64,000 nt of DNA, from NCBI GenBank assembly GCA_029261035.1, contig JAJDCD010000023.1, forward strand, positions 102,501-166,500, given 5' to 3'. Both the position numbers and the translations under genes were made by a program. Position 1 is the first letter of the stretch. Every line of letters begins with the position of its first letter. Of the stretch, positions 1 to 64,000 are shown piece by piece. The notes under the pieces are model-generated. The model had not been told where the DNA came from. It saw only the letters and a list, made by a program, of their open reading frames with translations, and made no database searches. Source of the stretch: Candidatus Omnitrophota bacterium (GTDB lineage: Bacteria > Omnitrophota > Omnitrophia > Omnitrophales > JACROU01).

Positions 1-3000
1 TTCTTTAATAGGTCTCCCTAAAAAAGGAAGGTTTTCGTGATAGGCTACATTACGATCTGTTTGACCATGTCGCACCCCCCAAACCGGAACACGTAATGTA
101 ACGACAGGTTCTTTTTTCGCAAAAGTAAGACGCCCTGTCATCCCTTGCACTTTAAGTGAATCGTTCATCTCAGGAATCGATTTCCAATGCTGCTTTTGTG
201 GAAAAAGTCCTTTTTTCATCAAATAAAGTTGGTATGTTTCATAATCTTTTTGAGCAAAAGTAACGAACACAACTTTTTTCAAGGATTTTGCTGTCTTCAA
301 AAACTCATGCGCTGTATCCACAGCGATCTTAGTTCCATAATTTAAAGAGTAACGATAGACTCCTGTAGAAATAGCCGGAAAAGCAATACTTTCAAGCCCA
401 TGGGCTTCGGCTAATCTCAAAGAATTTAAATAACTATTTCTTAACGTGCGCCTTGGATTTTTAGGAAGCGTTCTTAAGTCCGGCCCTGGAGTATGAATCA
501 CATGCTTCACTGGCAAATTATAGCCCTTTGTAATTTTAGCTTCTCCATTATTGCAACCGCCCAGTCCTCGACATTCTTCCAACAGCTCGGGACCCGCTGC
601 TTTGTGAATCGCGCCATCCACCCCTCCTCCGCCCAACAACGAAGGTTTCGCCGCATTCACAATAGCATCCACTTGTATCTTTGTAATATCTCCTCTAACC
701 AACTCAATCTTCCCTAGGCTAGCACCTTTGTTTTTAATGTAATGTAGAGTTCTTTTATCTAAAAATGCTTTATTGTTTTTATCTTTTAATAGGTTTTTTA
801 ACCTACCGTTCATATGACTAAAAACTTCGTCTATAGCTTCTTGAATTCGCATTATGGGGTGGTCTGGATGTAACGTTTTGTTTCCAACCCCTTTTTCAAA
901 ATACACTTCTAAATCCGTTTGCCTCACTTCTGATAACGCTCCTAACTTTAAAGCCAATGCTTTTGCTAAACGATTTAAATGATTTTCACTTTCTTCCTGA
1001 ACAGGCATACTCTTTGGTGAAAAATAAATATTTGACCCTGCATCAGAGAGGAGACGATTAGCTTCTTCAAGAGTGCGCGCAAAAACTAAGGGGTAATGAC
1101 TGAAGATTTTCGTCCAATAAAGAATATCTCCAGATTGGGTCAGAATGTGGAATAAATTAATCTCTCTTTTTTGCCGTTGGAGATCGGGGTGAAATGCTAA
1201 TGTAAAAAGCTCTGAAGCCCCTTCTAAAAGATCGACATATTTTTTTGTAAGAATTAAATGAGTCCCATTCGTCGGATGGTAATTACCTATCTCAACAAAT
1301 TTTTGAGAGTGATCCAATCGAATCCATAAATGTTCTTTAGATACACTTGCATCAGAAACTGTAAGACCAATCCCCGCTCTGCGTCCAATGTTGATTTTTT
1401 CTGTTGGCTCCATAACAGCTTTGAAAGATTGTTGGCCTGGAATTTTAAAAGATACAAACCAACCTCTTCCTTCGTAGTGTTTGAAAGTAAAGTAGGGTGT
1501 TTTTGAATCAATCAAACCAAGATAAACTCTATCTACTTCTTCAATAAGAAACTGTTTCCTCTCCATAGGTTTCAGACTTTTTTCAGAGGCAGCTCTCAGT
1601 TGTTGCTTTCCAAGGCTGGATGCTTGGGAGCCATCCCCTTCCTTATCTGTTGATGGATTCAATTTAACAGAATGACGTAGGAATGTTGATTGATCGCGAT
1701 ATTGAATCTGATTATCAAATACTAACTTAAGTAATGGCCCTTTAATAGTACTGGCTTGTGATTCTGAAATTTTCCCCTGCTTTAATAAGGATTGAATAGA
1801 AACTATTTTGTAAGATTTTAATTTATTCTGAAAATAAGTTTCTCTAGATTTTAATTGGGTAGTAAATACAACATACTCTTCTTGCTGTTGTCTGTTTGAA
1901 CCTTTTAAGAATCGTTGTTTTATTTTTTTGACAAGTTCCAAGATATAAATACCTTTATCATCCACATCAATTTTTAATCTAATAATAAACTCTCCTCTAT
2001 TCGGTCCAAGCTCTATCACATACGTTCTACCTTTGATTTCTCTTTCTGTAGGACGAGTTCGAATCGTAACTTGATTAAAGGCATTAACTCTTACCGAAGT
2101 TGGATCAAATCGATGGGTTTCAAAAAATGGGTCAATTTGAAAAACATCCTCTTTAAAGTCTGTATCCAAGTTTGCTAATGTTGCTTTCTCTCCTGAGGGG
2201 TCTACAGAAACAGTAATAGCTTTAGGCGTAACGATCCTTTTTCTTTGCTTACTCCCCTTATCATCCTCTTCAAACACATGCTTTAAAAGAAAAAAACGTG
2301 TTTTCTCGTCATCCATCATTTTTTCCCCAACCTGTTCCCATCCAAGCTCTTCTTGAATCTCACCGTAAATAGTCCTAATAATTTGGGTAATCAGTTTCAT
2401 TTTTTCAGAAATTCTTCTAACAAAATCATCTACTTGCAATAGGGAAGAAAAGTCAAAGTCTTCGATTTCATTTTGAGATTTCAATTGCTCCGATTTTTTT
2501 AAAAATAAATCTAGTTGTTTTATAAAAGGAGTTAATATATCCATTATTTCAAGCCATGGAAAATCATCATCCCCTAAATTATGGGTTTGCATCCCCGTGA
2601 TTATACTTTTGAATTCCAATAAAATATTCTCAAATAGAATACGGGAAAAAGAAGTAGGGTGTATTAATTTCCCTTCAAATTCCTGTAAGGCCAAAACCTG
2701 TTCTATAAGAAGAACATTTTCAGGAAAAGACCGCCAAATCTGTAAAACTTCCGCCATTACTTCTTTCAACATTTCTTGCTTAGTGGAAAGTCCTAAACTA
2801 GAAGCTGAAGAATCATCTACGCTGAGTTTAGATACTTTGCTTTGAAACCAATCTCTGTGTTCTTGTTCCATCGTTGCAACAACTTTTCCCATAGTCAAAA
2901 CTTGCTGTTGGTAATATTCTAAATCGTCAATGTTTGGAACTTTTATTTTCCAATTGCCTAGCTGTGCCCTAAGAAAACCCTCCACATCCGCTTCTTCAAT

Positions 3001-6000
3001 AAACGAAATAATATGATTGTTATCTAATATAGATTTTTTTAATTTTATAAGCCCTTCTTCAAAATCAAATTCTTCTGCTTCGTTATAGGGATATGTAACC
3101 CAGTAAGAATTAGCTAAGTCCCTATAGCCAGATCGATTCTGAGCTTGCAACAAGTCTAAATATCGAACAAACAGTTCCCTATGTTCACTTAAAATATCTT
3201 CATATTTAATGATGGATCGAATAGTTTGTTTCAACTTAGAAAGCATAGAAGAATTTTTTATCGCCTCAACTAGACTTCGAAGAAACAATCCCGGATTTTC
3301 TTTTTTTAATCGAACAGAACGAAGTGTTTTAAATTTTTCTAATTCAGGCTTTAACAATTCCATAAATTCTTGCGTCCCTTTAAAGTCTTTCTCCTTATCC
3401 CAAGAGCCTTCTCTCCCTTCAAGGAGGAAAAGTAAAGGTCGTAAGAATTGAAAAGGAAATTGTAGTCCATGAATTTCAGAGTAACGCTGAAGGTTCTTTA
3501 TAATTTTGCTTGTCAACATATCTGAAACCATTTGTTGTTTTCTTTTATACTGAGGTGTTTTCTGCACAAAGTAATCAACAATAAACAGAAGAAAAATTAT
3601 TTTTAAAAATAAACTAGAATAAAATGAAACCCAATCCCAAATCAACGTTAAATAACTACTTCCTAAACCGGATTCACCGCTAGGTTGTTCATTAAAGGAA
3701 GCCACATACGTGGCTGGATCATTCAAGCTAATTGAATGCTGTTCAGATAAATATTTTTCAAATTGTTGTAATAGAGCTACTTCATTAAGATCATTTACAT
3801 TTTTTAACTGCTCTTTATATATTCCAGCTAAAACAGAATTAAACCACTGGCTAATAAGGTTTTCTTGCAAGTGGCTATGCAGCTCATTTGTTGCTGTTGG
3901 CAGATGCCTTCTTAGTTGTGCTTTATAACGCTCTGTAATAATACGAACAGAAGTAAAAACATCCTCTTCGTCATGCTCATCTAATATAGGATGCGTTTGG
4001 GTCAGTTTATAAGTTGCTTCAAGAACAAGCTCCTCCCTGTCTCTTTCTTCATTTTCTCGAAACTCTTCTGGCATTTTCTCCCATTCCCAAAATAGTTTTA
4101 TTTTTTCTTCCCCAAGAAAAAAAGAAGCGTATAGAAAAGCATGCTGCCATTTCATATATTCATCATTATCCATCCATCCTATATAAAGACGGCTTGTGGG
4201 TAAGTTTTGTAAGTTCTTAAAAAAAGAAGAAAAGTCTTCTCTCATCTTTTTTTGAATATCACTTAATACTTCTTGCGAAACACGAAGTGAGTCCCCAAGA
4301 GCATTCGCTTTTACCACTTCCATTCCCTTATCATTCAGTGGAAAACGAGGAAGAACTACTTCTTTGATGCCAGAAGCATTTTTTGTAATCAACAATGCTG
4401 TAGAATCATAACGCAAAGCACGAATGATTATTTCTCTGATCTTCTTCTGTTGCAAAGATCGACGAGCTGTCGAAGTTTTATTAGTCGCCCCATTTTCTCC
4501 AAACAGCCACTCTCCTTCATTCGTTACGTTGAAGCTAATTTCTGTTTCTTCTCCTTCGTCTTCGTATAAAAGGGTATGCGTTTTATTCGGGAGTAGATTT
4601 TTTAAAACTTTATCCACACGCTTCAGGTGCGCTTCCAAAACAGCGGCATAGGCCAAAGATTGCATTCTTCGCTCCCTGTTGACTTCGATCCCAAAAACTG
4701 CGGTAAATTTTTTGTGATTATCTTCGCTGATATAAGGAATACCTTTTCTCGCGAGATATTTGTGATAAAAAATTGGAGAACTGCCCACTGCAATCCAGCG
4801 GACACGCGCTTGCTGATTTCCAGAAAAATATTTTAACCATCCACTTGTTCTTTCGACCCAATCAAGTGCGTATTCCACATATGCATCCATCAGAAAAGTT
4901 CCTTTGCCCGGCGGCCCTCGTTCTGATGTAGCAAGAAGGGCAAGTTCATTCTTCCTATTATCCGAATGTAAGAAACCAAGCAATTGACCAAGCTCATCTG
5001 TCAATAACAAAACCTCGTCATTACTCTCGAAATTTAAAATTTTCTCAATGGTAGTTTCCCACTGAACATTCACAGTTTCCAACGAGGTGCCAAAAGCTTC
5101 ATGGTCTAGCACTGCCAACTGCTGTAGCAATTGCATTTTGGCGGATGATCCTAATTTCAATGAAGAAAGTAAGTGCACTTGCCCCACCCCTTTTCTTTCT
5201 AAAAAAGCGGGCGTGTTCAAAAATACATTTTGAAGTTCCTTATGGATTTGCCACGCCAATTTTTTATCAATTTTTACAGGAGTTATCCCTCTAACCTTTT
5301 CAAACAAAGAATGCTTCTTTCCTAAACTTTCCGCAGAGGATTTTAAAGACGTCTCCTTGCGATGCACTACCATTTTTTTAATCTCCGCATTTTTTTCAGA
5401 TCGTGGCTCTAACTCTTCAGCTATTCTAAGAGCAGCCAAAGCTCTATTAAACTCAGATAAGTTGGCCAAAATAATGGCTTTTAATTGGTATTCTCGAGCG
5501 TCTTCTCTTGTTGCTATTCTTACAATATTTTCCAACTGATCCAAAGCTTTGCGATAAAAAGTCTGACGCTCACTTACGGACTCCGAAATATTTCCCAGAG
5601 CTTGGAATATCTCTACTTTTTTTCGAAGCAACGAAATATATGTTGGCCTTCTACGTAACCAATCCTCCACAACTTGAAGTGCTTTTTCTAGTTTTTGGCG
5701 GGTTTTAAGTTGCACTAACACAGAAAGATAAACTAAATCATTTTGAATTACTTCTGGCTTGAGGCTTCTAGCCTTTAAGATTGCGGACTCTGCTTCTTCT
5801 ATAGCTTCAGGCTCATCGGAGCTCAACAAAATTTGAGCTTTCAACATATGATTACGGTCATCCCACCCTCGATAAAGAATAGCCTCATCAATAGCTTTTA
5901 AAGCAGCTGCCAACTCACCTAAAACCCATAATACTTTTGCCTTTTGACTTAATAGAACAGAGTCTGCTGGAGAAGTCTTTAAAGCACGCTGAATAACTTG

Positions 6001-9000
6001 ATAAGCTTTTGCCCATTTCTTGCTTTTTATTAATTCAGAAGCTTTTCTAGAAAAAACGACCCCTTGTACTCTTGCATAATTTCTTAGCATTTGCTCATCT
6101 TGCGGATAGTGATCAACACCTCTTTGAGCAACTTCTAAAGCCTGATAATATTGCCTTTTCCCCATTAAAAAGTCGACTTCCCGATCATATTCTAATGGAG
6201 TCAAACGACGATTGCTCCCCCTTCCTAAACTGGAAGCCTCTGAAGTTGTTGTAGGAAATTCGGAAGAAATAATTTTTAAAGAAAGCGGTTCTATTGATGT
6301 AGAGCTAACTATTTTTTGAATCCAGTTTTTCATTTCAGGGGTAGAAATTTTTTCTATCCACTTATGCGCTAAATCAAGGAGCAGTTCTTTCTCTTCATCG
6401 CTTAACGTTTCTCGACTTAACACGTCTTCAATTTCACTCATTAATTTAGTATTTAATTCACCAGAGGAAGTCGCTTCGTGCAGTTGCTGAATAACTAAAT
6501 AAGAAAAATAATAGATAAAAGATAATTTTTTTCTATTTTGCTCTTCATGAATTCGAAGCATGTCTTTGTTCTGAAAAGCATGAGAACGCATAAATAAATA
6601 AGTGGGCATAAACATAAATGCTGTTGGGTAAAAAACTGCGAGCTCATCTTCTAAGTCTAAAAGCAAATGGCCAATCTCATTCCCTAGCTCATAAGCATAA
6701 TCATGCTCATCATCTTCGGAAACACTCTTATTATTTCCATATTTGTCATCAAAAGCGTCTAAGTAATGCTCACTATAACTTTCTTCTTTTCTTAGGAGAA
6801 GTTGTATCTGTTCAAGCATCCACATATCTCTCACAGATTCTTCTGTTACAGTTTCAGAAGACAAAACTTTTAAAGTGCCAGAAGAAAAAGAATTTAAATC
6901 TACTTCCACATCCTCTTCATTACTTTTAAATTCAAACGATCGGAGATAGCTATCTATCATAGAAGATGTGGGCAAGTCAGAAGAAAGCACTTTCTGATAT
7001 TTGAGCCAATGAACCAATTCGTGCGCCAACGATGAAAAAGCATCTTTTTTTCCAAATACTCCAACATAATTTCTAAACTGAAACCCCATTAATTTTTTAT
7101 CAAAAGCATACTCTCTTAAATAACTGGTGATATAATAAATGAATAAAAAGATATCGATTATTAATTTAAAGACAAATAAAAAGCTGCCTAAAATAATTAA
7201 AGGAATCCAAAATAGTTGATTTAACCAAAATGAAGAGCTCAATTGCTGATTGTCTAAAATCCCTTTGGCCACTTCCTTAAGATTATCTCTTTGTCCAAAA
7301 AACAAATCCTTAAGCGATTCCATGATGAGATAAACCACAAAATCAACAATAGGCACCGTTTGAAAACGAAATCGAGTTTTTCTCATTTCTTTTTTCAACT
7401 GCTCCATCTGACTCGCGTCTTTTACTAAGAGCTGAGAAAATAAAAAAACAAAATCATGAAGCGCTCTAGGGTTTCCTCCTAAATTGCTTTCTCTCCAAAG
7501 ATAATCATATAAAGTTCGGGGGCTTTCTCCCAAACTCGAAGCTTGTATATCGGTTTTGGGTGTCATCATTGTTGCAAAAACTTCATGAGCAGAGCCTGGG
7601 GGAACCCCCTGTCCTTCTAAAAAACTCGCTGTCTTAACTATCCGCAACCAAGCTGTATCGGAAAGGCTTTTTCCCTCTCGAAAGTATTTTCTTAATAAAG
7701 AAAAATAGTTCTTCGCAACAAAAGGCTCTCCGAAAGGTTGAATCATTTCTTTTCCAAATTCGCGATACAAAATGTGTGATTGAAGTAAAACAGAGTGATA
7801 AATTCCACCGTTTTCAGAGGTCATATGATGGAGTTGACTTAGATATGTTGAATAGATCTTTTCTTTCAAATTTTGAACTTCAAACCTGACCTTCTCTTTT
7901 TCTCTCAAATAAATTGCTGTTTTTGTTCTTGGAAATTTGCTGAGTATTAGTTCCTCCACATATTTATTGAAATTCGAAGCAAGTTGAGTCATTACTAAAG
8001 AAGAAACTACATATGACGCAGATTGGGCTTCGTCCAGCTCAACCGGTTCGAATTGCATTTCTGTATTCAAAAATGCTTTTAACTGTTCAAAGAATTCTCT
8101 CACAGACTCTGATTCGAAAAGAATGGCTTCCACTCTGTGCGAAAACAAAGCGAGTCCGCCGCTCAAATCAATAATTTTTATAAACACCTTTTTTTTCAAC
8201 AGCTCTTTATCAACTAACCCACTCTCTAAAAGTAAAACAAATGTTTTTTCAACAGCTTCTTGGTTAATGTCATAAACAACAACTTCCTCATATTCTTGAA
8301 TTAATTGAGCTAGTCCCTCTAACGAATAGTCATTAGCAGCTCCCAATCCCATCAACACTGCTTTTCTTCCAGAAAATTCTTGGGCTCCCTTTAAAATATT
8401 TTTCTTACTGCGTTTTCTGTGCATCGGGTCACTCGCAGGGGCTCCGCTAAATAAATCAAAACCCTTAAGCCATTTCATAAATCCAGGGCTAATTCCTTTG
8501 ACAGAATCATCCACTGTAATGTTCAAATCCAAACCACCGCCAAGACTAGATGCCTGAGCATCAACTCCTTTTAAATCTGAAAAAAAGCTGTTCACAAATT
8601 GCTCTCTTAATTTAAAATCGACACCCATTTTCAAAGCTTGTTTAGAAGAAAGAGCCCACGGTGTGGGTTTGACTGTATAAAAATCTAAAATGGCTTTTAC
8701 ATACCCCGATTCTCCCTCTATAGTTGAGTTTGGAGAAATGACAACAGACTTCCAAGGTTGCTTTTCTATAAATGAAGTATGAAAACCTCCTGTAATTACA
8801 ATAGCTTTTTGTATTTTTTTTAATTTAATTTGCGTGTGGATTGTTTTTAAAAAAGCATTCTCTCGAGCTTCAGCGAGCTTATAAAACTCAAATGCAGATT
8901 TTTTTATTTCCTGAATAAAATCTGCGTTAAGGATTTCTCCTTTTAAACCTTTTAGAATATTCCATTCTTCTCGGGTTAGTTTTAGGGTTAAAAGTTTTTC

Positions 9001-10170
9001 TGATAAAATAAATTTTTTAACTTGATCCAATATTTCTTTGTCTGTCTCCGAACGCACCAACTCTTTTGATAATGCCTTTTTCCAAACGTTAACTTCTGAA
9101 AATAACTCTGTAGAATCCAACTCTTCCTGATATATTTTATTTTTGGCCAATTCGGAGAAATGAGAATGTTTTTCTAACTGAAGATTCTGGTCTTCAACCC
9201 ATTTTTCCAGTAAGAACCGGAGTTCCTCTTCCTTATTTCTTTGGTTTAAAAATAATATTTTATCTAACTCGCTTTCAAGATGAGCCTTCTCTTTTGTGGT
9301 AGAAAATTTTCTAAGCTTCTTCCACTCTTTTTGAGCAGCTTCTATATTAATTTTGGCTTCATTGTCTTTTAAACGAAGGAGGCGGGCTAAGTTAGGAAAC
9401 AAAGCTTGCTCGTGGACATCTCTTAAATTTCTTTTAAGATGTTTTTGACTTAATTTGTCTAGAAGACTAATTTCATTAATAAATGTCTGAGGTTTGTTCT
9501 TGAGAAGAAGTCGTAAAAATTTAAGGAGATCTTTATTTGCCTTTTGAGTGATATTCTTGTCAATTTGATATCGTTCAGAATTAATCCACTCCTGAGTTTT
9601 TATTTCTTGAATCAAAATAGTTTTTAAATATTGGATGTTTTTGCGATAGCTTTCTGGATTCTCAATTCCTAAGAACTTAACTTTTTTAGAGAGTTTTTTA
9701 TGGTGTTTATTCAGGAATATATCTGATGCCGTAAACAACCCTTTCTCTTCTAGTACCTCTGCTATTTTTTGATTGAGCTTCGGGTCCTGAGTGAACTGTA
9801 AATATTTCGAATCCAATTCTCCAACCGCTCCCTCAACAAAAACATATTGAATATCTTGCTGCTGAACTAAATATTCTATAATTTCTGCATTATTACGTTG
9901 AGCCATAGTGTTGGCGTGTGCATCTTGAAGATTAATAATGAGTGGCGCAGAAGGGTTATAGGCAGAATCTACCCCTTGTATGCTTCGAACTTGCCCTAAA
10001 ACACTTGGAATTTCTATAGGAACAAATGAATTTAGATTTTGGCGAGAAATAGGTGCTACAGAAGATAAAGAACCAGGTGTTCCACTAGCCCAAACAACTG
10101 TTTCTAAAGTAAAGCAACATAATGTTACTACCGCTACCAATTTGACGCATAATGAAGTGCTCAGCCTCAC
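1..10170 (-). CDS. Giant multidomain protein (N-terminal DAH/GGFH domain, HEXXH, TPR, FHA, macro, histidine phosphatase), 3' part outside window
   Basis: Open without a stop for 3390 codons from a GTG at 10170 to the window edge, so the C-terminus is missing. GTG is chosen because GGGGTGA precedes it and a signal-peptide-like stretch follows (basic MRLSTSLCVK, then a hydrophobic core). Visible parts by residue: QDAHANTMAQ (about 82), FVEG, and ITGGFH (about 459-464), the same N-terminal domain as in the genes at 10525 and 35813. Hydrophobic segments occur around 940-1030, with HELVH at 1050-1054 (zinc-peptidase-like). TPR-like helical repeats span about 1360-1590. An FHA domain lies at about 2910-2977 (IGRRAGIGLTVSD, SVSKEH, HPTNGT). 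A YmdB-type macro domain lies at about 3146-3310 (GGGGVDGAIHKAAGPEL, AFPAISTGVY). RHGQTDRN at 3367-3374 begins a phosphoglycerate-mutase-like phosphatase. Linkers of type ASSLG recur between parts. Overall function is unknown. The domain calls are firm for macro and FHA, good for RHG, and tentative for HEXXH and TPR. Confidence 0.85.
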   Translation of the reverse strand, partial: MRLSTSLCVKLVAVVTLCCFTLETVVWASGTPGSLSSVAPISRQNLNSFVPIEIPSVLGQVRSIQGVDSAYNPSAPLIINLQDAHANTMAQRNNAEIIEYLVQQQDIQYVFVEGAVGELDSKYLQFTQDPKLNQKIAEVLEEKGLFTASDIFLNKHHKKLSKKVKFLGIENPESYRKNIQYLKTILIQEIKTQEWINSERYQIDKNITQKANKDLLKFLRLLLKNKPQTFINEISLLDKLSQKHLKRNLRDVHEQALFPNLARLLRLKDNEAKINIEAAQKEWKKLRKFSTTKEKAHLESELDKILFLNQRNKEEELRFLLEKWVEDQNLQLEKHSHFSELAKNKIYQEELDSTELFSEVNVWKKALSKELVRSETDKEILDQVKKFILSEKLLTLKLTREEWNILKGLKGEILNADFIQEIKKSAFEFYKLAEARENAFLKTIHTQIKLKKIQKAIVITGGFHTSFIEKQPWKSVVISPNSTIEGESGYVKAILDFYTVKPTPWALSSKQALKMGVDFKLREQFVNSFFSDLKGVDAQASSLGGGLDLNITVDDSVKGISPGFMKWLKGFDLFSGAPASDPMHRKRSKKNILKGAQEFSGRKAVLMGLGAANDYSLEGLAQLIQEYEEVVVYDINQEAVEKTFVLLLESGLVDKELLKKKVFIKIIDLSGGLALFSHRVEAILFESESVREFFEQLKAFLNTEMQFEPVELDEAQSASYVVSSLVMTQLASNFNKYVEELILSKFPRTKTAIYLREKEKVRFEVQNLKEKIYSTYLSQLHHMTSENGGIYHSVLLQSHILYREFGKEMIQPFGEPFVAKNYFSLLRKYFREGKSLSDTAWLRIVKTASFLEGQGVPPGSAHEVFATMMTPKTDIQASSLGESPRTLYDYLWRESNLGGNPRALHDFVFLFSQLLVKDASQMEQLKKEMRKTRFRFQTVPIVDFVVYLIMESLKDLFFGQRDNLKEVAKGILDNQQLSSSFWLNQLFWIPLIILGSFLFVFKLIIDIFLFIYYITSYLREYAFDKKLMGFQFRNYVGVFGKKDAFSSLAHELVHWLKYQKVLSSDLPTSSMIDSYLRSFEFKSNEEDVEVDLNSFSSGTLKVLSSETVTEESVRDMWMLEQIQLLLRKEESYSEHYLDAFDDKYGNNKSVSEDDEHDYAYELGNEIGHLLLDLEDELAVFYPTAFMFMPTYLFMRSHAFQNKDMLRIHEEQNRKKLSFIYYFSYLVIQQLHEATSSGELNTKLMSEIEDVLSRETLSDEEKELLLDLAHKWIEKISTPEMKNWIQKIVSSTSIEPLSLKIISSEFPTTTSEASSLGRGSNRRLTPLEYDREVDFLMGKRQYYQALEVAQRGVDHYPQDEQMLRNYARVQGVVFSRKASELIKSKKWAKAYQVIQRALKTSPADSVLLSQKAKVLWVLGELAAALKAIDEAILYRGWDDRNHMLKAQILLSSDEPEAIEEAESAILKARSLKPEVIQNDLVYLSVLVQLKTRQKLEKALQVVEDWLRRRPTYISLLRKKVEIFQALGNISESVSERQTFYRKALDQLENIVRIATREDAREYQLKAIILANLSEFNRALAALRIAEELEPRSEKNAEIKKMVVHRKETSLKSSAESLGKKHSLFEKVRGITPVKIDKKLAWQIHKELQNVFLNTPAFLERKGVGQVHLLSSLKLGSSAKMQLLQQLAVLDHEAFGTSLETVNVQWETTIEKILNFESNDEVLLLTDELGQLLGFLHSDNRKNELALLATSERGPPGKGTFLMDAYVEYALDWVERTSGWLKYFSGNQQARVRWIAVGSSPIFYHKYLARKGIPYISEDNHKKFTAVFGIEVNRERRMQSLAYAAVLEAHLKRVDKVLKNLLPNKTHTLLYEDEGEETEISFNVTNEGEWLFGENGATNKTSTARRSLQQKKIREIIIRALRYDSTALLITKNASGIKEVVLPRFPLNDKGMEVVKANALGDSLRVSQEVLSDIQKKMREDFSSFFKNLQNLPTSRLYIGWMDNDEYMKWQHAFLYASFFLGEEKIKLFWEWEKMPEEFRENEERDREELVLEATYKLTQTHPILDEHDEEDVFTSVRIITERYKAQLRRHLPTATNELHSHLQENLISQWFNSVLAGIYKEQLKNVNDLNEVALLQQFEKYLSEQHSISLNDPATYVASFNEQPSGESGLGSSYLTLIWDWVSFYSSLFLKIIFLLFIVDYFVQKTPQYKRKQQMVSDMLTSKIIKNLQRYSEIHGLQFPFQFLRPLLFLLEGREGSWDKEKDFKGTQEFMELLKPELEKFKTLRSVRLKKENPGLFLRSLVEAIKNSSMLSKLKQTIRSIIKYEDILSEHRELFVRYLDLLQAQNRSGYRDLANSYWVTYPYNEAEEFDFEEGLIKLKKSILDNNHIISFIEEADVEGFLRAQLGNWKIKVPNIDDLEYYQQQVLTMGKVVATMEQEHRDWFQSKVSKLSVDDSSASSLGLSTKQEMLKEVMAEVLQIWRSFPENVLLIEQVLALQEFEGKLIHPTSFSRILFENILLEFKSIITGMQTHNLGDDDFPWLEIMDILTPFIKQLDLFLKKSEQLKSQNEIEDFDFSSLLQVDDFVRRISEKMKLITQIIRTIYGEIQEELGWEQVGEKMMDDEKTRFFLLKHVFEEDDKGSKQRKRIVTPKAITVSVDPSGEKATLANLDTDFKEDVFQIDPFFETHRFDPTSVRVNAFNQVTIRTRPTEREIKGRTYVIELGPNRGEFIIRLKIDVDDKGIYILELVKKIKQRFLKGSNRQQQEEYVVFTTQLKSRETYFQNKLKSYKIVSIQSLLKQGKISESQASTIKGPLLKLVFDNQIQYRDQSTFLRHSVKLNPSTDKEGDGSQASSLGKQQLRAASEKSLKPMERKQFLIEEVDRVYLGLIDSKTPYFTFKHYEGRGWFVSFKIPGQQSFKAVMEPTEKINIGRRAGIGLTVSDASVSKEHLWIRLDHSQKFVEIGNYHPTNGTHLILTKKYVDLLEGASELFTLAFHPDLQRQKREINLFHILTQSGDILYWTKIFSHYPLVFARTLEEANRLLSDAGSNIYFSPKSMPVQEESENHLNRLAKALALKLGALSEVRQTDLEVYFEKGVGNKTLHPDHPIMRIQEAIDEVFSHMNGRLKNLLKDKNNKAFLDKRTLHYIKNKGASLGKIELVRGDITKIQVDAIVNAAKPSLLGGGGVDGAIHKAAGPELLEECRGLGGCNNGEAKITKGYNLPVKHVIHTPGPDLRTLPKNPRRTLRNSYLNSLRLAEAHGLESIAFPAISTGVYRYSLNYGTKIAVDTAHEFLKTAKSLKKVVFVTFAQKDYETYQLYLMKKGLFPQKQHWKSIPEMNDSLKVQGMTGRLTFAKKEPVVTLRVPVWGVRHGQTDRNVAYHENLPFLGRPIKE

Positions 10171-10524
10171 TCAGTTCACCCCGAAAAAGAGATTTTAAAT
10201 CTTTAATAAAGGTTTAAATTTAACCTCTAAACATCCGGTTGTCAAGCGTCTATGGGTAATTTAGGGAGTTGTTTTTGTCCCTAATAAGGCCCCTAAAAAA
10301 TAAAAGCTCATAACTCCTTTCCTAAAAATAAGTTACCCTCCTGCCCCTCTCAGTTACGCGGCGTCTTAAGAGGTCTGAAAATATTTATGGAGCATTGTTA
10401 TTATGAGAAGTATAGGGACGAAGAATCTTAAGGCATTGTAAGAACTTACAACTTTTTTTAAGATGCTTCTCCTCCAAAGACAGATCAGGGCTACACCCTT
10501 CAACACTTCCTAAGGTGACAAGCA
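10171..10524. other. Intergenic region between the two giant genes
   Basis: There is no gene in this 354-bp gap. It contains the likely promoter of the giant gene (10217-10245). At about 10393-10430 there is a decayed copy of the palindromic family seen intact at 35670-35737 (shared core GACGAAGAATCT). A weak 6-bp hairpin before a T tract lies at 10437-10458 on the plus strand, where no gene would use it. I see no tRNA or other RNA. Confidence 0.5.
10217..10245 (-). promoter_or_regulatory. Sigma70-type promoter of the first giant gene
   Basis: On the minus strand, TTGACA (10245-10240) is followed by a 17-bp spacer and TAAATT (10222-10217). This would start transcription near 10210, about 40 nt upstream of the GTG start. 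The -35 is a perfect match and the -10 matches 4 of 6. Confidence 0.5.
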
Positions 10525-13500
10525 CTAAGCGGCTTGAGCTATTTGGTTTCTAATCAGCAGCCTGTCTAAGAGCTGAGCTGTAAATTGCTCTAATGAAAAG
10601 GCAAAGACTTCGAAAGTGCCTCTTTGAGTGAGCTTGATATGAGGCGGAATTTCTATGCTTCCTTGTAGAATTTGTAGCGCAGTTGTTGGAAGCCCCAAAA
10701 CAAACCCTTCTTTTTCATCTTGAGTCCTTCCATTCACAATAAAACGAGTCAAATCCTTAGAGCCCAAATACAGAACCTCCTCGTCGTCAGTTTTATTTAC
10801 AAAAACAGCACTTCGTTTTTGCCCTCTGTATCCTCGTCCAAAACGCTCATCCGATTTCTTTTTAGCCTCTTGAAGAGAATAGCCACTCAAAACTTGGAAT
10901 TGCTTTTTCTTCCCCCACTCTCTAAATTCATTAAGCAACTGCTGCGGATCAAAATCTCTTATCTCTTTATTAATCTGTTCCGCATCTTTAGGTGTGGAAA
11001 TATAAATACGAAGCAATGGAAATCGTTTAAATAAGTCATGCAATTCCTCTACCACAGAACTCTGCTTTAATGTTTCCCAAGAAAATACTAATGAAATAGG
11101 TTCAGAAACAAGATCACTATTAATTATAATATTTTTTTCTCTTAAAAATTGTTGGTATAAAGTTAACAGCTCTTCTTGCTTCGCTCCTAAACTAGAGCCC
11201 TTGCTTATACTCGAACTGCTGTCATCAGCATTATCAAAAAACTTTCCTGCATTTCTAACCTCTACGATCTCTTCTACAAGACTAACCAATTCCTGTGTAA
11301 CACCTGTTGGCTTAACCAGAGCACCTTGAATCACACCCTGCTTTAAAAGAGGCCCATTATAAGGGTATCCGGAATTAAAGATAATAATAGCATTCTGATT
11401 TAAGGCTCTCAACTTTCGAGCCAATGTCTCTCCATCTGTATCTCCAAGAGTTAAATCCAGTAAAATAAGATCGTAAATGCTCAAATCCAGTTTCAACGCT
11501 TCCGAGCCACTCAGAACAGCGTCCACAGCATCATCTTTAATACCAAACAGCTGGGGTAGCAACGATTCCATGATTTTAACAATCATTCGGTTATCATCAA
11601 TAAATAGAATATTATTAATTTTATTGGGGGCTGTTTGCTCTTCATCTTCTAAAACTGGTGGGGCCTTATCCTCTATAGGAGCTTTAACTTTGCTTTTAAT
11701 AGGGTTATAAACTGGTAAAACAATTCGAAACTCGGTACCTTTTCCTTCTTGGCTAGAAACTTGTATGGTGCCGTCATGCGACTCAACAATTTTCTTTACA
11801 TTAGATAGCCCAAACCCAGTCCCTTTTTGTCCTTTCGTAGAAAAGAAGACATCAAACACCTTTCCCAACTGTTCTTCGGGAATCCCTTTACCTTCATCAA
11901 TAACTGAAATTTGGACATGATTATCTGGAGCATTTTGTACAGTAATTGTAATAACCCCAGAGTCTTCCCTCATGGCATCTATTGAATTAGAAATTAAATT
12001 ATTAAATACTTGCATAAGATAAATTTTATTTCCAAGAATCAAAGCGTCTTCATTGTAAACTCGATTTATTTTGATTCTACTGTGAAAACTATCAGCAACG
12101 CTATAAGCCATATCAATGGCTTCATGAATATAAAACACTTCAAACTTTTTCATTTGATTTGAGTCGGGCTTAGAAAAATTAACTATTTGCTCCGCAATCT
12201 TATAAACTTTACTTAATTCTTCCAAAAGAACATCCAACTCTTCTTTTGTTTTATCTAAACTTGAAGCTTCTAAATGATCGATTACCATTTCTAAAAAATG
12301 TAGAGTGGATTGAAGGGGACTTTTTATATCATGCAGAATCCCTGCTCCCATAAGTCCAATAGAAGCCAAACGCTCCGACTGTTCTAATTTGATTTTGTAT
12401 TTTTGTAAAGCATCCGACGCTTCTTTAAATACAGTTACATCCAACAAAACCCCATTCCAGACAACTTCACCCTCTGTAGCTTGATAAGGCATTGCTTTAG
12501 CTCTAAACCAGCGCTGTTGCCCTCCTGTTGTCATCATTCTAAAATCTTTATCCCAAATATTTAGAGTTTCTGCAGACTCTATTAAAGATGCTTTTACTCT
12601 ATCTCTGTCTTCTGAAAAAATATGTTCAATAAAAAAATCTGGATCACTTACTATTTGATTAGGCTCGATTCCAAGTAAACTATAAACACCTTCGCTAATA
12701 TAAGGGATTTTCCACTTATTTTCTGCCGTTAATTTAAATTGATATATACTTCCAGGTATGTTTGCAGCAATGTCCTCTATAATTCTATTTAGCTCTTTTA
12801 AACTTTTTATTGCTTGTTGCTCTTCTTCTGAATTTTTTTGTGTTAGATAAAATCGAAACATCATAGAAAATAACAGCATGATGGAAAGGCTGACAGAAGG
12901 AAGGAAAAGCCTCTCTAATAAAGACAATGTTTTCCCTGTTGTCATCCTAATTAGCGTAGGATCTAAAATTGAAGTTGAAAAACTAATGAAAAGAATTATA
13001 GAGGGAACAAGAATCACAGAAACAATATCCCAATTCCGTTTAAAAGTTGAAGTTGCATTTTTGATAATAGTTCTTTTATCTTGATTTCCTAAACTTGCAG
13101 CTTTTTGAATTGGCAGGTCATTTTTTTGTATAAATTCGAAATTAAATTGAATATGATCCTTATCCGATGAATCTAATGCAATAGCAATGCTTTCCCCATT
13201 TTTAAATTGGATAATAGTTTTCCCATCTACCTTTGATACAAAGAAAAGCTTAGCTTCCTGCTCTGCATGAGGTGCAACTGAGAATAGAAGCGCCTTTACC
13301 AGGCTCTGAAATAGCGGATCATTTACATTAGATGTTCTGGCTAATGCAGCAGCTCCCAGAGAAGCATGCGCTTGCAACAAAGACTCTAAAGGAAGCTTCT
13401 CCCCATGAAATAAACTCCAGTAAGGAATAGTTCTTCGAAAATCTCGAATTTTAGGACTTATTTGAGAAAAACTGTACCCTTGGTTTATGCAATAAGTCTT

Positions 13501-14670
13501 AAGGCTTTCCGCATGGAACCCTCCCATAACAACAAAAGCTTGCTTTAGTTTTTTTTGCTTTAATCCTTTTTCTAAATTTAAAAAAAGAAAAGACTCCCTT
13601 TGTTTTGCGCATTTGTAAAAATCCTCGGATAATTTTATTGAGTATTTCCATTCATTAAAAAAACTTAAATCTAAATTGTGTTTAGAAGAAATCGAGTATA
13701 AAAATCGCTCTAGCTTCTTAAAGAATTCATCCACATTTATCTTCTGATATTCCCTATATTCTGTTGAAGAAAGCTTAAGGTAGAAGATCTTTTCAAATAA
13801 GTCTATTTGTCGCTCCATTTGCATCAATTTTTTTGAGATTGGATTTTCTATCTTAGAAAAAAGCTGCTCTTCTAATACATTTACTTCTTGAAAAATTTGG
13901 TAATTAATTTGAGGGGGTATTTTTGCATCTTTGCTAAAAGAGAAAGAAAGCAGCTCTTGAATTTGTCGATAAGGTTTTATTGCAACCTGAACCTCAGTTG
14001 CCCATTCAAATAAAAATTTTAAATAAGAGATCAAATAGGTCGAATTGTTTTGTAATTTCCTTTTCTCCTTTTTCCATTTAAGAGCAAAGGGATTAACATA
14101 AATAGAATTCAAATCTTCCAACGCTTGCCTCACTTGCGTTAACCCCTTCTCACCTGCTGTTTTGTAAGGGAGTAAAGCCTTGTAGGCTTGAACATTTTCT
14201 TCATAAGCTTGTTGAGATTCGATTCCAAACAGAGTTTTTCTTTGAGGATCTAAAACACTGTATAACTCAGCCCCAGACAATCGTCCTTGTTGCAGTAAAT
14301 AGTGAGCAACTACTTTTTTTGCATTTTTATCCGGAAAATTCCAAAATGATTTCCATTGAATGGGCCCTTCTGTTCCTTCTAAAAATATTTCTCCCCTAGG
14401 AAATTGTATCTGCGCTTTTTTTAAAAGTTGATGAATTTCCAACTGAGCATCTAGACTATCATGAGCATCTTCTATCAGATAAATATGGGGCGCATTATTG
14501 TTTTTGGAAAGATGCTGAAAGGAAAGGTGGTTTGAAAAATTTATTTCTGAACCAGCTTCAGATACGAAAGGCTCTCGTGCTTGCAAGAGATCTATTTGAG
14601 TTATGAAAATAATAAAAACAAGACATACACATGTAAAGAATCGGAAAGAATTATGTCTCTTCCATAGCAT
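10525..14670 (-). CDS. Hybrid sensor histidine kinase with N-terminal DAH/GGFH domain
   Basis: 1381 residues. A signal anchor (about 10-28) is followed by the family's extracytoplasmic domain: LIEDAHDSLDAQ at 65-76, IFLEGTEG, FGIE, and VVMGGFH near 380-388. After an AASLG linker (about 525) come two membrane helices (about 543-566 and 588-609). Then come a PAS domain (about 625-757), an HisKA domain with phospho-acceptor histidine in LHDIKSPL (about 780), an ATPase domain (NLISNSIDAM, DEGKGIPEEQ, GTGFGLSNVKKIV) and a receiver domain (FIDDNR, phospho-acceptor in LILLDLTLGD near 1070, KPTG lysine). A GSSLGAK linker leads to about 215 C-terminal residues I do not recognise. AGGGAG lies 6 nt before ATG. 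Inferred role: signal transduction in which the outer domain senses a ligand and the receiver passes phosphate on. No separate response regulator is nearby. Kinase domains are certain; the outer domain's activity is unknown. Confidence 0.93.
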   Translation of the reverse strand: MLWKRHNSFRFFTCVCLVFIIFITQIDLLQAREPFVSEAGSEINFSNHLSFQHLSKNNNAPHIYLIEDAHDSLDAQLEIHQLLKKAQIQFPRGEIFLEGTEGPIQWKSFWNFPDKNAKKVVAHYLLQQGRLSGAELYSVLDPQRKTLFGIESQQAYEENVQAYKALLPYKTAGEKGLTQVRQALEDLNSIYVNPFALKWKKEKRKLQNNSTYLISYLKFLFEWATEVQVAIKPYRQIQELLSFSFSKDAKIPPQINYQIFQEVNVLEEQLFSKIENPISKKLMQMERQIDLFEKIFYLKLSSTEYREYQKINVDEFFKKLERFLYSISSKHNLDLSFFNEWKYSIKLSEDFYKCAKQRESFLFLNLEKGLKQKKLKQAFVVMGGFHAESLKTYCINQGYSFSQISPKIRDFRRTIPYWSLFHGEKLPLESLLQAHASLGAAALARTSNVNDPLFQSLVKALLFSVAPHAEQEAKLFFVSKVDGKTIIQFKNGESIAIALDSSDKDHIQFNFEFIQKNDLPIQKAASLGNQDKRTIIKNATSTFKRNWDIVSVILVPSIILFISFSTSILDPTLIRMTTGKTLSLLERLFLPSVSLSIMLLFSMMFRFYLTQKNSEEEQQAIKSLKELNRIIEDIAANIPGSIYQFKLTAENKWKIPYISEGVYSLLGIEPNQIVSDPDFFIEHIFSEDRDRVKASLIESAETLNIWDKDFRMMTTGGQQRWFRAKAMPYQATEGEVVWNGVLLDVTVFKEASDALQKYKIKLEQSERLASIGLMGAGILHDIKSPLQSTLHFLEMVIDHLEASSLDKTKEELDVLLEELSKVYKIAEQIVNFSKPDSNQMKKFEVFYIHEAIDMAYSVADSFHSRIKINRVYNEDALILGNKIYLMQVFNNLISNSIDAMREDSGVITITVQNAPDNHVQISVIDEGKGIPEEQLGKVFDVFFSTKGQKGTGFGLSNVKKIVESHDGTIQVSSQEGKGTEFRIVLPVYNPIKSKVKAPIEDKAPPVLEDEEQTAPNKINNILFIDDNRMIVKIMESLLPQLFGIKDDAVDAVLSGSEALKLDLSIYDLILLDLTLGDTDGETLARKLRALNQNAIIIFNSGYPYNGPLLKQGVIQGALVKPTGVTQELVSLVEEIVEVRNAGKFFDNADDSSSSISKGSSLGAKQEELLTLYQQFLREKNIIINSDLVSEPISLVFSWETLKQSSVVEELHDLFKRFPLLRIYISTPKDAEQINKEIRDFDPQQLLNEFREWGKKKQFQVLSGYSLQEAKKKSDERFGRGYRGQKRSAVFVNKTDDEEVLYLGSKDLTRFIVNGRTQDEKEGFVLGLPTTALQILQGSIEIPPHIKLTQRGTFEVFAFSLEQFTAQLLDRLLIRNQIAQAA

Positions 14671-14808
14671 AAAAGCTCTCCCTGGCTTTTACCTTATCAT
14701 TATCAAATAGATAGTATTTGTAATGTATCGACTAAATATATTTTTTACTTAAGACTCTGTATTTAAAGAACTTAGAGATTCTTAATATCAGACAAATGCC
14801 AGTAAAAG

Positions 14809-16476
14809 CTATTTCATTCCTTGAGCTAATAATTCTTTGGCGTGTTTGATTGAAATTTCTGTCTCTTCGTCACCACTCATCATTTGAGCTAATTCCTGAA
14901 TTCGAGATTCTCCCTCTACAATTTGGTAGTCTGCAATAGTTGTTTTATCTTTTACTTTTTTTCTGACCTTGATGTGCCTTTCGGCAAATGAAGCTATCTG
15001 TGGCAGATGTGTTATTAAAAGAACCTGCCGCTCACTTGAAATTTGCTTTAGCTTCTCTCCTGTAACAGTTCCCATTCGCCCACCGATGTTTGCATCAATT
15101 TCATCAAAAATGAGAGTTGGAATGGGATCCACTTTACACAGAGCTTTCTTAAGCGCCAACATGATTCGAGAAACCTCTCCTCCAGAAACTATTTTTTGAA
15201 GTGGTTGTAAATCTTGCCCTAAATTCGAGCTAATTAAAAACTCTACTGAATTCTCTCCTTCACCATTGAATTCCATTATTTCAATGGATGTTGCGAATTG
15301 TGCATTTTCAATTCCCAAATCTTTTAATTCTCTTTCAATTGTTTTCTTTAAAGAAAGGGCTGCCTGTTTCCTTTTTTTTGTTAATTCCGCGGCCAAACGT
15401 TTTATTTCGGGCAAAAGCTTTTCTAATTCTCTATCAATTTCGTTCTCATAGACCGTCACATTTATGAGCTGGTCATATTTTATTTTGGATTCATTCAAAT
15501 ACTTAATAACGTTTTCTAACACTCCCCCATACTTTCTTTCAACGGTATGAATTAAATCTAGCTTTTCTTCAATGGCTCTGAGTTGCTCGGGGTCGAAAGT
15601 GATGCTTTGTTCATACCTTTGGAGCGATTGAACAACTTCCTGTATTTGTATCTCGGACGATTCAAGCTCTTCTGAGGTTTGTTTAACGGAAGGGTCAATT
15701 GCAGCAAGCTCTCCCATTTTAGATGTTGCTTTGCCCAATAACTCAGCAATAGAAACATCCCCATTTTCAAGGAGTTGAAGAAGTGTATTTACTGTTTCTC
15801 CTAGTTTTTCTGCATTTGCCAGGCGAGTATGTTCTTGTTCCAATTCTTCTACTGCTACTTTCTCAATACCACTTGCTTCAATTTCCTCGATTTGAAATTT
15901 AAGAATATCTAACTCTTTTTCCTGATCTTCTTGCAAACCTAAGAGCTCCTCTTTTTTTCTTTTTAAAGCTGCGTATTGATTGTATGTAACTTTATAGTTT
16001 TTTTTAAGACTCTCTTCTTGCACAAATCGATCTAAAAGATGGATATGGACTTTAGGGTCAAAGAGAAGTTGATGGTCATATTGTCCGTGAATATCTAATA
16101 AGTGGGTGGTAATTTTTTTAACCTGGGAAGCAGTAACAGTTCTGCCATTTATTTGACAGCGAGAACGCGTCGTTTCTGGATTGTATTCACGTCTAAGGAT
16201 CAGAGCATCCTCTTCAGAGTCCATATATTCGTCGCAATCTGGGATCGTTTGCCTTAGTTGAGAACTAAGTTCGAAAATAGCTTCAACACGACATGTTTTC
16301 TTAGACGTTCCCATTCTGATTTGATCTATTCTTTCGCCTAACACAAATCGGATAGCATCAATCAACAGAGATTTTCCGGCCCCTGTCTCTCCAGTTAATA
16401 CATTGAGTTCAGGAGAAAATTCAACTGTGATTTGTTCCATTAAAGCAAAGTTTTCGACATGAATTTCTAACAACAT
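14809..16476 (-). CDS. recN: DNA repair ATPase RecN
   Basis: 555 residues, the usual RecN length. It begins with MLLEIHVENFALMEQ and has a Walker A GETGAGKSLL near residue 30, a long coiled-coil centre (about 150-370), the ABC signature VSGGEVSRIMLALKKAL near 430 and Walker B LIFDEIDANIGGR. RecN is an SMC-like cytoplasmic protein that acts early in recombinational double-strand-break repair. Start supported by AGAGGAG upstream. It is a single gene between the kinase and the iron permease. I see no LexA-type site. Confidence 0.96.
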   Translation of the reverse strand: MLLEIHVENFALMEQITVEFSPELNVLTGETGAGKSLLIDAIRFVLGERIDQIRMGTSKKTCRVEAIFELSSQLRQTIPDCDEYMDSEEDALILRREYNPETTRSRCQINGRTVTASQVKKITTHLLDIHGQYDHQLLFDPKVHIHLLDRFVQEESLKKNYKVTYNQYAALKRKKEELLGLQEDQEKELDILKFQIEEIEASGIEKVAVEELEQEHTRLANAEKLGETVNTLLQLLENGDVSIAELLGKATSKMGELAAIDPSVKQTSEELESSEIQIQEVVQSLQRYEQSITFDPEQLRAIEEKLDLIHTVERKYGGVLENVIKYLNESKIKYDQLINVTVYENEIDRELEKLLPEIKRLAAELTKKRKQAALSLKKTIERELKDLGIENAQFATSIEIMEFNGEGENSVEFLISSNLGQDLQPLQKIVSGGEVSRIMLALKKALCKVDPIPTLIFDEIDANIGGRMGTVTGEKLKQISSERQVLLITHLPQIASFAERHIKVRKKVKDKTTIADYQIVEGESRIQELAQMMSGDEETEISIKHAKELLAQGMK

Positions 16477-16514
16477 GGACTATCTCCTCTTGGAAAAGAT
16501 ATTTTAGCATATAA

Positions 16515-16551
16515 AACAAAAAAGGCCCGGGTCCAATGGGCCCGGGCCTAA
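16515..16551 (-). terminator. Rho-independent terminator of the FTR1 gene
   Basis: On the minus strand, AGGCCCGGG and CCCGGGCCT arms form a strong G+C hairpin followed by TTTTTTG and further T residues. It lies about 25 nt past the FTR1 stop and just before the recN ribosome-binding site, separating the two genes. The same AGGCCCGGGCCT core reappears at 54577-54620. Confidence 0.8.
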
Positions 16552-16574
16552 GAAAATTTATAATTCTGAGGAGT

Positions 16575-17339
16575 TTACACCTTTACTTTAGCTGGGACTA
16601 ATCGTTCTGCAATATAGCCTCCAACCAGCCAAAGGCCACAGCCAACAATCGTAATGGTAGAGAACCATTTTCCATAATATCCGTCTGGAGAAAAAGGTTC
16701 CGAAATTTCATGCAAATACTCTGCATTTGGCATTAACCCTGTTTCTGTGAATTCATGAAACGCATAAAGTAAAACCTGCGCAATAAATAAAAGAAGATAA
16801 ACAGAAGTTACTTGGAAGAAATGTTTCATGCTAATCAAATATCCAAACTGCTGCCATAACATAGCAACAATAGCCGCACCTAATAAACCTAACGCTGCTC
16901 CTGTGACAACTTGTGCTGAATGAACCTGTAATAAAAGTAAAGCCGTTTCCATCCCTTCACGACTAATCATTAATACAGTAAACAAAAAGACACCAATAAA
17001 AGACCCTTGAAATGTGGGTTTTGTTGTTGCTTCTGCAAGTTTGTTTTCTAATTCGTTTTTAAGCTGTGGACCCGCTTTCCACATATGAATCACTAAGGTA
17101 CTAACAAGAACTGCTGTAACTAAAGCAAAAATTCCTTCAACCATAGGAGCTTGCAACCCTTGCCCTTTCCATAACCAAAAACCAAGAAGGCCACTGGCAA
17201 TAAAAGAAACAAAAATTCCCCAGAAAACAGCAGGTAACAATTTATCCTGAGTTGTTTTTCTTAAATATGTTATCGTTATCGCTACGATCAAAAAGGCTTC
17301 AAAACCTTCTCTTAATACAATCACAAATGCCTGAAACAT
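16575..17339 (-). CDS. FTR1-family high-affinity iron permease
   Basis: 254 residues from the ATG at 17339, chosen over an upstream start because AGAGGAG lies 7 nt before it and MFQAFVIVLREGFEAFLIV is the normal FTR1 N-terminus. It has two REXXE iron-binding motifs: REGFE near residue 10 and REGME near 125. There are about seven membrane helices. FTR1/EfeU proteins import iron across the inner membrane, usually with an oxidase or a periplasmic partner; none is adjacent here. A Fur-like site lies upstream and a strong terminator downstream, so it looks like a monocistronic iron-regulated gene. Confidence 0.9.
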   Translation of the reverse strand: MFQAFVIVLREGFEAFLIVAITITYLRKTTQDKLLPAVFWGIFVSFIASGLLGFWLWKGQGLQAPMVEGIFALVTAVLVSTLVIHMWKAGPQLKNELENKLAEATTKPTFQGSFIGVFLFTVLMISREGMETALLLLQVHSAQVVTGAALGLLGAAIVAMLWQQFGYLISMKHFFQVTSVYLLLFIAQVLLYAFHEFTETGLMPNAEYLHEISEPFSPDGYYGKWFSTITIVGCGLWLVGGYIAERLVPAKVKV

Positions 17340-17385
17340 CTCGTTCTCCTCTTTATTTTGGAATAAGATAATAGTGTAACACATT

Positions 17386-17411
17386 CGCAATGATATTGCG
17401 AATCATTCTCA
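17386..17411 (-). promoter_or_regulatory. Putative Fur box upstream of the iron permease
   Basis: The minus strand reads TGAGAATGATTCGCAATATC followed by ATT, with inverted AATGAT/ATCATT halves. This resembles the GAGAATGATTCTCATT class of Fur sites. It lies about 50-70 nt upstream of the FTR1 start. Called from the motif plus an iron-transport target; no regulator gene is in view. Confidence 0.55.
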
Positions 17412-17430
17412 AAACAAGGTGAAAATCACT

Positions 17431-17530
17431 GGATCCCCGCCTAAAGATTTCGGGGATGACAATAAGTCTACAACGGTCATTGCGAGGCTTTGATTATTGA
17501 GCCGCGCCAATCTCGGATGGATTTTTCAAA
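17431..17530. repeat. Two palindromic repeat families, side by side
   Basis: First comes a GGATCCCCG...CGGGGATGAC hairpin (about 17431-17462). Then comes a CATTGCGAGG...GCCGCGCCAATCTCGG half element (about 17477-17519). The latter runs up to the 3' end of the C-methyltransferase gene. Relatives occur at 33138, 38725 and 52599, and at 56694 and 60533. Confidence 0.7.
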
Positions 17531-17546
17531 CCTCTGTCTTCAGACT

Positions 17547-18797
17547 TCAAATAAGTTGCGGCTTCGGAAGTGGCACTACGAATTTGACCCCTTTTTCTCT
17601 TAGGTGGTCAATTTTAGAGATAATTTCTTTTGCAAAATTCCAAGCAAAGATAATAAGAACATCTGGAGGGTTATCATTCAAATACGTGCTCGAAACGATT
17701 GGAACTTGCGCTCCTGGAGAAAAGTGGTTTTGTTTCAATGGATTATCATCCACAATATAAGTAACCTGGTCTTGCGTGAGTTCGCAAAAATTGATGATGG
17801 TACCAGACTTTGCTGGCGCCCCATACCCCGCAACCGTCTTACCTTCTGCCTTTGCTTCATTAATAAATTGCAGCAAATCGGATTTAATTTGATTCACTTG
17901 ATTTGAAAAAGTTTTGTATGTTTCTAACGAAAAACACCCTCTTTCTTTTTCTTTGTTTTTCAATTCATCTACAATCGCTTCTTTTGTGTAAGGGCCTCCC
18001 TTTTTCTGGGCATAAACTCGAAGAGAACCCCCATGAGAAGCTACTTGTTTAATATCACAAATATCTAAACCATATCGATCATATAAAAATTGAAGAGCCG
18101 TTACAGAAATATAAGAGAGATGCTCGTGGTAAATCATATCGAATACGAGATCATCCAACATCGTAACCAAATAAGGAAACTCAATCACAAAGAGGCCATC
18201 ATCTGCTAATAAGTCGACCACATTCTTACAGACCGACTGAACATCATCAATATGGGCAAAAACATTATTTCCGCTAATCGCATGTGCAACACCGAATTCT
18301 TTTTTTATCTCGGTAACCACTTCCGCATCAAAATACTTATTAATCGTGATAATACCTTTTCGATTTGCTTCTTCTGCTAAATTTTCTGCAGGGTCCACTC
18401 CAAGGGCTCTCATTTCTTGATCTTGATAACTCGAAACAAGTAGACCGTCATTACTCCCAATATCTACCGCAAGTGGGCATTCCACATCCGAAAGCTTTTC
18501 TCTTACTTCTTTCGCATATTGACCAAAATGTTCATGAAAGGTTTTTGTTGTAGAGCTAACGTAAAGGTAGTGACGAAACATCATATCTGGCGGAACAACA
18601 TGAGATAATTGAACCAAAAAACATTTAGGACAAAACGTCAAACTTAAAGGACAAGCAAACTCGTCTTCTGACAGTTGCTGTTTGGTCAAAAAAGAATTAG
18701 CCAGTGGCATCGCTCCAAGCTCTAAAAAAGGCTCAGGAAGATGCTCATCACAATAACGACATGTCTCTTTTTTATAAGTATCAACCGCTACAGTCAT
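17547..18797 (-). CDS. Sugar C-methyltransferase (TylC3/NovU-like class I SAM enzyme)
   Basis: 416 residues. It has an N-terminal zinc-binding region (CRYC at 14-17, later CPKC near 57-60), a central SAM-binding Rossmann domain (VDIGSNDGLL near 111), the family motif EFPYLVTMLDD, the YHEHLSYIS segment with likely catalytic Tyr/His, and a C-terminal domain (GYGAPAKSGTIINF, YIVDDNPLKQ). This layout is typical of NDP-ketosugar C-3/C-5 methyltransferases that make branched deoxysugars. It is the last gene of the cluster starting at 21358. The final sugar cannot be named from sequence. Confidence 0.85.
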   Translation of the reverse strand: MTVAVDTYKKETCRYCDEHLPEPFLELGAMPLANSFLTKQQLSEDEFACPLSLTFCPKCFLVQLSHVVPPDMMFRHYLYVSSTTKTFHEHFGQYAKEVREKLSDVECPLAVDIGSNDGLLVSSYQDQEMRALGVDPAENLAEEANRKGIITINKYFDAEVVTEIKKEFGVAHAISGNNVFAHIDDVQSVCKNVVDLLADDGLFVIEFPYLVTMLDDLVFDMIYHEHLSYISVTALQFLYDRYGLDICDIKQVASHGGSLRVYAQKKGGPYTKEAIVDELKNKEKERGCFSLETYKTFSNQVNQIKSDLLQFINEAKAEGKTVAGYGAPAKSGTIINFCELTQDQVTYIVDDNPLKQNHFSPGAQVPIVSSTYLNDNPPDVLIIFAWNFAKEIISKIDHLREKGVKFVVPLPKPQLI

Positions 18798-18928
18798 TTC
18801 TTTTCCCTTCTAGCAAACATGAATCGGACTGTCCCACATGTGACAGTCACAACTACCAATCAAAATAACAAGGGCTCAATGCGCTTGTTTTTTGCACCTT
18901 CTCACACACCCACAAAAGTATAACGAAA

Positions 18929-19017
18929 GATAGCCGATGTTATTTTCTGCCGCGAGTTCACAAAAATCGTTTTTTATTTTTGTGCTGTCTGAGCGCCGGG
19001 GAATAACACCGGCTATC
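18929..19017. repeat. 89-bp nested imperfect palindrome
   Basis: Outer arms GATAGCCGATGTTATT and AATAACACCGGCTATC enclose an inner perfect pair CACAAAAAT / ATTTTTGTG (18959-18967, 18976-18984). It lies between the SDR and the C-methyltransferase. The 243-bp gap also holds a TGTGACAGTCACA palindrome near 18839. It looks like a miniature mobile element or a transcript-end structure. Confidence 0.6.
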
Positions 19018-19040
19018 CAATACAATTTTACTATTTATAA

Positions 19041-19772
19041 CTAAGCAGCAGGGCAAGGATTGATCTCTGTGATTTCGTTATGACGAATCACAATATCTCC
19101 CCCACTCTCTACATCAATTTTATCTGCAGAAACTTGATAGACTAAACCTGCAACAAAGTCTGGGCTTTGTTGTTTTTGCGCGTCTGCTTTACCAAAGAGA
19201 CTTGCTCTCATTTTAGTATTAACTCCACCTGGGCAAATAGTCACACATTTGATATTAGCATCTGCATTTTCTTTAGCAATACATTGGCTTAGAGCCGCCA
19301 TGCCAAACTTGCTCGCTGAATAAGAAAACAAATTAGGAACTGCTCGTTTTGCAGCCATGGAAGCAATATTAAGAATAACCCCTTCTTTTTGTTTTCGCAT
19401 AATAGGGATTACATACTTAGACACAAGGAAAGCTGTTTGAAGGTTGTTCTCAATGTTTTTTTGAAACTCAGCCAAAACTGTTTTTTCTACGGAAACTAAC
19501 CCTTTAGCATAACCTGCATTATTTACTAATACTTCAATATGCTTATATTTCTTCTTCAACTTTCCAATTAAAGTTTTCACCTTAGGTTCCGAAGTTAGAT
19601 CACACTGAAACAGCGAAAATCTCTCTTTGTCGTTAATCGTTTTAACGGCATTCGGCCAGTTTTTTTTTGTTTTGCTGATTCCAATTACAATATTTTTAGC
19701 TTCAACAAATTTTTTAGCTAAGCTAAGACCTAACCCTGAGCTTGCTCCAGTAACAATAACAATTTTATTCAT
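19041..19772 (-). CDS. Short-chain dehydrogenase/reductase
   Basis: 243 residues with the classical SDR pattern: cofactor motif TGASSGLGLSLAKK at 8-21, NNAG (about 86-89), catalytic Ser in ILNIASMAA and YSASKFG (Tyr/Lys). Position in a sugar cluster suggests it reduces a keto group on a nucleotide-linked deoxysugar; substrate not visible. It follows a hairpin terminator-like structure, so it may be expressed less than the genes before it. Confidence 0.85.
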   Translation of the reverse strand: MNKIVIVTGASSGLGLSLAKKFVEAKNIVIGISKTKKNWPNAVKTINDKERFSLFQCDLTSEPKVKTLIGKLKKKYKHIEVLVNNAGYAKGLVSVEKTVLAEFQKNIENNLQTAFLVSKYVIPIMRKQKEGVILNIASMAAKRAVPNLFSYSASKFGMAALSQCIAKENADANIKCVTICPGGVNTKMRASLFGKADAQKQQSPDFVAGLVYQVSADKIDVESGGDIVIRHNEITEINPCPAA

Positions 19773-19791
19773 TTCTACTGCTCACTTTCTT

Positions 19792-19832
19792 TAAAAAAGT
19801 AAAGGAGTCCTATTATCTAACAAGACTCCTTT
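19792..19832 (-). terminator. Terminator-like hairpin inside the sugar cluster
   Basis: On the minus strand, AAAGGAGTC and GACTCCTTT arms with a loop of about 13 nt are followed by ACTTTTTT. It lies between the cupin stop and the SDR start, so it could end the epimerase-cupin transcript or attenuate read-through. Confidence 0.7.
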
Positions 19833-19853
19833 GCTTAACGCTTCCATTACAAA

Positions 19854-20264
19854 TTAATTTGATTTTTGTAGCTCTGGATTGAGGTACCCATCAACAACTT
19901 GGAAAGCCAAAGTATCTGATTCGTACTTTCCTTCTTCTCTTTCACGTGTAGTTAAGGCCAAAAATACAGAATCTTCCGTGAAAACCTGCGCATGGGCAAT
20001 TAATGGTGGGGTATCAACAATATCACCTGGTTTAACTTGAAGAACTTTTTTTTCTTCTGGCTTATTAATATCACAGCAATGGCTTTCATAAGCACCGCTA
20101 ATTAAATAAATATACTGATAATCTTCTTTATGGTAATGATTCGCACGAACCGTTCCCTTTTTAGAAGTAATCATGGCAACATGCCCAATTTTACCTTCTA
20201 CAATGTTAAAGATATCTCCTCGATCATCAGAAAATGCTGAATTAATGTGACGGATTGTTTCCAT
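19854..20264 (-). CDS. Cupin-fold sugar epimerase/isomerase-like protein
   Basis: 136 residues forming a single beta-barrel cupin: ANHYHKEDYQY (metal or base histidines) near 61-71 and GDIVDTPPLIAH near 105-116. Length and N-terminus (SDDRGDIFNI) resemble WxcM/FdtA-type ketoisomerases and RmlC-like proteins. Placed directly after the epimerase gene (29-bp gap) with GAGGAG upstream. Likely acts on an NDP-ketosugar; isomerase versus epimerase is not decidable by eye. Confidence 0.75.
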   Translation of the reverse strand: METIRHINSAFSDDRGDIFNIVEGKIGHVAMITSKKGTVRANHYHKEDYQYIYLISGAYESHCCDINKPEEKKVLQVKPGDIVDTPPLIAHAQVFTEDSVFLALTTREREEGKYESDTLAFQVVDGYLNPELQKSN

Positions 20265-20293
20265 TTATATTCTCCTCTTTTCGTCTCTGTAGT

Positions 20294-21358
20294 TTAAGTC
20301 GTTCTGTTTTGGAACCACTCAATTGTTCTTCTCAAGCCTTCTTCAAGTGTTACCTTAGGCTCAAAATCGATTACGGATTGTAATTTCGAAATATCTGGGC
20401 ATCTTCTCTTAGGATCACTAGATGCATACACTGCATGAGGAGGATCGATGTTGCGAATCTCTACTTCATAAGGCATCGTTTTAGCAACTAATGCGGCTAA
20501 ATCCTTCACGGAAATTTCGGGTCCTGGATTACCAATATTAAAAGACTCTCCATTTCCATTAGAGAATAATAATTTGAAAATCATTTCAATAGAATCGCTA
20601 ATATAGCAAAAAGAACGTGTGTTCTCTCCGTGACCATGGATTGGAAGCGGTTCTTTTCTAAGCGCATGCTCAATAAAATTAGGAAGAACACGATAATCAT
20701 CCGGACGAATACCAGGGCCATACACATTGAAAGGCCTTACAATTTTAACCGGAACACCAAACACTTTGTGGAAAGCTACACACATCGTTTCGCCAAATCG
20801 TTTAGATTCGTCATAGCAAGAACGCGGCCCTGTAACAGAAACGTTGCCAAAATATTCCTCTGTCGTAGGAACGTGCATTGGGTCTGGATCTCCATAAACT
20901 TCACTGGAACTTGTAAACAAAAAGCTTTTTACATTCTTCTCTTTTGCCAACTCCAACATATGGCGTGTGCCCAAAGTTCCAACGTCCATCGTTTCAATTG
21001 GGAATCGGGTGTAGTACACAGGAGAAGCAATCCCTGCAGCATGAATAATATAGTCAATAGGTCGATCTATTTGGAAGGGTTCAATCACGTTGTGACGTTT
21101 AAAAATAATATGTTCATTGGATAAAACTTGTTGCTCGTAACCTGTAATAAAGTTATCGAGAAGAACAGCTGTTAGCTTATCTTCTAAAATATGTTTGTTC
21201 ATGTAATCTAAAAGAAAAACCATATAACGGCCTAAAAAACCACCTGCACCTGTAATTAAAAAGGTTTTTCCAGCAAAATCATCTTGATATTCTCTGAAGC
21301 TCTCTGCCAAAAGGGCAATATCTTCAGCAATTATGGAAGATTGTGTCGTTTCGTTCAT
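20294..21358 (-). CDS. NAD-dependent UXS-like nucleotide-sugar epimerase/decarboxylase
   Basis: 354 residues, extended SDR: ITGAGGFLGRYM (about 34-45), TSSSEVYGDPDP, GNVSVTGPRSCYDESKR (catalytic YxxxK), RPFNVYGPG, RSFCYISDSIEM and GESFNIGNPG. The SSSEVYGDP and GPRSCYDESKR combination is characteristic of UDP-glucuronate decarboxylases (UXS) and close dTDP-glucose 4,6-dehydratase relatives. First gene of the cluster that continues with cupin, SDR and C-methyltransferase; it would generate the first modified sugar. Promoter seen at 21415-21423. Confidence 0.88.
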   Translation of the reverse strand: MNETTQSSIIAEDIALLAESFREYQDDFAGKTFLITGAGGFLGRYMVFLLDYMNKHILEDKLTAVLLDNFITGYEQQVLSNEHIIFKRHNVIEPFQIDRPIDYIIHAAGIASPVYYTRFPIETMDVGTLGTRHMLELAKEKNVKSFLFTSSSEVYGDPDPMHVPTTEEYFGNVSVTGPRSCYDESKRFGETMCVAFHKVFGVPVKIVRPFNVYGPGIRPDDYRVLPNFIEHALRKEPLPIHGHGENTRSFCYISDSIEMIFKLLFSNGNGESFNIGNPGPEISVKDLAALVAKTMPYEVEIRNIDPPHAVYASSDPKRRCPDISKLQSVIDFEPKVTLEEGLRRTIEWFQNRTT

Positions 21359-21414
21359 ATAAATCTCAGTTTCCTTTGATCGTATTTGAATTTTTCACAG
21401 CAAAAAGAAGGAGA

Positions 21415-21423
21415 ATTATAGCA
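21415..21423 (-). promoter_or_regulatory. Extended -10 promoter for the sugar cluster
   Basis: The minus strand carries TGCTATAAT, a perfect extended -10. It would start transcription about 50 nt before the UXS-like gene. No good -35 is visible, as is allowed for extended -10 promoters. Confidence 0.55.
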
Positions 21424-21507
21424 TCAATCCGAAGGAAAAGCACTGTAAAACTGAGACAAAAGCTAGTTAAGTCTTTTATTTAAAACAAGTTATGTGTTAT
21501 TTAAGTC

Positions 21508-22182
21508 TTATTTCTCTTTCAGTTTATACCCAATATAAAAACCCACTAAATGGGCTACAAATACGGTTAAATAGACCTGTCCCAAAATAGCCTCCATCAT
21601 ACTGAGCGTTCGAGCCATAGGGCTAAGAGGGACAATGTCTCCATAACCCAATGTCGTTAAACTCACAAAACTAAAATAAAAAAGATTTTCTTCTATTTGA
21701 TAAACCGTATCCCCAAAATCAAAAGCACCCGTGTTAAAAAGATAAAGCAATCGATAGAGAAAGGTCCAAAGAACACCTATTAATATATAAACTGAAATTC
21801 CCCCCATCACCGTATCTGCAGAGATTCTTTTTTCTAACAGCATCTTGTAAATAAGGAAGAGTATAGAAAATCCGATTAAAAAAGCGTATGAAATATAAAC
21901 AAAAAGTGCGAAAGGTTTCTCCAAAGAAACGGACTCTTGCCCCCAATTCAACCACTGAAGAGCAAAAGCAACACTCGCAATTCCTAATAAGAATAAAAAC
22001 AAAGTTTTTTTGAGATGCATAATCCGAAGTGTAAAGACAATGAGCAACAAAAATAAAAAAGTAAATACAGGACAATCTTCCGAAAAGAGATGAATTAAAG
22101 GCGCAAACAAAAAAAGTGCCACCAAAGCCAAAAGCAAATGAGTATATCGATTAGAAATAATATGCTCTAAAACAACCTTCAA
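21508..22182 (-). CDS. Two-pore-helix K+ channel-like membrane protein
   Basis: 224 residues with five or six predicted membrane helices and the potassium selectivity filter TTLGYGDIVPLS near 177-188, followed by a last helix (LGQVYLTVFVAHLVGFYIG). It fits the Ion_trans_2 family of bacterial ion channels in the inner membrane. No cytoplasmic RCK/TrkA domain is attached, so gating is unknown. Divergent from the TolC-like gene. Confidence 0.85.
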   Translation of the reverse strand: MKVVLEHIISNRYTHLLLALVALFLFAPLIHLFSEDCPVFTFLFLLLIVFTLRIMHLKKTLFLFLLGIASVAFALQWLNWGQESVSLEKPFALFVYISYAFLIGFSILFLIYKMLLEKRISADTVMGGISVYILIGVLWTFLYRLLYLFNTGAFDFGDTVYQIEENLFYFSFVSLTTLGYGDIVPLSPMARTLSMMEAILGQVYLTVFVAHLVGFYIGYKLKEK

Positions 22183-22280
22183 ATGAGCCTCTTTATATTT
22201 TAAGGTCTAAACCTTCTTTTTAAAATTGACGATGATATTAATTACTTATCTCACTCTATAAACAGGAGTTGTTGTCTCTT

Positions 22281-24623
22281 ATGTTTAATTATCAGCATTT
22301 AAGATATTTTCTTTACTTTATATTGTGTTTTAGCCTCGGCTTTACCTTAAACTCTTCTGCTCAGGCTCAAACAGAACTTCCCAAAAAGAATATTATCATT
22401 CTTATAGATGGACAGGACTCCTTTACAAAAAGCTTGCTCCCGGAAATAAAAAAAGAACTCTTTCTTGTCTCTAAAGGTAAATACGCTCTCTCTGATATCC
22501 AAATTTTGAATGGGGGTTGGGAAAAAGCACAAATTGAGCAAAATACATTACGCACACTTCAAAGAACAGATGTGGACCTCATTATCTCTCGTGGAATTTT
22601 TAGCGCTCAGACACTTCTTGAAGATCAAAGAAATATCCCTGTTATTTTGTCAAATATTTTTGACCCCAAACTTTTAAATTTGGAAACAAGGGCAAACAAA
22701 TCAACAACACCTAATCTAACTTATGTTGAAAAACAGATAACCATTGCAGATGACTTAAACCTTTTTCACAAAATCGTAAACTTCAAAAAAGTTCATATAC
22801 TTGTTGACCCCCTCTATCTTTCGTTTGCAAAAAAATTAGTTAAATCCATTTCCAAAAATACTTCTAAGATTAAAGTCATTCCCTATCAAACTAATGTTGA
22901 AGAAACTTTAAACTTCTTAAAAAAAGATAACTGCCAAGCCGTTTATTTAACGCCTTCTGTTTTATTAAGTAAAAATGAGTACAAATCCCAGATCGATGCC
23001 CTTAATCAAGCCTCCATCCCAAGTTTCTCCATGAATGGGGTAATAGATGTTGAACAAGGAGTATTAGCAGGACAAACACCTCAATTTATTCAAAAACTTG
23101 CTCGAAGAGTTGCCTTAAATGCAGACCAAATATTACAAGGAACAAACACTTCGGATATTTCTGTTCGGTTCAATTGGACATCAAAGTTGGTTATCAATCG
23201 TCAAACAGCAAGTGCATTAAACCTTTCAATTCCCTTTGATTTACTTTTAGATGCAGACGTTTTGTATGATGACAAAGGGACAGGAGACAAGCTTTCCATA
23301 TACCGAGCTGTCGAAGAAGCGACTCAAAACAATTTAAGCTTTCGCATTATTGATGAACAAATCAAACAGTCTCGTTACGACCATCTAACTAATTGGAGCT
23401 CTTACCTCCCTCAATTGGACTTTAATTTAGACTACGAAGTGAATGATTCCGAAACAGCAAAAAATAATCCTATAGCAAACAAAGAATTTTTTCAGTACGC
23501 TTTCACCTTAAGCCAAGTTATTTTTTCTGATCCTCTCATTCGAAATATCAGAAATTCTAAAAAACAAGTGCGTGTTCGGAAATTAGAGAAAGACTCTCAA
23601 GGTCTGGACATTACGGACCAAACTTCAAAAACATACCTCAACTACTTAAGATCAAAAGCATTACTTAAGGTTGAAGAAGAAGATTTAAGATCGATCGAAC
23701 ACCATTTGCAAATGGCAAAAAAGAGAGTCGATGTAGGCTCTGGCGGCCCTGATGAAGTTTTAAGATGGAATTCAGAAATGGCGGAAACAAAATCGAATGT
23801 ACTGAGAAGAAAAGCCAATGTGTTTCAGACAAAAATCGCCCTCAATCAATTAATGAATCGTCCTCAAGAGCTTGCTTTTGATGAAGAAGATGTCGGGCTA
23901 GAAACGGTCGATTATTATCTTGGCAGTCAATACATGAGAGACATCATCACCAATCTTAAAAAAGCACTTACCTTTGTAAACATTATGATCACAGAAGGAT
24001 TTGAAAACTCTCCGGAGCTAGAAGCTTTAAGTATTGGTATCGAACAACAAACTCTCACAAGAAATACTTCTTTGCGTCGCTTTGCTCTTCCAGAAGCTTC
24101 TCTATTTGGAGAGCTAAGCCATAAGATTCACAAGAAAAATCTAAGCTTAGCAACCGCTCCAACAAATGACAGCGACGACTGGTCGCTCCTTTTAAATGTA
24201 AATTATCCTGTTTTTGAAGGCGGAAACAAAATCTTCGATTCTTTAAAACAAAATTCTGAAGTGCACCGTTTGATTTATCAAAAAGAATTAAAAATGCAAC
24301 AAATTGAATTAAGCATTCGAACCGCTGCTTACGAAATGTATCACTCTCTTCCCTCAATTGAACTTCTCAAAGAATCTTTAAGAAACGCCTCAGAAAATTT
24401 AAGCTTAATGGAAAAAAAATACACAAATGGTACTGCAAATATCACAGACTTAATTGACGCACAAAATGAAAAGTTTCGTCGTGAAGGACAAGCAGTAATT
24501 GCTATTTATGATTTTCTAGAAGATCTTTATAGTTTCGATCGAGGTATTTCTCAATATTATTCTTTATCCCCCCTCGGAATAAGAGAGAATTTTTATAACC
24601 GCATTAAAAATCTTATGGGCTAA
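22281..24623 (+). CDS. TolC-like outer-membrane protein with fused ABC-type substrate-binding domain
   Basis: 780 residues from the ATG at 22281; CAGGAG lies 12 nt upstream. Nearer TTG codons are possible starts but crowd the ribosome site. A signal peptide (to about residue 29, SSAQAQ) is followed by about 310 residues resembling the ABC_sub_bind family (IIILIDGQDSFTKSLLPEIK, DVDLIISRG, NIPVILSNIFDP, AVYLTPSVLL, GVLAGQTPQ). The remaining part (about 360-780) is an outer-membrane efflux domain with paired long helices and the usual YTNGTANITDLIDAQ motif near the end. TolC relatives alone are about 450 residues, so this is a fusion. It converges on the RND pump gene, overlapping by 11 bp, and probably supplies the outer-membrane channel for that pump. 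Confidence 0.85.
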   Translation: MFNYQHLRYFLYFILCFSLGFTLNSSAQAQTELPKKNIIILIDGQDSFTKSLLPEIKKELFLVSKGKYALSDIQILNGGWEKAQIEQNTLRTLQRTDVDLIISRGIFSAQTLLEDQRNIPVILSNIFDPKLLNLETRANKSTTPNLTYVEKQITIADDLNLFHKIVNFKKVHILVDPLYLSFAKKLVKSISKNTSKIKVIPYQTNVEETLNFLKKDNCQAVYLTPSVLLSKNEYKSQIDALNQASIPSFSMNGVIDVEQGVLAGQTPQFIQKLARRVALNADQILQGTNTSDISVRFNWTSKLVINRQTASALNLSIPFDLLLDADVLYDDKGTGDKLSIYRAVEEATQNNLSFRIIDEQIKQSRYDHLTNWSSYLPQLDFNLDYEVNDSETAKNNPIANKEFFQYAFTLSQVIFSDPLIRNIRNSKKQVRVRKLEKDSQGLDITDQTSKTYLNYLRSKALLKVEEEDLRSIEHHLQMAKKRVDVGSGGPDEVLRWNSEMAETKSNVLRRKANVFQTKIALNQLMNRPQELAFDEEDVGLETVDYYLGSQYMRDIITNLKKALTFVNIMITEGFENSPELEALSIGIEQQTLTRNTSLRRFALPEASLFGELSHKIHKKNLSLATAPTNDSDDWSLLLNVNYPVFEGGNKIFDSLKQNSEVHRLIYQKELKMQQIELSIRTAAYEMYHSLPSIELLKESLRNASENLSLMEKKYTNGTANITDLIDAQNEKFRREGQAVIAIYDFLEDLYSFDRGISQYYSLSPLGIRENFYNRIKNLMG

Positions 24624-27600
24624 CCTTTGTTTCTTCATATTTTATCTTAAAAAATAAAGTATAAAGCACTGGCACAAAAACCAAAGTTAAAATAGTCGCA
24701 AAACCCAATCCAAACATAATAGTTACCGCCATTGAAACAAAAAAAGGATCCTTCAACAAAGGGATCATTCCCAAAATGGTGGTTGCCGCTGCCATCAACA
24801 CGGGATTTAAACGACTGACACCCGAATCAATAACCGCATTTAAAGGCTGTTTTCCTTCTTTGATATCCATATTGATTTGATCAATGAGCACAATAGCATT
24901 CTTAATTAACATTCCTGACAAACTAAGCAACCCTAATAACGCCATAAATCCAAAAGGCTGTTTAAATAAAAGAAGACCCGCCGTAACACCAATGATAGCT
25001 AATGGGACACAAAGCCAAATAATCAAGGGTTGTCGAATTGCATTAAATAAACAGATAACGATTAAAACCATTATCCCTCCAAAAATTGGAAGGTTCGCAG
25101 CTAATGCAGCGCCGGCCTTAGAAGAGTCCTCTGCTTCCCCGTCCCATCCTAACGAATATCCTGGAAGCCCTTTCAATGGCATTTGGTCCTTGTAGATAAT
25201 AGGCAGCGTAGTGCTTTCTAACTTTACGCCTGATTTCAGGGGCTGTCCCAAAACTTTTTCAACATCGACTCCAAGAGCTTCTTCTATTTTAGGCTTTACG
25301 CGAGCGAGTAATTCTGAAGGCAACCCATAACTTGGATCTGCATGAATGCGAATCATAGGGGTCCTTGCCCGTCTCCAAATATTAGCGTCTTCATATCCCA
25401 CTTTAAAATCAGAGACAACCTGACGAATAGGAATCATAGTTTGTGCGGTTGGAGACCAAATATCTAAATCATTTAAATTATCAACATTCTTTCTTTCTGC
25501 ATCGGGTGCTCTAGCGACAATATCGAGCAAATCATCATTTTCTCGATAAACTCCTGTTTTATACCCTTCGAAAGAAGACTTAATTTTTTTAGCCACGTCA
25601 GGCCTTTGTATGCCCGCACGACTGGCTGGTGCTTCTGAAATTTGAGGCTCTATCACTTTAACTTTCTGACGCCACTCATCTCGAACTCCTTGAGCTCCTC
25701 CATCCTCATAAAAAACATTTTTTGCTTTTTCAGATAACACCCTTAAATGCTCATGGTTTGGCCCCATAATTCGCAACTGAATTTTACCTCCATCTCCTGG
25801 CCCCAATGCAAATTTTTTAACATTCAGTACCGCTTCCGGTAATATTTTTTTGAGATCCTCATTTACTTGAGGAAGTATCAAATCGATTCTTTTATAATCA
25901 TCCATTGTCACAATAATTTGCCCAAAACTCGAATAAGGGTTTTCGGGCGTGTATGTCAGTAAGAAGCGAAGCTGGCTACCCCCAACAGTTGTTGTAACAT
26001 GCTCCACACCCTCTTGTTTTAAAAAATAGTTTTCTGCTTTTTTTAAATTCTCAGTTGTGTTTTTAATATGCATTCCCTCTGGAAACCAAAAATCAACATA
26101 AAATTGATTTCTAGATGAGTTGGGAAAAAAACTTTGGTCCACATGCCCAAAACCCATTAACGATATAACAAACAAACCAACAACAACTCCCACTGTAAGC
26201 ATTCTAAATTTAAGACATAAACAAAGAAATTTTTTATAGATCTTAAACATCGCGCCGGCATAAGGGTCTTTGACTACAGCGCCCTCTTCCACTTTTTTTG
26301 TTTTTAAAAACATTTTGCAAAAAAGAGGAGTTATTGTGACTGCGGTAACCCAACTCAACATCAATGAAATTAAAATGACTTGAAACAAAGTTCGACAATA
26401 TTCTCCTGTCGAATCCTGAGAGGTCCCTATTGCAGCAAAAGCCGTGACAGCCACGACCGTAGCACCCAAAAGCGGCACCGCCGTTTGCCCAACAACTTCC
26501 TTGGCAGCTTGAAGAGCCTTCATTCCCTGCTCCATCTTCACCCTCATCCCATCGGTAACCACAATCGCATTATCAACCAACATCCCCAACGCAATAATTA
26601 AAGCACCTAAGGAAATCCGTTCTAAAGTAACATTCCACGCATTCATAAAAATAAACGTGCCGCAAATTGTAAGAAATAGAACAGCTCCTATAATCAACCC
26701 ACTTCTAAGGCCCATAAAAAATAAAAGCACCACAACAACAATAAGAACCGCCTGTCCTAAATTAACCAAAAAACCATTGATGGATTGAGTTACAGATTCG
26801 GACTGAAGAGAAATAATGCCCAAGTTCATCCCAACAGGAATTTGAGCCTCCATTTCTTTGAACTTTTTTTTCAAAGACTCTCCCATCGTAACCACATTTC
26901 CACCTAAGACAGAAGAAATTCCAAGCCCCACTGCAGGCTTTCCATCAAAGCGCATAATGGTATCGGGAGGGTCTTTATACCCTCTTTTAACATCGGCTAC
27001 ATCTTTTAAATAAATCAAACGATCCGTACTAGATCGGCCAATCAACAGGTCTCCAAATTGTTTTTCTGATGTAAATTCACCTGAAGGTTGGATTGGAATA
27101 AACTCTTCTCCTAAGTGAATTGATCCCGAATTTTCAACTAGGTTTTTTGCTTCCAACGCAGAATAAATTTTTTCTTGGGTGATTCCTAATTCCGACATTT
27201 TTTGTCGAGACATTTCCACATAAATAACTTCTGGAATATCTCCATAAAAAACAATTTTTTTCACATCCGTTGCTTGTAATAATTCTAATCGTAAAAACTT
27301 AGCAAAGTCTCTTAGTTCTTTATAAGAATACCCCTCCCCCGTAATTGCCAGAAAAACTCCGTACACATCCCCAAAGTCATCATTAACCATAGAAGGGCCT
27401 GCGCCTGGTGGCAAAAACCGTTGGTAGTCATTCACCTTCCGGCGGAGCTCGTCCCAAACCTGGGGAAGAGTTTGTTTGTCATATTTATCTTTGATGGTAA
27501 CTTTAACGATAGATGAATTTCGGGAGGATCTGGATTCTACTTTTTCTAGTTGGCCAAGTTCTTGTACGGCACGCTCGATAACATCCGTAACTTCTTCTTC

Positions 27601-27777
27601 GACTTCTTTAGCACTTGCCCCCACATAAGGGGTCATCACGACAGCATCTTTAATAGTAAACTCAGGATCTTCAAGGCGACTTAATTGATCAAAAGCAGAC
27701 ATTCCTACAAAAAGCATTACTAACGTCAGCGTTAGTGTAATGACACTCTTTTTGATCGAAAGTTCTGCAATATTCAT
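24613..27777 (-). CDS. RND efflux transporter (AcrB/HAE1-type)
   Basis: 1054 residues, the normal length for hydrophobe/amphiphile RND pumps, with the twelve-helix layout and two large periplasmic loops. It begins MNIAELSIKKSVITLTL and has LVDNAIVVTDGM in helix 4 where AcrB has LVDDAIVV, so one of the two proton-relay aspartates is Asn, as in several subfamilies. The second half repeats the pattern (GMLIKNAIVLIDQI). Six bp after the adaptor gene; forms with it and the convergent TolC protein a tripartite efflux system. Substrate unknown. Confidence 0.94.
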   Translation of the reverse strand: MNIAELSIKKSVITLTLTLVMLFVGMSAFDQLSRLEDPEFTIKDAVVMTPYVGASAKEVEEEVTDVIERAVQELGQLEKVESRSSRNSSIVKVTIKDKYDKQTLPQVWDELRRKVNDYQRFLPPGAGPSMVNDDFGDVYGVFLAITGEGYSYKELRDFAKFLRLELLQATDVKKIVFYGDIPEVIYVEMSRQKMSELGITQEKIYSALEAKNLVENSGSIHLGEEFIPIQPSGEFTSEKQFGDLLIGRSSTDRLIYLKDVADVKRGYKDPPDTIMRFDGKPAVGLGISSVLGGNVVTMGESLKKKFKEMEAQIPVGMNLGIISLQSESVTQSINGFLVNLGQAVLIVVVVLLFFMGLRSGLIIGAVLFLTICGTFIFMNAWNVTLERISLGALIIALGMLVDNAIVVTDGMRVKMEQGMKALQAAKEVVGQTAVPLLGATVVAVTAFAAIGTSQDSTGEYCRTLFQVILISLMLSWVTAVTITPLFCKMFLKTKKVEEGAVVKDPYAGAMFKIYKKFLCLCLKFRMLTVGVVVGLFVISLMGFGHVDQSFFPNSSRNQFYVDFWFPEGMHIKNTTENLKKAENYFLKQEGVEHVTTTVGGSQLRFLLTYTPENPYSSFGQIIVTMDDYKRIDLILPQVNEDLKKILPEAVLNVKKFALGPGDGGKIQLRIMGPNHEHLRVLSEKAKNVFYEDGGAQGVRDEWRQKVKVIEPQISEAPASRAGIQRPDVAKKIKSSFEGYKTGVYRENDDLLDIVARAPDAERKNVDNLNDLDIWSPTAQTMIPIRQVVSDFKVGYEDANIWRRARTPMIRIHADPSYGLPSELLARVKPKIEEALGVDVEKVLGQPLKSGVKLESTTLPIIYKDQMPLKGLPGYSLGWDGEAEDSSKAGAALAANLPIFGGIMVLIVICLFNAIRQPLIIWLCVPLAIIGVTAGLLLFKQPFGFMALLGLLSLSGMLIKNAIVLIDQINMDIKEGKQPLNAVIDSGVSRLNPVLMAAATTILGMIPLLKDPFFVSMAVTIMFGLGFATILTLVFVPVLYTLFFKIKYEETKVSP

Positions 27778-27783
27778 TTAGCC

Positions 27784-28881
27784 TCATTTCGTCGTTTCTT
27801 TTCCGATACGTCCGGAAAGAGGTCTAACTTTCATGTCTTCACGAATACGATTAACACCTGCAACAATAACTATCTCGCCCACACTTAAACCTTGAGTAAC
27901 CTGTATATCTTCGGTCCCTGTTATTTCTCCAAGCGTCACTTTTCTGATCGTTGCCGTTTCTGTTTCTGGATTTAAAATCCAAACTTGGCTGGCTCCTGTA
28001 GCATCGGCAAAAACAGCAGAGGATGGAATAACAAACATAGAATTTTCTGTCTCTGCTACGGATTGAGCTCTAACAGAAACAGAGGCTGTCATTCCAGGCA
28101 ACAGAGTAACTCCCTCAGGAGGATTCATTTTTAGTTTTATTCTAAATGTTTGCGTTTCACTATCTGCTTCTGTTTCCCACTCTTTAATTTCTAAATCAAA
28201 TTTTTGATTGGGGATGGAATTAAATTCCGCTTGCGCGATATAGTTTTTATCCTTTGATTTATCAATAATATCTTTTTCGGGAACATCAATAACCAACTCT
28301 AACACTGTGATGTTTTGTAAACGAACAATAGGTTCCTTGGCTTGGACATTCTGAAAATTCTCAACAAACTGTTTCGAGATAACTCCAGCAAATGGGGCTT
28401 TTAAATAGGTGTCTTCCAAAGCTTTCTCAGACACTTTCATTTCTGCGAGTTGAAACTTGTAATCTCTTTCCTTAACTTGAAAATCTGCTAAAGCGACAAC
28501 ATCTTCTTCATACAATTTTCTATAACGCTCTAATTCTGCTTCTGCCTGAGACACCTTTGCTTTCTGAGCATTTAAATTTTGTTCGAAGTTGGCAGGATCC
28601 AAACGAGCAATTAATTCCCCTTCAGATACCTCTTGTCCTCGAGTCGTCTGGAAATCAATGATTTTTCCTGTCTGCTCAAAGGAAAGATCTGCTGTCTCCA
28701 TCGCTTCTACTTTGGCGGGGTAAGAAAGAGAAGAGCCTTGCTTAAGAAGCTCCACTGTAATTGTCTTTACAGGACGCGAGACTTGCTCCTTAACGGGTTC
28801 TTCCTTTTTCTGGCAAGAACCCATTAAGGGTAAAAAAATTAAACAGCTCAATAAACAAAAAAATAATCTTTGCTTCGTCAT
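27784..28881 (-). CDS. RND periplasmic adaptor (membrane fusion protein), lipoprotein
   Basis: 365 residues. A lipoprotein signal with lipobox LMGSC (Cys about 23) is followed by the first lipoyl half (SYPAKVEAMETADLSFE), a coiled-coil hairpin (about 95-145), the second lipoyl half (YLKAPFAGVIS) and a beta-barrel part (LPGMTASVSV). Typical HlyD/AcrA family. It follows the DUF4136 lipoprotein by 15 bp and precedes the pump by 6 bp, so the three are one operon. Confidence 0.93.
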   Translation of the reverse strand: MTKQRLFFCLLSCLIFLPLMGSCQKKEEPVKEQVSRPVKTITVELLKQGSSLSYPAKVEAMETADLSFEQTGKIIDFQTTRGQEVSEGELIARLDPANFEQNLNAQKAKVSQAEAELERYRKLYEEDVVALADFQVKERDYKFQLAEMKVSEKALEDTYLKAPFAGVISKQFVENFQNVQAKEPIVRLQNITVLELVIDVPEKDIIDKSKDKNYIAQAEFNSIPNQKFDLEIKEWETEADSETQTFRIKLKMNPPEGVTLLPGMTASVSVRAQSVAETENSMFVIPSSAVFADATGASQVWILNPETETATIRKVTLGEITGTEDIQVTQGLSVGEIVIVAGVNRIREDMKVRPLSGRIGKETTK

Positions 28882-28896
28882 ACAAACATCCTTGCT

Positions 28897-29505
28897 TTAA
28901 CTACTCGCAACTTGTCCTGGAGGAAAACTAGCAAGTATCTGTGTGGCCGCCGAGTGAATGAGCTCATCTTTTTCTTCCGGAGTCATATTGTCATCAATCA
29001 CTTTGACTAACGTTCCTCTCCAAACCAAGTCTTTGGTTGCTTTATCATAAAAATCTAAGATTAAGGTTCCCTCATTGTAATAAGAAACCAAAGCGGTGTC
29101 ATTCATCATAGAACGATCCATTCGCACATTACCGAGTCGATCGACACTGATGTTGCTAGGATAATACATAGGCCCCATTCCATAACCTAACTGCTGAATG
29201 GATTGCTTTTCTTTAAGGCTGGTGTGATAAGCAATAATAAGATCTGCCTGATCTACGCTAACCTCGGAAAAACCTTTCGTATTAATGGTCCCGTTAACAG
29301 CACTTTTTAATCTCTTCTCAAAAATAGAATTTCTAGGTTTTTCTAAATGCTGTTCCTGAATTTCGGCTGGAAGCCAAGCATAATTCGTATTAGACATAAA
29401 TGCATAATCACGATCATAATCCTGACTAACTTGTGCCGTAGAACAGCTTAAAATGGTAAAAGAAACAGAAACGAGCACTCCTAAAATCCACATGGGATAC
29501 TTCAT
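28897..29505 (-). CDS. DUF4136 lipoprotein
   Basis: 202 residues with a lipobox ILSCS (Cys about 21). The body matches the DUF4136 pattern: an aromatic YAWLP after a short N-terminal strand, a KGF.EV..DQADLIIAYH segment, and late LILDFYDKATKDLVWRGT. Function of the family is unknown; many members are outer-membrane lipoproteins next to efflux genes, as here. GGAGG lies ahead of the start and a good promoter is at 29557-29586, so this is the first gene of the efflux operon. Confidence 0.85.
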   Translation of the reverse strand: MKYPMWILGVLVSVSFTILSCSTAQVSQDYDRDYAFMSNTNYAWLPAEIQEQHLEKPRNSIFEKRLKSAVNGTINTKGFSEVSVDQADLIIAYHTSLKEKQSIQQLGYGMGPMYYPSNISVDRLGNVRMDRSMMNDTALVSYYNEGTLILDFYDKATKDLVWRGTLVKVIDDNMTPEEKDELIHSAATQILASFPPGQVASS

Positions 29506-29556
29506 AGTTCACCTCCAAATTATAAGGCAAATACCTATTACTTGCCTGTAACTATA

Positions 29557-29586
29557 AGTATAACCTTACTTTAGGAATAATGCCAA
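29557..29586 (-). promoter_or_regulatory. Promoter of the DUF4136-adaptor-RND operon
   Basis: The minus strand has TTGGCA, an 18-bp spacer and TATACT. It would start about 45 nt before the DUF4136 start. A GGCAA...TTGCC inverted pair (about 29526-29546) follows the -10 and could be an operator or leader hairpin. Confidence 0.55.
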
Positions 29587-29598
29587 AAGAGGGGGTAA

Positions 29599-29775
29599 TT
29601 ATGCCCTTTTTTTCGGATTTCCGAATAAAAGATAGGCTAAAGCACCCAATAGGACAAAGACAATGACGGATAGGATCCAGATGATTTTCTGGGGTTCCTT
29701 CATATCACTTTTGAGGATATTTAAGATACAGATAACATCAACCACCATAATAAATGCTGCTAATAAAAGTTCCAT
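29599..29775 (-). CDS. Small PLDc_N-like membrane protein
   Basis: 58 residues starting MELLLAAFIM with AAGGAG before the ATG. There are two membrane helices (about 2-20 and 32-51) and a basic tail GNPKKRA. The pattern (helix, DMKEPQKIIWI, helix, YLLFG) matches the N-terminal module of phospholipase-D-type cardiolipin synthases that also occurs alone as a small membrane protein. Function unknown. Lies upstream of the efflux operon, 13 bp from its promoter. Confidence 0.75.
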   Translation of the reverse strand: MELLLAAFIMVVDVICILNILKSDMKEPQKIIWILSVIVFVLLGALAYLLFGNPKKRA

Positions 29776-29807
29776 GGGTTCTCCTTAAGTTTATCTATTC
29801 TTTATTT

Positions 29808-29866
29808 GGGGACATGGACTTTTGATATTGTTGCGATAGCAACTGTGTCAAAAGTGCGTGCCCCCC
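29808..29866. repeat. Outer palindrome, left copy (methyltransferase island)
   Basis: A near-perfect hairpin: GGGGACATGGACTTTTGATA... pairs with ...TCAAAAGTGCGTGCCCC around a GATA loop. The copy at 30887-30941 is the same element reversed. Together they bracket the methyltransferase. Confidence 0.85.
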
Positions 29867-29875
29867 GGACTCCAG

Positions 29876-29927
29876 CGAGGTGACAGTCACTTAGCTCTGA
29901 TTATCATCAGGCAAATGACAGTCACCT
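29876..29927. repeat. Inner GTGACAGTCAC palindrome, left copy
   Basis: Two GTGACAGTCAC-type boxes (about 29880 and 29916) bracket a TTAGCTCTGATTATCATCAG centre. The methyltransferase stop codon at 29891 lies inside this element, so its last dozen residues are repeat-encoded. The same family occurs at 30824-30873, 58782-58829 and (half) near 18839. Confidence 0.85.
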
Positions 29928-30607
29928 TTAGTTCCACCAAAAATAGCATATCCATAATATTTCCAAAAACAATCCACATCACAAAAACCTGCTGCTCGAA
30001 GCCAATTCAATTGCTGTAACAAAGAAGAAGGTTGATCATATTCCAAATGCCGCTTAAACCAATAGGCATCATCTTCTCCATTGGCAGAAACAAATTCTCT
30101 CCACTTCTTTTGATAAAGACGTGTGAGCTCTTCAGTTTCTCCAATAAGCACATCTCGGTTTACAAAAAATCCGCCTGGAGCTAGGCAATCAAATATTTCC
30201 TGATAAACGCCTTCCCTCTCTGGGTCTGTCAAATGATGTAAAGCGAGACTCGTAATAATAAGATCATAATCTTCTCCCATCAAATCTTGAGTGCAGTCTC
30301 CCTGCTGAAAAGAAACTCGTCCTTCAAAATTAATAAGAAGTTCCTTAGACTTGTCGATCATGTTTTCAGACAAATCAAAAGCATGTAACGTTGACTCTGG
30401 AAATTTTTGAAGAATGAGATAAGAAAGCACCCCTGTTCCACAACCTAAGTCGAGTACTTTGAGTTCCTTATCCGTAGGAAATGGGATCAACTCTAATAAG
30501 AACTGATTTTGCTCCGCATATTTGGGGATGAGTTTTAAGATAGTCTCATCATACTGCAAAGCTTGGTCATCAAAGTTTTTTTGAATTTTATCTGCATCCA
30601 TACCCAT
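29891..30607 (-). CDS. Class I SAM-dependent methyltransferase
   Basis: 238 residues with a complete Rossmann SAM domain: VLDLGCGTGVLSYLIL near 49-64, HAFDLSENMIDKSKE, QQGDCTQDL and ITSLALHHLTDPE. The C-terminal half (YWFKRHLEYDQPSSLL) resembles CmoA/TehB-like small-molecule methyltransferases; the substrate is not evident. The C-terminus TKGDCHLPDDNQS is encoded by the palindromic repeat, implying that the original stop was replaced. No Shine-Dalgarno sequence is clear. The gene lies inside two nested inverted repeat pairs. Confidence 0.8.
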   Translation of the reverse strand: MGMDADKIQKNFDDQALQYDETILKLIPKYAEQNQFLLELIPFPTDKELKVLDLGCGTGVLSYLILQKFPESTLHAFDLSENMIDKSKELLINFEGRVSFQQGDCTQDLMGEDYDLIITSLALHHLTDPEREGVYQEIFDCLAPGGFFVNRDVLIGETEELTRLYQKKWREFVSANGEDDAYWFKRHLEYDQPSSLLQQLNWLRAAGFCDVDCFWKYYGYAIFGGTKGDCHLPDDNQS

Positions 30608-30823
30608 ATTTTAACACAAAAGGTATTTTCTCTCGTCTGCAAAATGCTCCACATTTTCTGAAGTGATTTCGGTTAAATCGTTTGAGTTTTTTTGCGGACA
30701 TATCTTTATGGAAAGATTTCATTGGCAAGCCTCCTGGGTATTTTAGTTGATACAACCAAAAACAGGACGTTGCAAAGGCCTCTATATAAATCATCGACTT
30801 TTCAGAACACTTCTGAAGGGAAG

Positions 30824-30873
30824 AGGTGACTGTCACTTGCCTGCTGGCAAGCAGAGCTAAGTGACTGTCACCT
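30824..30873. repeat. Inner GTGACAGTCAC palindrome, right copy (inverted)
   Basis: GGTGACTGTCAC (30825-30836) and GTGACTGTCACC (30861-30872) flank a TTGCCTGCTGGCAAG centre. It is the reverse counterpart of 29876-29927. The 30608-30823 stretch next to it holds no gene I can support. Confidence 0.85.
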
Positions 30874-30886
30874 TTTGAATAGTAAG

Positions 30887-30941
30887 GGGACACACACTTT
30901 TGACACAGTTGCTACGCACAATATCAAAAGTCTATGTCCCC
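30887..30941. repeat. Outer palindrome, right copy (inverted)
   Basis: A hairpin with arms GGGGACACACACTTTTGACA and its partner TCAAAAGTCTATGTCCCC. It is the inverted counterpart of 29808-29866. It lies 23 bp past the cysN stop and may double as its transcript end. Confidence 0.85.
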
Positions 30942-30964
30942 AAGAATTTTAGGATGACCATAGA

Positions 30965-32773
30965 CTAAATCTCGTAACTATCTGTCTGATCTTCGAAAAT
31001 TTGGTTGGATTTTAAGAAGCTAACGATCGTAGACGCATTTTTATCAACAGCATCTTTCTGTTTAAGATCCAAATCCACGATCCCTTGAGAAAAGGCGCTC
31101 TTACCTACATTCACAATAAAAAAGTTTTCTCGGTCTGTCACTTCTTGCAAGAGACGAACCTCATCATCATTTAAATTACTGGCTGTAGCAACCACGATTA
31201 AACCGGCATCCATTAAAATATGGGCTACTTCCCCAAGCCGTCGAACATGCTCTCTTCTGGATTGTTTGTCTTGATCTACATCCGCATCCAACCCTCGCAA
31301 TAAATTCCCTATCCCTAAGAAATAAGCTTTCCCGCCAAGTTCAAAAACTTGCTTCTCAACTTGTTTGGCAATCGACCTTTTATCAATTCCAACTTTTCCC
31401 GTCAGAAGAACCAGTTTTGAACCATGCCCATACTTAGACCGTCTTTCGGTAGAAGCAATCTCGCTAAAATCCCAATTAATTTCTCGCTCTGTAACCTGCT
31501 CGCGAACTTCGGACTGCTCATCTTTAATAATTGCAGAGACTGTTCCTCCGCCTGCAATGTCATATTGATCTACAATCACAAAACGTCCTGTTGATTCAAT
31601 TAAATTAGCCACATCAAAAGCCACAGGGTAAGCACATTCAAACACACATTGAGCCACTTCATGACGCTCTACTTTTTTCTTCGTTTCATTTTTTAAGTCG
31701 GAAGCATCAATCACCTTCTTAATTTCTTTTAGCCACATCGGTGCCTGGAATGTTCCTATCTTTAATTTATATTCCTTATTCATCTCTAAAGGCTTGCGGC
31801 CCATCCAAAAAATCTCCGCTTGAAACAATGGGCTCACCGAAGGATGCTCCTCATCCACCTTACACATAATATCGCCACGATTAATATAGATTTGTTCCTT
31901 TAACGTGAAACCCGTGGAGTAACCGGCAACTGCTTTTTTTTGCTCTGGCAAATTAAACCCTTCGATCGAAGAAATTTCAGATCTCTTATTGGAAGGCAGA
32001 AAAATAACCTGGTCCCCAACAGAAATGCTGCCCGATTCAATACGACCCGATACAATACGTCGATCATCCCCTTGTGCTGTAAATTTATAAACCGCCTGAA
32101 TAGGCATGCGAAAAGGAAGCTTCTCAACAGATGCCTGTTTCTTAAACGAATCTAAAACCTTTAAAACATGCTCGCCCTTAAACCAGGAGAGTTTCTCTGA
32201 AGGCTCTATAATATTGTCCCCTTGCATTGCAGAGATCGGCACAAAGAACTGAGGTTCCAATCCTATTTGCTTTAAAAACTCACGATAGTTTTTCTCGATA
32301 TCGTCATACACTTCTTGACTATAATCCACCAAATCCATTTTGTTCACAACAACAGCAATTTGCTTTATTCCCAGCATAGACAGAAGGTAACCATGGCGCT
32401 TTGAATTTTCTTTAATGCCTTCATTCGCATCAATCACAAGAAGAGCCGCTTCCGCTCGTGCTGCCCCCGAAATCATATTCTTCAAAAACTCAATATGGCC
32501 TGGCGCATCAATAATAATGTACTCTCTCTTTTTGCTCTTAAAAAAACAACGCGCTGAATCAATGGTGATCCCTTGAGACTGCTCATCTTTTAAGGCATCT
32601 AAAAGAAACGCATACTCGAAAGGTTTAGAGTTCCGAGCACACTCCGCCTTCACCTGCTCCAACTTTCCTTGAGGTAGAGACCCCGTGTCGGCCAAGAGAC
32701 GTCCAATTACCGTACTCTTACCATGGTCCACATGACCCACAATCACAATATTCATTTTTTGTTGTGTTTCCAT
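30965..32773 (-). CDS. cysN: Sulfate adenylyltransferase GTPase subunit (CysN) with degenerate APS-kinase domain
   Basis: 602 residues from the ATG at 32773 (METQQKMN), preceded by AAAGGA; a longer start would read into a repeat. The GTPase domain is EF-Tu-like: [25 protein letters not shown]. Then come beta-barrel domains 2 and 3 to about residue 425. The last 170 residues have the APS-kinase fold pattern ([20 protein letters not shown]), but the P-loop reads [10 protein letters not shown] and the usual DGDN is GIGN, so the kinase is probably inactive. With CysD it makes adenosine phosphosulfate from sulfate and ATP. Confidence 0.88.
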
Positions 32774-32790
32774 AACATCCTTTAATAGCG

Positions 32791-32819
32791 TCATTCCCGC
32801 GCAGGCGGGAATCCAGTTG
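32791..32819. repeat. CATTCCCGCG-type hairpin, downstream side of the GIY-YIG gene
   Basis: TTCCCGCGCAGGCGGGAA hairpin ending in ATCCAGTTG. The same element in the same orientation lies at 33185-33213, on the other side of the GIY-YIG gene. Confidence 0.8.
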
Positions 32820-32821
32820 CT

Positions 32822-33118
32822 TTATAAAACAGCTATCTCTTCAAACAAGTCTTTCCAATCAGGATTCTTTGATTCGATTAATTTTAATTTCCAATCTCTA
32901 TTCCACTTTTTCAATCTTTTCTCTCTTAAAATTGCTGTATTGATATCTGGTGTTTCTTCAAAATAAACTAGTTTGTGCGTGCTGTACTTTTTTGAAAAGC
33001 CATCAACGTAGTTATTTTTATGTTCATACACCCTTTTGATTAAGTCGCTTGTTACTCCAATATAAAGAGTTCCGCTACGTTTATTAGCTAAGATATATAC
33101 GTAATAGCTTTTATCCAT
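32822..33118 (-). CDS. GIY-YIG endonuclease-family protein
   Basis: 98 residues: YYVYILANKRSGTLYIGVTS carries the GIY and YIG elements (YVY, YIG). The conserved Arg is in LIKRVYEHK, and Glu occurs in REKRLKKWNR. This is the small single-domain (YhbQ-like) type whose cellular role is poorly known. It is squeezed between cysD and cysN and bordered by direct repeats at 32791-32819 and 33185-33213, which suggests it arrived as a cassette. Confidence 0.88.
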   Translation of the reverse strand: MDKSYYVYILANKRSGTLYIGVTSDLIKRVYEHKNNYVDGFSKKYSTHKLVYFEETPDINTAILREKRLKKWNRDWKLKLIESKNPDWKDLFEEIAVL

Positions 33119-33137
33119 ATCTCACTCTTTTGTCTTT

Positions 33138-33242
33138 GGATCCCCGATTAATACATCCGGGGATGACAAAAAAATCAACCCTTGTCATTCCCGCGTAGGC
33201 TGGAATCCAGTTGAATTTCTGGATCCCCGCTTTTGCGGGGAT
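33138..33242. repeat. Three palindromic elements between the GIY-YIG gene and cysD
   Basis: In order: GGATCCCCG...CGGGGATGAC (33138-33167), TCATTCCCGCG...GGAATCCAGTTG (33185-33213) and GGATCCCCGCTTTTGCGGGG (33220-33239). They are stacked without coding sequence between them. Confidence 0.8.
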
Positions 33243-33254
33243 AGAGTTCGCAAT

Positions 33255-33287
33255 ATTATTTACGTTCACAAAGTGAACGTAAATAAT
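33255..33287. repeat. Perfect 15-bp inverted repeat downstream of cysD
   Basis: ATTATTTACGTTCAC, a three-base loop, then its exact complement. It lies 10 bp past the cysD stop. It may be a transcript-end hairpin, although no T tract follows, or the end of a repeat element. Confidence 0.7.
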
Positions 33288-33296
33288 TTGCTTACT

Positions 33297-34178
33297 CTAC
33301 ATGTATCCCTTACGTCTCAAAGTCTCCAACCCGCCGCCATCTTCTGCGTCTTGAGCACGGCCAGAGCGTTCTGCAATATTTGAGAACTTGCCGGTCTTCA
33401 ACTCTGCAATAATTTCTTCCACATTTTTTGCTTTTGATTCCACAGAAAATGTACAAGGGTAACAACCCAAAGAACGATAACGCTTACCTTCCCCTTGATC
33501 ATAATAAAGAGAAACAGTCGGAATATTTTCTTGCTTGATATATTCCCAAATATCCAATTCCGTCCAATCCAGCAACGGATGAATCCGGATATGGGTTCCT
33601 GGAGCAAAGTCTGTTTTAAATTGATTCCAAAGTTCTGGTGGCTGATCCCCCACATCCCAGTCACTGCGCTTATCTCTGGGAGAAAAGTAACGTTCTTTAG
33701 AACGACTGCCTTCTTCATCCGCACGTGCGCCCACAATGACACCGGTGTAAGGTTCCTTATTTTCATCCACCACATACTTCTTTTGTTGGTGATCCATACG
33801 ATAACGCGTCCAATTTCCTGACAGCGTATTAATCAATGCCTCTGATTTGAGGAGCTTACAACAGGTCAATCGGTCCACGGCTCCATCTGGAAAGGTTTGT
33901 TTATTCTTTAAAGCTTCGGCATTCTCACCATAAACCATGTTGAGGTTCCACTCCAAAGCCAAATCATCCCGATATTTGATCATTTCCGGAATCTTATAAT
34001 GCGTATCAATGTGCACGAGGGGAAAAGGCACATGCCCAAAAAAGGCCTTTCGGGCCAACCAAAGCATAACCGTACTATCTTTTCCAATAGACCAAAGCAT
34101 CGCCAAATTCTTAAATTGGCTATAAGCCTCTCTCAATATATATATAGACTGACTCTCAATCTTCTCTAAATGGGTCAT
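33297..34178 (-). CDS. cysD: Sulfate adenylyltransferase subunit 2 (CysD)
   Basis: 293 residues, the family length. It has the PP-loop [17 protein letters not shown] near 30-46, [21 protein letters not shown] and the [12 protein letters not shown] cysteine pair. Catalyses adenylation of sulfate together with the CysN GTPase. Its partner lies downstream but separated by about 520 bp holding the GIY-YIG gene and repeats, whereas cysD and cysN are normally adjacent. Confidence 0.95.
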
Positions 34179-34423
34179 TTGCTTCCTCTGTCTATAGCTT
34201 TTAGCTATTGGCTATTAGCCTTTAGTTTGAAGCTTTTCTTCATTTGTCATCTGGGGTCAAAGGGGACAGTCCCATAGGACTGTCCCTTAACCACTGTTTT
34301 CCCTACTCTTTTACTAGGAATAAACCCTTATGGGACAGGGTTTTACGTCCGATTGAACCTTATACTGTAACATGAAATTTCGAGATTTTCTATCTTTTTT
34401 CATTTTTTATTAAAACAAAAGAA
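34179..34423. repeat. Intergenic region with GGGGACAGTCCC palindrome
   Basis: No gene. GGGGACAGTCCCATAGGACT...CCC at 34262-34288 is a palindrome also present at 57577-57604. Tandem-like AGCTATTGGCTATTAGCC sequence lies at 34196-34221. GGGACAGGG at about 34333 may be a decayed fragment of the same palindrome. Confidence 0.65.
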
Positions 34424-34466
34424 CCATGAAATTTAGAATTGATACTTCTATTTTTCATGGTATAAT
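34424..34466 (+). promoter_or_regulatory. Leaderless promoter with palindromic operator
   Basis: TTGATA (34439-34444), a 16-bp spacer and TATAAT (34461-34466) sit so close to the ATG at 34473 that transcription should begin at or next to the start codon. CCATGAAA (34424-34431) and TTTCATGG (34453-34460) form an inverted repeat around the -35 and against the -10. A further CATGAAATTT lies at 34371. Confidence 0.65.
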
Positions 34467-34472
34467 TATGGC

Positions 34473-35624
34473 ATGGAAATTCAAAGAAAAAAGATTCTAG
34501 CTCAAATAAACAAAGCCTTTAGGGTAACTCCTGCTGTTGGTTTGTTAGGACCGCGCCAATGCGGAAAGACAACTCTGGCTCACCAGTATTCTAAAAAATC
34601 TTCCGAAAAAATACATTTTTTTGATTTAGAAAATCCAAACCATCTTTCGCGTCTTGAAAACCCAATGACTACTTTGTCTTCTTTAGAAGGATTAGTCATT
34701 ATTGACGAAATTCAAAGAAGCCCAGACTTATTTCCTGTTCTACGGGTACTCATAGATAAAAACCCTAAAACAAAATATCTTATTTTAGGAAGCGCATCTC
34801 AAACTCTCTTAAAGCAAAGCTCTGAAACCTTAGCAGGACGCATCACCTACATTGAAATGTCTGGGTTTTCTTCGGATGAAATTAATAACAAAAAAAGTGA
34901 CTTTCTTTGGATTCGAGGAGGGTTTCCAAAATCGTTCTTAGCAAAAAACGATACCGTTTCTTACTCTTGGCGTCAGGGGTTTATTAAAACATTTTTGGAA
35001 ACAGATATTCCTAATTTAGGCATTCAAGTTTCTGAAGCAATATTAAGGCGTTTTTGGACTATGTTAGCGCATTATCACGGGCAAATTTTTAATGCTTCTG
35101 AAATTGGAAAAAGTTTGTCTGTTTCCTACCATACATCTCGTCATTATCTAGACATTCTATGTTCTACTTTTTTAATAAGACAACTGCAACCTTGGTACTA
35201 CAACACAAAAAAAAGGTTAGTTAAACGACCAAAAATTTATTTTAGAGATACAGGAATCCTTCACACCCTCTTGTCTTTAGAAAATAAAAAACAAGTCTTA
35301 AACCATCCCAAAATGGGGGCCTCGTGGGAGGGCTTTGCGTTAGAGCAAGTAATAAACTTTCTTAACCTACGACAAGAGGATTGTTTTTTTTGGTCTTTAC
35401 ACACGGGAGCAGAACTGGATTTAGTTTTTCAAAGAAAAGGAAAGTTATGGGGTATAGAGGTGAAATTTTCAGATGCCCCATCAAAAACCCCTTCTATGAA
35501 GTCTGCTCTGTCAGAACTTTCGTTATCTCATCTGTGGGTCATTTATCCAGGCAAAGAAACTTACGCATTAGATAAAAAAATATCTGTCGTTTCCATAGAC
35601 AACCTAAAATCTTTAACTCTATAA
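34473..35624 (+). CDS. AAA ATPase with C-terminal DUF4143 domain
   Basis: 383 residues. Walker A is LLGPRQCGKTTLAHQYS near 23-39, Walker B is LVIIDEIQRSPDLFP, and GSASQTLLKQSSETLAGRI is the sensor region. The second half has the DUF4143 pattern: ASEIGKSLSVSYHTSRHYLD (winged helix), KIYFRDTGILHTLL and a nuclease-like tail (HTGAELDLVFQRKGKLWGIEVKFS). This D...E-x-K ending resembles PD-(D/E)XK nucleases. The family is common and often mobile; its function is unclear. Start at 34473 fits the leaderless promoter. Confidence 0.9.
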   Translation: MEIQRKKILAQINKAFRVTPAVGLLGPRQCGKTTLAHQYSKKSSEKIHFFDLENPNHLSRLENPMTTLSSLEGLVIIDEIQRSPDLFPVLRVLIDKNPKTKYLILGSASQTLLKQSSETLAGRITYIEMSGFSSDEINNKKSDFLWIRGGFPKSFLAKNDTVSYSWRQGFIKTFLETDIPNLGIQVSEAILRRFWTMLAHYHGQIFNASEIGKSLSVSYHTSRHYLDILCSTFLIRQLQPWYYNTKKRLVKRPKIYFRDTGILHTLLSLENKKQVLNHPKMGASWEGFALEQVINFLNLRQEDCFFWSLHTGAELDLVFQRKGKLWGIEVKFSDAPSKTPSMKSALSELSLSHLWVIYPGKETYALDKKISVVSIDNLKSLTL

Positions 35625-35669
35625 ACTCAAAATACAATCCTTTCAACATTTAATTACTCCAAGAAAGAT

Positions 35670-35801
35670 GTCATTCTGAGGAGTATAACGACGAAGAATC
35701 TCTAACCCTAAGATCCTTCACTCCGTTCAGGATGACGATGAAGGACTGGGTTGCCTTTCCAATGCAAAGTATGTCATCCCGGCCTCCGAGCCGGGATCCA
35801 G
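35670..35801. repeat. Two palindromic repeats past the largest gene
   Basis: GTCATTCTGAGGAG...GACGAAGAATCT...AGATCCTTCA...CAGGATGAC occupies 35670-35737. GTCATCCCGGC...GCCGGGATCCAG occupies 35773-35801. The second is a strong hairpin 12 bp after the giant gene's stop and could act as its terminator. Fragments of the first family recur at 52641 and 58929. Confidence 0.75.
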
Positions 35802-35812
35802 CGTCTTTAATA

Positions 35813-38800
35813 TTAAGCAGCGGTAAGAATTTGCTGGTAGGCCTTAAACGCATTTTGAAGTTCGGCAAGTTTCTGTCTGAGACTAGATAAATTAAATACA
35901 AACTTTCCACGTTCTTGTTTTAAATTCTCTCGCAATGATTTAATGAGAGGATTATTAATATCCCCCTCAACCAAACCCAGAAGGTGCCCATGAGGTGCTG
36001 TAAATATAGAGAACATCTCTTGAGAAACTTTCATTTCTTCTATCTTCTCCACTTCTGGAACTTCTAATAACTGAGCTCGAGCCACTGTATCCAGTTGGCC
36101 TATTAAAGAGCCTGGCAACATCAACGTCGTTCTCGGATGAATCACACTCGGACTAAACTGTTTTGGCTTTTCATAAAGTTTTTTAGCTAATGGAAGAATT
36201 TCTCGACTGTATCTCTTACCCATAAGGAGGCTTCGAACTACTTCTGTTTCTTCTCCAGGAACAACAGAAATCACTTGAATTCGATTTCCTATTCGTTTTC
36301 CATTTTCATCTTGAAGAGCCGCTATTCGAGAACGAACCTGCTTCGCCTCTTCTTCGTCACCATAATAAAGAACAAAAGATACTGCTCTAGGATTTAAAGT
36401 CAGCAATAACTCTTCTGCTTCTGGACTAAAGGTGTCACTCGTTTTAATCGTAACCGAGAACCCATCATAACTTGATTTATAAGCAGCTAAAGTTGCATTT
36501 CCATCTCTGGAAACACTTTCTTGATATGCTCTCTTAAGTTCTGTTTCAACTTCCCCAGCATAAGCCTCTGGAAAAAGTCGAGCCATCACTCGATTATAAA
36601 AATTCTGGTACGCTGCATTAGTAACAAGTGCCAAAGGAAGGAAACGCGTAAATGTTGTCGAAAAACCTACAAGGAAATCTTCTTTTACCCCCAAACTCTG
36701 CGCTTCTGCTCGCAACCATTCACCTTCTGGAGCTACTTCTGTTGTTCCTGCATCTTGAGACTCTCTCTCCCATTCTTTTTTCAATTGATCCAACTGCTCT
36801 AACACTTTGTCTGCTCCGATATCATCTACCTTCCTCACAATCGCTAATACTTCTTCTTTCCTAAATTCTCCTCCTATTTCTGCTGATCCTAAATCTCTTA
36901 TCTCTTCAAAAGCAGTTCCTGCCTCTGCTTTCATCTGTTCTACTACTTCTATTAAGAATTCTTTGTCCAGCACCCAACTACCCACTTTCCCATCTCTCAC
37001 TGCGTATACTAACTTATGTAAGGCTTCAAACGCAGAAAATGATTTCTTTCCACTGGCTTCGGCAATTTTTTCAAACAGATCCACTTCTAACAGTCCTTCA
37101 TTCACTTTCCCATCATTCAATGCGGCTCCTAACTCCCTTAAGGCACGAAACGCAGACCACATATGCTCTCCACTCACCTCGGCGATTCCTATCAAAAGTT
37201 CCTCATCCAACACTTCTGAACTCACTTCTCCAGCCCTCACTCCTCTTCCTAACGCGCCTAAGATTTCAAACACATAACCTGAAGATCCTCCGCTCACCTC
37301 AGCGATTCTTCCCAACAACTCTACTTTCAACACTTCTGAACTCACTTCTCCAGCCCTCACTCCTCTTCCTAACTCGACTAAGGCTTCAAACGCAAACTCT
37401 GAACCCTCCCCACTCGCCTCAGCGATTTTTTCAAAGAGTTCGACTTCTAACACTTCTTCTCCCACTCTCCTCTGTTTCACTCCCTCTCCTAACTCCCTTA
37501 AGGCAGAAAACGCAGACCATGAACTCTCCCCACTCGCCTCAGCGATTTTTTCAAAGAATTCGACTTCTAACACTTCTTCTCCCACTCCCCTCTGTTTCAC
37601 TCCCTCACCTAACTTCCTTAAGGCACGAAATGCTTCTAAAGAATGCTCCCCACTCACCTCAGCGATTCTTCCCAACAACTCTGCTCTCAACACTTCTTTT
37701 CCCACTTTTCCCACTTTCACCCCTTCTCCCAACTCTCTTAAGCCACGAAACGCATGGCTAGAATCCACTCCACTCGCTTCGGCGATTCTTGTCAATAATT
37801 CTACTTCTAATACTTCTTCTTTCACTCTTCCCTCTCTCACTCCTTCTCCTAACTCCCTTAAGGCACGAAACGCCGCCCCTGAACCTCTTCCACTCGCTTC
37901 GGCGATTCTTTCAAAGAGTTCTACGCCTAACATTTCTTCTTTTACCTTTCCCTTTCTCACTCCTTCTCCCAACTCTCTTAAGGCAATAAAGGCACTCCAA
38001 GGATACTCTCCACCCGCTTCGGCTATTCTTTCAAAGAGTTCTACGCCTAACATTTCTTCTTTTACCTTTCCCTTCCTCACTCCTTTTCCTAACTCTCTTA
38101 AGGCACGAAATGCTTCTAAAGAATGCTCCCCACTCGCTTTGGCGATTCTTTCAAAGAGTTCTACGCCTAACACTTCTTCTTTTACCTTTCCCTTTCTCAC
38201 TCCTTCTCCCAACTCTCTTAAGGCAATAAAGGCACTCCAAGGATACTCTCCACCCGCTTCGGCTATTCTTTCAAACAGTTCCGCATTCAACACTTCTTCT
38301 CTCACTCTTCCCTCTCTCACTCCTTCTCCTAACTCCCTTAAGGCACGAAACGCCGCCCCTGAACCTCTTCCACTCGCTTCAGCAATTCTTTCGAATAACT
38401 CTTCTATTTTTCCTAGATCAACTCGTCTTTTTTTGTCCTTAGAACGAAAAGGTGCTATTTCGAGCTCTTTTTTAAACATCCCCTCCGCCATCTTTTCGAT
38501 CAACCAGATGAATGGGGTAACAATCCAAAGCAATAGACGCACAATAGGGTTTTGCTTCTCTTCAAAAAAAACAACAAAAGCTTCCACTGCTCCTTCCTTG
38601 CTTTCCAAAGTGTTTGCTAGTTTTGGATAACCTCTCTCCAGATCTTCCCAACTAGGCAACTCCACGCCCTGAGCTTGCCGAAAGGCTTCATACTTCTCTG
38701 CCGTACCCAAACTCGATGCTTCTACTGGATCCCCGACTAAAACATTCGGGGATGACATACCTTTTTCTGACGTCTGAGGACTGCTTGCCATGAACCCTTG

Positions 38801-41800
38801 TGGTTCGTGGACGTCTGCCTGCCGTGCACCCTTGTGGTGCATGGACGACTGTTCCCCCAAACTCTGTGCTTCTACTATAACCGCTACCTCGTTTTTAAGC
38901 TGGGTTTCCCATTGTAGATATTTTTTATTGTTTAAAATTAAATCCAAATCCCACACTCGGACTTTCTTAAATAATTCTTCTGCTAAAAATTTACTGCTAT
39001 CTGAATTAAAAGCTAATCGCGTTACAGCAGATTCAGCCCCACGAAAAACTTGAAGTTCTTCACCGGTCTCTACATCCCAAAGACGAATACTTTCGCGACT
39101 TCCTGTCAAAGCTAACTTTCCATCTGGACTCAATGCGACTGCGCCAACGGAACCATTATGACCTCTTAATAGATGAAGCTCTTCGCCTGTATCTGCATTC
39201 CAAAGACGGGCTGTATCGTCAGCCCCTCCCGTTAAAATTGTTTTTCCGTCTAAACTCATAGCTACAGACATAACGGAGTTTCCGTGGCCTTGAAAAACCT
39301 GAAGCTCTTCGCCTGTCTCAACATCCCAAAGACGCGCTGTTAAGTCCGTACCACCCGTTAACAATCTTTTTTGATCTTCGCTCATCATTAATGTTAATAC
39401 ATCATTCTCATGACCATTAAAAATTTGTAGGGTTTCACCTGTCTCAACATCTAAAAGTGGGACACTTGTCTCTCCAATAGGCAAAAACTTTTTGCCATCT
39501 GTACTAAACCATCCTCGTCGTGAACTTTGATCATCTTTTCTTCCAAACCAACCTTTTTGAGATATTATATTCATTTGATAATCTGGAAGAAATTTAGACT
39601 TTATCCATGGCTGAAATATTCTTTGGACATTTGTTTGTTTTTGAAACTCACGGGTGTATTCGCCTGTTTCTATATTCCAGGCTTTTGCATTGCTGCGTGT
39701 CCCCACCTCAATAATTTCCGTTCCATCATCACTAAAACTAACCGAAAATGCGTTTGAGATACCTTTGATAAATAAATTATTTTCCAAAAACTCCAAGAAC
39801 TTGCCTCTGGCATCTTCTGATAAATAAGCAGGATCAAAACTTGTTCTTGTAAGTCCTTCTAACAAGATCTTTATCTCTTCTCTATCCCATCCAACTGATT
39901 CTGAAAATATATATTCCGCAATTTCATCAGCTGTTCTTTCTGCTTTAATCATTCCTTGAACTGCTCTAACAATTCCTAACCCTCCCTCCATTCCTAATTG
40001 TCCAAACCTCTCTGCCCCTCTTTTTTCTCGATCGTTTGATTGACTATTAAGCTGTGCTCCCAAACTCTGCGCTTCTGCTCTTAACCACTCTCCTTCTGGA
40101 ACAGCTTCTGTATCAGAACTTCCTTCTTCTCCCTCACGTAGCCACATTTCTTTTAACTGCTCTAGCTGCTCTAAAACTTTTTCTAGGCCTATTGTGTCTG
40201 CGCTTCTCACTATCTCTAACACCTCTTCTTTCCTAAATTCTCCTTCTATACTCTTATCTCCTAGGCCTATTATCTTTTCAAAAGCCTCCCCTGTTTTCCC
40301 TTCCATTTTTTCCGCTATTCCCATTAAAAAATCTGCCTTCAACACTTCTTCTCTCACTTCTCCCAATTTTACCCTCACTCCCAACTTGCTTAAGGCATAA
40401 AAGGCAGTCCCTGAACTCTCTCCACTTGCTTCGGCGATTCCTGTCAAAAGTTCTACATCTAACACTTCTTCTCTCACTCTTCCCGTGATCACATCATGTC
40501 CCAACATGTGTAAAGCACTAAACGTGCCCGATGAATCTTCTCCACTGGCTTCGGCAATTCTTGTCAAAAATTCTACATCCAACACTTCTTCTCTCACCTT
40601 TCCCGATCTCACTCCTTCTCCCAACTTTCTTAAGGCCTTAAATGCGTGACCTGAATCCTCTCCACTGGCTTCGGCAATTCTTGTCAAAAATTCCACATCT
40701 AACACTTCTTCTCTCACCTTTCCCGACCTCACTCCTTCTCCCAACTTTCTTAAGCTATGAAACGCTTGATAAGAATCTTCTCCACTGGCTTCGGCAATTC
40801 TTGTCAAAAATTCTACATCCAAAACTTCTTCCCTCACCTTTCCCGATCTCACTCCTTCTCCCAACTCTCTTAGAAAGAGAAATGCTTTCCACGAATCCTC
40901 TCCACCGGCTTCGGCGATTCTTACGAAAAATGTCTCTACGTCTCCTAATCGAATTTCTTTTTGGGTCGCTCCCATATAAGCTGTCATTGCTTCCACGGCA
41001 TTTTCTACACTCTTCAAAATCTCGGTTAATCTTGAGTAATCTCTTCCCAACGCTTCCCAACTCGGCAATTCTAAATCCTCAGACTTTCGAAATGCTTCAT
41101 ACCTCTGCTTGGCTCCGAGGCTTTGGGCTTCACTGCGCAGCCACTCCTCTTCTTCTGGAACTTCTTTTAGCTCAGCTTCCCCTTCTGACTTCCCACTCTC
41201 CCATATTTCTTTTAACTGTTCCAACTGTTCTATCGTATTTTCAACACCTATTTTGTCTGCCTTTCTTACTATCTCTATCACCTCTTCTTTTCCAAAACTT
41301 CCTCTCATCTCTCTGCTTCCTAAGCTTCTTAACAACGTAAAAATTTCAGCTGTATACCCTTTCATCGTTTCTACTATTTCTAATAGGAAATTGGGTTCTA
41401 TCACTTCTTTATTTACCCTTCCTCCCCTCACTTCACTCACCAGTATTTTTAATTCACTAAAAGCTGTACTAGAAAAAACCATACTTGCTTTAGCAATTCT
41501 TTCAAAAAATTTGGCCTTCAACAACTCTTCACTCACTCTACCTTCATTCACCCCTTCTGCTAATTCACTCAAAGTTTCAAAGGCATCTCCCGAACCCGAA
41601 CCACTTGCTTTGGCGATTCGAATCAAATATTTGGCGTCTAACAGCTCTTCTTTAACCTTTTCTTTCCTCTCAAGCCTTGCTAACTCCGCTAGAGCATAAA
41701 ACGCACCTCCTGTATTCTCTCCGCTGGCTTCGGCAATTGTTGTCAGGAATTCAAGACCCAATAATTCTTTGACCACCCTTTCTTCTGTTCCTATTTCGTC

Positions 41801-44800
41801 TGCCAAAGTTTCTAACGCACTAAAAGATCTCCAGTGATTCTCTCCGCTGGCTTCGGCAATTGTTGCCAACAATTCCACATCCAATAATTCTTTGACCAAC
41901 CTTCCTTCTTTCACTCTTTTTGCCAAAAATGATATTCTTTCAAAAACATCTCCTAAATTCTCACCTCTCGCTGATACAATTGTTTCGAAATACTCTATAT
42001 CTAAAAACTCTTCTTCTAACTTCCCTTCTCTCACCCCTATACCTAGTTCCGTTAAAAATTCAAAGGCCGTAAATGAAGACTCTCCTGTTAACTTGGCAAG
42101 TTTTTCATAAAATTCTGCGTTTAATTTTTCTTTGGCAACCTTCCCTTCTTTCACTCCTCTTCCCAATTCCGCTAGAGCCTCAATAGCAAACGATGAATTT
42201 CCTCCACTCGCAGTAACTATTCTTGTCAATCGCTCTTTGTCTAGCACTTCTTTGGCAACCTTCCCTTCTTTCACTCCTCTTCCCAATACTCTTAGAGCAC
42301 TAATAGTAGACATTGAAACTTTTTTACTCGTATCAATTATTCTTATTAATAACTCTATATCTAATGCTTCTTCGGCAACCTTTCCTTCTCTCACTTCTCT
42401 TCCTATTCTTGCTAAAGCATAAAATATATTTTCTGCGACATCTCCTCTAAATTCCTCAATCTCTTCAAAGAGTTTCTCGATCTCCTCCAGCGTTGGTTGC
42501 CGTTCCTTTTGTCTTGTATATTCCGACCACGTACTTGCAAACCCTTTTTCTCTAACACTCTCCAAAAATTTCGTTGCTTTCTCTGAAAAAGATTCCTTCT
42601 TTCTCTTTCCTATATACACCTTGAATGCTATGAATGCCTGTTCCTCTGTTAATAAAATTCCGGCTAACTTTGGATATTTTCTTTCTAAAGCGGTCCATCG
42701 AGGCAAAGATAGTTTGCTTTCTCGACGAAAATTTCCATATTCTTCCTTAGCACCTAAACTTTTCGCTTCACTTCTCAGCCATTCACCTTCTTGAGGAGCT
42801 TCTGTTGTTAAACTATCTTGAGCATCTCGCAGCCATTCTTCTTTCAACTGCTCTAACTGTTCTAATACTTTTTCTATCCCTATTACTTCTGTTCTCCTTA
42901 ATATCTCCAAAACCTCTGTTTTGCTGAATTTTCCTTCTGTTTTTATACCTCCTAAATCACTTAAAATATGAAAAGCTCTTTGTGTCTTTTCTTTCATTTC
43001 TTTTGCTATTTCTATTAATAGCTCTGCATCCAGAACTTCTTCATTCACTTTTCCTTCTCTTACTCTCTCCCCCAAAGCCCTTAGATAATCAAAAGCAGAC
43101 CAAGACATCTCTCCACTGGCCTCGGCTATTCTTTCGAAAAACTCCACATCCAACAAATCTTCATTCACTTTTCCTTCTCTTACTCCCTCTCCCAATTCTC
43201 TTAGGGCTCGAAAGGCAGGACCAGAACTCTCCCCACTGGCAAGAGCTATTCTTTTCAACAATTCTACATCCAAGACTTTTTTATTAAACCTTCCGTCTCT
43301 AACTCCGTCTCCCAATTCGCTTAGAACCTCAAAGGCATATTTAGAATACCATCCGTTAGCGTCGGCAAGGTTTATTATGAGGTCTTCTATTTCCTCTAAA
43401 AGACCTTCTCTTTTCTTTGCTCCGGCATAGGACATCATAGCTTCTATAGCATTCTCTTTTTCTTTCAGAACCTTTACTAATTTGGGATACTTTCTTTCCA
43501 GTTCTTCCCAATTCGGCATTCTCTTCCACTGAGCTTGCCGCAGTTCTTCATACGTCTCTCTCGCTCCCAAACTCCGCGCTTCTGTTTGAACTTCGTCAGT
43601 TAGAGCTTCTTCACTTTGAGTTTTACTTCCTAAACTAGATCCTTGCGAAGAAAATCTGCGGGCCCAGGATTTAAACTGATTCCATAAAGAAGGCTCCGGC
43701 TTCTTTTTTTTAGGTTTTTGGGGTTGTTCTGATTTTGGAAGATAAACTAAATTGCTATAACGAGGGTCTCGGTATTTTTCTTTTAATTTAAAATAACCTA
43801 TATATGGCTTCTTGTCTTTTGTATAAGCCATCCGGCTTCCATCACGAGTTAGGCTACCACTCCTATACTCTTTGATTTCTTCCAAGCTTAATTCTTCCTT
43901 TGTTTTTAAATCAATAAACCCTACTGTTGCTGTATCTTGGTATATCAATTTTACTTTTAGATTATTTTTGCTAAAGCTAATCTCTTTAGCAGGACGTTTT
44001 GGTTTTACTATTTCTCCTGTCTCTAGGTTAAGAACTTCTCTCCTTTTGTCTCTAAACTCCATAACAACCCACTGACTATCTGATGAATACTCCACAATCC
44101 TTGTAACTCCTTCGGGTGTCACATTCTGTTTGGTCACTCGATTTACAACTCCTGCCATCCCATTAGGAAGCCGCACCGAAATCCATTTATCATTTGGACT
44201 CATACGAGAAGCTCGCTGACCATCTTCTAACTCTATAGCTTTTCCCGTTTCGGTATCAACCATTTGATCTTCTACTTCGACATATCTACCCGTTAAAGAG
44301 AGGCTAACCACATCGGATAAAGCCCCTCCGACCACAACAACTTTCCCTGTCTCTAAATTAATAACTCCAATGGTTTCATCTTTAAAACGAGCTTTCATTA
44401 TTTTTCCATCCTTACTCATCTCACCAGGATCAGCAACATCTTCTAATCGTACTTCTTTGCCAAATTCTAAATCTATAGCCACCCAAAAGTCTTCCCCCGG
44501 TCTTTGAATTACTGCCCTTTTCAAATCTTCACTTACTTTTGATACAACAGTTCCCACAGGAGTCCATTTAGATATTTTTTGAGTTTTTATGTCCCTAATT
44601 TCATAATGACTGCTAGCAAAAAGCCTCTGAGTAGAGTTGGTTACAGGGCTATCCCAAACCCTAACCCATGCGTTTTTCCCATTAGGACTGATAGACATTA
44701 CATTTGCTACTTGATTTAACAGATATTGTTCGTTTGTAACTAAATCTATAATCGTACGGCTTCCTACCGAATCATTGAATCTAATTTCCATCATTCGGAT

Positions 44801-47800
44801 TCCCACATCAACCGATTCTGGCACTTTCGCTCCTTCCAGAGGTAAAAATTTATTCGTTTTTAAATTTAAAATTTTTAGTAGGTCTTGTTCATCATGGAAA
44901 AAAAAGAAGTCTTCGTGCAGCCATATAACATCTCTTACATCCTCCTCAATAGCTAATGCTTCTTCTATAAACTCCAACCCATACCACTCTGCTCTTTTTT
45001 TATTTATTTTTTCCATCCATTCTGCAGCTCGGGTGGCCTCTTGATAACTCATCGTTTCTTTTGTAGGCCAATAAGTTCCAAAAAACACATCCTTAATAGC
45101 AAGCAATTCCTCATCCGTTATTTCTCTTTCTGGAGGGGCTATCAACCTTCCATTTCTGGCCTCCCTTAAAAACTCGCTTACAAGCTGTGTTCTCCCAGCC
45201 CTTTCTAACTCTCCATCTCTTGCTTCCCCTGCTTTTCTAAATAAATACCGATCCCCACCTTCCAACTGCCTTCTTATTTCTTCTTCTGCTCCCAAACTAT
45301 GTGCTTCTGCTCGTAACCACTCGTCTTCTGAGGACTCTTGTGTTGAGCTTTCTTGAAATTGTCTACGCCACTCTGCTTCTAACTGATTTAGTTGTTCGAA
45401 CACTTTTTCTGGGCCTATTTCCTCTGCTCTTCTCACAATCTCTAACACTTCATCTTTTCTAAATTCACTTTTTATTTTTACGTCACCTAAACTTTCTAAC
45501 TTATTAAGTGCTTCATTTGTCTTTTCTTGCATATTTTCTGCTACTTTCATTAACAACTCTTTGTTCAACACTTCTTCCTTCACTTTCCCGGCTCTCACTC
45601 CGCTTCCTAATTCGCCTAAGACTTCCAACGCATTCACTGTTGATTCTCCACTCACCTCAGCGATTCTTCCCAACAACTCCACATTCAACACTTCTGAACT
45701 CACTTTTCCCTCTCTCACTCCTCTTCCTAATTTCCTTAAGGCTCTAAACGCATTCGCTGAATCTTCTCCTCTTGCATTCGCGATTCTTTCAAACAGTTCC
45801 ACATTCAACACTTCTGAACTCACTTCTCCGGCTTTTACTCCTCTTCCTAACTCGCCTAAAACTTCAAACGCATTCACTGTTGATTCTCCACTCACCTCAG
45901 CGATTCTTCCCAACAACTCCACATCTAACACTTCTGAACTCATTTGTCCGGCCCTCACCCATCTTCCTAATTCCCTTAAGGCTCTAAACGCATTCGCTGA
46001 ATCTTCTCCTCTTGCATTCGCGATTCTTTCAAACAGTTCCACATTCAACACTTCTGAACTCACTTCTCCGGCTTTCACTCTTCTTCCTAACTCGCCTAAA
46101 ACTTCAAACGCATAATCTGTTGATTCTCCACTCACCTCAGCGATTCTTCCCAACAACTCCACATCTAACACTTCTGAACTCACTTCTCCGGCCCTCACTC
46201 CTCTTCCTAAGCCGCTTAAGCTGTCAAACGCATCCATTAAATAATCTCCACCCGCCTTCGCGATTCTTTCAAACAGTTCCACATTCAACACTTCCGGACT
46301 CACTTTTCCCTCCCTCACTCCTCTTCCTAACTCGACTAAGGCATGAAACGCAGACCCTTTAGCTTCTCCACTTGCATTCGCGATTCCTTCAAAGAGCTCC
46401 ACATTCAACACTTCCGGACTCACTTTTCCCTCCCTCACTCCTTCGCCTAACTCCCTTAAGGCATGAAACGCAGACCAAATATCCCTTCCACTGGCTGCGG
46501 CGATTCTTTCAAAGAACTCCACATTCAACACTTCTGGACTCACTTTTCCCTCCCTCACTCCTCTTCCTAAGTCGCTTAAGCCTTCAAACGTAGACGGTGT
46601 TAAGTTTCCACTCATCTCAGTTATTCTTCCTAACAATTCCGCATTCAACACTTCTGAACTCACTTCTCCGGCGCTCACCCCTCTTCCTAAGTCGCGTAAG
46701 GCTTCAAACGCAAGCCATGTATATCCTCCATGCGCATTCAATAATGGAAACGTTACACTCGCATTCGATATTCGTTCAAACAACTTTTCTGTTTCATCTA
46801 ATCGAAATCCACTTTTCTTATTTGCTAAATATTCCTCAAATGCCTCTATGCGACTTACCCCTTCTTTCAAAATTCTCGCTAGTTTGGGATGTTTTCTTTC
46901 CAGATCTTCCCAACTCGGTAAGGATAAACCTTCTGCCTCTCGGAGAGATTCATACGCATCACGAGCTCCCAAACTCTGCGCTTCTACTCGCAGCCATTCA
47001 TCTTCTGGAGCTACTTCTGTTGTTCCTGCATCCTGAGATGCTCTCTCCCATTCTTCTTTCAATTGTTCCAACTGCTCTAACACTTTTTCTGGGCCTATTT
47101 CATCTGCTCTTCTCACAATCTCTAACACTTCTTCTTTTCTGAATTCTCCTTTTATTTCTACTTCCCCTAAGCCAAACATTATTTTCTCATAAGCTTCCGC
47201 TGTCTTTTCTTTCATCCTTTCTGCTATTTCAACTAAAAACTCAACATCCATGACTTCTTCTTTCAATTTTCCTTTTCTTACTCCTTTCCCCAACTCTCCT
47301 AGCATTTCTAAGGTCTGCCAAGCACCCTTTTTTCCACTTGCTTGGGTGATTCTTTCTAAAAATTCCACTGACAGGACTTCTTCTTTCAATTTTCCTTCCC
47401 TTACTCCTTCTCCCAACTCCCTTAAATTTCCAATGGCATGAAAAGAAAACTTTCCACTGACTTCGGCCATTCTTGTTAAAAACTCCCCATCCAACAATAT
47501 CTCGTTCAATCTTCCTTCTCTATCTGATTCTCCCAACTCTCTTAGGTTAGAAAAGGCAGACCAAGAATTCTCTCTACTGACTTCGGCCATTCTTGTTAAA
47601 AACTTCCCATCCAACAATATCTCGTTCAATCTTCCTTCTCTATCTGATTCCCCCAACTGTCTTAGGTTAGAAAAGGCTTCATTAGACTTCTTCCCAGTGA
47701 ATTTAACGATTCCTTCGAAGAGGCTCTCTATTTCTTCTAATCGAATTCCTTTCTTTCCTCTTCCTAAATAGGACATCATTGCTTCTATAGCACGGGGCTT

Positions 47801-50800
47801 TTCTTTCAATATCTTTACTAGCCTTGGATAGTCTTCATTCAATTCATCCCAACTCGGTAAGGACAAATCTCTTTCCTCTCGAAACTCTTCATACTGCTCT
47901 CTCACTCTCGCTTCTTGTCTAAATAAGTATAGAGACGCCTGTTTTCTAAGCTCTTGATCCCCCCCCAAGCTCTGCGCTTCACTACGAAGCCATTCACCTT
48001 CTTGTGGCTTTCCTTCTACTTCTTTATCTGTTTGCCCCACCCATTCTTCCCTTAACTGCTCCAACTGCTCTAATACTTTTTTTGGACCTATTTCTCCTAC
48101 TCTCCTTACTATCTCTAACACCTCTTCTTTTCTAAATTCTCCTTTTATTTCGATTGCTCCCAAATTCTCTAGAATCTCAAAAGCTTCCGCTGTCTTTTCT
48201 TTCATGCTTTCTGCTATTTCAACTAAAAACTCAACGTCCACGACTTCTTTTTTCACTTTTCCTTCCATCACTCCCCTTCCTAAATGTCTTAAAGAATTAA
48301 AGCTGTCTACCAATCGTGCCCCTTTACTTACTTTAGCAATATTTGTTAGTAATTCCACATCCAAAACTTCTTTTGGCAACTGTCTTTCCTTAACCATTAC
48401 TCCTAAAATGCGAATAGCATTAATATTCTCCACCGCATCTTCTTTGCTAGTCTCAACTATTCTTATCAACAGTTCTACATCCAAAACTTTTTCTGGTACT
48501 TTTCCTTCTATCACATTCGTCGCTAACTCTTTCAAAGCTCGAAAAGTAAAGGGCGCTTTTTCTCCACTTGCTCTTCCAATTCGTTCAAATAACTCTACAA
48601 CCAGGACTTCTTTTTTCACCTTTCCAGCTTCTACACCTTCTGCCAATTTATTCAAGAAAGAAAAAGCATCCCTAACAGCATTTACAACGAAAGCTCTTAT
48701 ACTGGCTTTGACAATTCTTTCAAAAAATTCCGCATTCAAAATTTCTTCTGATAGTCTTCCAGCCTTTACTCCCTTACCCAAATATTTTAAAGAAATAAAG
48801 GCAGAGAATGTTTCTCCCCCACTTGCTTTAGTAATTCTTTTCAATAGCTCCATATCCAAAACTTTTTCTGGTAGTTTTCCAGCCTTCACTCCTTCACCCA
48901 AATTTATCAAAGGTCGAAAAGCACCTACTCGATCTATCCTCTCAATTTTTTCAAAGAGCTCCTCGATTTCTTTTAGCTCGATTTCTTTTTTGTTTTCTTT
49001 ATAAACTATCATCGCTTCTAAAGCATCCCGTTTTCTCTCCAAAATCCAAACTAACGTTGGATAAGTTTTTTTCAATTCTTCCCAACTTGGCAAAGCCAGT
49101 TCATATCCCTGACTAAATGCTTCATATATCTCTCTTGCACCCAAACTCTGCGCTTCTACAGGATCAACCGTTCTCACTTTCGTTTTATCAATTTGGATGC
49201 CGGATTTAATAAGTAGTGCTTCTCCGATGGGGACTACGATTCTTTTATTATTGAGTCCTATTTCGAAAAGAATTCCGGATTTTCCCGGCATGTCGCTGAG
49301 TGCTGGAATAAAATTAATTTCTATTCCTGCTTCTTTAAACTGAGGGTTAGCCTCTAGGGTTTCTTTAATGCGATAAACTAAGGCCTCTAAGTTATTTTTT
49401 AGTTCTGGGTCCTCTTTGATAAGTTGCTCGATCACTAGGTTTAGGTTATCGACAATCCCATCCAGCAGTTCTTCGGTATGTCTTGGGGGGTTTCCTCCAA
49501 GGGTTTGTATCTCATCTAGTGTTGAAACCATCCCTAATACTTTTTGAATTTTTGCTCTGTCGAAAAGAGTCTCCCATGTTCCTGTAATTGCTTTTTCGTA
49601 AACACTGTCATCAAGTCCTGTTTCCATATGGGGCTGTATTACGTTGTAAGTAATATTTTGCTGTCTCAAAAGTTCTGTCATTCCTTGCGTATGAAAACCT
49701 CCTGTGACGAGAATGGCACCCTCTTTCTTTTGCTGTTTCATTTGGGTTAAGGTGTTTTGAACCAAGCTACGGTCTCTCTTCTCAGCTAACTCGTAAAATT
49801 GCATTGCCTGTTGGAACAGCTTTTCTGAATCATCCAGAGCTTGAGATTTCATGCCAAGCTTTTCAGAGAACTCTTTTGGTGAATAGCTTTGAGGTGCCTT
49901 TTGTATCAAGGTCCACTCCTCACTGCTTGCTTCAAGGTTTAAGAGTTGCCCTAACAGTTCTACGCTTTTTGAAAGTTGGATCAAAGATTTTTCTTCTTCT
50001 GTATTTGTTAGTTCTACCTGAAGCATTTCGAAACTGCGGTCCAGCTCTTCAAAGAAAGGCTGTCCAGAAACTTCGCTTTGTAAGATCAATGTTTCTGCAT
50101 ACTGTCTTAAGTGTGTATAAGGCTCTAACGAAAAAGATCTCTCGAGACTAGCTTGGTATAAAGCTTCAAAAAATGCTCTTGGGTTTTTATGAATTAAAGC
50201 TTCTGATTTACGAGAAGCGCTTGTCATGGCTTCTAGGTTTTGAATTAAGTCGGATCGAACTTGAGCATCTCCTATTTTTTGATTAAGAACTTGTATTAAA
50301 TCTTTAACTTCTCTTTTTACTGCTTGAAGTGAAATGTTTGATTCTTGCTGCTTGAGATAAAGCATTCTAGACAAGTAAGGCCAAGCTTTTTGATTTAAGG
50401 GTGAAGACAAATCTAAGTTGAATGTTTTTTGCCATTCTTTTTGTATTGCACTTAGAAAAATCATCAAATCTATTTCTTTATTTTGATAGGCTCTTTTCTT
50501 GCGAGTTAATTTAAGCAGATCCGAGTTATAAACCTTAGATTGGATTTTATCCAAAGCACTATCCAGTTGTTTTGTGGTTTGTTGCACTTCATTTTTTTGG
50601 AGAATAAGTGTTTTAAAAAGTTCTAGATCTTCTTTGTAGATATCCACTGACTCTACACCCTCAAAAATTAGTTTTTTTCTTAAAGGGCTGTTATTCTCCT
50701 CCAACTCCAAAGCAAAGTACTCTGCCCCTGAAAGTGAGCCTTTTTTCATTAAGCTATCGGCAATTTTTAAATTAATGAAGTCCCAAGGGAAAAAATGATA

Positions 50801-51106
50801 ACTCTTAGGTGCCAGCTGTGTATTAGCACCTTCTAAACCAATAAAGGTATTTCCATTTTTTTCTGTGAGCGTTTTTAGAATATTACGAATATTTTGCTGT
50901 GCTTCGTAATGACTGTGGGCATCTTGAATATGGTTGATCGTAAAAGAAGAGGTTCCTTGAAAAGATTCGGTAACTCTGCCATAGGACTCTGGCAATTGGA
51001 GTGTTTGGCTTTTAGGACTGAGTGCAAAAATAGACGCATCCGGCAATGGCCAAACGATGTTCGTACTTAAAAAAATGAGTAATGTAGTAACAGTTATTAT
51101 TTTCAT
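35813..51106 (-). CDS. 5097-residue giant repeat protein: DAH/GGFH domain, alpha-solenoid blocks, two beta-propellers
   Basis: Signal peptide (about 1-22) and the family N-terminal domain (IQDAHSHYEAQ at 60-70, GLEGANT, VTGGFHTQGM near 470) are followed by chains of 40-residue helical repeats with consensus near FRALRELGEGVREGKV and EEVLDVELFERIAEASGE. About fifty copies lie in seven blocks. Blocks open with a conserved module (LPSWEELERKYPKL), close with another (GEFRKEEVLEIVRRADEIG, then LEQLEQLKEEW), and are joined by WLRAEAQSLGA linkers. Two beta-propeller regions interrupt: about 2070-2480 and a WD40 set at about 3735-4070 (GHENDVLTL, TARLWDVETGEELQVF). The last 300 residues are unique (FVLYYGDEEEAKQVRSRIAA). 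Probably secreted or periplasmic and binding; no catalytic motif seen in the repeats. No frameshift over 15 kb. Confidence 0.93.
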   Translation of the reverse strand: MKIITVTTLLIFLSTNIVWPLPDASIFALSPKSQTLQLPESYGRVTESFQGTSSFTINHIQDAHSHYEAQQNIRNILKTLTEKNGNTFIGLEGANTQLAPKSYHFFPWDFINLKIADSLMKKGSLSGAEYFALELEENNSPLRKKLIFEGVESVDIYKEDLELFKTLILQKNEVQQTTKQLDSALDKIQSKVYNSDLLKLTRKKRAYQNKEIDLMIFLSAIQKEWQKTFNLDLSSPLNQKAWPYLSRMLYLKQQESNISLQAVKREVKDLIQVLNQKIGDAQVRSDLIQNLEAMTSASRKSEALIHKNPRAFFEALYQASLERSFSLEPYTHLRQYAETLILQSEVSGQPFFEELDRSFEMLQVELTNTEEEKSLIQLSKSVELLGQLLNLEASSEEWTLIQKAPQSYSPKEFSEKLGMKSQALDDSEKLFQQAMQFYELAEKRDRSLVQNTLTQMKQQKKEGAILVTGGFHTQGMTELLRQQNITYNVIQPHMETGLDDSVYEKAITGTWETLFDRAKIQKVLGMVSTLDEIQTLGGNPPRHTEELLDGIVDNLNLVIEQLIKEDPELKNNLEALVYRIKETLEANPQFKEAGIEINFIPALSDMPGKSGILFEIGLNNKRIVVPIGEALLIKSGIQIDKTKVRTVDPVEAQSLGAREIYEAFSQGYELALPSWEELKKTYPTLVWILERKRDALEAMIVYKENKKEIELKEIEELFEKIERIDRVGAFRPLINLGEGVKAGKLPEKVLDMELLKRITKASGGETFSAFISLKYLGKGVKAGRLSEEILNAEFFERIVKASIRAFVVNAVRDAFSFLNKLAEGVEAGKVKKEVLVVELFERIGRASGEKAPFTFRALKELATNVIEGKVPEKVLDVELLIRIVETSKEDAVENINAIRILGVMVKERQLPKEVLDVELLTNIAKVSKGARLVDSFNSLRHLGRGVMEGKVKKEVVDVEFLVEIAESMKEKTAEAFEILENLGAIEIKGEFRKEEVLEIVRRVGEIGPKKVLEQLEQLREEWVGQTDKEVEGKPQEGEWLRSEAQSLGGDQELRKQASLYLFRQEARVREQYEEFREERDLSLPSWDELNEDYPRLVKILKEKPRAIEAMMSYLGRGKKGIRLEEIESLFEGIVKFTGKKSNEAFSNLRQLGESDREGRLNEILLDGKFLTRMAEVSRENSWSAFSNLRELGESDREGRLNEILLDGEFLTRMAEVSGKFSFHAIGNLRELGEGVREGKLKEEVLSVEFLERITQASGKKGAWQTLEMLGELGKGVRKGKLKEEVMDVEFLVEIAERMKEKTAEAYEKIMFGLGEVEIKGEFRKEEVLEIVRRADEIGPEKVLEQLEQLKEEWERASQDAGTTEVAPEDEWLRVEAQSLGARDAYESLREAEGLSLPSWEDLERKHPKLARILKEGVSRIEAFEEYLANKKSGFRLDETEKLFERISNASVTFPLLNAHGGYTWLAFEALRDLGRGVSAGEVSSEVLNAELLGRITEMSGNLTPSTFEGLSDLGRGVREGKVSPEVLNVEFFERIAAASGRDIWSAFHALRELGEGVREGKVSPEVLNVELFEGIANASGEAKGSAFHALVELGRGVREGKVSPEVLNVELFERIAKAGGDYLMDAFDSLSGLGRGVRAGEVSSEVLDVELLGRIAEVSGESTDYAFEVLGELGRRVKAGEVSSEVLNVELFERIANARGEDSANAFRALRELGRWVRAGQMSSEVLDVELLGRIAEVSGESTVNAFEVLGELGRGVKAGEVSSEVLNVELFERIANARGEDSANAFRALRKLGRGVREGKVSSEVLNVELLGRIAEVSGESTVNALEVLGELGSGVRAGKVKEEVLNKELLMKVAENMQEKTNEALNKLESLGDVKIKSEFRKDEVLEIVRRAEEIGPEKVFEQLNQLEAEWRRQFQESSTQESSEDEWLRAEAHSLGAEEEIRRQLEGGDRYLFRKAGEARDGELERAGRTQLVSEFLREARNGRLIAPPEREITDEELLAIKDVFFGTYWPTKETMSYQEATRAAEWMEKINKKRAEWYGLEFIEEALAIEEDVRDVIWLHEDFFFFHDEQDLLKILNLKTNKFLPLEGAKVPESVDVGIRMMEIRFNDSVGSRTIIDLVTNEQYLLNQVANVMSISPNGKNAWVRVWDSPVTNSTQRLFASSHYEIRDIKTQKISKWTPVGTVVSKVSEDLKRAVIQRPGEDFWVAIDLEFGKEVRLEDVADPGEMSKDGKIMKARFKDETIGVINLETGKVVVVGGALSDVVSLSLTGRYVEVEDQMVDTETGKAIELEDGQRASRMSPNDKWISVRLPNGMAGVVNRVTKQNVTPEGVTRIVEYSSDSQWVVMEFRDKRREVLNLETGEIVKPKRPAKEISFSKNNLKVKLIYQDTATVGFIDLKTKEELSLEEIKEYRSGSLTRDGSRMAYTKDKKPYIGYFKLKEKYRDPRYSNLVYLPKSEQPQKPKKKKPEPSLWNQFKSWARRFSSQGSSLGSKTQSEEALTDEVQTEARSLGARETYEELRQAQWKRMPNWEELERKYPKLVKVLKEKENAIEAMMSYAGAKKREGLLEEIEDLIINLADANGWYSKYAFEVLSELGDGVRDGRFNKKVLDVELLKRIALASGESSGPAFRALRELGEGVREGKVNEDLLDVEFFERIAEASGEMSWSAFDYLRALGERVREGKVNEEVLDAELLIEIAKEMKEKTQRAFHILSDLGGIKTEGKFSKTEVLEILRRTEVIGIEKVLEQLEQLKEEWLRDAQDSLTTEAPQEGEWLRSEAKSLGAKEEYGNFRRESKLSLPRWTALERKYPKLAGILLTEEQAFIAFKVYIGKRKKESFSEKATKFLESVREKGFASTWSEYTRQKERQPTLEEIEKLFEEIEEFRGDVAENIFYALARIGREVREGKVAEEALDIELLIRIIDTSKKVSMSTISALRVLGRGVKEGKVAKEVLDKERLTRIVTASGGNSSFAIEALAELGRGVKEGKVAKEKLNAEFYEKLAKLTGESSFTAFEFLTELGIGVREGKLEEEFLDIEYFETIVSARGENLGDVFERISFLAKRVKEGRLVKELLDVELLATIAEASGENHWRSFSALETLADEIGTEERVVKELLGLEFLTTIAEASGENTGGAFYALAELARLERKEKVKEELLDAKYLIRIAKASGSGSGDAFETLSELAEGVNEGRVSEELLKAKFFERIAKASMVFSSTAFSELKILVSEVRGGRVNKEVIEPNFLLEIVETMKGYTAEIFTLLRSLGSREMRGSFGKEEVIEIVRKADKIGVENTIEQLEQLKEIWESGKSEGEAELKEVPEEEEWLRSEAQSLGAKQRYEAFRKSEDLELPSWEALGRDYSRLTEILKSVENAVEAMTAYMGATQKEIRLGDVETFFVRIAEAGGEDSWKAFLFLRELGEGVRSGKVREEVLDVEFLTRIAEASGEDSYQAFHSLRKLGEGVRSGKVREEVLDVEFLTRIAEASGEDSGHAFKALRKLGEGVRSGKVREEVLDVEFLTRIAEASGEDSSGTFSALHMLGHDVITGRVREEVLDVELLTGIAEASGESSGTAFYALSKLGVRVKLGEVREEVLKADFLMGIAEKMEGKTGEAFEKIIGLGDKSIEGEFRKEEVLEIVRSADTIGLEKVLEQLEQLKEMWLREGEEGSSDTEAVPEGEWLRAEAQSLGAQLNSQSNDREKRGAERFGQLGMEGGLGIVRAVQGMIKAERTADEIAEYIFSESVGWDREEIKILLEGLTRTSFDPAYLSEDARGKFLEFLENNLFIKGISNAFSVSFSDDGTEIIEVGTRSNAKAWNIETGEYTREFQKQTNVQRIFQPWIKSKFLPDYQMNIISQKGWFGRKDDQSSRRGWFSTDGKKFLPIGETSVPLLDVETGETLQIFNGHENDVLTLMMSEDQKRLLTGGTDLTARLWDVETGEELQVFQGHGNSVMSVAMSLDGKTILTGGADDTARLWNADTGEELHLLRGHNGSVGAVALSPDGKLALTGSRESIRLWDVETGEELQVFRGAESAVTRLAFNSDSSKFLAEELFKKVRVWDLDLILNNKKYLQWETQLKNEVAVIVEAQSLGEQSSMHHKGARQADVHEPQGFMASSPQTSEKGMSSPNVLVGDPVEASSLGTAEKYEAFRQAQGVELPSWEDLERGYPKLANTLESKEGAVEAFVVFFEEKQNPIVRLLLWIVTPFIWLIEKMAEGMFKKELEIAPFRSKDKKRRVDLGKIEELFERIAEASGRGSGAAFRALRELGEGVREGRVREEVLNAELFERIAEAGGEYPWSAFIALRELGEGVRKGKVKEEVLGVELFERIAKASGEHSLEAFRALRELGKGVRKGKVKEEMLGVELFERIAEAGGEYPWSAFIALRELGEGVRKGKVKEEMLGVELFERIAEASGRGSGAAFRALRELGEGVREGRVKEEVLEVELLTRIAEASGVDSSHAFRGLRELGEGVKVGKVGKEVLRAELLGRIAEVSGEHSLEAFRALRKLGEGVKQRGVGEEVLEVEFFEKIAEASGESSWSAFSALRELGEGVKQRRVGEEVLEVELFEKIAEASGEGSEFAFEALVELGRGVRAGEVSSEVLKVELLGRIAEVSGGSSGYVFEILGALGRGVRAGEVSSEVLDEELLIGIAEVSGEHMWSAFRALRELGAALNDGKVNEGLLEVDLFEKIAEASGKKSFSAFEALHKLVYAVRDGKVGSWVLDKEFLIEVVEQMKAEAGTAFEEIRDLGSAEIGGEFRKEEVLAIVRKVDDIGADKVLEQLDQLKKEWERESQDAGTTEVAPEGEWLRAEAQSLGVKEDFLVGFSTTFTRFLPLALVTNAAYQNFYNRVMARLFPEAYAGEVETELKRAYQESVSRDGNATLAAYKSSYDGFSVTIKTSDTFSPEAEELLLTLNPRAVSFVLYYGDEEEAKQVRSRIAALQDENGKRIGNRIQVISVVPGEETEVVRSLLMGKRYSREILPLAKKLYEKPKQFSPSVIHPRTTLMLPGSLIGQLDTVARAQLLEVPEVEKIEEMKVSQEMFSIFTAPHGHLLGLVEGDINNPLIKSLRENLKQERGKFVFNLSSLRQKLAELQNAFKAYQQILTAA
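36961..38400 (-). repeat. 120-bp coding repeats, block G (about 12 units)
   Basis: Units recur at exactly 120 bp: the AAGGCACGAAACGC-type box falls at 37020, 37140 and every 120 bp to 38340. The unit at 37921-38040 and that at 38161-38280 differ at two bases only, so a 240-bp pair was copied recently. Confidence 0.95.
38725..38851. repeat. Palindromic repeat and hairpin pair inside the giant ORF
   Basis: CTGGATCCCCGACTAAAACA followed by TTCGGGGATGAC (38725-38757) is a copy of the intergenic element at 52599-52630. Next to it are two 34-bp-spaced units with ACCCTTGTGGT hairpins (38789-38817, 38823-38851). All are read in frame as a low-complexity linker between the WD40 and block G, beside an EASSLG motif. 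Confidence 0.85.
40260..40980 (-). repeat. 120-bp coding repeats, block F (about 6 units)
   Basis: Units share CTTCTTCTCTCACCTTTCCC and GGCTTCGGCAATTCTTGTCA at 120-bp steps (40561, 40681, 40801). Adjacent units differ by only a few bases in this half. Confidence 0.9.
41380..42480 (-). repeat. 120-bp coding repeats, block E (about 9 units)
   Basis: The same repeat but older: units are more diverged and the register slips by 3 bp around 41881. The protein pattern (LAELGRGVKEGKVAKEVLD) is still clear. Confidence 0.9.
43000..43400 (-). repeat. 120-bp coding repeats, block D (about 3 units)
   Basis: A short block just before the first propeller region in DNA order. Units at 43021, 43141 and 43261 share CCAACAAATCTTCATTCACT-like boxes. 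Confidence 0.88.
45541..46780 (-). repeat. 120-bp coding repeats, block C (about 10 units)
   Basis: Strict 120-bp spacing with an alternating A/B pattern: 45781-45900 and 46021-46140 match at about 115 of 120 positions while neighbours differ more. This shows expansion by 240-bp steps. Confidence 0.95.
47220..47720 (-). repeat. 120-bp coding repeats, block B (about 4 units)
   Basis: Units at 47461-47580 and 47581-47700 are close copies (shared CTTCGGCCATTCTTGTTAAA and TCTCGTTCAATCTTCCTTCT). Protein form LRELGESDREGRLNEILLDG. Confidence 0.9.
48210..48930 (-). repeat. 120-bp coding repeats, block A (about 6 units)
   Basis: First block after the N-terminal domain. It is the most diverged set, with one longer unit (about 12 extra bp near 48700). 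The protein pattern is LGEGVKAGKLPEKVLDMELL and variants. Confidence 0.85.
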
Positions 51107-51149
51107 TATTAAAGTCTTTAAGTTTTTTATTTAAGTAGTCTTAAAGTAA

Positions 51150-51158
51150 AGTATAGCA
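51150..51158 (-). promoter_or_regulatory. Extended -10 promoter of the 5097-residue gene
   Basis: The minus strand carries TGCTATACT, an extended -10. The transcript would start about 37 nt before the ATG. The -35 is poor. The leader is A+T-rich with only a weak AAAGA ribosome site. Confidence 0.45.
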
Positions 51159-51220
51159 TATGCCAGGAGGCTTAATTGCTTGAGGTCAGTTATTTTTACC
51201 CTATTTTAGGAAGCTTCATC

Positions 51221-51258
51221 TTGAATAGTATCCATAATAGTATATACTTATAGTATAC
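51221..51258 (+). promoter_or_regulatory. Promoter and operator of the toxin-antitoxin pair
   Basis: TTGAAT (51221-51226), a 16-bp spacer and TATACT (51243-51248). Three ATAGTAT repeats at 51225, 51237 and 51250 (12-13 bp apart) and the perfect palindrome AGTATATACT (51239-51248) overlap it. This is the layout expected for binding by a ribbon-helix-helix antitoxin. Confidence 0.65.
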
Positions 51259-51272
51259 AGAAAGGGATTGCT

Positions 51273-51518
51273 ATGGTTTACCTTAATATCACTATTCCAG
51301 AGGATTTGAAGGAAGAATTAGATAAGGAAGTGGCTCAACAACATACCAAGAGAAGCACTTTGATTCAGAAAGCAGTTCGAACCTATTTAGAGCTGAAAAA
51401 AAGGCAAAAAGACTCAGAGCTTCTGAAAGAAGGCTATACAGAGATGTATGAAGACTCTAAGAAAATGGTAGATGAGTTTAAAGATCTAGATGAGGATTCT
51501 CTGAAATATGTCGATTAA
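51273..51518 (+). CDS. Ribbon-helix-helix antitoxin (MazE/CopG-like)
   Basis: 81 residues. A short beta strand (VYLNITIPEDLKEEL) is followed by two helices (TKRSTLIQKAVRTYLEL), as in ribbon-helix-helix DNA-binding proteins, then an acidic tail (DEFKDLDEDSLKY) suited to wrapping a toxin. AAAGGG precedes the ATG. It overlaps the toxin gene by 11 bp, and its upstream region has matching operator repeats, so it likely represses the pair. Confidence 0.85.
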   Translation: MVYLNITIPEDLKEELDKEVAQQHTKRSTLIQKAVRTYLELKKRQKDSELLKEGYTEMYEDSKKMVDEFKDLDEDSLKYVD

Positions 51519-51849
51519 ACGCGGTGAAATTTTTTGGATTTATCTCGATCCAACCAAAGGCGCTGAACAAGCTGGAGGTCGCCCCTGCCTTATTTTACAA
51601 AATAATGTTGGAAATGACCTAGCCCCTACCACTATAATTGCTCCTCTTACTTCGAAGAGTTACTCTAAAGAGTTTCCGACAAATGTAAACATCCCCGGAA
51701 AAACGGCAGGGCTTGTTTCAAATTCAACAGTGATTCTCTCTCAGATTAGAACTATAGACAAACGACGGATTGGAAAAAAAATAGGAACTCTTCCAGACGG
51801 TTATATAGAAAAAGTAAGCAAAGCCATAAAAAAATCATTAGATTTATAG
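51508..51849 (+). CDS. MazF/PemK-family mRNA interferase toxin
   Basis: 113 residues. The N-terminal KRGEIFWIYLDPTKGAEQAG, the PCLILQNNVGN segment, the strand TIIAPLTSK and the ILSQIRTIDKRRIGKK core with its conserved Arg are standard MazF features. MazF toxins cut mRNA at short sites. Active-site features seem intact. Translationally coupled to the antitoxin. Confidence 0.92.
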   Translation: MSIKRGEIFWIYLDPTKGAEQAGGRPCLILQNNVGNDLAPTTIIAPLTSKSYSKEFPTNVNIPGKTAGLVSNSTVILSQIRTIDKRRIGKKIGTLPDGYIEKVSKAIKKSLDL

Positions 51850-51900
51850 TACAATCATTTTTTAACAAAATTACTAAAAGCTACAGACAAAGGATTTATC

Positions 51901-52593
51901 ATGAAACCTAAGTTATACCAATATACCGCCTGCCCTTTTTGTTCCAAAGTAGCCGCTTTTTTGAATTATAAGGGCGTTGATTACGAAGCCGTTGAGGTAC
52001 ACCCTCTTAACAAAAAAGAGATTGCCTTCTCTGGTGAATATAAAAAGGTTCCTATTTATGTAAATACAGAAGGTGTTCAATTTAATGAATCAACTGACAT
52101 CATGAAACACATTGATGAAACAAGTGCCGGAGATAAAGTATTCCAAAATACTGAAGAAGAAAAGAAATGGCTCGATTGGTCTGAGGACTATGTTCAAGGG
52201 TTACCCACAGTCATTTATGATAAGTTTGGCAATTCTCTTCAAGCATTTAACTATATCACTAAAGTAGGTAATTTTAATTGGTTTCAGAAAAGAATGATTA
52301 AATGGTCGGGTGCAGTCATTATGACCCTAGTTTCCAAAAAAATTGCTGAGAAAAGAAACATCTCTTCTCCCATCGATTTTCTTAAGAGCAAAGTTCAGGA
52401 GTGGGCTGATGGTCTTAACGGTAAAGATTTTAATGGGGGCTCTAAGCCAAATGCCGCAGATATTGCTGTCTATGGAATTTCGCGTATTGTGTCTCAATTA
52501 AAAGCTGGGGAATTTTTTAAAGAAAATCAGATATTTCATGCTTGGATGAAACGAATGGAAACAACAACGAAGCTTTCTACGAGCATCTATTAG
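51901..52593 (+). CDS. GST-fold protein resembling membrane-associated prostaglandin E synthase 2
   Basis: 230 residues. Glutaredoxin-like N-terminal domain with YQYTACPFCSKVAAFL (CPFC at about 12-15), a KKVPIYV cis-proline strand and NESTDIMKHI. Then a helical GST C-terminal domain with a hydrophobic stretch (MIKWSGAVIMTLVSKKIAE). The pattern and length match mPGES-2-like proteins, mostly known from eukaryotes and some bacteria; the bacterial role is unknown, perhaps glutathione or haem-linked redox. AAAGGA lies before the ATG. Not part of the toxin pair in any obvious way. Confidence 0.78.
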   Translation: MKPKLYQYTACPFCSKVAAFLNYKGVDYEAVEVHPLNKKEIAFSGEYKKVPIYVNTEGVQFNESTDIMKHIDETSAGDKVFQNTEEEKKWLDWSEDYVQGLPTVIYDKFGNSLQAFNYITKVGNFNWFQKRMIKWSGAVIMTLVSKKIAEKRNISSPIDFLKSKVQEWADGLNGKDFNGGSKPNAADIAVYGISRIVSQLKAGEFFKENQIFHAWMKRMETTTKLSTSIY

Positions 52594-52598
52594 TTACT

Positions 52599-52744
52599 GT
52601 CATCCCCGAATGTTTGTGTCGGGGATCCAGATGTTGGACTAAGATCCTTCTCTTTGTTCAGGATGACAAGTGCCTGGCCTGCATTACATATCCACTAAGT
52701 CTGAGATTGACACAACTCATTTTACGGAATGTCTCGCAATGACT
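52599..52744. repeat. Composite of three palindromic repeat fragments
   Basis: GTCATCCCCGAATG...GGGGATCCAG (52599-52630), AAGATCCTTCTC...CAGGATGACA (52641-52669) and a TCTCGCAATGAC end (about 52730-52743). The first is nearly the same as the copy inside the giant ORF at 38725. Confidence 0.8.
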
Positions 52745-52753
52745 ATAGATACT

Positions 52754-53440
52754 TTATTTTTTCTTATTGAAGGAACTGAAAATATTTTGTACTGAGGAAA
52801 GATACGTTTGAGATTCTACTTCTGAGTTTGTTTCTTGGTTTATTTTTTGCATTAATACCGATTCTTTTTCTTCATCGGCAGAAAGGGCTTGCTCTTCTTC
52901 AGTGCTGTCTGCAACTTTTTCAAGAAGAGCTTCTTCTGCCTTTTGGGCGCGGTACTCTATTAAATATTCTTCAAGAGCATTAAGTTCGTTTTGCAATACC
53001 GATTGCAAGTTATGCTGTGTGCCGTCATCGCAAATCACTCGATAAGGTTGCCCGGATGTGGCAGAACCCGAACACACAACATCTACCAAATCCTGGGCAG
53101 AGTGAACTTGTGAATTCCATTTTGCAAGGTTCTTTTTCCATAAAATAAAGGTCGCCGCCTTTCCAGGAGAATACTTTTTTCCGTTTCTCTCAAAGCCCAA
53201 TTTTGAAATTCGGATTCTTTTGATTAAATATTGAATCTTCGCATCTTCCGTTTTCCAAAAGTCTGCCTCTGGGACAACCAGCTCAGAAAAAGATTCTTTT
53301 AAAGTTTCAGGGGCAGAGAGATAGACGCAAGATCCTGATTGATCATATCCATCACCTAAATGCGTAATGGTTGTACAACCAGAAATCAAAAAAATAACAA
53401 TAAATAAGAGATGTAATTTAATAGGAGTTTGCCAACTCAT
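52754..53440 (-). CDS. DUF5329-type lipoprotein (larger copy)
   Basis: 228 residues from the ATG at 53440 (MSWQTPIKLH); an upstream TTG start is less likely. The lipobox is LISGC. The core IQYLIKRIRISKLGFERNGK, ...LVDVVCSGSATSGQPYRVIC and ...LQNELNALEEYL matches the DUF5329 pattern. The C-terminal tail of about 60 residues is acidic and absent from the neighbour. Role unknown. A tandem paralogue of the upstream gene (35-bp gap). Confidence 0.75.
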   Translation of the reverse strand: MSWQTPIKLHLLFIVIFLISGCTTITHLGDGYDQSGSCVYLSAPETLKESFSELVVPEADFWKTEDAKIQYLIKRIRISKLGFERNGKKYSPGKAATFILWKKNLAKWNSQVHSAQDLVDVVCSGSATSGQPYRVICDDGTQHNLQSVLQNELNALEEYLIEYRAQKAEEALLEKVADSTEEEQALSADEEKESVLMQKINQETNSEVESQTYLSSVQNIFSSFNKKK

Positions 53441-53475
53441 AGAAACGCATTGTACCAAAAACTATTAGAAAAAGT

Positions 53476-54027
53476 CTATGGTTTCAGAGAATTATTGTAG
53501 ATTTTTTGATTTTGAAGAGTCAAATACTTCTCTAAACGATTGAGCTCATTTTGGATAATAAAATGAACATTATGGCGTGTATCATCTTGTGTTATAAGCT
53601 CATAGGGCTTTCCAGACGTAGAGGAACCCGAGCAAATTACGTCCACAAACTCCTGGACAGTAGTAAACCTATGTCTCCATTTAACACTATTTGATTTTTG
53701 GGCTAAAAACCGGGTTGCAGTGGCTCCGTCGTACTTAGATCCATTTCGAACAAAAGTGTAGGGAGATACTCGAACGCGTTTCAACAAATACTGGATTTTT
53801 GCGTCGTCAGTCTTCCAAAACTCAGATTCGGGCTGAACCCAACTATTAAGAGAGTTGGACAACTCAGCTTCTGAAGTTAAATAAACAGGTTTGCCCATGA
53901 AATCGACACCCGTCCCTAAAGGCATTGTTTCACAACCAACTAAAAATACGATTGCAGCTAAAATTACTACAATTCGAGAGGAAAATGGAAATTCTTTCAT
54001 AATCTTATATAACGGAAATTTTTTCAA
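53476..54027 (-). CDS. DUF5329-type lipoprotein (smaller copy)
   Basis: 183 residues, lipobox FLVGC. It shares with the downstream gene ESEFWKTDDAKIQYLLKRVR, FVRNGSKYDG, CSGSSTSGKPYELI and QNELNRLEKYL. It is the closer match to the usual DUF5329 length. The two are tandem duplicates. Function unknown; likely envelope-located. Confidence 0.78.
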   Translation of the reverse strand: MKKFPLYKIMKEFPFSSRIVVILAAIVFLVGCETMPLGTGVDFMGKPVYLTSEAELSNSLNSWVQPESEFWKTDDAKIQYLLKRVRVSPYTFVRNGSKYDGATATRFLAQKSNSVKWRHRFTTVQEFVDVICSGSSTSGKPYELITQDDTRHNVHFIIQNELNRLEKYLTLQNQKIYNNSLKP

Positions 54028-54043
54028 AAACTGAATAGTGAAT

Positions 54044-54520
54044 TTAAGCGGCTTTTTGATTTTCTTCTTCTATTCTTTCAGCCCTTTTATCAAGGTAATT
54101 CAAAATTTCATCATGATGGACTACATCTTCATAATCCACTAGGAATTGTGAGTGATTCAAGCGCTTAGAAATATGGTCTAATATTAAAAAATAAACGAGA
54201 CCTAAGGGAATCCCCCACCAAAAGGCTTTAAAACAACCAATAACAGCTAAGTAGAAAACCGCTCTCGCACACTTACCACAAGCATCACTTAAATCCTGCC
54301 AATCCATATCAATATGATAAAAATGTCCATAGCGTTTCAACATCTTGTTAGCCTCTGGAGACAATTCAGAGATATATCGCCAGCGCCAAATACGAAGCGA
54401 ATAATAAATAACGAAAAAGATGAGAAACGCCGCGCCAAATAGAATCCAGGATAAGAATAAAAACTTTATCGCGATTCCAATAGCAACCACACTGGCCCAG
54501 AAAACCACCTTTTCAAGCAT
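54044..54520 (-). CDS. Membrane protein of unknown function
   Basis: 158 residues. Two N-terminal helices (about 5-40) and two more (about 88-118, AVFYLAVIGCFKAFWWGIPLG) surround a soluble loop with one cysteine pair (CGKC near 81-84). The C-terminal tail is charged (KRAERIEEENQKAA). I do not recognise it. Same strand and 16 bp upstream of the DUF5329 pair, so possibly one operon. Confidence 0.65.
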   Translation of the reverse strand: MLEKVVFWASVVAIGIAIKFLFLSWILFGAAFLIFFVIYYSLRIWRWRYISELSPEANKMLKRYGHFYHIDMDWQDLSDACGKCARAVFYLAVIGCFKAFWWGIPLGLVYFLILDHISKRLNHSQFLVDYEDVVHHDEILNYLDKRAERIEEENQKAA

Positions 54521-54576
54521 GTTCTCTCTCCCATCAAGCAGATTTTAGTCCCTATATAAAGTCTACCATCCCCAAT

Positions 54577-54620
54577 CAGGCCCGGGCCTGAATTATCCAA
54601 AAAATTTAGGCCCGGGCCTA
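54577..54620. repeat. Double AGGCCCGGGCCT palindrome
   Basis: CAGGCCCGGGCCTG and TAGGCCCGGGCCTA, each self-complementary, also pair with each other (AATT-flanked) as one 17-bp stem. It is unusually G+C-rich for this window. The same core is used in the terminator at 16515-16551. Confidence 0.75.
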
Positions 54621-54714
54621 AATGGGTCCCCTTGGAAGTCCTTTAACAGGAGATAGTTAGGTTTTGATGGCAGTAAAGATAATAGTGAGAGGAGAGCCTT
54701 TTATTGGATAAGAA

Positions 54715-55026
54715 TTAGTCTCGATTGAGGACAAATATCGACAAGACGAAAACAATGATAGCGACAATATCTAAAACATCCCAAATGCCACGGCTGAAAT
54801 GGATGCGAACAATAGGGTTATAAACAAAGGCCGTTGCCGCTAAAGGCAAAACCCAAAGGGATTTTGATATTTGCAGTGCGTATAAAGCGGCATATATAGA
54901 GGTGCAAAAAACAGCTATTCTTAAAATGTGATAATACTCATTGGGAAAATGAACGATTGCAGCTAAGCCTAGGAGGGCAGCGCATACAAGTAAAGGAATT
55001 TGAAGACTAATATTTTTTAGATTCAT
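54715..55026 (-). CDS. Small membrane protein, DUF6804-like
   Basis: 103 residues with four short helices. EYYHILRIAVF and FVYNPIVRIHFSRGIWDVLD match what I recall of DUF6804 (YY..LR..., NPI..I...R..W...D). Function unknown. It stands alone between repeats. Confidence 0.65.
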   Translation of the reverse strand: MNLKNISLQIPLLVCAALLGLAAIVHFPNEYYHILRIAVFCTSIYAALYALQISKSLWVLPLAATAFVYNPIVRIHFSRGIWDVLDIVAIIVFVLSIFVLNRD

Positions 55027-55121
55027 ATAAAATATATCGTCTTAAATGGCAAAAACTAAAGAGGGAAGCTTCTTGAGATCACCACACTCCTTACAGTCGT
55101 TCGCGATGACGGATTCGATTG

Positions 55122-55736
55122 TTACAGTTGGGAGAGTTCTGTTTCGAGCTCAACAAGAAAGGTGTTTAAACCTTGGCTCCATCCTTCTATTAACTTCTGA
55201 GGAGCTATGTTGTTATCTAAGATAACTTCTCTTGGGTACTCTCGATCGAATATAATTTTAGGGGGCATAACCGAATTATCAATTAAAATAACTTTGAAAT
55301 CGATGATGGCTTTAGGTGTCGAACGATTGCTATAGTCCCCATATAAAGACAACACTTCCACTTCTAAAATATGCGTTGCTTCCAAAGCACTAGCAGTGTC
55401 TAAAACATGCTCAAATAAATTGGCTTTTTTAAACCACTCAGAAATTTCTTCTGTGATTACATCTCGAGGCGAAGCAAAAAATTGATTATAAAAATCAGAT
55501 TCGAAAGTTAAATCTTTTTTTCGATAAACCAATTCCCTACTTTCAAAATAAGGCGCTATTTGCACGGGTCTCACTTTGAGAATGGACCCCTTTATAGGAA
55601 TCAACGCCTCTGCGTTTCTAGACACATCTAATACATAAAAATTTTTATCCGGGTATATTTTTTCTAAATTAGCACAGCCTGGAAAAACTAGGACTAAAGA
55701 AAGGAGCAAGCTTAAAAAGAGATCTCTTTTTTTCAT
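55122..55736 (-). CDS. ABC-type transport auxiliary lipoprotein (PqiC/YmbA-like) of the Mla operon
   Basis: 204 residues, lipobox VFPGC. The core (YVLDVSRNAEA, LKVRPVQIAPYFESRELVYR, FFASPRDVITEEISEW) is that of the ABC_trans_aux family, outer-membrane lipoproteins that partner MCE proteins. Its start overlaps the mlaD stop by 4 bp. Likely receives lipid from the MlaD ring at the outer membrane. Confidence 0.85.
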   Translation of the reverse strand: MKKRDLFLSLLLSLVLVFPGCANLEKIYPDKNFYVLDVSRNAEALIPIKGSILKVRPVQIAPYFESRELVYRKKDLTFESDFYNQFFASPRDVITEEISEWFKKANLFEHVLDTASALEATHILEVEVLSLYGDYSNRSTPKAIIDFKVILIDNSVMPPKIIFDREYPREVILDNNIAPQKLIEGWSQGLNTFLVELETELSQL

Positions 55737-56611
55737 GCTGCAGCCTTTTCCATCTGAGTTCTCTCTGGAGGTTTACCGAAAAAGAGTTGGGCTGGATATT
55801 TCTTTGCATCTGAAGACAGATCTTTGATGTTTGATGTAAGAACCCTTAAGTTTCCAAGCGTCTCTTCTACGTTATTTTCTTGTGTGGACAGTAAGGAGTT
55901 TAATTTATACATAAACTTTCTAAACTCCGAAACTGCTTCAGGCACCTCTTTAAGGCTTTTTTCAAATTCCTTAATCGTAGGCGTCATATCATCCGCTAAT
56001 ATTTTGTAAGTCACCAAGAGCTGATCAAAGTTTTTAGAGATCTTCTCAAGTTCAATCGAATCTAATTCTCTAAACACAGCCTCTGCAGAATTGCTTAGCT
56101 GACTGATGACACTAGGCGCAGATGGAACATAAAACGCTTTTGGCTGCCAATCGATCTCTAAAGGCTTAAAATATATAGGGTTTAAATAGTCGGCTTCCAA
56201 ATAGGCTACCCCAGTTAGTCCTTGAGATGTCAAACGAACCCGAAGACCATACTCTGTTTCCTTCTTAAGAGTTTCGGTAATAAATGTATTACGATCTGTC
56301 CCCTCTCGGATCCCTGTATCGCGACCTAACGCCGTTTCATACAAAGCAATTCTAACCATCACATAACGTTTGTCTGTATAGTAAAACTCGTCGACAAACG
56401 TGATCTTCTCTACTTTTCCAACTTGCACACCTCGATATTTCACAGGAGAACCTATATCTAAACCTTGGACCGACTCGTTGAAATACGTCTCCATCATAAT
56501 AACGGGTTTAAATAACTCACCCACACCAAACGCAATCGTCCCTCCAACAGCCAACAATGTGGCTACAACGCAAAACAAACCCAAAATGAGATAATGTATT
56601 TTTCTATTCAT
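55733..56611 (-). CDS. mlaD: MCE-domain protein MlaD
   Basis: 292 residues. One N-terminal helix (about 8-30) is followed by the MCE domain (METYFNESVQGLDIGSPVKY, VQVGKVEKI, LTSQGLTGVAYLEADYL) and a long helical tail (about 165-270). MlaD forms periplasmic hexamers that carry phospholipids between the membranes. Operon gene after mlaF; a palindromic repeat fills the gap before it. Confidence 0.92.
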   Translation of the reverse strand: MNRKIHYLILGLFCVVATLLAVGGTIAFGVGELFKPVIMMETYFNESVQGLDIGSPVKYRGVQVGKVEKITFVDEFYYTDKRYVMVRIALYETALGRDTGIREGTDRNTFITETLKKETEYGLRVRLTSQGLTGVAYLEADYLNPIYFKPLEIDWQPKAFYVPSAPSVISQLSNSAEAVFRELDSIELEKISKNFDQLLVTYKILADDMTPTIKEFEKSLKEVPEAVSEFRKFMYKLNSLLSTQENNVEETLGNLRVLTSNIKDLSSDAKKYPAQLFFGKPPERTQMEKAAA

Positions 56612-56693
56612 AAGGCGCTATTCTAGTCTTTCTGTTGTGAATGGTCAAACCTCTTAATAATACGTCTGTAACGAATTACGTCATTGCGAATAG

Positions 56694-56799
56694 TGTCATT
56701 ACGAGGCAAGCAACAAAGGAGCCGCGGCAATCTCGGATAAGGGTGAAAGTCACCATCAGAGATTGTCGCGGTCTCTTTGTCGATACCTCGCAATGACAT
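56694..56799. repeat. Full-length GTCATTGCGAGG inverted element between mlaF and mlaD
   Basis: Left arm TGTCATTACGAGG...GCCGCGGCAATCTC and right arm GAGATTGTCGCGG...CCTCGCAATGACA form a 106-bp imperfect palindrome. It ends 11 bp from the mlaF stop. Same family as 60533-60644. Confidence 0.85.
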
Positions 56800-56809
56800 C
56801 CTTTTTTAT

Positions 56810-57562
56810 TTATCCGTCATCTCTTCCTCGATTAAAAAATTTCTTCACCAAAGGATTGTCGCTGTTCTTTTTCAAATCTTCTGGATTGCCTTCTGCGATA
56901 ATTTTTTTTGTCTCTTTATCTAGCATAATAATACGGTCTGCTATCTCAAAAATGCTGGCAAGCTCATGGGTTACAATAACAAATGTAATTTTAAGATCAC
57001 GCGCTAATTTTTTAATTAACTGATCTAACTCTGCAGCCGTAATTGGATCCAACCCAGCAGAAGGTTCGTCTAAGAATAAAATTTCAGGATCTAACGCCAT
57101 TGCCCGAGCAATAGCGGCACGTTTTTGCATTCCTCCACTAATTTCAGAGGGCATATACTGAGCATATTGATCTAATCCTACCAATTTTAATTTCATCAGA
57201 GCAATGGCTTCTCTCGCTTCTTTAGGAAGGTCTGTAAACTCCTCTAAGGGTAAACATATGTTTTGCAACAAGTTCATCGATCCAAAAAGAGCACCGCTTT
57301 GGTACATCACTCCAATGTTTTGAAGTATTTCTAATCTATTTTTTCCGAAAGCCCTTGCCAGGTTTTTTTCATTGAGGAGAATATCTCCGTTTAACGGAGA
57401 ATATAGTCCTATCATATGTTTAAGCAACGTACTCTTTCCACAGCCAGAGCCTCCTAAAATAACAAAAACCTCTCCTTTCTTAACGGAAAAGGAAATCTCT
57501 TTTAGGATCACACTTTCTCCATACCCTAAAGTCACATTATTAACTTCTATAATAGCTGCCAT
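56810..57562 (-). CDS. mlaF: Mla ABC transporter ATPase MlaF
   Basis: 250 residues. Walker A ILGGSGCGKSTLLKHMIG near 34-51, ISGGMQKRAAIARAMALDPE signature, Walker B ILFLDEPSAGLDP and the VTHELASIFEIADR switch region. All key residues present. Powers lipid transport with MlaE. Confidence 0.95.
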   Translation of the reverse strand: MAAIIEVNNVTLGYGESVILKEISFSVKKGEVFVILGGSGCGKSTLLKHMIGLYSPLNGDILLNEKNLARAFGKNRLEILQNIGVMYQSGALFGSMNLLQNICLPLEEFTDLPKEAREAIALMKLKLVGLDQYAQYMPSEISGGMQKRAAIARAMALDPEILFLDEPSAGLDPITAAELDQLIKKLARDLKITFVIVTHELASIFEIADRIIMLDKETKKIIAEGNPEDLKKNSDNPLVKKFFNRGRDDG

Positions 57563-57576
57563 ATGAACCCACCAAA

Positions 57577-57604
57577 AGGGGACAGTCCCATGGGACTGTC
57601 CCTT
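57577..57604. repeat. GGGGACAGTCCC palindrome between mlaE and mlaF
   Basis: GGGGACAGTCCCATGGGACT plus GTCCC, almost identical to 34262-34288. It lies inside the operon, 12 bp past the mlaE stop and before the mlaF start. Confidence 0.8.
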
Positions 57605-57615
57605 AACTCCTTCTG

Positions 57616-58749
57616 TTATATCCCTAGATAATAATAAACAACTGAAAATAATCCATCTGCAAATACAATCAATAAAAGTCCGCTAACAACTGCGCTAGTC
57701 GTAGATTCTCCAACGGCTTTAGCTCCCGTGCCTGTTTGAATACCCCGAAGACATCCCACAGAAGCAACCAAAACTCCGAAAGCAATTGCCTTAACGAGCC
57801 CTCCTAAAAAGTCGGAGAGGTCCACAGCATCCGTTATCTGGTTCGCGTAAGTAACCAAAGGATATCCCAGGGAAAGCATTACCACGGCCCCACCAATCAA
57901 ACCCGCTACAGTAGTAAAAATGGTAAGAAAAGGCATCATGAAAACTGCTGCAAAAACTCGAATTACTACCAAAAAGCGTACAGGGTCTAAGCCCATGGTT
58001 TTAAGCGCATTAATCTCTTCATTAACAGTCATCGTTCCAAGCTCTGCTGCAAAAGCAGACCCCGATCTACCCGCTAAAATAATGGCTGTCATTAAAGGCC
58101 CTAGTTCTCGAACCATGGAAATTGCAACCAGGTTTGCCACAAATATATCTGCCCCAAACTGCTTCATGGGTTGAGCAGATTGAAACGCCATAATCAGGCC
58201 CATCAAAAATCCTAAGAGCACCGCTATGGGAAAAGCATTAACCCCCACCTGCTCCGCAAAAAGAATCATTTCTTTCCAGCGTATTTTCTTGGGGTGACTC
58301 AAACAATAAAAAACAGCCATGAGTAATTCGCCAACAAAAGAAATTTGCTCCGTTATATCTCGATAAAATCGATAAACCATCCCGCCGACCAGCTCGATAA
58401 AACCTTCTTCTCGGACTACTTCTAACGGCACTTGATTCGGATCTTTTGCTTTAAATGTTTGATAAAAATTTTGATGGTCCTCGGAAAGTCTCTCTACAGA
58501 AAAGCTGCCCCCGTCTTTCTTTAACTGCTCTTCTAAACGAATCAGAAAAGCAAACCCAGAAGCATCACAATATTCTAAATTTTGAGCATCCACGGTTAGC
58601 TTTTTAATCTTTAATTTTTTAACTTTATGAAAGATGTGTTTCCAAATAGAACCTGTCGTTTGAGAGTCGAGGGAGCCCTCTAAAGAAAGGGTCCAAATAT
58701 CTGAAGTGTCTTCATTAAGTGAAAAAGAAAGCTGATCTTGTGTTTTCAA
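57616..58749 (-). CDS. mlaE: MlaE permease with N-terminal STAS domain
   Basis: 377 residues. The first 100 or so residues form a STAS/MlaB-like domain (LEGSLDSQTTGSIWKHI, AQNLEYCDASGFAFLIRL). The rest is the MlaE permease (GVNAFPIAVLLGFLMGLIMA, RELGPLMTAIILAGRSGSAF, EINALKTMGLDPVRFLV). In E. coli MlaB is a separate protein; here it is fused. First gene of the operon. Confidence 0.92.
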   Translation of the reverse strand: MKTQDQLSFSLNEDTSDIWTLSLEGSLDSQTTGSIWKHIFHKVKKLKIKKLTVDAQNLEYCDASGFAFLIRLEEQLKKDGGSFSVERLSEDHQNFYQTFKAKDPNQVPLEVVREEGFIELVGGMVYRFYRDITEQISFVGELLMAVFYCLSHPKKIRWKEMILFAEQVGVNAFPIAVLLGFLMGLIMAFQSAQPMKQFGADIFVANLVAISMVRELGPLMTAIILAGRSGSAFAAELGTMTVNEEINALKTMGLDPVRFLVVIRVFAAVFMMPFLTIFTTVAGLIGGAVVMLSLGYPLVTYANQITDAVDLSDFLGGLVKAIAFGVLVASVGCLRGIQTGTGAKAVGESTTSAVVSGLLLIVFADGLFSVVYYYLGI

Positions 58750-58781
58750 AACAAAGGCCTTTGTTTAATGAATAAAAGTTC

Positions 58782-58829
58782 TGTGACAGTCACTATGGCC
58801 TGCGAGGACGCAGACTAATGACAGTCACC
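58782..58829. repeat. GTGACAGTCAC palindrome upstream of mlaE
   Basis: TGTGACAGTCACTATGGCC and TGACAGTCACC boxes around GCGAGGACGCAGAC. It is a third full member of the family framing the methyltransferase at 29891. Confidence 0.8.
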
Positions 58830-58858
58830 TTCATTGAGGAATATACTACCATAAGAGA

Positions 58859-58951
58859 TCCGTCATTGCGAGACGTTGAACAAATAAGTCGTGGCAACCT
58901 TGTTACACCCAGAATCTTCTTGTCATAGATCCTTCCCTTCGTTCAGGATGA
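58859..58951. repeat. Fragments of two repeat families
   Basis: CGTCATTGCGAGACG...GTCGTGGCAACC (58859-58898) is half of the GTCATTGCGAGG element. AGATCCTTCCCTTCGTTCAG with GATGACG (58927-58952) is half of the 35670 family. Confidence 0.7.
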
Positions 58952-58964
58952 CGTTTTAAAATAG

Positions 58965-59002
58965 AAAAGGCCTACACCACAAAAAGCAGTGTAGGCCTTT
59001 TT
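58965..59002 (-). terminator. Terminator of the aldolase gene
   Basis: AAAAGGCCTACAC and GTGTAGGCCTTTT arms with a short A-rich loop and T tracts on both sides. It lies 27 bp past the aldolase stop and could work in both directions. Confidence 0.85.
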
Positions 59003-59028
59003 TAATAAGATATCTTATCTTTTAATTC

Positions 59029-60132
59029 TTAAGCAATCGTAACGTCTTTGTTCAAATAAACATCTTGAATTGCATTCAAGAGCTGAACACCCTCTGTCAT
59101 TGGACGTTGAAACGCTTTTCTTCCACTAATTAATCCCATTCCACCCGCTCGTTTGTTGATGACAGCTGTTTGAACTGCTTCAGAAAAGTCATCAGAACCA
59201 GAAGGTCCACCCGAGTTAATTAATCCTGCGCGACCCATATAATTGTTAACTACTTGATAACGCGTTAAATCAATTGGGTTGTCAGAAGAAAGCTCAGAAT
59301 ACATTTTTTCATCGTACTTCCCGAAACCTTTTTCTTTTTTGTTGATTGCTTTGTAACCACCATTATTTACAGGTAGTTTTTGCTTAATGATATCTGCTTG
59401 AATAGTCACACCCAAGTGATTCGCTTGACCGGTCAAATCCGCACTGCTGTGGTAATCTTGGCCATCCACTTTGAACCCAGAACTACGGGTGTAGCACCAA
59501 AGAATTGTTGCAAGACCTAACTCATGAGCAATGTCAAAAGCTTCGCTGACTTCTTGGATCTGACGATTGCTTTCTGGAGAACCAAAATAAATGGTCGCCC
59601 CAATAGCAACAGCACCCATATCCCGCGCTTGTTTCACACTGCTAAACAAGATTTGGTCAAATGTGTTTGGACAAGTAAGTAATTCGTTATGATTAACTTT
59701 TACAATAAAAGGAATTTTGTGTGCGTACTTACGAGACACAGAACCCAAAACACCCAAAGTAGAAGCTACAGCATTACATCCGCCTTCAATAGCTAGCTTC
59801 ACAATATTTTCAGGATCAAAATACTCTGGATTAGGAGCAAAAGAAGCTCCAGCAGAATGTTCGATACCTTGGTCAACAGGAAGAATAGAAAGATATCCCG
59901 TATCCGCCAATCTTCCGTGGCTATGAAGTGATTCTATGCTTCTAAGAACAGGATTGGTACGATCGGTATCTGTAAAAATACGATTAACCCAACCTGGCCC
60001 TGGTAAATGAATTTTGTCCTTCGGAACAGCACTACATACATGTCCCAATAAATTGTCTGCTTCGTCGCCAAGCATTTCTGTAATTTTATCGATTGATAAC
60101 ATACTAGATGTCTCCTTAACTGCCGTTGTCAT
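59029..60132 (-). CDS. fbaB: Class I fructose-bisphosphate aldolase (FbaB/DhnA type)
   Basis: 367 residues from the ATG at 60132 ([10 protein letters not shown]), 8 nt after AAAGGAG; an earlier in-frame start lacks a ribosome site. Key parts: [27 protein letters not shown] (Schiff-base lysine region), [46 protein letters not shown]. Splits fructose 1,6-bisphosphate in glycolysis or makes it in gluconeogenesis; cytoplasmic. Monocistronic with its own terminator. Confidence 0.94.
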
Positions 60133-60231
60133 TGATTTATTCTCCTTTATATATAGGTCTATTACTAAACTGTAGGCCACAAGGCCTAAATGAGCGGTAT
60201 AGCATAGGGGAAAACCCCTACTTTGGCAAGT

Positions 60232-60260
60232 AAAAAGGGGCTCAAAAAAAGAGCCCTTTT
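60232..60260 (-). terminator. Terminator of the CDGSH gene
   Basis: On the minus strand AAAAGGGCTC and GAGCCCCTTTTT enclose a T7 loop, 9 bp past the stop. Typical intrinsic terminator. Confidence 0.85.
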
Positions 60261-60269
60261 CAGGGGATT

Positions 60270-60506
60270 TTAGCTTAAATTGGCGTGTGTTCCATCACAA
60301 TAAGGGGGTGTTTTCGTCTCGCGGCACCCACACCAAGCAACGGTTTTAGCTTCTTCTATCTCAACGATAATAGGTGATTTTCCTGTTTCTTTCCTAGAGT
60401 GACTGCCATCACAGTAAGGTTGGTTTTCGGACTCACCACATGAACACCAAGCCTTTTTTCCAGGCTCTTCTTGTTTAACATAAGGTCTCTTCTGAATTCC
60501 ACTCAT
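60270..60506 (-). CDS. Double CDGSH iron-sulfur protein
   Basis: 78 residues from the ATG at 60506, with AGGAGG before it; a longer reading frame begins inside a repeat. Two CDGSH motifs are complete: [17 protein letters not shown] (about 20-36) and [17 protein letters not shown] (about 58-74). Each gives three Cys and one His for a [2Fe-2S] cluster. Double-CDGSH proteins resemble the mitochondrial MitoNEET/Miner2 group; role in electron or cluster transfer is inferred. Own terminator follows. Confidence 0.92.
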
Positions 60507-60532
60507 AGTTTCCTCCTTTTTTAAAGATAGAT

Positions 60533-60644
60533 TGTCATTGCGAGGCATTGAAAAGTTGAGCCGTGGCAATCTCAAACGATGGATGTACCTTTATCCTCTA
60601 CCAGAGATTGCCACGGTTCCTTTGTTAATTACCTCGCAATGACA
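60533..60644. repeat. Full-length GTCATTGCGAGG inverted element
   Basis: TGTCATTGCGAGGC...GCCGTGGCAATCTC and GAGATTGCCACGG...CCTCGCAATGACA, 112 bp in all. It lies between the UbiE-like gene and the CDGSH gene. Confidence 0.85.
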
Positions 60645-60666
60645 TAATAGCTTTGATAATCATGCA

Positions 60667-61434
60667 TCATACGACAGCTATTTGTTGAGCAATCGAACCT
60701 AACATATAATTATAGTTCTTCACATTCTTAAAGCCATGGAGCTCAAATAACTCCACTAACCTTTCTTGTGCTGGAAAATGCTTGCTTGATTCCGGAAGAT
60801 ATTTAAAAGAATTAAATTCTCCTCGGTGAAAAATTGTTTTCCCCAAAAACGGAACGATCGTTAAAAAATGAATACGGTATATAAAATTTAGAAACCAACC
60901 CTTGGGTTTGCCTAAATCAAGGGTAGTAAACTTTCCGCCTGCTTTAACAACCCTCTTGATTTCCTCAAGGCCCTTCTCCAAATCTGCCATATTACGAATC
61001 CCAAAACCAATCGTAAGCACATCAAACGCATTATCTTCGAAAGGAAGGTTTAACGCGTCGCCTACTTTAAATTCTAAATTTTTTAAATGCTTGCCGCGTT
61101 CCCGAGCTATCTCAAGCATTTTTTCTGAAACATCCGCACCCACAACTTCACAGGAAGGATTTTTTTCTGCGATCTGAATGGCTAAGTCACCACTGCCCGT
61201 ACACAAATCTAATATTTTAGTATTGGGCAAAATTTCAAGACGTTGAGCCGCTTTCTTTTTTATTCTTTTGTGCTGCCCCAAACTCAAAACTTCATTAAGT
61301 GCATCATACTTTGGTGCAAGCCCATCAAAAAATTTCTTATTAAAATCTTCCCATGAATCTGCCTTAAAATGCTCCTTAAAACCAATTCGATTGATAAGCT
61401 CTAGCTTTGCATTTTTATCATACAGCTTCGACAT
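60667..61434 (-). CDS. UbiE/MenG-like C-methyltransferase
   Basis: 255 residues. ILDLCTGSGDLAIQIAEKNP is the SAM loop (about 74-93). FDGLAPKYDALNEVLSLGQH and PFEDNAFDVLTIGFGIRNM are UbiE/MenG signatures. It overlaps the type III PKS gene by 17 bp, so it probably methylates the product of that enzyme (a quinone- or resorcinol-like ring) rather than serving general menaquinone synthesis, but a menaquinone role cannot be excluded. Confidence 0.88.
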   Translation of the reverse strand: MSKLYDKNAKLELINRIGFKEHFKADSWEDFNKKFFDGLAPKYDALNEVLSLGQHKRIKKKAAQRLEILPNTKILDLCTGSGDLAIQIAEKNPSCEVVGADVSEKMLEIARERGKHLKNLEFKVGDALNLPFEDNAFDVLTIGFGIRNMADLEKGLEEIKRVVKAGGKFTTLDLGKPKGWFLNFIYRIHFLTIVPFLGKTIFHRGEFNSFKYLPESSKHFPAQERLVELFELHGFKNVKNYNYMLGSIAQQIAVV

Positions 61435-62509
61435 AACTTTTTCCTTCCTGCGTAGCTTTTACTGGAGCATATTGTAACACGGCACCGAAAGCTGTGAACC
61501 CCGCCCCAAAAGCAAACAAGATAATCGATTCTTCTTCTTTAGGTTGATCTTTTTCGATTATATTTTTCAGAACATATAACACACTTGGAGAAGACATGTT
61601 CCCATAATCTCTAAGAACTTCTCTAGAACGATTCAATACATTCGGACCAAAACCCAGTCGAGACTCAATCTCGTCAAGGATGCGTCTACCTCCAGGATGA
61701 ATCGCATAATAGTGAAACGGGCCTTCCATTCGAGACATAAAACGATCCTGCAACGTCTTAACTGCTTCGGAAGCAACTTCAGGAACATTTTTATTAATCA
61801 CATTACACAAACGAGAATTTTTTTGTTTAAATCGAAGATCATTCCGATATTCTGGCCATAACAAGGATTCAAAGTCCAAAACAGCATACCCTTCTCTATC
61901 GTCAACATTAGATATAAGGCAGGCTGCTGCCCCATCTCCGAAAATAGCGTTGGATAAAATAAGATCAATCTCGTCTCCCCAAGACAAAGCAGCAGAACAA
62001 ACCTCCACACTCAGCACAAGAATATTTGAGTTTGCATGTGCTTTTAAATACTGGTCGGCTGCCCGCAAAGCTGGAAGAGCCGCTCCGCATCCTGTCCCTG
62101 TTAAATCAAGGGTAAACAAACTATCTCGAAGCCCTACCGCTTGCGCAACATAAGAAGTCAAGCCTGGACACAAATATCCGGTGCATGTGGTTACAATAAG
62201 CCCATCAATGTCTTCGGTATTAATTCCAGTCGCTTCCAAACATTTATTAACAGCTTCAGCCCCAATTTGAGTCCCAACGGTCTGAAAACGCAAAATAGCT
62301 TCATCCGGAGTTTCTTCATTCACAAGATTAAAATCGTCCATACCAAAATAACGTGTCTTTATGGATTGATCCGATAAAAACCGTTTATAAAAAATCATTG
62401 CTTTTTTAGATATATGTTTTTTTTCAAGGATATGTTCTAAAACCTTCTCTTGATCCCCTTTTAATTTCGGGTTTGCTGTTTCAATCCCAATTATTTTACT
62501 CGTATTCAT
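61418..62509 (-). CDS. Type III polyketide synthase (chalcone synthase-like)
   Basis: 363 residues. Catalytic triad visible: Cys in LDLTGTGCGAALPALRAA (about 141), His in YAIHPGGRRILD (about 270) and Asn in YGNMSSPSVLYVL (about 303). GAGFTAFGAVL closes the fold. Makes alkylpyrones or alkylresorcinols from a fatty acyl starter and malonyl-CoA in related bacteria; the starter here is unknown. Cotranscribed with the FAD enzyme (20-bp gap) and the methyltransferase. Confidence 0.93.
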   Translation of the reverse strand: MNTSKIIGIETANPKLKGDQEKVLEHILEKKHISKKAMIFYKRFLSDQSIKTRYFGMDDFNLVNEETPDEAILRFQTVGTQIGAEAVNKCLEATGINTEDIDGLIVTTCTGYLCPGLTSYVAQAVGLRDSLFTLDLTGTGCGAALPALRAADQYLKAHANSNILVLSVEVCSAALSWGDEIDLILSNAIFGDGAAACLISNVDDREGYAVLDFESLLWPEYRNDLRFKQKNSRLCNVINKNVPEVASEAVKTLQDRFMSRMEGPFHYYAIHPGGRRILDEIESRLGFGPNVLNRSREVLRDYGNMSSPSVLYVLKNIIEKDQPKEEESIILFAFGAGFTAFGAVLQYAPVKATQEGKSYVEAV

Positions 62510-62529
62510 AATGAGTTTCCTCTTTCCTA

Positions 62530-63705
62530 TTATAATATCGCTTCAACTTTAGTTTCATTAAACTTTTTTAACGAAACAGGCTTATGATAAAAATTAAATA
62601 TTTTTTCAAGCCAATGTTGATTTCGATTTAAAAGCCATAAAATATTATTCGCTGCTATTTTTTGGTGACTTAAGTTGCCAATCAATTTAGACCAACACAC
62701 TCGCTTAAAAAATCTTTTTTTCCATTCCGATTCATAACGTTCCGCCACAATCTCAAATGGCATTTGACTGGCTTCATAATTTCCCATAAGACTTGCCAAT
62801 AACTGCCCACCAGAAAGAGCCAAAGAGATCCCCCCTCCAACCACAGGGTTAACAAGCCCTACCTGATCTCCTAAATAAAAGATGTTCTTTTCAGAGAAAC
62901 GATGTTTTGATTTTTTAGGCAAAAACATTCCTTTCCATGGGGTCTCCTGAATTGCTCCCGAAAGTTGTTCGCGAATAACAGGATTCTCTTCTTTGAATTT
63001 TAAAAATAATTTCTCTAAATTCCCGCCTACCGATTGATGCATTTTTTTATCTGCAACATAACAAATGTTGGTAAGACCGTTTTCAAACTGATTAATACCT
63101 AAGTGTCCATTCTGAACAAAATGAAGAAAAACATTTTTATCCATGTTTGTTACATTTTTAAATAAAGCAGAAATTCCAAAGAATCCTGATGCAGCTGATC
63201 CTTTTTGCTTTGAAGCTCCATTAGCATAAATCAAATATCGGGCTGTCACTTGCTCTACGTGATTGTTCTTCCAATTTTTAACTTCAATATCAAAACCTTC
63301 TAAGCTCTCTGTCGGAACAGCGACAGACTCTTTTTTTAACTCAACACCCTCTTCCTCGCATTTGTTCCATAGCGTCCAATCGAATAATTTTCGACTTAAG
63401 GCCAACCCATGCAAAGAAGACGAATTGCTAGCAATAGGGATTCGAACTTGCGCTCCATTAGAAGCGCTGAGGCAAACACGATCTACTTTTTCAGCTCCTT
63501 GAAGCAATAGATCGTCATACACACCCATCTCTTGAAGAAGCTCTATGTTTTCTGGACCAACAAAGCCACCACAAACTTTCGTTCTAGGAAACTCCGATTT
63601 TTCAATTAAAAGCACCTTCCAAGAACATCGCGATAATTCAATAGCTGCCGTTAAACCTGCAGGGCCTGCTCCAATAATCACAGCATCGAAATGCGTCTTC
63701 ATCAT
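62530..63705 (-). CDS. FAD-dependent oxidoreductase (geranylgeranyl reductase/hydroxylase-like)
   Basis: 391 residues. FAD-binding start FDAVIIGAGPAGLTAAIELS, then LIEKSEFPRTKVCGGFVGP, and GDQVGLVNPVVGGGISLALS for the second FAD contact. Belongs to the family of polyketide-ring hydroxylases and prenyl reductases. In resorcinol clusters such an enzyme oxidises the ring. Start ATGATG overlaps the stop of the RND-type gene; the second ATG may be used. Confidence 0.88.
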   Translation of the reverse strand: MMKTHFDAVIIGAGPAGLTAAIELSRCSWKVLLIEKSEFPRTKVCGGFVGPENIELLQEMGVYDDLLLQGAEKVDRVCLSASNGAQVRIPIASNSSSLHGLALSRKLFDWTLWNKCEEEGVELKKESVAVPTESLEGFDIEVKNWKNNHVEQVTARYLIYANGASKQKGSAASGFFGISALFKNVTNMDKNVFLHFVQNGHLGINQFENGLTNICYVADKKMHQSVGGNLEKLFLKFKEENPVIREQLSGAIQETPWKGMFLPKKSKHRFSEKNIFYLGDQVGLVNPVVGGGISLALSGGQLLASLMGNYEASQMPFEIVAERYESEWKKRFFKRVCWSKLIGNLSHQKIAANNILWLLNRNQHWLEKIFNFYHKPVSLKKFNETKVEAIL

Positions 63706-64000
63706 TTCTTTCCCTTCATTGGCAAAATAAAAGCGGGAAGTAATATTAAATTAGCCGCCAACGCCAAAAATAAAATGAGAACCATTAAAAATCCAAAGTG
63801 TATCGTAGGCTGAACGCTCCCTAAAAGGGTTACAGAAAACCCAGCCGAAAGTATCAGAGAAGAGCTAATCAGAGGTTGAGCGCAATGCATCATAATCCGC
63901 TTAAGAACCTCTTTAGTCCGAGTCCCATTTTTAACCTTGTGATAACGATAAAGCACATGTATCGCATTGTCTACAATTAATCCCACTGCCACGCTCCCGA
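63702..64000 (-). CDS. RND/MMPL-superfamily exporter, C-terminal end (start outside window)
   Basis: The last 98 residues or so of a larger protein: GSVAVGLIVDNAIHVLYRYH is the helix-4/10 type motif of RND/MMPL proteins, followed by three more helices (FGFLMVLILFLALAANLILL). The reading frame is open to the window edge. It is the upstream gene of the polyketide operon and probably moves the lipid product across the envelope. Confidence 0.85.
   Translation of the reverse strand, partial: GSVAVGLIVDNAIHVLYRYHKVKNGTRTKEVLKRIMMHCAQPLISSSLILSAGFSVTLLGSVQPTIHFGFLMVLILFLALAANLILLPAFILPMKGKK

Follow-up and report, generated by a model that had tools for sequence, protein, structure and literature searches.

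The window analysed here is a 64,000-nucleotide stretch (G000:C16:102501-166500) of a 2.7-Mb draft genome. It contains a methyltransferase gene that lies between a CysN/CysC-type gene (cysNC) and a small ORF, all three on the minus strand. Palindromes of two kinds stand around the methyltransferase gene in mirror order, outer then inner on the left and inner then outer on the right. The features of the locus are as follows (window coordinates):

29605..29775, minus strand: small ORF with a PLDc_N domain, downstream of the left palindrome pair
29808..29866, minus strand: outer palindrome, left copy, GGGGGGCACGCACTTTTGACACAGTTGC..GCAACAATATCAAAAGTCCATGTCCCC when read on the minus strand, 25 nt past the methyltransferase stop
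29867..29877, no strand: left junction between outer and inner palindromes, 11 nt, without similarity to the right junction
29878..29927, minus strand: inner palindrome, left copy, in sense orientation and docked at the native stop position of the methyltransferase
29891..30607, minus strand: class I SAM-dependent methyltransferase (Methyltransf_25/31/12/11), 238 aa
30608..30823, minus strand: region upstream of the methyltransferase, 216 nt, with no known RNA family
30824..30873, plus strand: inner palindrome, right copy, antisense to local transcription
30874..30885, no strand: 12-nt right junction between inner and outer palindromes, without similarity to the left one
30886..30941, plus strand: outer palindrome, right copy, 24 nt past the cysNC stop
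30965..32794, minus strand: CysN/CysC-type gene (GTPase plus APS kinase), with the right palindrome pair at its 3' end

No Rfam family or riboswitch was matched at 29500-31200. We took a 101-aa ORF at 30588-30893 as spurious (it has no family match and runs through the right inner palindrome). Further along, a GIY-YIG nuclease-like ORF of low GC (0.30) lies at 32822-33118 between cysNC and cysD, two genes that adjoin each other in relatives. When genomes labelled by organism were scanned, the methyltransferase gave no match, and cysNC matched one MAG labelled Chlamydiae and one Omnitrophota MAG, which makes Omnitrophota a tentative assignment of the lineage.

The original prediction described two nested inverted palindrome pairs around the methyltransferase at 29808-30941, with the stop of the gene inside the left inner copy. 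The pairs are real by repeat search, motif counts and folding, and the stop codon indeed lies within that copy, at 29891-29893 (minus strand). Repeat search recovered the inner inverted pair (29878-29927 and 30824-30873; 50 nt with 90% complementarity), and it gave the outer pair as two segments (29837-29865 and 30886-30914, 29 nt, 93%; 29806-29831 and 30918-30943, 26 nt, 96%). Using expectations from dinucleotide shuffles, we counted 20 matches to GGTGACWGTCACY in the window with at most two mismatches (1.3 expected) and 4 matches to GGGGACACRSACTTTTGA with at most three (0.15 expected); these counts rule out a chance origin of the palindrome copies. All four copies in the window form strong hairpins, with z of about -5 to -7 as compared to shuffles.

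With covariance models built on the family alignments, we located 24 outer copies in the genome and about 34 inner copies of full length, plus about 34 short inner ones (about 28 nt, made of two GTGACWGTCAC units); together they form 65 clusters. Both families are found at dozens of unrelated loci, as singles or doublets, at the ends of many unrelated genes, which is what the original prediction had named as speaking against its own proposal of a mobile cassette. The alignments show a conserved bulged hairpin in the inner family. The outer family also has a conserved hairpin, in which the mismatches are constant and six base pairs show compensatory changes. A 30-nt tail that folds into a small hairpin of its own (GGGTACAGCCTACCC) is found at the 5' end of most outer copies but is missing from both window copies. 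The bases before inner copies are variable, and those before most outer copies are CCTA or similar. At the thresholds used, both families are private to this lineage or genome: a search of 44 relatives gave no outer copies and, for the inner family, nothing but short GTGACTGTCAC-type copies in G002.

Apart from two inner copies in small doubtful ORFs, the 31 inner and 24 outer copies that were read are intergenic or touch gene ends only. The remaining inner copies lie in tandem (21) or convergent (8) gene contexts, with none in a divergent spacer; the outer copies are distributed as 20 tandem, 2 convergent and 2 divergent. Six inner doublets pair a plus with a minus copy head to head, their starts separated by 63-90 nt, which is the geometry of REPINs and BIMEs, and there is one outer doublet. 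Stacks of an inner followed by an outer copy in the same orientation also occur elsewhere (L016/L037, L018/L033, L021/L034, L030/L097, L074/L040, and L063/L100).

These properties resemble those of REP/BIME and REPIN elements and their RAYT (TnpA-REP) transposases (PMC3116915, PMC8266576), which likewise are short imperfect palindromes with conserved mismatches, present in dozens of mostly intergenic copies and in inverted doublets. The differences are that our families have tens rather than hundreds of copies, that two families are stacked, that the inner one is fused to stop codons one way, and that no GTAG tetranucleotide precedes the hairpins of either family; because of this last point we file them as REP-type rather than as GTAG-REPs. 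As in REPIN/RAYT systems (PMC3116915, PMC8266576), a RAYT gene (L048) is flanked by the inner palindrome. It is one of four PF01797 genes in the genome (L048 scores above the Pfam Y1_Tnp cut-off), all of which match the NCBIfam model of REP-associated tyrosine transposases below its curated cut-off (REP_Tyr_transpos score of 67 against a cut-off of 80 for L048). Each of the four genes is bracketed by its own, different repeat:

L048: GTGACWGTCAC on both sides, within GGGACA/TGTCCC, which is the inner motif
L049: GCCCGGGCC
L050: AAAGTGCCAGGCCTTTC
L051: GGGACAGTCCCCTAGGGGGACAG, in inverted orientation

Since L048 is bracketed by the inner motif, it is the likely partner of the inner family and likely the transposase that moves it, judging from sequence. 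The outer family itself flanks none of the four; CCTAGGGGGACAG, present at the ends of L051, resembles only the first bases of the outer element, and movement of the outer family by any RAYT is something we infer. The palindrome of L051 has further near matches elsewhere in the genome, and with L049, L050 and L051 each having a different palindrome, the genome hosts several REP systems.

Inner elements dock at stop codons, and they do so in a single orientation. In 14 of the 31 inner copies read, a long upstream ORF ends within the element, and the element is always in sense orientation (this count excludes L060, whose apparent docking was discarded as an antisense ORF within the cyclophilin gene). 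Ten of the 14 docked stops are T-AG, the T lying in front of the element, two are TGA, and two are TAA reached after 11-12 residues (this methyltransferase and NuoF). Because AGTGAC reads inward from both ends of the element, a T in front gives TAG in either orientation, so the docking orientation is not explained by the supply of stop codons alone. Among inner copies preceded by T, the TAG is a real gene stop in 10 of 14 sense copies versus 0 of 14 antisense copies; about 2% would be expected to be real stops from intergenic TAGs in the window (binomial p about 1e-14). Two explanations are available for this bias, strand-specific insertion (target choice by a RAYT) and selection acting on the hairpin in the mRNA.

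The methyltransferase indicates how such a docking came about. Residues 1-227 are common to its homologs, and the last 11 (GDCHLPDDNQS) together with the TAA stop are encoded by the palindrome. At least seven homologs (L142, L147 and L158, read out of frame or beyond their ends, being left out of the C-terminus comparison) terminate at ..GGxK-stop or one residue later, which is where the inner element starts here; since the homologs end where the element begins, the element entered at a pre-existing stop codon. A related tail, SDCHLPVETQS, is found at the C-terminus of NuoF (Complex I 51-kDa subunit; L062/L139, G000:C16:53467-54744), also from the inner palindrome and read in the same frame as that of the methyltransferase.

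We tentatively suggest, at somewhat less than even probability, that the inner palindrome is mobile and directed to stop codons, inserting in sense only and supplying either a TAG or a short tail (DCHLPxxxQS); it would be a RAYT-type element that uses gene termini as safe, transcription-oriented targets. Rickettsia palindromic elements are mobile palindromes that add residues to proteins. Our inner family is like them and like the Coxiella MITEs that contribute coding sequence (PMC5896051) in that mobile palindromes add protein residues, and it differs in acting at the extreme C-terminus, in its fixed orientation and in its link to a RAYT. REPs of E. coli within 15 nt of a stop codon are reported to stall ribosomes there (summarised in PMC12306157). 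As with those, the palindrome here lies directly at the ORF end; unlike those, it supplies the stop itself (T-AG), with a tail of 11-12 residues in two proteins. Location near stops is thus familiar from E. coli REPs, oriented fusion less so. What novelty there may be concerns the way the inner family docks at stop codons in a fixed orientation, for which no description was found in the literature searched, an outcome that is not proof of newness.

The palindromes might instead be purely functional signals at mRNA ends, acting as terminators or as stabilisers of the REP kind, that selection maintains and that have not moved recently. Their siting at gene 3' ends with no inner copy in a divergent spacer, the covarying hairpins and the fixed sense orientation at stops are all in keeping with this. 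We nevertheless consider it very unlikely as the whole explanation: no intrinsic terminators with a T-tract were found at the palindromes, and two private families in tens of copies, together with a RAYT bearing the inner motif, argue for spread by copying. Function and mobility as REPs are compatible and can both hold.

As for the methyltransferase gene itself, the original prediction saw what looked like a 1.1-kb composite cassette with stacked miniature elements at its ends, of a sort that a trans-acting transposase might mobilise as one; the gene would then be cargo between inverted inner-outer ends. Miniature elements and candidate trans-acting transposases do exist, as the two families and the RAYTs of the genome attest; it is the composite cassette that finds no support. 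In favour of it are the nested inverted ends of similar architecture (no 30-nt tail on either outer copy, and junctions of 11-12 nt), which independent insertion does not obviously predict, the symmetric nesting of both families around a gene, seen at no other locus, the presence of RAYTs, the absence of the gene beside cysNC in relatives, and its patchy distribution, with occurrences in 19 of 384 genomes of the phylum. We rejected the methyltransferase as a syntenic neighbour of cysNC: contrary to the conservation in place that was to count against a cassette, it is missing at every relative's cysNC locus, and because no methyltransferase lies within 1.5 kb of cysNC in relatives, the gene may have arrived, by one route or another, in this lineage alone. 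A foreign composition of the gene was also rejected, as its GC (0.381) and GC3 (0.31) are like those of its neighbours.

Several observations argue against the cassette. Homologs of the methyltransferase in the 18 other genomes have neither palindrome family within their 1.5-kb flanks, and the C-terminus places the entry of the inner element at a stop codon that already existed. The two ends do not form a closest pair: the inner pair of the window ranks 35 of 465 by identity and the outer pair 44 of 276, and for three of the four window copies some copy elsewhere is at least as similar as the window partner (the right inner copy has its closest match at C16:545936, 94% as compared to 90% to its window partner; the left outer copy is 92% identical to copies elsewhere and 90% to its partner). 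The junctions at the two ends have no sequence in common. A search of the genome for other genes with the same paired ends gave no second nested inner-outer enclosure. Simpler enclosures are frequent: 13 pairs of neighbouring clusters lie less than 2 kb apart versus 3.1 expected under uniform placement, and such pairs enclose groEL, a cyclophilin gene, msrA and a DUF924 gene, the cyclophilin gene sitting between an inverted inner pair in the same geometry as at the methyltransferase. The short target duplication that the original prediction suggested looking for is not convincing, as only 3-4 nt AT-rich matches are found; Y1 transposition would leave no target duplication, and a missing one is uninformative there. 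Taken with the dispersal of both families, these observations make the cassette very unlikely.

Around groEL, two near-identical short-inner doublets with similar spacers lie in the same orientation (G000:C20:26307-26392 and 28146-28220; L136), which suggests local copying of REP doublets. By analogy with this local duplication of a doublet and its spacer, which is in direct orientation, the arrangement at the methyltransferase could be a local inverted duplication of one inner-outer stack, by template switching or rearrangement, and order and spacing are the same at both of its ends. The unrelated junctions and the three copies with equal or closer relatives elsewhere make such a duplication highly improbable here.

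We therefore regard it as very probable that cysNC and the methyltransferase gene each carry, at the 3' end, a stack of REP-type elements from two lineage-private families, and that the methyltransferase is not cargo. The two families would have spread in trans, probably by the Y1 (RAYT/TnpA-REP) transposases of the genome, inner-outer (BIME-like) stacks would have formed at the 3' ends of these two successive same-strand genes, and the methyltransferase would be enclosed merely as the gene between two such ends. The hairpins may act in mRNA by protecting 3' ends or controlling translation, roles that have been reported for REPs of E. coli. A striking nested-inverted arrangement can thus arise from dispersed 3'-end REP elements, and enclosure alone does not make a cassette.

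Another arrangement of related sequence was observed at L138. A 112-nt element is present there in two copies (G000:C1:34-145 and 1608-1719, 92% identical) around a ketoacyl-synthase-like gene and is built as AGAATGTTCTCCG...CGGAGAACATTCT around an inner-type core; the bases immediately outside the copies are complementary too (CCAG/CTGG and CAAT/ATTG). The GAATGTTCTCCGGCGCTCAGACAGCACA half of this element is also found 5' of several inner-outer stacks (L034, L033, L088, and L097). The same locus contains, near a contig end, a 138-nt direct repeat (1395-1532 and 3862-4000, about 90% identical) upstream of two genes.
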